IMG/VR virus record: IMGVR_UViG_3300031673_004455
Span: 1-30,291 of that record
DNA from: a virus
Reading direction: 5' to 3' (one strand)
DNA: 30,291 bases
The notes beneath the pieces were generated by a model. The model did not search any database. It saw only the letters and a list, made by a program, of their open reading frames with translations, and was not told the DNA's origin. Shown piece after piece: positions 1-30,291 of the stretch (the stretch's first letter is position 1; each line of letters opens with the position of its first letter). The position numbers and the translations under genes are program-made.

Positions 1-1
1 T

Positions 2-652
2 AAAGTTACACGTCAATTAGCGAATGAATTATCAGAAAAAGTTTCTAAAGCGGGTATCAAAACTAGTGAAGATATGGCTAAATTTTATGATTCGTTATCT
101 GAAACACCTAATCTGCAAGATATTTTTGTAAGAGTAATAAAACAAAATCCTGAATACTTGGCTAAGGAAATCCAAGGAATTGTTATTAATACCACCAAAA
201 AACAATCGTATTTGAAAAAAATCGCATTTAAAAATAAAGATTGGTGGAAAGAAGCAGGTATGCAAATGAGTGCTGGTTTAACTATTATTATATGGAAAAT
301 GATGGCAACAACGACTTATAGTGAAGAACAATACAATAGAATGAATTTACTAGTCCAATCAATCATTGATAATTACTCTCCTGAAATCGCACAGGAATTT
401 GTAAGTAACGGTATTGACAATCTTGAGGATATGAATAACGTTATAGATTCATTATCAATTGACGCTAACACGAAAGAAGGTAAAAAAACGCTTAAAACCG
501 CAGGTAACAGTATCAGTAATTTAGTTAAGGGTGCGATAACCCCAAAAGAGGGATTTAAAGAATTAGTTCAACTTACACTTGATTCGTCAAACACAACATT
601 AGGGGGTCCGTTAGATTTTAGTGATATTGAAACCGACCCGACGATTAAATAA
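2..652 (+). CDS. Hypothetical phage protein, 3' part only (5' end outside window)
   Basis: The reading frame is open from base 2 to the TAA at 650-652, so the ATG at 74 is probably internal and the gene begins upstream of the window. About 216 residues are visible. The protein is polar and helical, with one hydrophobic stretch (SAGLTIIIWKMMATTT) shortly after a WWKEAGMQ segment, then a charged C-terminal half. I do not recognise a family. It lies 41 nt before another large unknown gene on the same strand and probably belongs to the same late, virion-related block. Coding is likely because of the long open frame and normal phage composition; function is unknown. Confidence 0.75.
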   Translation, partial: KVTRQLANELSEKVSKAGIKTSEDMAKFYDSLSETPNLQDIFVRVIKQNPEYLAKEIQGIVINTTKKQSYLKKIAFKNKDWWKEAGMQMSAGLTIIIWKMMATTTYSEEQYNRMNLLVQSIIDNYSPEIAQEFVSNGIDNLEDMNNVIDSLSIDANTKEGKKTLKTAGNSISNLVKGAITPKEGFKELVQLTLDSSNTTLGGPLDFSDIETDPTIK

Positions 653-662
653 TATTAAACTA

Positions 663-670
663 TATTTATA
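663..670 (+). promoter_or_regulatory. TATTTATA motif, candidate late promoter
   Basis: Exact TATTTATA, 23 nt before the ATG at 694, in an AT-rich gap. One of a set of similar motifs placed just upstream of rightward structural genes. Confidence 0.5.
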
Positions 671-693
671 ATATAAAACATACCAATAAAGAA

Positions 694-2595
694 ATGAGAG
701 ATTTTTTAAATGAAAGTAATAGAATTAAGGAATTGATGAAATTCCAAATTCAGCCCTATAACGGTTCTATGATGATAAATGAAGGGCCCGGTGATAAGGT
801 AATTGATGATATCCTATTAAGTCTGCTACCTAACTTCAAAAAGGTCTACAAGAATATTGACACAAAAGTATTTGATGACATACTCACGACTGTAAAACAA
901 TCGCCAAGCAAAACAGTTAGAAGTGATTTGAAAAATATAACAACTGTAGATGGGCTTTTGGCTAACTTGGATTCGTTTAGTGATGAAACCTTATTAAATA
1001 TTTTTAAACAGTTAACCTCTAAAGGTATATCTCAAATTGATGACCTTGTGATAAAAAGTATGGCTGATATATTAGCAGATTCCACGGCGACAGAATTTGT
1101 TCAGCTGGCAAAAGTGTATAATACTGTAGATGAATTTATAGCGTTCTTGCAATCAGGTGCTACAGAACCGTTTCCAGAGTATATGATTGGTATACTTAAA
1201 AGGTTTTATGCTAAGGAAGTTTCAAATGCCTTTGGTACTGGGAAAAAATACATAGTTTCTAATCTTAAAAAATTACAAAAAGCCGCAAATAGAAAAGGTG
1301 GTGTAACATGGTTTAAAGATACCCTAAAAGTATGGCTCAAAGAAACTTCAGAATTAAGAAGTGAAATTGTATCATTGAGTGATGAGTTTATCGAAAGAAT
1401 GGATTTAAGTACTGACCCTACTAAACAGAGAACGTTAATTGATGCTTATGCCGTTGCTATTAGTAGAGTATTAAATAAACTTGAGATGAAGGGTAACCAA
1501 TTGGCTGCAAAATCTTTATCAGAACTAGATATTAGCCCTGAATTAAAAAGTGTTATTCAAAATAATGAGAGGGATACCTTCAAGATATTCAGAGAGATAC
1601 GTAATGAAGACCCAACTTCTAAGTTTGCAGTATCAATTGTTGAAACTATAAGTGAATTTGTCAGACGAAATACTCCTTCATTTGAGTTTAATGGCCCGTT
1701 CAAAAAAATATCAGAGTATCTAAGTAATGTTAAAAGTAAATCTATAGGGACAACACCTTCAGCCTCCGCATATAATAAAGGAGGTAAATGGATTACTGTT
1801 AATTGGCCACAAGACATGTCAACGTATTTAGTTAGTGGACAATGGTCAACACTTTCAAGAGCGTATAAAACCGCAGTTAAAAACAGTGCTGCCGGTTCAA
1901 CTGGAGCGGCCTCTATGTGGTTATTCCGTGGGCTAGTGTATTCTGAGTTTGGCCTTGTCCTAGCTCACGTATTCTACGATGTTGGTGCTGCGATTCTTTC
2001 AACACTTAATTTTCAACTTAAAGTAAATAAGGTTTTTGCCGCTTTTGGAGCGGAACCGCCGTATCCAAATGCTCAACAAGAAGCGGATGAGGAGTTTAGT
2101 AGTGCTATAATAGAATTGACTGCAAAAATTGGTAGAAATATGAAAGAAACATTCCTTGGTGGGGGGGTTGCATGGGCGATTCCATATATAGGAACCTTTG
2201 AAAAATCTTTCGTGTCAAAATGGACCGCTTACATTTCGGGTAACCCAACAGGTTATAGTGTTGGTGAGATGTGGAAGGTAATTAAACTTCTTTTAGATGA
2301 GTTATGGGATGGTGTAAAGGGCACGCTAAATATCGAAACCTCAGATACTACGGACATAACTACAGACACAACTACGGGCACAACTACAGACACAACACAA
2401 TTACAATATACTTTAGATGGTGCTAAATCGGTAGCGTCTGAACATGCAAAACCGTTATTGTGGCAGCAACCGTCTGATAATAAAATCTATGTTGCTGGTC
2501 TTAATAATGCTGATTATATAGTCACATTAGAGAATGGGATTTACATGGTAACATTACCATTACCAGATGGAAAAATAAAATTAAGTGAATATTAA
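694..2595 (+). CDS. Large hypothetical protein with capsid-targeting-like leader
   Basis: A 633-aa protein of no family I recognise. The N-terminus (MRDFLNESNRIKEL..., then MMINE/G with E at residue 30) looks like a T4-type prohead-targeting leader: it contains an [L/I]-x-E site of the kind cut by gp21-type proteases. The middle is helical. Around residues 405-440 there are hydrophobic segments (WLFRGLVYSEFGLVLAHVFY, then VGAAILSTL). Near residues 550-570 is a Thr/Asp-rich linker (DTTDITTDTTTGTTTDTT), followed by a small C-terminal domain. Size, leader, hydrophobic patch and the upstream TATTTATA motif suggest a virion or injected internal protein; that is inference. The stop is 1 nt before the next start, so the two genes are probably co-transcribed. 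Confidence 0.8.
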   Translation: MRDFLNESNRIKELMKFQIQPYNGSMMINEGPGDKVIDDILLSLLPNFKKVYKNIDTKVFDDILTTVKQSPSKTVRSDLKNITTVDGLLANLDSFSDETLLNIFKQLTSKGISQIDDLVIKSMADILADSTATEFVQLAKVYNTVDEFIAFLQSGATEPFPEYMIGILKRFYAKEVSNAFGTGKKYIVSNLKKLQKAANRKGGVTWFKDTLKVWLKETSELRSEIVSLSDEFIERMDLSTDPTKQRTLIDAYAVAISRVLNKLEMKGNQLAAKSLSELDISPELKSVIQNNERDTFKIFREIRNEDPTSKFAVSIVETISEFVRRNTPSFEFNGPFKKISEYLSNVKSKSIGTTPSASAYNKGGKWITVNWPQDMSTYLVSGQWSTLSRAYKTAVKNSAAGSTGAASMWLFRGLVYSEFGLVLAHVFYDVGAAILSTLNFQLKVNKVFAAFGAEPPYPNAQQEADEEFSSAIIELTAKIGRNMKETFLGGGVAWAIPYIGTFEKSFVSKWTAYISGNPTGYSVGEMWKVIKLLLDELWDGVKGTLNIETSDTTDITTDTTTGTTTDTTQLQYTLDGAKSVASEHAKPLLWQQPSDNKIYVAGLNNADYIVTLENGIYMVTLPLPDGKIKLSEY

Positions 2596-2596
2596 T

Positions 2597-3811
2597 ATGA
2601 AAAAAGGATTATCTATATTATTAGAACAAGACCAAAGACCTGAAGGTGGTGGAAGAACACCTATAAATCAAACTAACACAGGAACACCTACACCAACACC
2701 TGACACCGAAATAGCTAAAGAAGAGGCAATGCGTAATAGGTTATTAGTGATGTTTGATGAATTTAAAATTTTCGACGAAAACGATACGGAAATGGTTAAG
2801 TCACTTAGAACTGATGAAACAAGTAAGAATTATATTGTTGATACCGCAATTCGTAAAGGTAAAGTAAAACCAGCTGATGAATTAGATGACATATTTGTAC
2901 AAGTATTAGTTAAATATTTAATCGACAATAACAAAAATAAGAAAAAGTTACCTTTTAGAATCGAGTATCCTCAAGAATACGAAATAAAATTATTTGAAAA
3001 TGCCGTCAAAGGATTGGCTAAAATTTTGTTTGAACAAAATAATTATGTCGGAACAAAAACGATGTATATTAATTACGCTAAAAACGGTAAGAATTTTGGT
3101 TTCACTAACGATAAAAATGCAGCATCTCAATCCTATAATAGATTAACATACGAACAAAGTCGTAATCAGGGCGATAACGCAACGGCGAAAAAAACAACTG
3201 AAGTAAAACCTGAAGTAAAACCTGAAGTAAAACCCGAAGTACAAACTCCACCTAAACCGGCTGAAGATGAATTGAATATCGCACCAAAAATTGAAATGAT
3301 TCAAAAGAAGGCAGAACAATCGGGTGTGGAGAGTATCATGAAAAATTTAAATCCTGAACAACAAAGAGTATTAAAAAATTATACTAATCAAGATTGGTCT
3401 ACATTAAAACCGGCAAACCAAGATATGGACGTGTATGACGTTATTAATTTAAAGGATGATGAAACATCGTTTAAAGACTTTAAGACATTCCCATTATATC
3501 GACCTAAGAGAATGACTGAAAATAATCTTAACGCATATGCTGGATTGTTAGATTCTCAAAATGTTGAAAGACAAATGTGTAAGGCAACTGCTAAAATATA
3601 TTATGACGGTGCTAAAGATAGAAAGCGTTTAAGTGATAACGCTAAAAAACAGATGGCCGATTACCTCACCGCATGTAACTATCAGATTAAAAACTATATG
3701 GACTTAGGTAAAACAAAAGAATATTTTGCAGCATTTGAAAATGACTTAGATGAGGTTCCATCATTCATAATTAACTATTCAGCAAGAACTGTTGGTGGTA
3801 ACAAATTTTAA
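2597..3811 (+). CDS. Hypothetical protein with leader and KPEV repeats
   Basis: 404 aa if started at the ATG at 2597; a GTG at 2585 in frame would add four residues and overlap the upstream gene. I prefer 2597 because it gives MKKGLSILLE/Q, a compact ten-residue leader ending in L-L-E like other proteins in this window. After the leader comes a Pro/Thr-rich segment, a helical domain, a spacer with KPEV repeats at about residues 204-216, and a conserved-looking C-terminal domain with three Cys residues (MCKAT, ACNYQ). No known family recognised. It sits between two other leader-bearing genes with 1-nt and 3-nt gaps, so it is part of an operon. It is a candidate internal head protein by leader and context only. 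Confidence 0.8.
   Translation: MKKGLSILLEQDQRPEGGGRTPINQTNTGTPTPTPDTEIAKEEAMRNRLLVMFDEFKIFDENDTEMVKSLRTDETSKNYIVDTAIRKGKVKPADELDDIFVQVLVKYLIDNNKNKKKLPFRIEYPQEYEIKLFENAVKGLAKILFEQNNYVGTKTMYINYAKNGKNFGFTNDKNAASQSYNRLTYEQSRNQGDNATAKKTTEVKPEVKPEVKPEVQTPPKPAEDELNIAPKIEMIQKKAEQSGVESIMKNLNPEQQRVLKNYTNQDWSTLKPANQDMDVYDVINLKDDETSFKDFKTFPLYRPKRMTENNLNAYAGLLDSQNVERQMCKATAKIYYDGAKDRKRLSDNAKKQMADYLTACNYQIKNYMDLGKTKEYFAAFENDLDEVPSFIINYSARTVGGNKF
3200..3247 (+). repeat. 12-bp tandem repeat coding EVKP
   Basis: Three near-identical copies of GAAGTAAAACCT at 3200-3211, 3212-3223 and 3224-3235 plus a degenerate fourth (3236-3247). The unit length is a multiple of three, so copy number can change without breaking the frame. 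It encodes a proline/charge-rich hinge. Confidence 0.85.
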
Positions 3812-3814
3812 TAT

Positions 3815-4402
3815 ATGAAAAATTTACTTAAACATATTAATGAGGTTAAGTCTCAGACAAAACATAAGTTAAACGAATCTAAAATCGTTTCAAAAAGATT
3901 AACGTTATCTGAAAATATTTCAGAAATTGTTAATGAGGTGAAGTACCTCAAAAAACAGAATTATTCATTGGAGATTGTAAATGAAAATTTGATTGCAGTA
4001 TTAAATCAAATGTTTCAAGAAGATGGTCCTATGTTTATGGATACTGTTAAAAACAAATTATCAGAATTTTTAATTCAAAAATTAAATCTATCTGATTTTG
4101 AAAAAGGAGTAATCGAAAGAGCAATTGGTGATACTGAAGTTGACGATGTACCTAAATTGTTCACAGATGCAAGATTCTTATCCAAAAAATTAGCTGATGT
4201 ATATAAGAGTGGATTCGAATCAGATTACTTAGAAAACCTTCCTGATTTCATGAAAGGAAAAGTTGGTGGAATGCTACAGGACGGTCAAAGTCAAAAAGAG
4301 TTGGAAGATTCTTTTTATGACTTAGTTAGCCCAGTTATGGGGGACATCGGTTCGAAAATGGAACTGAAAATGAAGGATATTAGAGATAATATCGTTTCAT
4401 AA
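3815..4402 (+). CDS. Hypothetical helical protein with leader-like N-terminus
   Basis: 195 aa, mostly helical and charged, no family recognised. The N-terminus MKNLLKHINE/V matches the [L/I]-x-E leader pattern at residue 10, with a second similar site (LNE/S) at about residue 21, so the pattern may occur here as part of a wider coiled region. The C-terminal part is rich in Asp/Glu and Lys. The gene starts 3 nt after the previous stop and ends before a strong terminator hairpin, so it is the last gene of a block that began at or before the window start. Confidence 0.78.
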   Translation: MKNLLKHINEVKSQTKHKLNESKIVSKRLTLSENISEIVNEVKYLKKQNYSLEIVNENLIAVLNQMFQEDGPMFMDTVKNKLSEFLIQKLNLSDFEKGVIERAIGDTEVDDVPKLFTDARFLSKKLADVYKSGFESDYLENLPDFMKGKVGGMLQDGQSQKELEDSFYDLVSPVMGDIGSKMELKMKDIRDNIVS

Positions 4403-4438
4403 ACTACTAAAGGAAAGGAGGTAGTTAGTATCTTAAGG

Positions 4439-4465
4439 AAGGTGTTCGTGAGGACACCTTTTTTT
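4439..4465 (+). terminator. Rho-independent terminator
   Basis: AAGGTGTTC, loop GTGA, GGACACCTT (one G-U pair), then a run of T to 4465. It closes the rightward block ending at 4402. Its T tract overlaps the stop codon of the convergent HNH gene. Confidence 0.85.
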
Positions 4466-4955
4466 ATCTAAATACCTCTCGTTTAAATGTTTCCCATGCG
4501 GTTTCTACCGTTTCATCTATAACTCTTGAAAATAATGTGGGAGTGTAAGGTTTAAATCTTAATTTCATTCCAGCTTCTTCAGGTGTTTTATTATCTTTAA
4601 TGCTATTGCACCTGAAACAGGATGTCACTAAGTTACTCCAACTATTTGGTCCACCTCTGGATTTCGGAATAATATGGTCCACAGTTAAATTCTTTTTTGA
4701 CCCACAATAGGTACATTCATACCCGTCTCTTTTGAATAGTCGTTTGCGCGTTACACCCAAATTACCTGGCCTAAACCGAACATAATTTAATAGTCGTATA
4801 ACGATAGGTCTAATGAAATTACCTGATGCGGTTATAATATCATTACCTTTTTGTAGAATCTCAGCCCTACCTTTTTCTACTAATACAAATCCTCGTCTCA
4901 ATGAAGTTACGTTATGAGGGGTGAAATCTGAATTAAGGACCAATACTATATCCAT
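4464..4955 (-). CDS. HNH endonuclease
   Basis: 163 aa. The C-terminal half is a classical HNH domain: a zinc knuckle C-x2-C (CTYC, about residues 86-89), the catalytic DHIIPKSRGG block (about 103-112), the N-L-V asparagine and a second C-x2-C (CFRC). The N-terminal half (VLVLNSDFTPHNVTSLRRG) is the strand-rich lead-in common in bacterial and phage HNH proteins of this subtype. It could act as a homing-like nuclease, as an accessory to packaging or as a host-DNA nuclease; the sequence does not decide. It is transcribed leftward against its neighbours and is a single gene with its own upstream TATTTATA-like element, so it looks like an insertion between blocks. Confidence 0.9.
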   Translation of the reverse strand: MDIVLVLNSDFTPHNVTSLRRGFVLVEKGRAEILQKGNDIITASGNFIRPIVIRLLNYVRFRPGNLGVTRKRLFKRDGYECTYCGSKKNLTVDHIIPKSRGGPNSWSNLVTSCFRCNSIKDNKTPEEAGMKLRFKPYTPTLFSRVIDETVETAWETFKREVFR

Positions 4956-4987
4956 TCTTTATTTTTAAAATACTTTCAAAATATACA

Positions 4988-4995
4988 TATAAATA
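4988..4995 (-). promoter_or_regulatory. TATTTATA motif for HNH gene, candidate late promoter
   Basis: On the minus strand this reads TATTTATA, 32 nt before the HNH start codon. The larger spacing makes it less certain than the 12-15 nt examples. Confidence 0.4.
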
Positions 4996-5013
4996 GATTA
5001 ATAATCAAAGGTA

Positions 5014-5021
5014 TATTTATG
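5014..5021 (+). promoter_or_regulatory. TATTTATG motif, candidate late promoter for amidase
   Basis: One mismatch to TATTTATA at the last base, 28 nt before the ATG at 5050; divergent from the HNH promoter motif. Confidence 0.4.
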
Positions 5022-5049
5022 GTAAATAAACTATTCTAATAAAATAAGT

Positions 5050-6000
5050 ATGTTATTAAAAGTTGGTTCAAAAGGACAAGATGTAAAAGACCTCCAAGAA
5101 TTCTTGGGAGTTACCGCTGACGGTATTTTTGGTAAAGGAACTGAGAAGGTTGTTAAAAAATGGCAATCGGATAATGGTCTTGTTGCTGACGGTATTGTCG
5201 GTCGTACCACTTGGAGTAAGATGGGTATTGCCGATACTGATAACTCAAGGTCGAGTGTAGGTCCTATCGGTCCCGTTGGTAATGTACAAACAGAAAAAAT
5301 TAAAGGTGATTATTCGAAAAACAAATATACCACAAATAACGGTATTGATATAGTAGAATATTTTATGCCAAAAGATGAATACAAAAAAGGACCCATCAAA
5401 GCTGAATGGTTATACTTACACCATACTGCAGGATGGAACAATCCTTACAAATGTATCCAACAATGGGATGCCGACGATAGAGGTGAAATTGCCACTGAGT
5501 TTGTATTAGGTGGACCGTCAATTAAAGGTGACGACAATACTTACGACGGTGTGATGGTTCAATCATTCCCAAATGGAAATTGGGGTTATCATTTAGGTAA
5601 AAATGGTTCACAAACCATGCATAAGAATTCTGTGGGTATTGAGGTTTGTAACTTCGGTTATATTGTGAATGGTAAAACATATGCTGGGTCATCAGTAAAA
5701 GAATCTCAAATTGTTACGTTATCAGAACCTTTCAGAGGTCACAAAACTTGGCATAGATATTCTGATAATCAAATTGAATCTTTAAGATTGTGGATGCAAT
5801 TTATTGGAGAAAGAGATGGTATTGATATCAGAGCAGGTTTACCCAAATTAGTCAAAGAAAAGGGTTCAAAGGCATTCGATTTTAATGAGGATGCGTATTA
5901 TGGTCGAGTAAAAGGTGTATGGACACATACTAACACACGTAAAGACAAATTTGATATGTTCCCACAACAGGAATTATTAGATATGTTGATGAGTTTATAA
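5050..6000 (+). CDS. N-acetylmuramoyl-L-alanine amidase with peptidoglycan-binding domain (endolysin)
   Basis: 316 aa. Residues 3-59 form a PG_binding_1 domain with the two typical repeats (GVTADGIFGKGTEKVVKKWQ and LVADGIVGRTTWSKMG). A Gly/Pro/Asn linker follows to about residue 90. Residues 115 onward match the amidase_2 (type 2, T7-lysozyme-like) fold: LYLHHTAGW gives the first zinc histidine (H124 or H125), with GYHLGKNG and NSVGIEVCNFG as the later core and a possible second ligand region at GHKTWHRYSD. It would cut the amide bond between MurNAc and L-Ala of the host cell wall at lysis. No signal peptide is visible, so release would need a holin or another route; no holin is evident next to it. 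A terminator hairpin follows. Confidence 0.92.
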   Translation: MLLKVGSKGQDVKDLQEFLGVTADGIFGKGTEKVVKKWQSDNGLVADGIVGRTTWSKMGIADTDNSRSSVGPIGPVGNVQTEKIKGDYSKNKYTTNNGIDIVEYFMPKDEYKKGPIKAEWLYLHHTAGWNNPYKCIQQWDADDRGEIATEFVLGGPSIKGDDNTYDGVMVQSFPNGNWGYHLGKNGSQTMHKNSVGIEVCNFGYIVNGKTYAGSSVKESQIVTLSEPFRGHKTWHRYSDNQIESLRLWMQFIGERDGIDIRAGLPKLVKEKGSKAFDFNEDAYYGRVKGVWTHTNTRKDKFDMFPQQELLDMLMSL

Positions 6001-6024
6001 TAACAAAACTGTAATTGTTTTTTA

Positions 6025-6047
6025 AGCCCACCTTATTGGTGGGTTTA
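6025..6047 (+). terminator. Terminator hairpin after amidase gene
   Basis: CCCACC, loop TTATT, GGTGGG followed by TTTATTATTTT. A short GC stem and T-rich tail 26 nt after the amidase stop. Confidence 0.75.
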
Positions 6048-6088
6048 TTATTTTCAGTTGAATACTATTTTTAAACAAAAATGTTTTT

Positions 6089-6862
6089 ATGTTAATAGAC
6101 CAGGTTTACATTATATCCATAGACCATAGACCTGAATATGTTCAAGAATTAATCGATAGGGCTAATCGTATCCCTTTACCTTACGGTACCCCTGTTAAAG
6201 TAATTGAGGGATTTATTGGTAAGCGATTAAAAGAAGAAAACGGTCAAGAATACACATTATATGAGAATTGGAAAGTACCTGAATCTGTACATAAGTACGG
6301 ATATTGGAATCGTCATGCAACTTATGGTGAAGCAGGTGGCATGATTTCACATACACTGTGTTGGGAAGATGCATATAAAAACGGACATAAATCAGTCTTA
6401 ATTATGGAAGATGACTTCTTACCTGTTAAAAATTTGGATTGGGGTATCTTTGATGCTACACAGGATTATGAATGGGAGATGTGTTTATTGGCCCATAATT
6501 CTTTACATAGATTATTCCCGTTAATCGGTTCACCAATTCGTATTGGTATGAAACACTTCGTAAAACCAACTTATTTTTACAACACACATTGTTATGTTTT
6601 AAGGGAAGGGGCAATTAAAAAATTGGTTGAGCAACATTTACCAACACTTAAGAAAAACGTTGTGGTATCTGATGAGTTTTTTGCTGCAGTTATGGCAACT
6701 CACCCCCGTAAAGATATGAGGTCGATGTATATGTCTAATATCTCAGCTATTGCAACACATGACGACTATGTCACCCAAACCAGATTCCAAGATGCTGGTA
6801 ACTCACTTACGGAACCAACTGAAGATGATTTACTTCGTGCACGTGAACTTGAATCTGAATAA
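6089..6862 (+). CDS. Glycosyltransferase family 25-like protein
   Basis: 257 aa. The layout matches GT25 (LPS/procollagen galactosyltransferase-like) enzymes: an N-terminal strand VYIISIDHRPE, then GEAGGMISHTLCWEDAYKNG (about 80-99), then VLIMEDDF with the metal/sugar-nucleotide binding EDD at 107-109. The C-terminal part carries a conserved-looking segment (YFYNTHCYVLREGAIKKL). It would transfer a sugar from a nucleotide donor; the acceptor (phage structural protein, host surface glycan or DNA) cannot be told. The start at 6089 follows ACTATTTTTAAAC, a weak variant of the late motif. The 3' end overlaps the convergent lectin gene by 33 nt. Confidence 0.82.
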   Translation: MLIDQVYIISIDHRPEYVQELIDRANRIPLPYGTPVKVIEGFIGKRLKEENGQEYTLYENWKVPESVHKYGYWNRHATYGEAGGMISHTLCWEDAYKNGHKSVLIMEDDFLPVKNLDWGIFDATQDYEWEMCLLAHNSLHRLFPLIGSPIRIGMKHFVKPTYFYNTHCYVLREGAIKKLVEQHLPTLKKNVVVSDEFFAAVMATHPRKDMRSMYMSNISAIATHDDYVTQTRFQDAGNSLTEPTEDDLLRARELESE

Positions 6863-7630
6863 TTCTTTTTCGTGAATTGCAACCCCATGATAAAGTCCAC
6901 CAGGTAAATAAGGTAAATTGATTGTGTTAACCTCCTTAGGGTTGTTAATCATCTCTTTATGTAATAACTTACCACCACTATCAGATATAACCACAGTAAT
7001 TGGGTTTTTCCAATACGTCACAAACATTATCTTAGAGTATTCACTATTCATAAGTGTGGGGAAAACTTTATTCTCTAAAACTTGTGGTTGTGAAAAATTG
7101 GTCGTATCTTGCGAGGTCGTAACGGCCGATTTGAACACATAATAAAAGGGAATGTCACCAGGATTATTGGTGGCATCATTCCATCCTCCATTACTATAAT
7201 AGTAAACCATAAGATAATTTTCATCACCACCAAGATTGTTTGGTTCTGGACCGTAGTTGGCTTCTGTGGTGTCTGTGGTCCATTGTTCATAATCCCAATC
7301 ACTACCATCTGTCCATTCCCAAACACCTTCTTGGTTCTCATCGTGACCACCGAGCCAATAAAAAGGAGGTTGTGGGGACATTCCGACCTTCTGACCGACT
7401 TTATCGTATACAAACATACTCTCACCTACATTATGGATAGAAAGTAGGTCTAAGGTACTGTCAATACTCTTTATGTGGTTGTGTGCATCCCAGAATTTAA
7501 ACTTCTCTTTGGATATGAAGTATCGGTACCCGTTCAGGTCTCCAAGCTCAATAGCATGACTATAGGTTTGAGAATTGGCCTGTATTTGTACTGACAGTAT
7601 AAAAATGAGACTTAAAATAAACTTTTTCAT
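6830..7630 (-). CDS. Secreted C-type lectin-like protein with T9SS-like C-terminal domain
   Basis: 266 aa from the ATG at 7630; an upstream start at 7699 would overlap the preceding gene and bury the signal peptide. Residues 1-20 are a signal peptide (MKKFILSLIFILSVQIQANS/Q). Residues about 25-168 are a C-type lectin-like domain: FYWLGGHDENQ (90-100), VWEWTDGSDW (103-112), EPNN (129-132, the mannose/glucose-type calcium-binding signature), ENYL (137-140), GGWND (148-152) and a final FYYVFK strand. Residues about 189-266 (KVFPTLMNSEY..., ITVVISDSGGKLLHKEM, INLPYLPGGLYHGV, FRFKFTCTK) resemble the type A C-terminal sorting domain of the Bacteroidota type IX secretion system, though the usual YPNP opening reads VFPT. 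The product should leave the infected cell or be surface-displayed. It lies 32 nt behind the DUF6011-like gene and is probably co-transcribed with it. Confidence 0.83.
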   Translation of the reverse strand: MKKFILSLIFILSVQIQANSQTYSHAIELGDLNGYRYFISKEKFKFWDAHNHIKSIDSTLDLLSIHNVGESMFVYDKVGQKVGMSPQPPFYWLGGHDENQEGVWEWTDGSDWDYEQWTTDTTEANYGPEPNNLGGDENYLMVYYYSNGGWNDATNNPGDIPFYYVFKSAVTTSQDTTNFSQPQVLENKVFPTLMNSEYSKIMFVTYWKNPITVVISDSGGKLLHKEMINNPKEVNTINLPYLPGGLYHGVAIHEKELFRFKFTCTK

Positions 7631-7638
7631 AAGTAAGT

Positions 7639-7656
7639 GGGGGGATTTCTCCCCCC
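7639..7656 (-). other. GC-rich hairpin between two leftward genes
   Basis: GGGGGG, six-base loop, CCCCCC, with no T tract on either strand. It lies just upstream of the lectin start codon, so it could be an mRNA stability or translation element rather than a terminator. Confidence 0.5.
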
Positions 7657-7662
7657 TATTTA

Positions 7663-8412
7663 TTACATTGATAATAACACACCTGCTGAACCGTTCCACT
7701 CTACAATTCCACGTTTTGGAATCCAGAACTCGAACTCACCTACTTCGTCAATCTTATCTGAGATTAGTTGACGGTAGTACGGAAGGTCCTCTTTAGTTGA
7801 TGGGTGTTTAACACCTACGTAACCTGAACAGATAGGACCTAAACCTGTCATACGAGACATCTCATCAGTTAGGGTCTTTCCACAACAACGACAGATACCC
7901 GCGTTTTCCTTTGTTAGTTTTGCGACTAATTTAACCGCTTTGTTACTTGTCATAGTGATTTTCGTAACATCAACTAAGATAGGGTGAAAATCTAACTTGT
8001 ACTCCTTTTTGATTTCGCCAGCAATCTTACGACCCAATTTGATTGTGTTACCAACTAATTTGATATCCATAGGAATCTGAGAGTTTTTTTGCTCTTCAGT
8101 GTAGATAGCTTTGTTAGCTGCGTTGAGTTGTTTTTCGGTAAGTGTACGGTACTGTAGGTATTTTGCCTTGATGTCCTGAACAAATTTAGATTCTCCGTTG
8201 TAATTAACAATTTTAAGGAATTGCTCAGGTAGGTTATCAACATCAACATCTTTTTGACGCTCTTCGTTCAAGATAAGTTTTGAAACTACATCCATTTGCT
8301 TTGAAGTTAGTCGTCCCCATTGTTTTAGCGAGTTTTGCATCTTCATTACGAAGTCGTTTGTTCCTTTGTACTCTCTTACTTTTTCTGTGATGTCGATTCC
8401 TGTTACTGTCAT
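7663..8412 (-). CDS. DUF6011-like zinc-binding protein
   Basis: 249 aa. Residues 174-196 (CRCCGKTLTDEMSRMTGLGP, then IC) match the short DUF6011 cysteine motif, a probable zinc site built from C174/C176/C177 and C195. The N-terminal part holds two similar helical units: LKQWGRLTSKQMDVVSKLI (about 29-47) and YLQYRTLTEKQLNAANKAI (about 85-103), the 'LT-x-KQ' helix seen in various phage DNA-metabolism proteins. The C-terminal tail (FEFWIPKRGIVEWNGSAGVLLSM) is unassigned. Probably a nucleic-acid-associated early protein, but the biochemical role is unknown. A host-type TATATTTG box lies 42 nt upstream. Confidence 0.78.
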   Translation of the reverse strand: MTVTGIDITEKVREYKGTNDFVMKMQNSLKQWGRLTSKQMDVVSKLILNEERQKDVDVDNLPEQFLKIVNYNGESKFVQDIKAKYLQYRTLTEKQLNAANKAIYTEEQKNSQIPMDIKLVGNTIKLGRKIAGEIKKEYKLDFHPILVDVTKITMTSNKAVKLVAKLTKENAGICRCCGKTLTDEMSRMTGLGPICSGYVGVKHPSTKEDLPYYRQLISDKIDEVGEFEFWIPKRGIVEWNGSAGVLLSM

Positions 8413-8454
8413 GTGATTCTTTTTTTTTAGTTGTTTATGTCGTTATTAACACTA

Positions 8455-8462
8455 CAAATATA
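8455..8462 (-). promoter_or_regulatory. Bacteroidota-type -7 box TATATTTG
   Basis: Exact TAnnTTTG on the minus strand 42 nt before the DUF6011-like gene. A clear TTG -33 element at the right distance is not obvious, so only the -7 box is called. Confidence 0.5.
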
Positions 8463-8510
8463 AGGGTAATACTTTAACTACGCACCATCTTATTTTATTT
8501 TTTATAAAAT

Positions 8511-8546
8511 AAAAAAGGGAGAAGATGGTTTTATCCTTCTTCTCCC
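8511..8546 (-). terminator. Terminator of the tmRNA gene
   Basis: On the minus strand GGGAGAAGA, a 12-nt loop, TCTTCTCCC, then TTTTTT. It begins 5 nt after the tmRNA CCA end. Confidence 0.92.
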
Positions 8547-8551
8547 ATTTA

Positions 8552-8941
8552 TGGTGGAGGTGGCGGGTTTCGAACCCGCGTCTTGTTCAGTCCACCTGCA
8601 AAGGACTACACGTTTAGGACAACATTAATTCACAATGTTCCGTAATATTCGGTTGAAATTTTACATCCTCCACCGACAATAGATGTACGATTCAATTTTG
8701 GGTTTAATCGTTTTTCCACCACAACAACGGACTTCTGTTCATAGGTACATGTCCTGACCGACCCGATTCACTGTTACGTACTACGCTACAGTTACTTCTT
8801 CAGTACGTAGAAGACCTACTGCCTGAAGTTTTGCGAAAGTTTCGCCTGTTAAAAAAGTGCAACCATAGATTAAAGTGATAGGAAACATCTCACTACGTGC
8901 CCCGTACAACTGACCCTGCCAATCAATTCCAACTCACCCCC
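8552..8941 (-). ncRNA. ssrA: Transfer-messenger RNA (tmRNA)
   Basis: 390 nt, one piece, not permuted. The ends form a 7-bp acceptor stem: GGGGGUG (8941-8935) with CACCUCC (8562-8556), then A and an encoded CCA. The third pair is G-U, the alanine-tRNA-synthetase identity pair. The T arm is GCGGG-TTCGAAA-CCCGC (8579-8563). The 5' tRNA-like part reads AGTTGGAATTGAT instead of a full D arm, as in tmRNAs. The tag reading frame, placed by similarity to Bacteroidota tmRNAs whose tag starts GGCGAAACT, runs from 8846 down to the TAG at 8783-8781. It encodes 21 residues starting GETFAKLQAV and ending EEVTVA. The tag is longer than the roughly nine residues usual in Bacteroidota and ends TVA, not LAA. 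The RNA would rescue stalled ribosomes and tag nascent chains. It has its own host-type promoter and a terminator. Identity is very secure; the tag frame is moderately secure. Confidence 0.95.
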
Positions 8942-8970
8942 ATATTTCAAAGAACTCTAACTTCTGAGTA

Positions 8971-9000
8971 CAAATATAAATACTTTTTTTATTATAACAA
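8971..9000 (-). promoter_or_regulatory. Host-type promoter of the tmRNA gene
   Basis: Minus strand: TTG (9000-8998), 19 nt, TATATTTG (8978-8971). This matches the Bacteroidota primary sigma consensus. Transcription would start about 20-25 nt before the mature 5' end, consistent with RNase P trimming. Confidence 0.75.
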
Positions 9001-9002
9001 TC

Positions 9003-9010
9003 TATTTATC
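9003..9010 (+). promoter_or_regulatory. TATTTATC motif upstream of 9031 gene
   Basis: Late-type motif with one mismatch, 20 nt before the ATG at 9031. Conserved in copy B. Confidence 0.45.
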
Positions 9011-9030
9011 GGTATAATGATTATTAATTT

Positions 9031-9549
9031 ATGAAAAAGATTGTAAAACTCACAGAATCCGATTTAGAAAAAATCATTTTAAGGATTATCAAAGAACAAA
9101 GTATTAATACGCCTTTAGATGGTAATTCAGATTATAGGTTACCTGAAGAGATAATTACACAATACTTTGGTAAACGAGTAAAAAACCATCTTGCTGAATT
9201 TATTGATAGGGGGGGGACAAACCTCAAACGTGTTATACGGGAGGAAACGAATACTGATTCAACCAATGCTCAACTACAGGTCAAACTAATTAAGAAACTA
9301 TTAGATGTTGCGCCATATGAGGGGGTATGTGGTTATAACATTAGAATTGATGAGGATAATGATAGAGTTGCTAGCGTGATTATTAGGTTCTCTTCAAAGT
9401 GGTACAGGTACAGTGATGATAGGTATGAATTGAACAGAAAAGTGGATACAATTCAAACAACCAAAGTTAAGGTTGAAGAAATGGTCAGTAAGTATTTGAA
9501 TATAGATAACCTTTATGTTGGTTCCTATTTGGAAGACTGTGATTTATAA
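9031..9549 (+). CDS. Leader-bearing hypothetical protein A
   Basis: 172 aa. Residues 1-38 form the leader shared with the next gene: KKIVKLTESDLEKI, a second helix, then IKE/Q with E at residue 22, followed by DGNSDYRLP. After residue 38 the sequence is unrelated to the neighbour: a helical part (EEIITQYFGKRVKNHLAEFI) and a strand-rich end (YNIRIDEDNDRVASVIIRFS, SKYLNIDNLYVGSYLEDCDL). No family recognised for the C-terminal domain. The leader, ending in I-K-E, looks like a T4-type capsid-targeting sequence trimmed by the gp21-like protease, so the C-terminal domain may be cargo of the virion; that is inference. The start is fixed by conservation of the ATG and 5' region between the two copies. 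Confidence 0.82.
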   Translation: MKKIVKLTESDLEKIILRIIKEQSINTPLDGNSDYRLPEEIITQYFGKRVKNHLAEFIDRGGTNLKRVIREETNTDSTNAQLQVKLIKKLLDVAPYEGVCGYNIRIDEDNDRVASVIIRFSSKWYRYSDDRYELNRKVDTIQTTKVKVEEMVSKYLNIDNLYVGSYLEDCDL

Positions 9550-9587
9550 TTGACTCCCATATTTCAAAGAACTTTTGTTTCTGAGTA

Positions 9588-9616
9588 CAAATATAAATAC
9601 TTTTTTATTGTAACAA
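9588..9616 (-). promoter_or_regulatory. Duplicated leftward promoter, now facing the 3' end of 9031 gene
   Basis: Second copy of the tmRNA promoter: TATATTTG (9595-9588) with TTG (9616-9614), spacing 18 nt. It has no tmRNA behind it and would make RNA antisense to the gene at 9031-9549 if active. It may be only a relic of the duplication. Confidence 0.4.
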
Positions 9617-9618
9617 AC

Positions 9619-9626
9619 TATTTATC
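9619..9626 (+). promoter_or_regulatory. TATTTATC motif upstream of 9647 gene
   Basis: Same motif and sequence as in copy A, 20 nt before the ATG at 9647. Confidence 0.45.
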
Positions 9627-9646
9627 GGTATAATAATTATTAATTT

Positions 9647-10132
9647 ATGAAAAAGATTGTAAAAATAACAGAATCCGATTTAGAAAAAATCGTTTTAAGG
9701 ATTATCAAAGAACAAAGTATTAGTACGACTTTAGACGGTAATTCAGATTATAGGTTACCAAAAATAGATAATAACACTATCAGTAAATTTACAAATTGGG
9801 CTAATGGAGACTTCACTTATGCGATGAAGACATTACGTGACTTAGGTCTTCGATATGGTAACATTACAATTCAACCAAACCCTATGAATGTCAATATAAA
9901 AGACTTTAAAGGTACTGTCGAAGATAATGCAGATAAACTTATTGGGATGTTCAATAAGGGGTTAGAATCAATTGCAATCACAGGATACGTAGAAGAGAAG
10001 TTTTTTAAATTACCTATTTTCCAAAAAACTATGAATAATGTTGGTATAAATCCTAATGAGGTTGCTAAATTATTTACAAACTATTATAATGTTTTATCTG
10101 GATTAGCAAAAATTCAAAATAAAACATTGTAA
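9647..10132 (+). CDS. Leader-bearing hypothetical protein B
   Basis: 161 aa. Residues 1-38 match protein A at 34 of 38 positions by eye (KKIVKITESDLEKIVLRIIK, E/Q at 22/23, DGNSDYRLP). The remainder is different: a mainly helical domain (TISKFTNWANGDFTYAMKTL, then LGLRYGNITIQPNPMNVNIK, and a C-terminal helix ending in NVLSGLAKIQNKTL). I recognise no family. The same leader on an unrelated body is the clearest case in this window of a reusable N-terminal cassette. It is followed 25 nt later by a strong terminator and then by a convergent lipoprotein gene. Confidence 0.82.
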   Translation: MKKIVKITESDLEKIVLRIIKEQSISTTLDGNSDYRLPKIDNNTISKFTNWANGDFTYAMKTLRDLGLRYGNITIQPNPMNVNIKDFKGTVEDNADKLIGMFNKGLESIAITGYVEEKFFKLPIFQKTMNNVGINPNEVAKLFTNYYNVLSGLAKIQNKTL

Positions 10133-10157
10133 CGATTAATAAATCACTAAAAGAATG

Positions 10158-10183
10158 AAGGGGGTATTAGACCCCCTTTTTTT
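10158..10183 (+). terminator. Rho-independent terminator
   Basis: AAGGGGGT, loop ATTAG, ACCCCCTT then a run of T to 10183. Ends the transcript of the leader-cassette genes. Confidence 0.92.
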
Positions 10184-10188
10184 ATGTG

Positions 10189-10686
10189 TTAATCACCAAT
10201 AAAGGTAACGCTGGTGGTGTAAGTGAAACTACCTTGACCAAGACCATCTTTAGGTGGATTGATAAAAAATAACAGTTCACGTCCATCCATAGAAAAAGAT
10301 GGGAAAATTTTATGTACCGACCCTTTATCGGTTTGATATATTAATTTCTCAGGAAAGCTAACCTCACCAAACGTTTCTGATGGTTCTAATCCAATAATTT
10401 TACAGTAATTACCATCAAAGATTATTGAATCTTTAAGGTTAATGATAATATCTCTATTATAATAAGAAGACCCTAAGATTTCAATTTTATCGGTAGCGTA
10501 TGCCTCTGAAAAAGTAAGTGACGTGTCATACTGAAACTTTACGAGTGTGTCTACATTCATAATAATTGTTTGTCCATTTACAATTATAGTTGAATTTGTT
10601 TGAGGTGTTTCAGCCTGAACATCTCTTAACAAGCAAGAAGTTAAGGTTAAAGTTGAGAGGATAACCAACGAAATGACCACTTTCAT
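10189..10686 (-). CDS. Small lipoprotein, function unknown
   Basis: 165 aa from the ATG at 10686. An in-frame ATG at 10716 lies only 4 nt from the -7 box, about where transcription should start, so I prefer the inner start, which also gives a clean lipoprotein signal: MKVVISLVILSTLTLTSC with lipobox L-T-S-C at 15-18. The mature part is strand-rich with repeated short beta segments (STIIVNGQTIIMNVDTLVKF, IIINLKDSIIFDGNYCKI, GRELLFFINPPKDG) and no recognised family. It should sit in a membrane of the infected cell. Phage lipoproteins made from host-type promoters are sometimes superinfection-exclusion factors; here that is only a possibility. Confidence 0.8.
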   Translation of the reverse strand: MKVVISLVILSTLTLTSCLLRDVQAETPQTNSTIIVNGQTIIMNVDTLVKFQYDTSLTFSEAYATDKIEILGSSYYNRDIIINLKDSIIFDGNYCKIIGLEPSETFGEVSFPEKLIYQTDKGSVHKIFPSFSMDGRELLFFINPPKDGLGQGSFTYTTSVTFIGD

Positions 10687-10720
10687 AATAATATTTTGTT
10701 TATTTTTATTTTTCATATTT

Positions 10721-10752
10721 CAAATATAACCATAAAATGTTAATTATCCAAA
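10721..10752 (-). promoter_or_regulatory. Host-type promoter of the lipoprotein gene
   Basis: Minus strand: TTTG (10752-10749), 20 nt, TATATTTG (10728-10721). A near-perfect Bacteroidota primary sigma promoter. It decides the start codon of the lipoprotein gene. Confidence 0.8.
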
Positions 10753-10760
10753 CTAAATGG

Positions 10761-10768
10761 TATTTATA
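10761..10768 (+). promoter_or_regulatory. TATTTATA motif, candidate late promoter
   Basis: Exact motif, 13 nt before the ATG at 10782; divergent from the host-type promoter of the lipoprotein gene. Confidence 0.6.
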
Positions 10769-10781
10769 GTAAAACTTTTTT

Positions 10782-12638
10782 ATGAAATTTATAAACCTAC
10801 TAATTGAGGGTAAGAAGGAAAACCTTATTGACAAATACAAAGATAACCCAGTATTTGTTGAGTTACCTGAGTTTTTAGGTAAAATTGTAGATGAGGACCC
10901 TTCTTCAACTAAGAAATACTCTGAGTGGACTATTAAGCAAGTAATAGAATTCATAAAAGTTAATGATGGTGCATCCCTTCCTGATGTTATCAATTTTATG
11001 ACTGACTTAGTTAAAGATTTTCATAAAGTATCTCAGTCAATAACAGATACGGATATTGACTATGGGAAAGAGTTACATTCAGGTATTAATGTGGATAAAA
11101 TCAAACGAGGACCAAAAGACATCTATAAGTATGACGTTTATTGGGAGTTACAAACCGTTTTATCTGCGGTAAGTAAAAGAAGAGCTGAAAAAGAGAAAGA
11201 AGAATCGGTTAAAGGTGAAGTTGAAAAGTTATATGAAGATGATAGGTTTTTAATTGTTCGACCACATAGCCACGGAGCATCTTGTTACTACGGTGCCGAA
11301 ACAAGATGGTGTACAACACAAAAAGACAATCCCAAATACTTTAATCAATATACTGGTGACGGTAACCTATATTATATTATAGATAAAAAATCTAAGGATG
11401 ATACCTTTGGTAAGATGGCGTTGTTTATTAAAAACGATGGTAAGATTGAAGTTTATGACCAAAAAGATGCATCAAGAAGTATAGATTTATTAAAGGACCG
11501 TTTTGAACCAATTAAGGACGAAATTTCAAAATTGGTTAGAGGTAGTAATCATTATGAGACTTTAAAAGGTATTTACGAAGGTAAAATTGAACCTGGTAGA
11601 GGTCGAATTCATAGTCCAATATTAAGTGGTATTGTAAAGTTAGACGATAATGATTTTATGGTTAACCTTAACTTCAACGGTATTGAAGAATTTTTAAAAT
11701 TATTTTCTGAAGATGTTGAAGAGGGTGATTTAACATATATCCAATATACTCTTGAGCAACCCTATAGCTATGACGAAGAATACTACGACAATTACACTTT
11801 TGACGAGGATTTATCTGAAGGGTATTATCTAAATAATTTAAAGAGTAATCATTTAGAAAAATTAAAAGAATTACTAACGGTATATGATAATAAAATTGGT
11901 AATTTGATTAAAGAAACGTCTAATGGTTATGGTATAGATAGTGAAGATATTCAGACGGTAGGACAGTTTATGTTAGACACCTTTGACGATAATTTTATAG
12001 GTAATCTTAGAGATATATACTCATCGGCTCAAAATGAGGCAATAGGTAATGGTTTGAGAGAAACCTTTAAAGATGGTTTATGTAATATTCTTAGTGAGAT
12101 TGGATTTGAGAAAAATTGGTCAAGTAACTGTTTTTACGATTATAATATTAACCTAAAGGAACTATTAAATCTATATGAAAGTAGTGAACACTACTCTGAG
12201 TTAACTCTTGAGACATTACTACAACAAGTCTCAAGTAGTAACATATCCTTTCCATTTGATTACCCATATGACCATCAATACGATAACTTTGACAACGAAT
12301 CGTTTAACTCAGAATTCGACGAACCTACATTAACTTTATTAGAAAATGAATATGAAAAATTAGATGATTCTGAATTTTTCTTAGACTTTAATGAGTACCT
12401 TAACGTATTAGAGGAGGTTAAGAAACAATTTACATTAGGTAAGAATATTCAAATACCGACTAATAAAGACGTATGGATTAATGTGGAAGGTGTCGACCCA
12501 GAAACCAATAAGGTTAACTTCACACTTAAAAGACTCAATCCTGAAACAGATTCTTTTGAAACAAAAAAAGGAAGGTCGAAACTTTCCTCTATTTTGTTAA
12601 TGACGAATAACTATCAGTTATTCGACCCCTTTGATTAA
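10782..12638 (+). CDS. Large leader-bearing protein with W-C-T motif domain
   Basis: 618 aa. It opens with MKFINLLIE/GKKEN, a nine-residue leader of the [L/I]-x-E type, so it is a candidate internal head protein. Residues about 145-235 hold the most distinctive block: LIVRPHSHGASCYYGAETRW (157-176), CTTQKDNPKYFNQY, then LYYIIDKKSKDD and KMALFIKNDGKIEVYD. This G-x-x-T-x-W-C-T arrangement recurs, in my memory, in uncharacterised phage proteins; I cannot name a Pfam family. The remainder is acidic and helical with Tyr/Asp-rich stretches (YSYDEEYYDNYTFDEDLSEG). Size and leader recall T4 Alt, but no ADP-ribosyltransferase triad is evident. It overlaps the convergent peptidase gene by 21 nt. Confidence 0.82.
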   Translation: MKFINLLIEGKKENLIDKYKDNPVFVELPEFLGKIVDEDPSSTKKYSEWTIKQVIEFIKVNDGASLPDVINFMTDLVKDFHKVSQSITDTDIDYGKELHSGINVDKIKRGPKDIYKYDVYWELQTVLSAVSKRRAEKEKEESVKGEVEKLYEDDRFLIVRPHSHGASCYYGAETRWCTTQKDNPKYFNQYTGDGNLYYIIDKKSKDDTFGKMALFIKNDGKIEVYDQKDASRSIDLLKDRFEPIKDEISKLVRGSNHYETLKGIYEGKIEPGRGRIHSPILSGIVKLDDNDFMVNLNFNGIEEFLKLFSEDVEEGDLTYIQYTLEQPYSYDEEYYDNYTFDEDLSEGYYLNNLKSNHLEKLKELLTVYDNKIGNLIKETSNGYGIDSEDIQTVGQFMLDTFDDNFIGNLRDIYSSAQNEAIGNGLRETFKDGLCNILSEIGFEKNWSSNCFYDYNINLKELLNLYESSEHYSELTLETLLQQVSSSNISFPFDYPYDHQYDNFDNESFNSEFDEPTLTLLENEYEKLDDSEFFLDFNEYLNVLEEVKKQFTLGKNIQIPTNKDVWINVEGVDPETNKVNFTLKRLNPETDSFETKKGRSKLSSILLMTNNYQLFDPFD

Positions 12639-13712
12639 GAAATTATTCCTAAGAATCTCATAGAGTTCTATCACTTCATTTTCATCCATATAAACACATT
12701 CTCCGGTGTGCTTACTTTCAATGGTTATTCCACCCCATTCTATATGTACCTCATGGTCTGATAGTTGAAATGTTTCATCATCATCGGATAGACCATCGAA
12801 TGTGGTGTTTTCCCAACTATCATAATCGTACTCACTATCTTCTAGAGTATTATCACTCATATAATCCCATTTATCGTTGGGTAAACTGAATCTGTAGACT
12901 TGTTTTTCATAACCAAATTCATTGACTAAGTTAATACCGGTTCGAATCGCTCTATCCACATCATCCAAAACGATAAACTCATTTGGGGTATGCATCTCGT
13001 AATAACCACAAGAGATGTTAATACATGAAACATCAGCCTTTTGTTTGAGTTGTGACACATCTGTATAGGGATGTGCCTGTAGTTCCATAATAGTACCCAT
13101 TGTGTTCTCAATCACAGGCAATGCTCTTTTGATGAATTTCCCATTCCCCTCAAACAGGCGAACTCCTGAGCAGGTCTCGGTAATTAGATGGTTACCAGGT
13201 GCATCGTATTGAATAACGTAACCAACATCAGTAAGGAAATTGATATCACATTTTTTAGACCCTACACAACCCGTTTCTTCTGATACAAATAACCCCACTT
13301 TAACATTAGATAGTGTACGGAGCATTTCCAAACAAATGAAGATACCGCACTTATCATCCCCACCAATACCGGTAGGATTACCTTCAGGGGTATAAGCTTT
13401 CAATACATCATACTGAGTATCGTCAAAGGTACGACCGAAGGTTGGTGGTTTTGGGAGTATTTGTTCCTTAACAACAATTTCCGGTACTAACGAATGGACC
13501 GTGTCTGTATGTGCCACAAACATTGGGAAATGACCCTTAAACCCATCTTGTTTCTTCGTTGCGTAAATATTATTCATATCATCCGTGTAGTATTCAACAC
13601 CGGGGATAGATTCTAATACCCATGAAACGTATTCTACCATTTTATCTTCCTCATATGTTTTAGAAGGAACGGCAAGAAGTTCTGTAAATCGATTAAGCGT
13701 TATCTGGTCCAT
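12618..13712 (-). CDS. MH-clan zinc peptidase (M20/M28-like, PepT-like)
   Basis: 364 aa. The two-zinc MH-clan signature is complete: AHTDTV (H68, with D70), GIGGDDKCG (D119/D120), VSEETGCVGS (E145/E146), IQYDAPG (D170) and YEMHTPNEF (H241). It should remove residues from, or hydrolyse, small peptides. The stretch between D170 and H241 is about 70 residues, too short for the M20 lid/dimerisation domain, so it is closer to a minimal M20 or M28 form. After about residue 270 there is an acidic tail (DDETFQLSDHEVHIEW, ECVYMDENEVIELYEIL) not typical of these enzymes. It has its own host-type promoter and follows the ClpC-like gene in the same direction, behind that gene's terminator. No signal peptide, so cytoplasmic. 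Confidence 0.88.
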   Translation of the reverse strand: MDQITLNRFTELLAVPSKTYEEDKMVEYVSWVLESIPGVEYYTDDMNNIYATKKQDGFKGHFPMFVAHTDTVHSLVPEIVVKEQILPKPPTFGRTFDDTQYDVLKAYTPEGNPTGIGGDDKCGIFICLEMLRTLSNVKVGLFVSEETGCVGSKKCDINFLTDVGYVIQYDAPGNHLITETCSGVRLFEGNGKFIKRALPVIENTMGTIMELQAHPYTDVSQLKQKADVSCINISCGYYEMHTPNEFIVLDDVDRAIRTGINLVNEFGYEKQVYRFSLPNDKWDYMSDNTLEDSEYDYDSWENTTFDGLSDDDETFQLSDHEVHIEWGGITIESKHTGECVYMDENEVIELYEILRNNFLIKGVE

Positions 13713-13728
13713 TTGTTATTATTTTAAA

Positions 13729-13761
13729 CAAAGATAGTTTAAATATTTTAACTATCCAAAA
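13729..13761 (-). promoter_or_regulatory. Host-type promoter of the peptidase gene
   Basis: Minus strand: TTTTG (13761-13757), 20 nt, TATCTTTG (13736-13729), fitting TTTG / TAnnTTTG. The start codon is 16 nt downstream of the -7 box. Confidence 0.8.
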
Positions 13762-13764
13762 CTT

Positions 13765-13796
13765 TTTTAAAAAAGAGGGGTTAAACCCCCTCTTTT
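13765..13796 (-). terminator. Terminator of the ClpC-like gene, overlapping its stop codon
   Basis: Minus strand AAAAGAGGGG, short loop, CCCCTCTTTT then TTAAAAAAG. The left arm encodes the last codons of the ClpC-like protein. Confidence 0.85.
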
Positions 13797-15790
13797 ACTT
13801 TAATTTCATCATCTTCCATATATAACTCGTAATTGTTTGCGAGTTTAATAGTTTGACGAAGAACCTCTTCAGAGATAAAGTCTTCGATTTTCTCTTGGAT
13901 TGCTCGTTTAATAGGTCGTGCCCCATATTTTTCATCGAAACCAACATCCGCCAACATATCACGAATCTCTCCATTAATTTGGATATGGTAACCCATTTTA
14001 TCTAAACGTGATATTAACTTATCCAATTCAATATCGACGATTTTACGAACCTCAACCTCTTTAAGTGGATTGAATATGATTACCTCATCCAATCGATTTA
14101 AGAATTCAGGTGTAAAGTGATTTTTCAATTCTTTCTGTAGAAGTGCTTTTTTAAGTTCCTCATCACCTGACATTCGTGATGTAGTATCAAATCCAACCCC
14201 ACCTCCAAAATCTTGAAGTTTTTTCACGCCTAAGTTAGATGTCATAATAATCAAACAATTCTTAAAGTTAATTTTACGACCAAAACTATCTGTAAGGTGA
14301 CCATCATCCATCATTTGTAATAAAAGTGAGAAGATGTCTTTATTGGCCTTTTCAATCTCATCAAACAATACTACCGAGTAAGGTTTGTTCTTTACTGCTT
14401 CAGTAAGTTGCCCCCCTTGGTCGTGTCCAACATATCCTGGAGGAGAACCAATCAATCTTGACATTGTGTACTTCTCTTGGTATTCAGACATATCCATTCG
14501 GATAAGTGCTTCTTCATCACCAAAAATCTCTTTTGCCAATTGTTTAGCTAAGTGAGTTTTACCGACACCTGTTGAACCTAAGAAGATGAAAGAACCGATT
14601 GGTCGGTTAGGGTCTTTGATACCAATACGGTTTCTGCGGATAGCTTTCGAAATCTTTTTAACCGCTTGCTCTTGACCTATTACCGAACTATTTAAACTAT
14701 CTTCTAGATTTAAAAGTCCTTCCATATCATTCTGATTTAACTTAGAGATTGGAATTCTGGTCATATTAGCAACAACCTCATATACCATATCTTCAGTGAT
14801 TAGTTTACGGTCTTCATTTTGTTTTTCTTCAAAGTCTGACTTAACTTTTTCTAATTCTTTAAGAATTTTCTTTTCCTTATCTCTAAGTTGTGCTGCTTGT
14901 TCGTAGTTCTGTTGTTTTACCACATCAATCTTTTGTTGTTTGATGTCTAACGCCTTCTGTTTTAGATTCTCAATTTCTTCAGGTAATTTTATAGATATTT
15001 GACTACTAGCTCCAACCTCATCCATAATATCAATTGCCTTATCAGGAAATTCACGGTTAGTGATGTAACGTTTAGCTAATTGTACACAAGCCTCTAACGA
15101 TTCATCACTATAATTTACTTTATGATGTGACTCATATCGAGTTTTAAGGTTCTGAAGGATAACCATAGTCTCTTCAGGAGTTGCCCCATCTACCATTACT
15201 TTTTGGAAACGACGCTCCAATGCTCCATCTTTTTCGATGTTTTCACGATACTCATCTAATGTTGTTGCTCCAATACATTGGAGTTCACCTCGAGCAAGTG
15301 CGGGTTTAAAGATATTAGAGGCATCTAACGAACCTGATGAATTACCAGCTCCGATGATGGTGTGAATCTCATCAATAAAAACAATTATATTTGGGTTGTC
15401 ATGAAGTTCATCTAAAATTACTTTTAGACGTTCTTCAAATTGACCTCGATACTTAGTTCCAGCAACAATGGAAGTCATATCTAAAGATACTATTCTCTTA
15501 TCACACAAGTTACGAGGACAATCACCCTCAAAGATTTTCATAGCTAATCCTTCAACAATTGCGGTTTTACCACAACCAGGTTCTCCAACTATAATCGGAT
15601 TATTCTTCTTTCTACGAGAAAGGGTTTGTGCAATTCTTTGGATTTCTCTCTCCCGTCCAACGACAGGGTCTAACTTACCTAACTCAGCTAATTTAATAAG
15701 GTCACGTGAGAAATTATCCAATACTGGTGTACTTGAATTACTAATTTCTTTTTTACGTGGTTTGTCATTTGGGTCTATTGAATCAATCAT
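13781..15790 (-). CDS. ClpC-like AAA+ unfoldase lacking the N-terminal domain
   Basis: 669 aa against about 800 or more for ClpC/ClpB. AAA-1: Walker A GEPGCGKT (69-76), Walker B VFIDE (137-141). Middle region: one UVR-type helix pair ([30 protein letters not shown]; about 281-310), typical of ClpC and unlike the long coiled coil of ClpB. AAA-2: Walker A GSTGVGKT (405-412), Walker B VVLFDE (473-478), pore-loop region GSPPGYVGH (448-456). A VGF tripeptide (532-534) sits where ClpC carries its ClpP-docking loop, so it may still feed a ClpP peptidase. The Clp_N adaptor-binding repeats are absent: the protein begins only about 20 residues before the [11 protein letters not shown] lead-in. It should be a hexameric ATP-driven unfoldase in the host cytoplasm. 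Divergent from a UVR-motif protein; host-type -7 box upstream. Confidence 0.93.
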
Positions 15791-15811
15791 ATTTAAGTTT
15801 TTTTACTTGGA

Positions 15812-15819
15812 CAAATATA
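15812..15819 (-). promoter_or_regulatory. Bacteroidota-type -7 box of the ClpC-like gene
   Basis: TATATTTG on the minus strand, 21 nt before the start codon. A TTTTTTG run lies about 14 nt upstream, shorter than the usual 19-21 nt, so the -33 element is uncertain. Confidence 0.6.
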
Positions 15820-15848
15820 TTACAATTATTATACAAAAAACATCATAA

Positions 15849-15891
15849 GACAAATTGTCATTTTATTTTTATTGGTCTGACAAAATGTCAT
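15849..15891. promoter_or_regulatory. Paired palindromic operator-like repeats
   Basis: GACAAATTGTCAT (15849-15861) and GACAAAATGTCAT (15879-15891) differ at one base and are spaced 30 bp, about three helical turns. Each core is an inverted repeat (GACAA-A-TTGTC; TGACA-AAA-TGTCA). They lie between the divergent ClpC-like and UVR genes, upstream of the ClpC -7 box, and look like sites for a dimeric regulator shared by both genes. Confidence 0.6.
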
Positions 15892-15972
15892 AATAGGGGG
15901 TTTATTCCCCATTTGGTACATTTTTCGCTTATATGTTAGTACAAATGTAATAAAATTTTTAAAAAAGACACT

Positions 15973-16317
15973 ATGTTTTACAAAAGAAGTATTCTTGACG
16001 CGTTATTTAACGACATGGAATCTATGATGGGTAATTTTCAACCAACCTATTATAAGATTTCACCAAATGGGTTTGTAATGTCTTACAAATCCAAAGTAGA
16101 GGACAAAGAAATCTCAAATTTAAAAGAAGATTTAGAGATTGCGGTTGAAAAACAGAACTTTGAAGAGGCTGTTAATTTAAGGGACCAAATTAAATCACTT
16201 GAATCAAACGGTAAAAAAATTAATGAACTCCAAACTCAATTAAACGAAGCAATCCATAAACAGGATTTTGAAACGGCAATTGAATTGAGAGATGAAATTA
16301 AAAATTTAAAAGTTTAA
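15973..16317 (+). CDS. Small protein with two UVR motifs (candidate ClpC adaptor)
   Basis: 114 aa. Residues about 47-77 (LKEDLEIAVEKQNFEEAVNL, RDQIKSLE) and 83-113 (LQTQLNEAIHKQDFETAIEL, RDEIKNLK) are two tandem UVR motifs, the helical hairpin found in UvrB/UvrC, ClpC and McsA. The first 45 residues (ILDALFNDMESMMGNFQPTYYKISPNGFVM) are unlike the McsA zinc fingers, which are missing. Divergent from the ClpC-like gene, itself UVR-containing, and sharing its regulatory gap. In Firmicutes McsA binds ClpC, so an adaptor or regulator of the phage unfoldase is a reasonable inference, not shown. No late motif precedes it. A terminator follows. Confidence 0.82.
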   Translation: MFYKRSILDALFNDMESMMGNFQPTYYKISPNGFVMSYKSKVEDKEISNLKEDLEIAVEKQNFEEAVNLRDQIKSLESNGKKINELQTQLNEAIHKQDFETAIELRDEIKNLKV

Positions 16318-16321
16318 TACT

Positions 16322-16348
16322 AAAACCCTGAGAAATCGGGGTTTTTTT
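16322..16348 (+). terminator. Terminator after the UVR gene
   Basis: AAAACCC, loop, GGGTTTT then further T to 16348; the late motif for the next gene begins 2 nt later. Confidence 0.85.
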
Positions 16349-16349
16349 A

Positions 16350-16357
16350 TATTTATT
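16350..16357 (+). promoter_or_regulatory. TATTTATT motif upstream of 16361 gene
   Basis: Late-type motif ending 3 nt before the ATG, so a transcript from it would be leaderless or start inside the gene. Less convincing than the 12-15 nt spacings. Confidence 0.35.
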
Positions 16358-16360
16358 GTT

Positions 16361-16657
16361 ATGAGAGAGTCATGGTTAGAATATATTGTTCGGTTTAATG
16401 GTACAGATGAAATTGAAAAAAGTTTCATCGGCCTGAGAAATGAATTAAAGAAACACAACTTCAAGGAAAAAGACTTAGCCAGAATGAGTGAAGGTCCAAC
16501 ATCTATATTTATTGCAAGGGAGATGGTTATTAATAATATTGACCGTTTAAGGAATGACTTAAAGACCTACGGACTATGGGACGAAAAAGTAAGAAATGAT
16601 TTTGATAGTTACATTTCTAGAAAACTATCTAAATTAGAGAGTGAATATTCATTATAG
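16361..16657 (+). CDS. Small hypothetical protein
   Basis: 98 aa, helical and charged (MRESWLEYIVRFNG, IEKSFIGLRNELKKHNFKEK, NNIDRLRNDLKTYGLW, YISRKLSKLESEYSL). No family recognised. It lies between a terminator and a KTSC gene that starts 1 nt after its stop, so the two form a small operon. The first residues do not show an [L/I]-x-E/[A/G/Q] leader apart from WLE at 5-7. Confidence 0.7.
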   Translation: MRESWLEYIVRFNGTDEIEKSFIGLRNELKKHNFKEKDLARMSEGPTSIFIAREMVINNIDRLRNDLKTYGLWDEKVRNDFDSYISRKLSKLESEYSL

Positions 16658-16658
16658 T

Positions 16659-16907
16659 ATGGGAATCAAAAGTGAAAAAATATCAGGAAAACAAATCATT
16701 AATGAAATTGAGTCTTCGAGTATAAAGAAAACTGTTTATCATATCGGTGATAAAACACTTATTGCCACATTTAACAACGGTGTAGAATATCTTTATAATG
16801 ATGTTCCACACAATGTTTATACAAAATTCAGAATGGCCGAATCACAAGGAGCATTCTTCAATAAAGAGATTTCTAAGAAGTACAAATACAAAAAAGTAGA
16901 AAAGTAA
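16659..16907 (+). CDS. KTSC-domain protein
   Basis: 82 aa from the ATG at 16659, 1 nt after the previous stop. A start at 16641 would overlap the upstream gene and add six unlikely residues. The protein matches the KTSC domain: SSSIKKTVYHIGDKTLIATF, NNGVEYLYNDVPHNVYTKF, then AESQGAFFNKEISKKYKYKK. KTSC domains occur in many small phage and bacterial proteins, and in some lysyl-tRNA synthetase relatives; their biochemical role is not established. Confidence 0.85.
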   Translation: MGIKSEKISGKQIINEIESSSIKKTVYHIGDKTLIATFNNGVEYLYNDVPHNVYTKFRMAESQGAFFNKEISKKYKYKKVEK

Positions 16908-16917
16908 TACTTCTTTG

Positions 16918-16925
16918 TATTTATA
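16918..16925 (+). promoter_or_regulatory. TATTTATA motif upstream of nucleotidyltransferase-fold gene
   Basis: Exact motif but only 4 nt before the ATG at 16930. Confidence 0.35.
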
Positions 16926-16929
16926 TGTG

Positions 16930-17682
16930 ATGGAAAATTATAATAAAATACTTTCTAGCTTTTATATTCAGGACGAATTAAATCCTGATATTTGGACTAA
17001 TCCCGATGACCCCAGTAAGTCAAGGATGATTTCAGAAGTAAGAAATGCATTATTAGAAATATCAGAAGAGTTTATTCAATTTTTAGGTATTGACATTTTT
17101 ATCTCTGATATCACAATGACCGGCTCATTATCGAACTATAATTGGTCTGAATTCTCAGATGTCGATTTACACGTTATGTATAATTTTACAGAGTCAGGTA
17201 GTCAGAAAGAATTACACCAAGAACTTTTTAAATTAAAAAAGACATTATTTAATTCAACTCACGATATCTTAGTAAAAGGTTACGATGTTGAATTATATGT
17301 TCAGGACACCGAAGAAACCCATTTTTCTACTGGCGTTTACTCTGTTTTATATAATGAGTGGATTGTTGAACCAACACCTGAAAGTGTCACGATTGATGAG
17401 GATAAACTTAAATCTAAAGTAGACCAATGGATGGATATTATAGATTTGGTTATTGACAATGCGGATGATGAAGATTTAGATACCGCTTTAGTAATGATTG
17501 ATAGTGTTAAGGATAAACTTAAGAAGTTTAGAAGTTGTGGGTTAGAGAGAGAAGGTGAATATTCGTATGAGAATTTGGTATTTAAATTCTTAAGACGTAA
17601 CGGATATATTCAAAAACTTTTTGATTTTACGAACGAATTAGTCGATAATAGATTATCACTAGAACAAAAAATTGCCGAATAA
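16930..17682 (+). CDS. Nucleotidyltransferase-fold protein
   Basis: 250 aa from the ATG at 16930; a TTG at 16915 in frame is less likely because it would sit on the TATTTATA motif. The core TMTGSLSNYNWSEFSDVDLH fits the polymerase-beta-type nucleotidyltransferase signature: a G-S pair followed about 12 residues later by the D-x-D metal site (DVD). A later YDVELYV supplies the third carboxylate expected on the next strand. The C-terminal half is helical (VDQWMDIIDLVIDNADDEDL, VMIDSVKDKLKKFR, NLVFKFLRRNGYIQKLF), similar to the helical partner domain of small NTases. The substrate is unknown; options include nucleotidylation of a protein or RNA, or an antitoxin-like role. Confidence 0.78.
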   Translation: MENYNKILSSFYIQDELNPDIWTNPDDPSKSRMISEVRNALLEISEEFIQFLGIDIFISDITMTGSLSNYNWSEFSDVDLHVMYNFTESGSQKELHQELFKLKKTLFNSTHDILVKGYDVELYVQDTEETHFSTGVYSVLYNEWIVEPTPESVTIDEDKLKSKVDQWMDIIDLVIDNADDEDLDTALVMIDSVKDKLKKFRSCGLEREGEYSYENLVFKFLRRNGYIQKLFDFTNELVDNRLSLEQKIAE

Positions 17683-17687
17683 AATAA

Positions 17688-17724
17688 CCAAAATAATAGA
17701 AAAAGTGAAAAATCTATTATTTGG
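17688..17724 (+). other. Imperfect hairpin without T tract
   Basis: CCAAAATAATAGA, 12-nt loop, TCTATTATTTGG with one bulged A. It lies between the NTase-fold gene and the late motif of the 48-aa ORF; possible weak terminator or RNA-processing site. Confidence 0.4.
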
Positions 17725-17727
17725 GTA

Positions 17728-17735
17728 TATTTATT
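17728..17735 (+). promoter_or_regulatory. TATTTATT motif, candidate late promoter
   Basis: Seven of eight bases of TATTTATA, 13 nt before the ATG at 17749, the typical spacing in this window. Confidence 0.5.
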
Positions 17736-17748
17736 AAGAAAAACTATT

Positions 17749-17895
17749 ATGGCACAAGGATGCGACCCAACTACAGAATACAATGCCTTTTCAGGTGGCA
17801 CTCCAACAATACACGCAGTATATACTAACTCATCAGGTGATGCGGTAGTACAATGTAATACGGTTAAAATTGGACCTGGTGGTTATAATAACTAA
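17749..17895 (+). CDS. 48-aa small protein at the head of the capsid block
   Basis: ATG 17749 to TAA 17893-17895 encodes 48 residues, starting MAQGCDPTTEYNAFSGGTPT and ending VKIGPGGYNN. It has two cysteines, a beta-type composition, many Gly/Thr/Asn and no charge clusters, unlike a random AT-rich frame. The late motif 13 nt upstream and the position 26 nt before the first capsid-block gene support a real gene. No family recognised; a small virion protein is possible. Confidence 0.6.
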   Translation: MAQGCDPTTEYNAFSGGTPTIHAVYTNSSGDAVVQCNTVKIGPGGYNN

Positions 17896-17921
17896 ATTAA
17901 AAATATTAAAAAAAATATAAA

Positions 17922-19136
17922 ATGGCAGATTTAAGACCTTTAGGTAGTGAAAAATTGAACGGTACGGATAAGTTAAGACGTATTATGGAGATTGCTCGTT
18001 ACAACGAAGTTGACCGTTCTCAAGTTAATGAAAATTCTTCTGTAGACTACACAAGACAACTAGCCGACGGAAAATACTATTCAATCGTTAATGAAAAAAA
18101 CGGTTATATCATTAAATCAGGTTTGAATGAATCAGAACTTGAGTATACTGATGCAATACAAAATAGAAGATATCATTCTTCTTATTCTAAAGCATTAAAA
18201 AGATTAAATTTAACAGCTAAAGAATTGAACTCACTCCACGAAAATGGAGAAGAAATTTCATTATTTGGAGAACAAAAGAAATTTGTTTTAAAAACCCCGA
18301 AACCTGAAGTGTCGGTAGATTCTGAAGAAGAAGTGTCTTTAGATTTACCTGAACCATCTGGTGAAGATATGTCTATGGACTTACCATCATCTGACGATTC
18401 AGAATTGGATTTAGATTTAGGTTTAGATACTCCTGAGGGTGAAGAAGATTTAGATTTTGATATGGAAGTATCTGATGAGTTACCAGTTGATGATGAAGAA
18501 ATAACCATTAAAGCTATCCAAAAGCTAACCGGTAAACTTGGTCAAAAATTGAGAACTATTGACCAACAAGAAGGTTTAACTTCAGAAGATATAAAATATG
18601 TATTGAATTCGATTATCTCAGCAGTTGATTTAGATAAATTAACTGAGGAAGATAAAGAAGATATCTTAACAAATTTCGAAGAAGATGAAATTGACTATGG
18701 TGTTGATGATGAAGCAGATTTAGATGTTGATGCTGGTGACGAATTAGATTTAGGTATGGACCTTGATTTAGGTTTGGACGATGAAATGTCTGTAGAGGCT
18801 GGAGAATCTATGTATGGTGAAAGAGTAATGGATGAAATTTTTTCTGAATCTAAAATCGATAAAGTACTTTCAAAATATTTTGTAGTTAGCGATGAAGAAA
18901 AAACTTTGACAGAGTCAAACAACATTAAAAAATTCATCTCAGGAAAAATACAAAAAGTTACCATTAAAAAAGAAATGAAATCAATGTGTGAAACCGTTGA
19001 ACAAGAAATGAGTGCTGACTTTTTATTGAAAGAAAATCAAAACATTAAATTTTTAGGTAAAACAAACAAAGGTAATTTAGTATTCAAAAACGAGGGACAA
19101 CAGATAAAAGTTTCTCAGAATGGTGAAATACTATGA
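17922..19136 (+). CDS. Acidic head-block protein, function unknown
   Basis: 404 aa. The N-terminal domain (MADLRPLGSEKLNGTDKLRR, YNEVDRSQVNENSSVDYTRQ, then a small strand-rich part YYSIVNEKNGYIIKSGL) is followed by two very acidic low-complexity stretches at about residues 130-195 and 250-290 (repeats of DLDLGLD type), a helical part between them, and a C-terminal domain ending FLGKTNKGNLVFKNEGQQIK. The acidic, repetitive character resembles prohead core or scaffold-associated proteins. It opens the gene run leading to the terminase, and its stop overlaps the next start by 4 nt (ATGA), so translation is coupled. No family recognised. Confidence 0.82.
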   Translation: MADLRPLGSEKLNGTDKLRRIMEIARYNEVDRSQVNENSSVDYTRQLADGKYYSIVNEKNGYIIKSGLNESELEYTDAIQNRRYHSSYSKALKRLNLTAKELNSLHENGEEISLFGEQKKFVLKTPKPEVSVDSEEEVSLDLPEPSGEDMSMDLPSSDDSELDLDLGLDTPEGEEDLDFDMEVSDELPVDDEEITIKAIQKLTGKLGQKLRTIDQQEGLTSEDIKYVLNSIISAVDLDKLTEEDKEDILTNFEEDEIDYGVDDEADLDVDAGDELDLGMDLDLGLDDEMSVEAGESMYGERVMDEIFSESKIDKVLSKYFVVSDEEKTLTESNNIKKFISGKIQKVTIKKEMKSMCETVEQEMSADFLLKENQNIKFLGKTNKGNLVFKNEGQQIKVSQNGEIL

Positions 19137-19540
19137 AACTAGTATATGTGAATGAGTTAGGACCCAACTATAAAGGGGACAATATATACGAATTCATATT
19201 TAGTGATATTGAAGATGTATGGGGTGAAGATTGGGATAAAGAACCTGCAAGTGGTAACCCAACTCCACCCCTTTTACATTTTATAAAAAAAGTTGGAGTT
19301 CTAAGAAATTCAGGTATACAATTAAACCTAATTCAGAATTCTGATTACTTCTCTGTTTATGACGCAACTGAAGATATTATTGCGTTAGCATGGGAAGTTA
19401 GTGAAAGTGAAGCCGTAAACGACAGTGGACTAAATAGAATGGTTTTCCGTTATGGTGATACTGTTAAACAAGTGGAGGATAAAATATACGAAAGAGATAT
19501 CGTATTAACATACGAAAAAACTATTGCACACAATGAATAA
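19133..19540 (+). CDS. Hypothetical protein in head block
   Basis: 135 aa, mixed alpha/beta: KLVYVNELGPNYKGDNIYEF, an acidic W-rich segment (DVWGEDWDKEPA), HFIKKVGVLRNSGIQLNLIQ, and FRYGDTVKQVEDKIYERDIV near the end. No family recognised. It overlaps the preceding stop by 4 nt and the next start by 8 nt, a tight operon arrangement that supports both the gene and its boundaries. Confidence 0.82.
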   Translation: MKLVYVNELGPNYKGDNIYEFIFSDIEDVWGEDWDKEPASGNPTPPLLHFIKKVGVLRNSGIQLNLIQNSDYFSVYDATEDIIALAWEVSESEAVNDSGLNRMVFRYGDTVKQVEDKIYERDIVLTYEKTIAHNE

Positions 19541-20408
19541 TTCAAAAGTAGCCGTTTTATTAAACAAAGGTATCAAGTTCGAAACATTAAAAATGTTAAA
19601 CGAAACTCAAATTAATATGTTATACACTAGCGTAGTTGGTGAACAGAACAATCTTACAAAGAAAATCCAAGGAGCCAAAGAAGAGCTAGCCGGTGTAGAC
19701 CAAATGGTTAACAATCTTGCTGCAAAAATTGGTGAAGAAGATAATATTGAAGATGAAGCGTCTACGGATTCTTTAGAAAAGATGTCAGGTTATGACCCAT
19801 ACGCAGGTAATAGTGTAGGTAACGATGGTGGACCATCAAGTGATGATGGATTCAACGATAAGGCCGATGACGGTATGGATGAAGAAGTTGGTGAGGAATT
19901 TAAGTCTAAATCACAACAAAAATACTTCTTTGCTAAATGTGAAGAGGAGGGACCTAAATCTAAATGGTGTAAGATGGCTGATGAGTTTGCTGGTGACACT
20001 AAGAATTGGAAAAAATTACCTAAGAAAGTAAGTGAAAGTAAGATTAGACAAATTGAAGAATCTTTAATACATTTAGTACGTAAGTATATTCCTGAAACTA
20101 TGACTAAAAAAGCATTATTAAATTTATTAGAACAACTACCCGGTACTAAAGAGGCTCCTGTTAAAACACCAACAAGAACCACACCCGAAAGAAAAACACC
20201 GTATAAGCCAAAACATAAACCAGCACCTAAAGCTGGTGACACTCAAACGGCACCTAAAGTTAAACCAGGTGTTGCACCTTCAGTACCTGAAAGAAAAACC
20301 CCATATCAACCGAAACATAAACCAGCACCTAAGGCTAAAAAAGAGTTACCGAGTTTTTTGAAATTCAACACTTTAAATATTAAATTCAGAGATGAGCAAG
20401 AGAATTAA
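19533..20408 (+). CDS. Hypothetical head-block protein with Pro/Lys repeats
   Basis: 291 aa from the ATG at 19533; an earlier TTG at 19524 is less likely. The N-terminus is a coiled helix (NSKVAVLLNKGIKFETLKML, GAKEELAGVDQMVNNLAAKI), followed by a Gly/Asp-rich acidic linker. Then comes a short conserved-looking block FKSKSQQKYFFAKCEEEGPK/SKWCKMADEF with two Cys, which recalls small 'SxxQ' motifs in other phage proteins, and a helix. The last 90 residues hold two copies of a PERKTPYxPKHKPAPKA repeat and a tail LPSFLKFNTLNIKF. The role is unknown. It overlaps both neighbours (8 nt upstream, 17 nt downstream). Confidence 0.8.
   Translation: MNNSKVAVLLNKGIKFETLKMLNETQINMLYTSVVGEQNNLTKKIQGAKEELAGVDQMVNNLAAKIGEEDNIEDEASTDSLEKMSGYDPYAGNSVGNDGGPSSDDGFNDKADDGMDEEVGEEFKSKSQQKYFFAKCEEEGPKSKWCKMADEFAGDTKNWKKLPKKVSESKIRQIEESLIHLVRKYIPETMTKKALLNLLEQLPGTKEAPVKTPTRTTPERKTPYKPKHKPAPKAGDTQTAPKVKPGVAPSVPERKTPYQPKHKPAPKAKKELPSFLKFNTLNIKFRDEQEN
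20183..20337 (+). repeat. Two-copy repeat coding PERKTPY-PKHKPAPKA
   Basis: A roughly 50-bp unit at about 20183-20234 and again at about 20286-20337, inside the gene at 19533. It encodes a basic proline-rich segment. Confidence 0.8.
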
Positions 20409-21669
20409 CGAAGCGCCGATAGATTACGGTACTGGTAGAGAAAGAATGGCTTCGGACATTCAAAAAAAGATTGAGGACAAAGATACTCCTTTATCTGATA
20501 ATCCAGCGTTGGATATTGATATTGATGGTGACGGAGTAATTTCCTCATTTGAAGAGAAAATTGCATCTAAAAGGTTTCAGGATGTAGTTAATAAAGTAAA
20601 AGAATACACAGGTTTAACAGATATCTCAGGACAATCATCATTGATGCAATTACAGAGAATGTTAGCTCAGGCGGTTAATAAAGTTAAATCTATTGAGAAT
20701 GAAAATGTAGAATATTTACAAAACTTAGCGGTTGACTTAGTAAAGAAAGAAATGTCTTTACCTGATGATGCATTCCAATTTGATGCCAAATTAAATACGG
20801 GTATGGGTCAGGTTGACACTTCCAAAATGAATAAACAATCTTCCGAACCTGAAGACGAGGATGTTATAAAACAATTTGGAGTTAAGTCTGATGAAGCTGA
20901 AGATGATTTAGATGATTTTATGGCGGCCTTTGAAACCTTTGATATGGAAAAGGCTAAGAGAAGGTTTATTAATTCATTAATACAGGGAGCCTCTAAAAAA
21001 GGACATTATATGTTTGCACTTGTTGAAGATGAATTAAATCGTTTAGACCCATCATTATTAAATCTTTATGGTGTGTTAATGTCTATTGCCGATTTAATGT
21101 ATTGGATTGTACCTGATGAGGTTACACAAATGATGTCTGGTTCAGGAGAAGGAATTCAAGGTTCAGAAGAAGTGGATGACACTACTGACCCACCAACAAT
21201 TAAAGCCGTTGGGTTATTTTTCCCAATATTGATACACGAACTATTAAAAGGTGTGTATGAAGTTATAGGAACACAGGGATTACCTGACGACCCTAAATCT
21301 GCAGAAATGGTTATGGCATCTCAGGATACGTTACCTTATGAAATTTGGGATTTAAGATTAGGTCCTGTTATTTGGGAGAAATTTATTGAATCTTATCCTG
21401 ATGACTTATTTGAAGATGATTTAAGAGAAATACAGAATTATTTGTTCAGTCGTTTTTCTTCATTAACAACATCTGAGTTTTTTGAAGTCGCTAAGGAAAT
21501 TATGAAAGGTTCAGAGAAGGGTAAAAAGATTGTTAAGAGGATGGTAGATGAAATCAACGAGGAATTACGTCAATATGACTATGAAGATGCGATGTCATCA
21601 TCAGATGATGAGGAAGACAACGAAGGATTCAAAGATTTCCTAGGTGGTTTAGGAATTGATTTATCTTAA
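20392..21669 (+). CDS. Head-block protein with EF-hand loop, upstream of terminase
   Basis: 425 aa. It starts MSKRINE/APIDYG, an I-N-E/A site identical to the one in the capsid protein, so the short leader may be removed by the prohead protease. Residues about 42-53 (DIDGDGVISSFE) form a textbook 12-residue EF-hand/dockerin calcium loop: D1, D3, D5, G6, I8, E12. The remainder is helical and acidic, with a hydrophobic segment (GLFFPILIHELLKGVYEVIG) and a C-terminal Asp/Ser-rich tail (AMSSSDDEEDNEG). No family recognised. The position directly before the large terminase suggests a head or packaging role. Confidence 0.82.
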   Translation: MSKRINEAPIDYGTGRERMASDIQKKIEDKDTPLSDNPALDIDIDGDGVISSFEEKIASKRFQDVVNKVKEYTGLTDISGQSSLMQLQRMLAQAVNKVKSIENENVEYLQNLAVDLVKKEMSLPDDAFQFDAKLNTGMGQVDTSKMNKQSSEPEDEDVIKQFGVKSDEAEDDLDDFMAAFETFDMEKAKRRFINSLIQGASKKGHYMFALVEDELNRLDPSLLNLYGVLMSIADLMYWIVPDEVTQMMSGSGEGIQGSEEVDDTTDPPTIKAVGLFFPILIHELLKGVYEVIGTQGLPDDPKSAEMVMASQDTLPYEIWDLRLGPVIWEKFIESYPDDLFEDDLREIQNYLFSRFSSLTTSEFFEVAKEIMKGSEKGKKIVKRMVDEINEELRQYDYEDAMSSSDDEEDNEGFKDFLGGLGIDLS

Positions 21670-21690
21670 TAATAGAGTAAATTATGATTC

Positions 21691-23469
21691 ATGAGTATCT
21701 CAAAAGAAAAAGCACTAGTAGAATATGCGAAAATCATTAAGGACACACCTTATGCATTAAAGACTTACCTACAGACTTACGACAATACTCAATTACGATA
21801 CGTTCCTTTAGAATTATTTCCAGACCAAGAACATTTAATTAACGATTACGACACCTATGAAGAAAACATAGCGTTAAAATATCGTCAAGCGGGTGTATCA
21901 ACAGTTACCGCGGCTTGGGCATCTAAAAAATTAATCACAGCCAAAAAATCACAACCTGAAAAACTTCTAATCATTGCAAATAAATTGGATACTTCCATGG
22001 AATTTGCAAATAAGGTAAGAGCGTTTGTTGACCAATGGCCTGAATGGTTGGGTGTTAAATTTTCTCAAGAAAAAAATTCACAAAGACATTTTAAGTTATC
22101 TAACGGATGTGAGGTTAAAGCCGTTGCAACCTCTAAAGATGCTTTGCGTGGTTATACACCTACTATACTTATTTTTGATGAAGCAGCGTTTATCGATGCT
22201 GACGATGACTTTTGGTCTGCGTGTATGGCCTCTCTATCTACGGGTGGTAAGGTAATCGTAGTATCAACACCTAACGGATTTGATGCTATTTACTATTCAA
22301 TTTACGAACAATCACTTCGAGGAATGAATGATTTCAAAATTACTGAAATGTATTGGTACCGAGACCCTCGTTATGCCAAAGACTTGCAACTTATAAAATG
22401 TAAGGATATTGTTCATTATATGTTAAATAGAGATGAATACGTTGATGATGATATCATTATACGATATGAGTCTATTGACCCAATGTTAAGAGATTTTGTG
22501 GAAATTAAAGAAAGGTTTAATGAAGGATATCGTCCTTACTCTTCTTGGTTTGAAAACATGGCTAAAAAGTTAAAATTTGATAGACGTAAAATAGCTCAGG
22601 AGCTTGAATGTAATTTCTTAGGTTCTGGTGATAGTGTCATCCCTAATGAAACTGTTGAGTCTATTAAAGAGAATTTTATTATCCCACCTGAAAATAAATT
22701 TATGGGTGGTGCAATGTGGCAATGGAAAGAACCTATTGAAAGTCATAAATATATTATGGGTATTGACGTTTCTCGTGGTGATAGTGAGGATTTCACAACA
22801 TTCTGTATAATTGACTTTGACGAGAGAGAACAGGTGTTAGAATACTTAGGTAAGATTCCACCTGACGTTGCGGCTGAGATTGCATTTAAATGGGCAACTA
22901 TGTATAACGCTTTTGTGGTTATTGATATCACTGGTGGTATGGGAGTTTCAACTGCAAGGAAATTAATGGAGTTGGGATATAAGAATTTATATATTGATGG
23001 TGTTAATGTTGCCGATAAGTGGAGATACAATGCAAATATAGTAGATAAAACACCGGGGTTAAACTTTAACACCAAGCGTGTTCAGATTATTGCATCATTT
23101 GAAGAAGCGTTAAGACATAGTTTCGCAGTTCGTTCATCTCGTTTGTTAAATGAGTTAAATACGTTTGTTTATGTTAACGGTAGACCTGACCACATGAAAG
23201 GTCAACATGATGATTTAATTATGGCAATGGCTATGGCGATTTATGTTGGTGAGAATTCATTCACTAATTTAGAAAAAGTTACTAACCAAACTAAGGCCAT
23301 GGTAGATAGTTGGACAGTACAGGAAAGTGCGGTTAGAAACCCTATTAATGATTTCAACCCATCATTGAGCATGTATAACGGAGGAGATTATAATCAACAA
23401 CGTAGTGGTGGTCAGGCGACAAAAAGTGACTATCAGAACTATTTATGGTTATTGGGCGGAAAAAAATAA
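21691..23469 (+). CDS. terL: Terminase large subunit (T4 gp17-like)
   Basis: 592 aa. The ATPase half has a deviant Walker A RQAGVST (65-71; no GK-S/T lysine, arginine at the front) and Walker B ILIFDEAAF (159-167), followed by the coupling STPNG segment (192-196). The nuclease half has the RNase-H-like acidic sites D359 (MGIDVSRGDSED), D412 (VVIDITGG) and the D507-D508 pair (GQHDDLIMA). Length and order fit T4 gp17 and relatives. It forms the motor that drives DNA into the prohead through the portal and cuts the genome. It lies 49 nt before the portal gene; T4 has the tail genes 18 and 19 in this interval, which are missing here. Confidence 0.95.
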   Translation: MSISKEKALVEYAKIIKDTPYALKTYLQTYDNTQLRYVPLELFPDQEHLINDYDTYEENIALKYRQAGVSTVTAAWASKKLITAKKSQPEKLLIIANKLDTSMEFANKVRAFVDQWPEWLGVKFSQEKNSQRHFKLSNGCEVKAVATSKDALRGYTPTILIFDEAAFIDADDDFWSACMASLSTGGKVIVVSTPNGFDAIYYSIYEQSLRGMNDFKITEMYWYRDPRYAKDLQLIKCKDIVHYMLNRDEYVDDDIIIRYESIDPMLRDFVEIKERFNEGYRPYSSWFENMAKKLKFDRRKIAQELECNFLGSGDSVIPNETVESIKENFIIPPENKFMGGAMWQWKEPIESHKYIMGIDVSRGDSEDFTTFCIIDFDEREQVLEYLGKIPPDVAAEIAFKWATMYNAFVVIDITGGMGVSTARKLMELGYKNLYIDGVNVADKWRYNANIVDKTPGLNFNTKRVQIIASFEEALRHSFAVRSSRLLNELNTFVYVNGRPDHMKGQHDDLIMAMAMAIYVGENSFTNLEKVTNQTKAMVDSWTVQESAVRNPINDFNPSLSMYNGGDYNQQRSGGQATKSDYQNYLWLLGGKK

Positions 23470-23498
23470 AGGATACAGATATTCAAATAATATATTAC

Positions 23499-23506
23499 TA
23501 TTTATA
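23499..23506 (+). promoter_or_regulatory. TATTTATA motif, candidate late promoter for portal
   Basis: Exact motif, 12 nt before the ATG at 23519. Confidence 0.6.
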
Positions 23507-23518
23507 TAAAAACTTATA

Positions 23519-25393
23519 ATGGCACAGAATAATTACACAGTATGGCAAAGATTAAGTAAAGTCTTTGGTCCCAATTCAACTTTGGACCAGCAACCGCCTG
23601 TCTATAAGTTTGATAAGAAAGAACTTCTAAAGACTAAAGATAAAAGTGAGTTTGAAAGAGAAAAACTTCAAGCACAACAAACACTTTATTTGGGCGCACA
23701 ATGGCAAAAGGTTGAGAATAACCTTTACACTCAAGCCGTATATTATGAACCAACAAGATTAGCTGCATTTTACGATTACGAGAGTATGGAATTTACTCCT
23801 GAGATATCTGCAGCATTAGACATTTATTCAGAAGAATCTACAACAACAAACGAAGATGGACATATTTTACAAATTTACTCAGAGAGCAAACGAATTAAAT
23901 CGATACTTGGTGACTTATTCAACAATAGACTTGATATCAATACTAATTTACCTATGTGGACAAGGAATACTTGTAAGTATGGGGACAATTTTGTTTACTT
24001 AAAACTTGACCCTGAAAAGGGTATAATGGGAGGACAACAACTTCCAAACATAGAAATTGAAAGATTGGAGAGAGGTATGAAATCTACTCCATCACAATAT
24101 GGTATCAATACTCCAACAACAGAATCTGATGAGTCGTTAAAATTCAAATGGAAGGTTAAAGACTTAGAGTTTAATACTTGGGAAATGGCACACTTTAGAT
24201 TATTAGGTGATGACCGTAAACTTCCTTATGGTACTTCTATGTTAGAAAAAGCCAGAAGAATTTGGAAACAACTTATTCTTTCTGAAGATGCGATGTTAAT
24301 ATATAGAACATCAAGAGCACCTGAAAGAAGAGTGTTTAAAGTCTTCGTAGGTAATATGGATGACAAAGATGTTGAACCGTATGTACAACGTGTTGCCAAT
24401 AAATTCAAACGTGACCAAGTTGCTGACCCTCAAACGGGTAATGTAGATTTACGTATGAATCAAATGGCGGTTGACCAGGATTACTTTATTCCTGTTAGAG
24501 ACCCTAACGCACCTAATCCAATAGATACCCTACCTGGGGCTACTAATCTATCTGAAATTGCAGATATTGAGTATATCCAAAAGAAACTATTGACGGCACT
24601 TCGTGTTCCTAAGGCATTCTTAGGTTTTGAAGAGGTTACAGGTGAAGGAAAAAACTTAGCATTACAGGATATTCGTTTTGCTCGTACAATCAATAGAATT
24701 CAAAAATCTATGATTCAGGAGTTAAATAAAATTGCAGTTATCCATTTATATATTTTAGGATTTGAAGATGAGTTAGATAACTTTACATTGGGATTAACTA
24801 ATCCATCGACACAAGCAGATTTACTTAAGATTGAGCAATGGACACAAAAAATTTCATTATATCGTGATGCGGTTAGTGACCCAGGAAATGGTATACAACC
24901 AGTATCTTCATCATGGGCTAAGAAACATATTCTTGGTTTCTCTGATGAGGAAATTAAATTAGATATTCAACAACAAAGAATTGAAAGAGCAGTTGCCGGT
25001 GAATTAGAAAAAACACAAGAAGTTATTCTAAGTACAGGTATATTCGATAACCTAGATAAGTTATATGGTCAGAAAGGACAAAAACCAGCTGAAAGTGAAG
25101 AATCTGGTGGGGATATGGGTACTGATGATTTTGGTGGTGGTTCTGACTTCGGTTCTGATTTAGGTACTGATTTAGGTACTGATTTAGGTACTGATTTAGG
25201 CCCTGATACAGGTTCTGAAATCGGTGGTGGAGGTGAAACTGAGGTAACACCTGAAGGACTGGTTAAGAATAAAGACCTTGACTTAATTTTGGAAGATTCC
25301 ACTTTATTTGGTCAAAATGAGACTATAGATTTATCTAAAGGACGTAAGTCTTTAGGTGAAATAGGAGAAAAGTTGAATGAGTTACTTAAATAA
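23519..25393 (+). CDS. gp20: Portal protein (T4 gp20-like)
   Basis: 624 aa. It has the features of T4-type portals: an N-terminal clip/wing region (YYEPTRLAAFYDYESMEFTP, then EISAALDIYSEESTT), MWTRNTCKYGDNFVYLKLDP, the central KLPYGTSMLEKARRIWKQL helix, RAPERRVFKVFVGN and the conserved DIEYIQKKLLTALRVPKAFL block. The C-terminal region carries a Gly/Asp-rich low-complexity tract (SDLGTDLGTDLGTDLG) followed by a final helix. Twelve copies would form the ring at the unique head vertex, the channel for DNA and the docking site for terminase and tail. Order after TerL and before protease, scaffold and capsid is as in T4. Confidence 0.94.
   Translation: MAQNNYTVWQRLSKVFGPNSTLDQQPPVYKFDKKELLKTKDKSEFEREKLQAQQTLYLGAQWQKVENNLYTQAVYYEPTRLAAFYDYESMEFTPEISAALDIYSEESTTTNEDGHILQIYSESKRIKSILGDLFNNRLDINTNLPMWTRNTCKYGDNFVYLKLDPEKGIMGGQQLPNIEIERLERGMKSTPSQYGINTPTTESDESLKFKWKVKDLEFNTWEMAHFRLLGDDRKLPYGTSMLEKARRIWKQLILSEDAMLIYRTSRAPERRVFKVFVGNMDDKDVEPYVQRVANKFKRDQVADPQTGNVDLRMNQMAVDQDYFIPVRDPNAPNPIDTLPGATNLSEIADIEYIQKKLLTALRVPKAFLGFEEVTGEGKNLALQDIRFARTINRIQKSMIQELNKIAVIHLYILGFEDELDNFTLGLTNPSTQADLLKIEQWTQKISLYRDAVSDPGNGIQPVSSSWAKKHILGFSDEEIKLDIQQQRIERAVAGELEKTQEVILSTGIFDNLDKLYGQKGQKPAESEESGGDMGTDDFGGGSDFGSDLGTDLGTDLGTDLGPDTGSEIGGGGETEVTPEGLVKNKDLDLILEDSTLFGQNETIDLSKGRKSLGEIGEKLNELLK
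25157..25204 (+). repeat. 12-bp tandem repeat in portal gene (coding DLGT)
   Basis: Three exact GATTTAGGTACT units (25157-25192) and a fourth changed one (GATTTAGGCCCT). In frame, so variable copy number would change the linker length only. Confidence 0.9.
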
Positions 25394-25396
25394 GGA

Positions 25397-25404
25397 TATT
25401 TATA
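25397..25404 (+). promoter_or_regulatory. TATTTATA motif, candidate late promoter
   Basis: Exact motif, 12 nt before the ATG at 25417. Confidence 0.6.
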
Positions 25405-25416
25405 AATAAAATAGTT

Positions 25417-26151
25417 ATGAATAAATTAGGTCAAATAAAATCAAAAATAGAAAAAGGGTTAGTTTCTTTATACGGTAAACCATCGTTTAAACCGGCAATG
25501 AAGAAATTTAAAGAAACCGTTTTATCCAATAAAACAATGGCAGAGGCATTTTATATCTACGACGAGTTAAACTCAAAAAAAGGTATGAATCCTGAAATTG
25601 TATCTGATTATCTTTCTGAATCATTTGAGAAGTTAAACTCTATTATTGAGAAAAATCAAAGAGATATTCAAACGTTATCTGATTGGGCTGATGAACTTAT
25701 TGGTAAAAAAGTTGAGAACGATTATTCTGATATCGATTATGTTTTATATGAGAAATCTTTTAAAAATTTAGAAAAAGTTTTAGAATCTAAAAATAGAATT
25801 AAAAAGAATATCATTACTGAAAATGTTGAGCAGACAATCACAGAGTCTATTAACTTACCACTTTCAACAATGTTAAAAATTGCCTCAAACACATTCAATC
25901 AAGAATATGGTAACATTGAGGAGTCTGAAAAAGAAGAATTAAAAAGTTTATTGTCTATGAGTACATTAGAAATACAATCCGAAATGTTAACATTACGTGA
26001 GTCAGTTGTTTCTAAATTACAAGGAACTCTTAACGAGAACGAAGATAAAGAACTTATAGAAAGTCTAACTAAGACTATCCAAAAAATTAATGAGAGTGAA
26101 AACGATTTAGTTAACCTCTACAAACTACGACAATTAAATTCAGGGTTATAA
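25417..26151 (+). CDS. Helical protein between portal and protease (prohead-core position)
   Basis: 244 aa, predicted almost entirely helical and rich in Lys/Glu (KFKETVLSNKTMAEAFYIYD, SFEKLNSIIEKNQRDIQTLS, SLTKTIQKINESENDLVNLY). No family recognised. In T4 the slot between gene 20 and gene 21 holds the prohead core genes 67 and 68, so a minor core or scaffold role is a fair positional guess, without sequence support. It ends in a bidirectional terminator shared with rpsU. Confidence 0.8.
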   Translation: MNKLGQIKSKIEKGLVSLYGKPSFKPAMKKFKETVLSNKTMAEAFYIYDELNSKKGMNPEIVSDYLSESFEKLNSIIEKNQRDIQTLSDWADELIGKKVENDYSDIDYVLYEKSFKNLEKVLESKNRIKKNIITENVEQTITESINLPLSTMLKIASNTFNQEYGNIEESEKEELKSLLSMSTLEIQSEMLTLRESVVSKLQGTLNENEDKELIESLTKTIQKINESENDLVNLYKLRQLNSGL

Positions 26152-26152
26152 A

Positions 26153-26182
26153 AAAAAGGGTTTAGTTTTCTAAACCCTTTTT
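26153..26182. terminator. Bidirectional terminator containing the rpsU stop codon
   Basis: AAAAAGGGTTTAG, loop TTTT, CTAAACCCTTTTT: a perfect 13-bp stem with T tracts on both strands. It serves the rightward gene ending at 26151 and the leftward rpsU ending at 26162, whose TAA lies in the left arm. Confidence 0.93.
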
Positions 26183-26353
26183 CATTTCAAGATATATTGC
26201 TTTTTGTTTTTGCTTCCTTCTTTTTACTGAAGGTTTTTGAAACTCTTGTCCTTCACGGAGCATTATAGTTTGTTTGGTTTTATTAACTTTGAACTTATAT
26301 TGCTTCAAAGCTTTTTCGATGCTCTCCCCTTTTTTGATTTCTACTATTAACAT
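26162..26353 (-). CDS. rpsU: Ribosomal protein bS21 (phage-encoded)
   Basis: 63 aa. It matches bS21 along its whole length: N-terminal strand MLIVEIKKGESIEKALKQYK, helix FKVNKTKQTIMLREGQEF, then the family block QKPSVKRRKQKQKAIY and a helical tail. It most resembles Bacteroidota forms (MLI-opening, KPSVRRR, KAIY). bS21 sits on the small-subunit platform next to the 3' end of 16S rRNA. In Flavobacterium johnsoniae ribosomes bS21, with bS18 and bS6, hides the anti-Shine-Dalgarno sequence. A phage copy could replace the host one and shift translation. It is the only leftward gene in the head block, with its own late-type motif and no Shine-Dalgarno. Confidence 0.93.
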   Translation of the reverse strand: MLIVEIKKGESIEKALKQYKFKVNKTKQTIMLREGQEFQKPSVKRRKQKQKAIYLEMKKGLEN

Positions 26354-26366
26354 ATATCTGTATTAT

Positions 26367-26374
26367 AATAAATA
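26367..26374 (-). promoter_or_regulatory. TATTTATT motif for rpsU, candidate late promoter
   Basis: Minus strand TATTTATT, 13 nt before the rpsU start codon, the preferred spacing. Confidence 0.55.
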
Positions 26375-26458
26375 CATTTTATTTCGTCAATTTTGACTTA
26401 CCATAGTTTATTAACTATAATTTAAACAAATAAACTATAAGAGTCATTATGAAAATAT

Positions 26459-26896
26459 ATGAAAAAAGGTAAAACTTCGAAGTTAGAAATCTTCGATAAT
26501 GCAAAGTGTAGTTACGGAACCGTTGACGCACAAAATTTTAAATCACTATACATTTCTATACAATCGTGGGTACAACCCACAATAGAAAACGGTCATTGGG
26601 ATAGAATAACGGGTAATGTTAATCGACAAATAAAACATAATTTAATAGAGTGTGTAGACCCATTCATGTTTGAGAGTCATAATATCGTGGATTTAGATTT
26701 ACGTAGTAGTGGGGTTCAAATGGGTAAAAAGAGTTTTATGAATTTAGAAATAACTTTATTTATGAAATCTGAAATCGATTTTAAATCTATAATATTAAGA
26801 GATAGAGTTAAACAAATTTGTAAATCAATATACCAAGATGAGTTAATGGGTTCCAAGTATTTTACCATGACAAAGTCAAAAACAAAAAAAGTTTAG
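26459..26896 (+). CDS. Hypothetical protein in head block
   Basis: 145 aa, mixed alpha/beta with a basic C-terminus (TMTKSKTKKV). Recognisable segments include SLYISIQSWVQPTIENGHWD, SGVQMGKKSFMNLEITLFM and RDRVKQICKSIYQDEL. No family recognised. An out-of-frame ATG 11 nt upstream (at 26448) opens a 7-codon frame (MKIYEKR, stop) that overlaps the true start and could act as a leader peptide. It occupies the interval between rpsU and the protease gene. Confidence 0.78.
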   Translation: MKKGKTSKLEIFDNAKCSYGTVDAQNFKSLYISIQSWVQPTIENGHWDRITGNVNRQIKHNLIECVDPFMFESHNIVDLDLRSSGVQMGKKSFMNLEITLFMKSEIDFKSIILRDRVKQICKSIYQDELMGSKYFTMTKSKTKKV

Positions 26897-26904
26897 TATT
26901 TATA
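26897..26904 (+). promoter_or_regulatory. TATTTATA motif, candidate late promoter
   Basis: Exact motif, 14 nt before the ATG at 26919; it begins right after the previous stop. Confidence 0.6.
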
Positions 26905-26918
26905 GTTAAATTACTTTA

Positions 26919-27308
26919 ATGAGAATCAAAATTACTGAAAATCAATTGAAGAGATTAAATAAGGTTATTAATGAGGCGAACACCCCCATTGATAACCTTA
27001 ATAATCTTATTAACGCTAAAGACATTACTATTACAACAGGTTTGGTTGTGGTAACATTTGATTCTATTATGGTTGAGGGTGATATTAAAGATGGGAATAT
27101 GACCGTTAAGTGTTTGATTGATAAAATCAAATATGACGGTAAAGATGTTACCGATTTCGCATTAGCATGGACCTTAAGAAATGAATGGACGAGTGATGAC
27201 TTACCCTTAGGTACTATAATATGTACGGATTTAGCTGAGATAATGAATAAAGAATTTTTATCACTTATTGGTGTAGAGATTAGCGAATATGATGTCATAA
27301 TAGAATAA
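26919..27308 (+). CDS. Leader-bearing hypothetical protein C
   Basis: 129 aa. The leader MRIKITENQLKRLNKVINE/A follows the same plan as proteins A and B (K-I-T-E-x-x-L-x-[K/R]) and ends in I-N-E/A at residue 19, identical to the site in the capsid protein. The body is strand-rich (ITITTGLVVVTFDSIMVEGD, NMTVKCLIDKIKYDGKDVTD) with no family recognised. Its place two genes before the scaffold and directly before the prohead protease fits a small internal or core protein processed during head maturation. Confidence 0.82.
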   Translation: MRIKITENQLKRLNKVINEANTPIDNLNNLINAKDITITTGLVVVTFDSIMVEGDIKDGNMTVKCLIDKIKYDGKDVTDFALAWTLRNEWTSDDLPLGTIICTDLAEIMNKEFLSLIGVEISEYDVIIE

Positions 27309-27322
27309 ACCTCAATATAAAG

Positions 27323-27330
27323 TATTTATA
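27323..27330 (+). promoter_or_regulatory. TATTTATA motif, candidate late promoter for protease
   Basis: Exact motif, 15 nt before the ATG at 27346. Confidence 0.6.
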
Positions 27331-27345
27331 ATAAAGAATTTTACA

Positions 27346-28065
27346 ATGAAAATATTAGGACCAAACGATACGGGTAAAGGAATATTGATTGAGTGGGACG
27401 CAGGTTTTGTGAATCCAAATGATAGTAGAAATGCTGACATTATAAAAGAATCGTATGGACAGTTAGACCACTCTAAACCATTTGAGTTTTATGCTGTATT
27501 ACAAAAGTTTGATACACCTAATAGAAATGGTAGGGTTTATCCTGAAAAGATTTTACGTAGAGAAGCCGAAAGATATCAAGGAGCAATTAAAAAAGGTCTA
27601 TCGATTTCCGAATTAAATCACCCTGAATCATCATTAATTGATTTGGACCGTGTATCTCACCTTATCACGGATATGTGGTGGGAAGGTAGTACTTTAATGG
27701 GTAAGTTAAAATTATTAACATCTCCAGGGTTTCATAGTAGTGGTGTTGTTTCGTGTCCTGGTGACCAAGCAGCTAACTTAATGAGACAAGGTGTCACTAT
27801 GGGTGTTTCATCACGTGGTGTGGGTTCTTTAGCTCGTAAGGGTGAAAGAAACGAAGTACAGGAAGATTTTGAATTGATTTGTTTTGACTTAGTATCGTCA
27901 CCATCAACACCAGGGGCGTATCTATTCTTAGATAAAGGTGATAAGATGAAGTATGAAGAAAGCTTAGACGAAGAGAAAAAACCAATTTCTGAACCAAAAT
28001 TTAATGGTGCTATGGGTGCGTCTATTGACTTAATGAGAAGATTATCCGATTATTTAGGAAATTAA
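27346..28065 (+). CDS. gp21: Prohead core protease (T4 gp21-like)
   Basis: 239 aa. Conserved features of the gp21/herpes-assemblin-like serine protease fold: FYAVLQKFDTPNRNGRVYPE, the catalytic histidine in ELNHPES (H92), the serine in GVSSRGVGS (S155 or S156) and the acidic partner region ELICFDLVSSPSTPGA (D181). It should mature the prohead by cutting scaffold, capsid protein and internal proteins after [L/I]-x-E. The N-terminal GILIEW and the C-terminal tail (SLDEEKKPISE) may themselves be processed. The position just before scaffold and capsid genes is as in T4. Confidence 0.92.
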   Translation: MKILGPNDTGKGILIEWDAGFVNPNDSRNADIIKESYGQLDHSKPFEFYAVLQKFDTPNRNGRVYPEKILRREAERYQGAIKKGLSISELNHPESSLIDLDRVSHLITDMWWEGSTLMGKLKLLTSPGFHSSGVVSCPGDQAANLMRQGVTMGVSSRGVGSLARKGERNEVQEDFELICFDLVSSPSTPGAYLFLDKGDKMKYEESLDEEKKPISEPKFNGAMGASIDLMRRLSDYLGN

Positions 28066-28078
28066 AAACATTAAAAAC

Positions 28079-28288
28079 ATGGAAGAAAAGTATTTTGTAG
28101 CAAAAATTCAGTATGATTTACCAGATGATAACTCGGGTAAAATCAAAAAAATCAGAGAAGAAAAATTAGTTAAAGGTTTTAACGTAACAGATGTTGAAGC
28201 TAAAGTTACTAAAAAGTTTGAGGGTTTTCCAAACGAATGGAGAATTACGGCATGTGCGGAAAGTAAGATTGACGAGGTTTTCGAATAG
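28079..28288 (+). CDS. Small DUF4494-like protein
   Basis: 69 aa: YFVAKIQYDLPDDNSGKIKK, EEKLVKGFNVTDVEAKVTKK, then FPNEWRITACAESKIDEVFE. The pattern (K-x-x-Y, K-x-x-E-x-x-L-V, F-x-x-x-E-A, final K-I-x-E-V) resembles the start of DUF4494 proteins of Bacteroidota and their phages, which are usually longer; this one would be the N-terminal core only. It starts 13 nt after the protease stop without its own late motif, so it is probably co-transcribed. A terminator follows. Confidence 0.72.
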   Translation: MEEKYFVAKIQYDLPDDNSGKIKKIREEKLVKGFNVTDVEAKVTKKFEGFPNEWRITACAESKIDEVFE

Positions 28289-28311
28289 AAAAATCATACT
28301 AACAATAATTT

Positions 28312-28341
28312 AAATCGGGGTGAAAACTCCGATTTTTTTTT
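28312..28341 (+). terminator. Terminator between protease operon and scaffold gene
   Basis: AAATCGGGGT, GAAA tetraloop, ACTCCGATTT, then T to 28341. Strong hairpin; it insulates the very highly expressed scaffold/capsid genes. Confidence 0.92.
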
Positions 28342-28381
28342 GCTCATTATATAATAAAGTGAATTTTTTTTAATCCAGTGA

Positions 28382-28389
28382 TATTTATT
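28382..28389 (+). promoter_or_regulatory. TATTTATT motif before scaffold gene
   Basis: Seven of eight bases, but 48 nt before the ATG, much farther than usual. The leader also contains TATAAATA (the T4 late consensus in the sense direction) about 10 nt further on and a perfect palindrome GCAAATATTTGC at 28412-28423. Confidence 0.4.
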
Positions 28390-28437
28390 AGAAAACTATA
28401 AATAAACAATTGCAAATATTTGCGCAAAAAAAACAAA

Positions 28438-29781
28438 ATGGCAAACGAAAAAAAATCATTAGTTGAAGAGGCATTACTCCAAATGAAAAACTTGGAAAAC
28501 GCCGTAACGGAAAACGCAAAAGGAATACTTGCTTCTACGATGAAGCAAGAAATCAGTGAATTAGTAAAAGAATCTCTATCTGAGGACGAGGTTGAAATGG
28601 TCGCAATGGAAGAAGGTTCAAACGACGAAGAAGAGTCAGAAATGACTGAACAGGAAATGGAACTTGACATTGAAGACCTAGAGGATGAAGTAGAAGACAT
28701 GGTAGACATGGACGATATGGAATCTGATGAAGAATCAGAAATGGAAGATGAAGAAGAAGGTGACGAAGTTGATATGGAAGACATGTTAATGATGGACTTA
28801 CCTGGAGATGAATTTGAAGTGGACGATGAAGAAGAAGTTCTATTACCACTTGATTTAACAGGTGCATCTGACGAGGAAATCTTAAAGGTTTTCAAAGCAA
28901 TGGGTGAAGAAGATGGAATCATCGTAAAACAAGACGGTGACGACATTACACTTACTGACCAAGATGCTGATGTTGAATACAAGATTCAAATGGAGTCTGA
29001 AGAAGAGACTGACGAAATCGTTTACGAAATCGAAGTTGAAGATGAAGATGAAATGGAAGAAGGTATGGAAGAGGAAATGGCTGAAGGTAAGTACGGTATG
29101 AACAAAGGTGATAAGTTTCACAGAAAAGATGTGAAAGGTCACGAAGTTGAAGACGGTACGTACGGTGCATTTGAAGAAGAAATGAAAGAAGACGATGGAA
29201 ATTATTTTGGTGATGCAGCTGAAGATGACTACTCACAAATTGAGAAGTTAAAGAAAGATGCACACTACGATGCTAAACGTCACCATGAAGGTGAGGCAAC
29301 AGAATCATCTGTTCGTTCACACGTTAATGGTAGAGCTACGAATCTAAAACCTGAAGGTTTCCCTAAATCTTTAAAGCGTGAATCTTACGAAACTGAGATT
29401 AAGCAATTAAGAGAAAAGAATGAAGAGTACCGTAGGGCACTTAACATCTTTAAGGAGAAATTAAATGAGGTTGCAGTATTCAACTCTAACTTGGCTTATG
29501 CTACACGTTTGTTCACAGAACACACTACTACGAAGCAAGAGAAAATCAACATCCTTAGAAGATTCGATTCAGTTGAAACGTTGAAAGAATCTAAAGGTTT
29601 GTATAAGACTTTGAAAGAAGAATTCGATGCTAAGACAGCTGAGACAATTTCAGAATCAGTTTCTGAAAAAGTTTCTAAGTCACCAGCTAAAGGTTCATCT
29701 GCAAATCTTATTGAATCTAAGACATATGAGAATCCTCAATTTATGAGAATGAAGGATTTGATGTCTAAAATTATTAAATAA
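28438..29781 (+). CDS. gp22: Prohead scaffolding/core protein (T4 gp22-like)
   Basis: 447 aa from the ATG at 28438; a TTG at 28420 is less likely. Residues 1-30 form a helix with an L-V-E/E site (residues 8-11). Residues about 45-215 are extremely acidic and repetitive (DMDDMESDEESEMEDEEEGD), with a small folded insert (LPLDLTGASDEEILKVFKAM). The C-terminal third (KQLREKNEEYRRALNIFKEK, VFNSNLAYATRLFTEHTTTK, INILRRFDSVETLKESKGLY) is the helical core typical of T4-type scaffolds. It builds the inner core around which the capsid assembles and is then degraded by the protease. Directly upstream of the capsid gene, 28 nt away. Confidence 0.87.
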   Translation: MANEKKSLVEEALLQMKNLENAVTENAKGILASTMKQEISELVKESLSEDEVEMVAMEEGSNDEEESEMTEQEMELDIEDLEDEVEDMVDMDDMESDEESEMEDEEEGDEVDMEDMLMMDLPGDEFEVDDEEEVLLPLDLTGASDEEILKVFKAMGEEDGIIVKQDGDDITLTDQDADVEYKIQMESEEETDEIVYEIEVEDEDEMEEGMEEEMAEGKYGMNKGDKFHRKDVKGHEVEDGTYGAFEEEMKEDDGNYFGDAAEDDYSQIEKLKKDAHYDAKRHHEGEATESSVRSHVNGRATNLKPEGFPKSLKRESYETEIKQLREKNEEYRRALNIFKEKLNEVAVFNSNLAYATRLFTEHTTTKQEKINILRRFDSVETLKESKGLYKTLKEEFDAKTAETISESVSEKVSKSPAKGSSANLIESKTYENPQFMRMKDLMSKIIK

Positions 29782-29809
29782 ATAAATTCCTTTAAAAAAA
29801 ATTATTACA

Positions 29810-30291
29810 ATGGGAGCATTATTAGAAAGCGGTCTTGTAGGTAACATCGGTCTTAAGCACTTGAAAGTTATCAAAGAAGACACAATCAACAAATGGGACA
29901 AATTAGGTTTCTTAGATGGCTTGAAAGGTCACATGAGAGAAAACGTTGCTCAATTATATGAGAACCAAGCTTCTCACTTAATCAACGAAGCATCATCAGC
30001 GGACGGTTCAGGTTCATTCGAAACTGTAGTTTTCCCAATCGTGAGAAGAGTATTCTCAAAATTATTAGCGAACGATATCGTATCTGTTCAGGCTATGAAC
30101 TTACCAATCGGTAAATTATTCTACTTCGTACCAATGATTCAGAAGGGTGCTAGCGATAGTACACACAGACAACCATTTGGTGCACCAGGTAACTCTGACG
30201 GTATCAACGCAGGTTACGGAGCTAACGGTTACTCTAAAGATTTGTACGACCAGTTCTACGAAGGAGCAACTCCAAACTCTGACCCAGCAGG
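29810..30291 (+). CDS. gp23: Major capsid protein (T4 gp23-like), 5' part
   Basis: 160 complete codons are visible before the window ends. The N-terminus (MGALLESGLVGNIGLKHLKV, then KLGFLDGLKGHMRENVAQLY, ENQASHLINE/ASSADG) has the T4 gp23 layout: a roughly 60-residue delta segment ending in an [L/I]-x-E/A cleavage site (E60/A61; T4 cuts after E65), followed by FETVVFPIVRRVFSKLLAND and LPIGKLFYFVPMIQ of the mature HK97-like fold. It will form the head shell after cleavage. No own promoter motif is obvious, so it is probably expressed with the scaffold gene. Confidence 0.93.
   Translation, partial: MGALLESGLVGNIGLKHLKVIKEDTINKWDKLGFLDGLKGHMRENVAQLYENQASHLINEASSADGSGSFETVVFPIVRRVFSKLLANDIVSVQAMNLPIGKLFYFVPMIQKGASDSTHRQPFGAPGNSDGINAGYGANGYSKDLYDQFYEGATPNSDPA

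Follow-up and report, generated by a model that had tools for sequence, protein, structure and literature searches.

INTRODUCTION

In T-even phages, a conserved capsid-targeting sequence is known to be joined to diverse protein bodies (PMC3012670, PMC9026906), and the cleavage rule of the gp21 prohead protease is L/I-X-E (PMC9026906). Injected head proteins decide early infection, for example by anti-restriction or host take-over; little sequence is common to them, and in uncultured phages they are difficult to spot. A second described system concerns DNA rather than protein: promoter/stem-loop cassettes (PeSL) mediate gene shuffling in T4-like phages (Arbiol et al. 2010 and Comeau et al. 2014, as cited in PMC4503421).

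Here we analyse a stretch of 30,291 nucleotides, the full window, which comprises positions 1 to 30,291 of the IMG/VR virus record IMGVR_UViG_3300031673_004455. An earlier note had described a promoter-plus-leader cassette beside its tmRNA gene that is duplicated and joined to two different protein bodies. In our reading, to which we assign a probability of roughly 0.7, the leader would be a capsid-targeting propeptide cleaved by gp21, the promoter–leader DNA would act as a recombination module, and the position next to the tmRNA gene would be a slot in which bodies have repeatedly been swapped.

RESULTS

A promoter–leader cassette is present twice beside the tmRNA gene

The tmRNA gene of the window (8552–8941, minus strand; encoded tag peptide AKLQAVGLLRTEEVTVA) was missed by ARAGORN and found with Rfam model RF00023 (71.5 bits, E = 3.9e-26). 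Starting at its 5′ end, about 210 bp are present twice in direct order on the plus strand, as the earlier note had stated: copy 1 spans 8936–9144 and copy 2 spans 9553–9760, with 208 of 229 positions identical in BLASTN (91%, E = 8e-89). Ungapped blocks of the alignment reach 94% (8985–9143/9601–9759) and 88% (8931–8989/9548–9606). The alignment also confirms the described content of each copy, namely a few bases from the 5′ terminus of the tmRNA gene, a divergent promoter region, the ATG and 38 codons. Identity between the copies is 92% in the intergenic part, 95% in codons 1–22 and 92% in codons 23–38; six of the 38 leader codons differ (L7I, I16V, N26S, P28T and synonymous changes at codons 30 and 38). 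Past codon 38 the sliding identity falls from ∼0.9 to 0.2–0.3 within a few codons, which is where the note had placed the end of the common part. The 38-codon leader holds as a length within the window and can be refined to a 22-residue tag followed by a 16-residue linker, with relatives sharing only the first 22 residues. The linker (residues 23–38) was seen in this virus only and is lacking in the slots of the relatives; searches of viral contigs with the linker and with a tight DNA pattern for the leader matched no contigs.

Copy 2 starts directly after the stop codon of the first gene, ORF1 (9547–9549), and opens with a stub of 6–8 nt, a degraded remainder of the tmRNA 5′ end (9551–9558; TGACTCCC against TCACCCCC). 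A tandem of this kind could also arise as an assembly artefact or as a chimera of strain variants in a metagenomic contig. The record is indeed a single metagenomic one, and a further contig carrying these genes or the linker did not turn up; however, the longest exact stretch common to both copies is 30 nt, which makes an artefact of short-read assembly unlikely, the junction between the ORF1 stop codon and copy 2 does not fall within a repeat, and both genes are open and well formed. We consider such an origin very improbable. A third full copy of the cassette was not found within the window. A weak promoter-only match to the intergenic part (73%, E = 9e-4) lies at 4993–5056 on the minus strand, between ORFs 4464–4955 (minus) and 5050–6000 (plus). 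A 52-bp direct repeat (87%; 20183–20234 and 20285–20336) occurs in a Pro/Lys-rich stretch of ORF 19524–20408.

The bodies behind the two leaders differ

The two leaders open two genes on the plus strand, ORF1 (9031–9549, 172 aa) and ORF2 (9647–10132, 161 aa). Both carry the tag in residues 1–22 and the linker in residues 23–38, followed by a body of residues 39–172 in ORF1 and 39–161 in ORF2. Comparison of the bodies by BLASTP gave no similarity (E = 2.2), the Smith–Waterman score of 28 equals that of shuffled sequences (mean 29 ± 5), and comparison of profiles with hhalign yielded a probability of 0.08%. By these sequence measures the bodies are without detectable homology, which agrees with the earlier description of differing C-terminal domains. 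The same note had named one explanation that would speak against its reading: a tandem duplication of a whole gene, with fast divergence of the bodies while promoter and leader were held by selection. The tandem order would fit and the leader is clearly constrained across the tag family, but bodies no more alike than shuffled sequences do not point to a common origin. Moreover, the ORF2 body is 34–38% identical to the slot gene of a distant phage and hence is not racing, and the linker, which is not part of the tag, is still 92% identical before the drop within a few codons. A whole-gene duplication therefore appears improbable to us.

Homologues of the ORF1 body were found neither in 50 related records nor by a profile scan. 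Two small phage ORFs match in part and at borderline values (L025:3332-3634, E = 0.008; L022, E = 0.2); we do not claim them as relatives. The structure predicted for ORF1 folded alone (mean pLDDT 63) has a moderately confident alpha/beta C-terminal part, with only weak matches in the PDB, the best being the C-terminal domain of MamM (E = 0.009). For the ORF2 body, homologues are the slot genes of L078 (34% identity, E = 3e-13) and of L189, the latter again adjoining a tmRNA gene. A further slot body, that of L081, appeared plausible as an ORF2 homologue by eye and was rejected, as hhalign gives no support. The structure prediction for ORF2 (pLDDT 40) is too low for a decisive fold comparison with the ORF1 body; in both predictions the leader is helical, at low confidence.

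The leader tag is found on many unrelated bodies and ends in a gp21 cleavage motif

A scan of viral contigs with ORF1 gave 53 loci, mostly matching only the first ∼22–30 residues, and a profile search for the tag gave 107 dereplicated tagged ORFs in related viral contigs, with up to 15 matches per record. The consensus of the tag is MKKIVKLTESDLxRIVKRVI(K/N)E. The 80 tags that are in register precede bodies that fall into 59 clusters; the earlier note had suggested looking for such further bodies in related phages. Glu-22 is conserved in 79 of these 80 tags, position 20 is I or L in 74 (58 I, 16 L; V in 6) and position 21 varies; from residue 24 on, conservation is near background. Since the profile consists of 24 columns, the informative features are the fall inside columns 23–24 and the flat level beyond. 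The tag ends in (I/L)-x-E, the motif that directs cleavage by the gp21 prohead protease; in ORF1 (tag codons 9031–9096) the end is I-K-E, and from the conservation profile and the motif we predict cleavage after E22. Compared with 50,697 phage records, the tag consensus gave no significant match (best E = 4), and literal strings of the tag peptide were not found in the papers searched; uncultured phages are the only known source of the tag.

Most Pfam assignments for the tagged bodies are weak. Single bodies match PG_binding_1 (E = 7e-13), UPF0227/abhydrolase (4e-8) and the antirestriction protein ArdA (1e-4); the last would parallel the anti-restriction role of IPI in T4. A second leader class, MKKFIISEEERSRILSMHESATKRxYLSEQ, occurs in L083, L085 (slot gene) and L094/L095 and also ends in (I/L)-x-E, and further leaders, MKFINLLLEG and MKRNIINEVNRMRQIMGL...LEQ, appear to follow a similar logic.

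The window covers a T4-type head-gene region with the terminase gp17 (21691–23469), the portal gp20 (23519–25393), a gp21-type prohead protease (27346–28065, plus strand; PF03420, E = 1e-22; phrog_207, E = 1e-42), which is the proposed processing enzyme, and the major capsid protein gp23 (29810–30289, plus strand; PF07068, E = 4e-9), cut by the end of the window. The conserved propeptide end of gp23, at residue 60, reads LINE|A and is the same in the N-termini of the relatives' capsid proteins. Between portal and protease, at the position of gp67/gp68, sequence and relatives point to a probable core protein (26919–27308, plus strand) whose N-terminus resembles the tag (KITENQLKRLNKVINE|A); a nearly identical copy of it in L102 gives a weak match to the tag HMM (E = 0.09). 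Of 20 tagged records, 15 encode a member of the gp21 family (S77) and one more has a partial gene at a contig end, against a background of 2,216 among 50,697 phage records with a gp21 relative. The four tagged records without gp21 are two short fragments and two large records (G003, G004); the latter have neither a recognised gp21 nor a recognised gp20 and may be incomplete or divergent. Small proteins with a tag-like N-terminus and, immediately behind it, a lysine-rich run, which resemble basic internal proteins, are encoded on the minus strand at most 10 kb from gp21 in close relatives (L102:17707-17937, L104:11088-11348, L108:17365-17607, L132:8423-8674).

We favour a cleaved propeptide because conservation ends at E22 within the published gp21 motif and the capsid protein carries the matching LINE|A. 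The leader had earlier been called a targeting signal; in our analysis, a putative role of this kind is suggested by the (I/L)-x-E motif and the co-occurrence with gp21. Alternatively, the leader could be a conserved N-terminal helix with another role, such as oligomerisation, binding of a common partner or enhancement of translation, and would be neither cleaved nor head-targeting. The helical prediction in both ORFs and the two large tagged records in which gp21 was not recognised would be in line with this possibility, whereas the exact coincidence of the end of conservation with the gp21 motif, the presence of gp21 in most tagged records and the tag-like N-terminus of the core protein adjoining gp21 argue against it. 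We regard a helix with another role as unlikely.

Expression signals of the cassette

On the tmRNA side, both copies carry a promoter pattern of the Bacteroidota type: TTG-N19-TATATTTG in copy 1 (8971–9000, minus strand) and TTG-N18-TATATTTG in copy 2 (9588–9616, minus strand). The pattern fits TTG/TAnnTTTG, the promoter consensus of Bacteroidota. In copy 2 the promoter is intact and no tmRNA gene adjoins it; we read it as a fossil of an earlier tmRNA neighbour. If active, it would drive antisense transcription of ORF1 and then on into the true tmRNA gene.

In the direction of the tagged genes, a TATTTAT element precedes ORF1 (9003–9009, plus strand) and ORF2 (9619–9625, plus strand) as a putative late promoter. 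This block and a TACAAATATAAATA block are invariant in an alignment of the 12 related slots, and TATTTAT was found upstream of tagged genes in 60 of 93 regions, with 6.5 expected. An extended form, TATTTATA (TATAAATA on the minus strand), precedes several genes of the window at a short distance. As these include gp20 and gp21, TATTTAT is probably a general late promoter rather than a signal private to the cassette. No stem-loop was seen in the two cassette copies of the window; in several relatives, a G+C-rich stem with a T-run was read by eye just upstream of TATTTAT.

Promoter and leader as a possible mobile unit

The earlier note had proposed that expression signal and targeting signal move as one unit. 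A pair of related phages, L065 and L066, independently fits this proposal, as they are 96% identical from −62 to +66, across promoter and leader, then 42%, and continue into different bodies; they also diverge on the tmRNA side of the common stretch. In L065, however, a promoter segment of 67 bp is repeated (98.5%; ∼1960–2030 and 3417–3483 bases beyond the tmRNA 5′ end in the direction of the tagged gene) before two genes of different leader classes, so the promoter is also able to move without a leader. Leaders on unrelated bodies within the same record agree in their synonymous codons at 0.67, compared to 0.50 ± 0.02 for codons redrawn from the usage of the record; between records the values are 0.57 and 0.47, an excess to which constraint close to the start codon could contribute. 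Beyond the shared peptide, the leader DNA on unrelated bodies is by its codons of common descent. The synonymous identity fits either movement of the leader or swapping of bodies beside it.

A slot next to the tmRNA gene and the order of events

Twelve relatives have a tagged gene in divergent orientation to the tmRNA gene, at 84–90 or ∼165 bases from the tmRNA 5′ end; some other relatives have no tagged gene at this slot. The slot bodies comprise a family of ∼400 residues (L064, L066, L070–L073), a second family (L082, L086) and other bodies (L065, L069, L078, L081). The slot genes of L083 and L085 carry a different leader class, ending in YINEQ or YLSEQ. The earlier note had suggested a search for further copies near tmRNA genes, and several unrelated bodies do occur next to these genes in relatives. 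By eye, several of the slot bodies of L064, L065, L066 and L069–L073 resemble peptidoglycan-binding domains of the OmpA type. The tmRNA tag peptide AKLQAVGLLRTEEVTVA is nearly unchanged in L066, L073, L082 and L086.

ORF2 is probably the older occupant of the slot and ORF1, which has no close relatives, an inserted newcomer body. Slot relatives of the ORF2 body occur in L078 and L189 and none were found for ORF1, and at the sites that differ between the copies the relatives agree with copy 2 in 61 cases and with copy 1 in 33, a ratio from sites that are not independent and with L081 and L086 polarised opposite to the majority. In addition, copy 2 keeps the stub of the tmRNA 5′ end and a tmRNA promoter that is now useless, which also points to ORF2 as the earlier neighbour of the tmRNA gene.

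The duplication can be explained about as well by a fusion of two slot alleles, in which two co-infecting phages with different tagged genes at the slot recombined so that the end of ORF1 was joined to a tmRNA 5′ end and both genes came to lie in tandem. The cassette itself would then not have moved onto a new body, and the tag could have the same function. Copy 2 opens with the tmRNA stub right after the ORF1 stop codon and has its tmRNA promoter intact, as a fusion would predict; slot bodies vary between phages, and the 7–9% divergence of the copies could be divergence between phages. Against this, the linker is common to both copies (92%) and absent from other slots, and its DNA is absent from viral contigs. 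As the linker is private to this virus, both fused alleles would have to stem from closely related phages. We treat a fusion as a realistic possibility, at somewhat less than even odds. Dating the copies by their divergence was rejected, since they may derive from two different phages. As direct repeats flank the ORF1 body, ORF1 could drop out by recombination, leaving the order tmRNA–cassette–ORF2.

DISCUSSION

For the favoured reading, a gp21-cleaved propeptide on a recombining promoter–leader module, we infer packaging, cleavage, injection, late timing and the order of events from the sequence. A late promoter would drive the tagged protein, the tag would bring it into the prohead core, and gp21 would cut it behind (I/L)-x-E, so that the body, now mature, is packaged with the DNA and injected. 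At the level of DNA, the promoter and leader would form a shared module of homology, and bodies would be exchanged or gained when recombination takes place in or next to it. This would have happened repeatedly at the slot divergent from the tmRNA gene, and in the window ORF1 with its own copy of the cassette would have come between the tmRNA gene and the older ORF2.

More generally, we tentatively suggest, at a little under an even chance, that uncultured T4-type phages, probably of Bacteroidota, use a general head-loading code: a few classes of N-terminal (I/L)-x-E tags, spread by recombination of promoter–leader DNA, would load many unrelated proteins per virion, with the tmRNA slot as a hot spot for the exchange of cargo genes. 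If this is true, the injected proteome of uncultured phages could be read from sequence alone. Because the end of the tag is clear, genomes could be screened directly for candidate cargo. The tandem cassette, the L065/L066 pair and the tmRNA slot may represent intermediates of how cargo sets grow and change.

The logic of a constant N-terminal delivery part and exchangeable cargo is shared with polymorphic toxins and secretion effectors (PMC3482391), which differ in their sequences and in the delivery machine. PeSL cassettes (as cited in PMC4503421) are likewise regulatory elements that recur between genes and promote their shuffling, and repeated copies flank shuffled genes in both cases, here the ORF1 body of the window and, with the 67-bp promoter duplication, a tagged gene of L065. 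PeSL carries an early promoter; the tagged genes carry TATTTAT, which also stands before gp20 and gp21 and would point to a late promoter. The cassette of the window adds a protein leader and a tmRNA promoter, and no stem-loop was seen in its copies.

A close likeness is also seen to the internal head proteins of T-even phages (IPI, IPII, IPIII and Alt), which likewise have a short N-terminal propeptide ending in (L/I)-x-E (PMC3012670, PMC9026906), gp21 in the genome, and a conserved propeptide before diverse mature bodies. The tag described here has 22 residues and a different sequence, compared to ∼10 residues in the T-even internal proteins, and an informal comparison gave no evident sequence similarity to the 10-residue capsid-targeting sequence (CTS) of T4. 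Tagged genes are also more numerous than in T-even phages, with up to 15 matches per record and 59 body clusters in our sample, and, in contrast to T-even phages, the tagged phages have no cultured member and are known from sequence alone. The general concept of a constant tag with varied bodies, and of shuffling cassettes, is already known; new, as far as our searches show, are this tag, its wide occurrence among uncultured phages, the slot beside the tmRNA gene and the intermediate forms.
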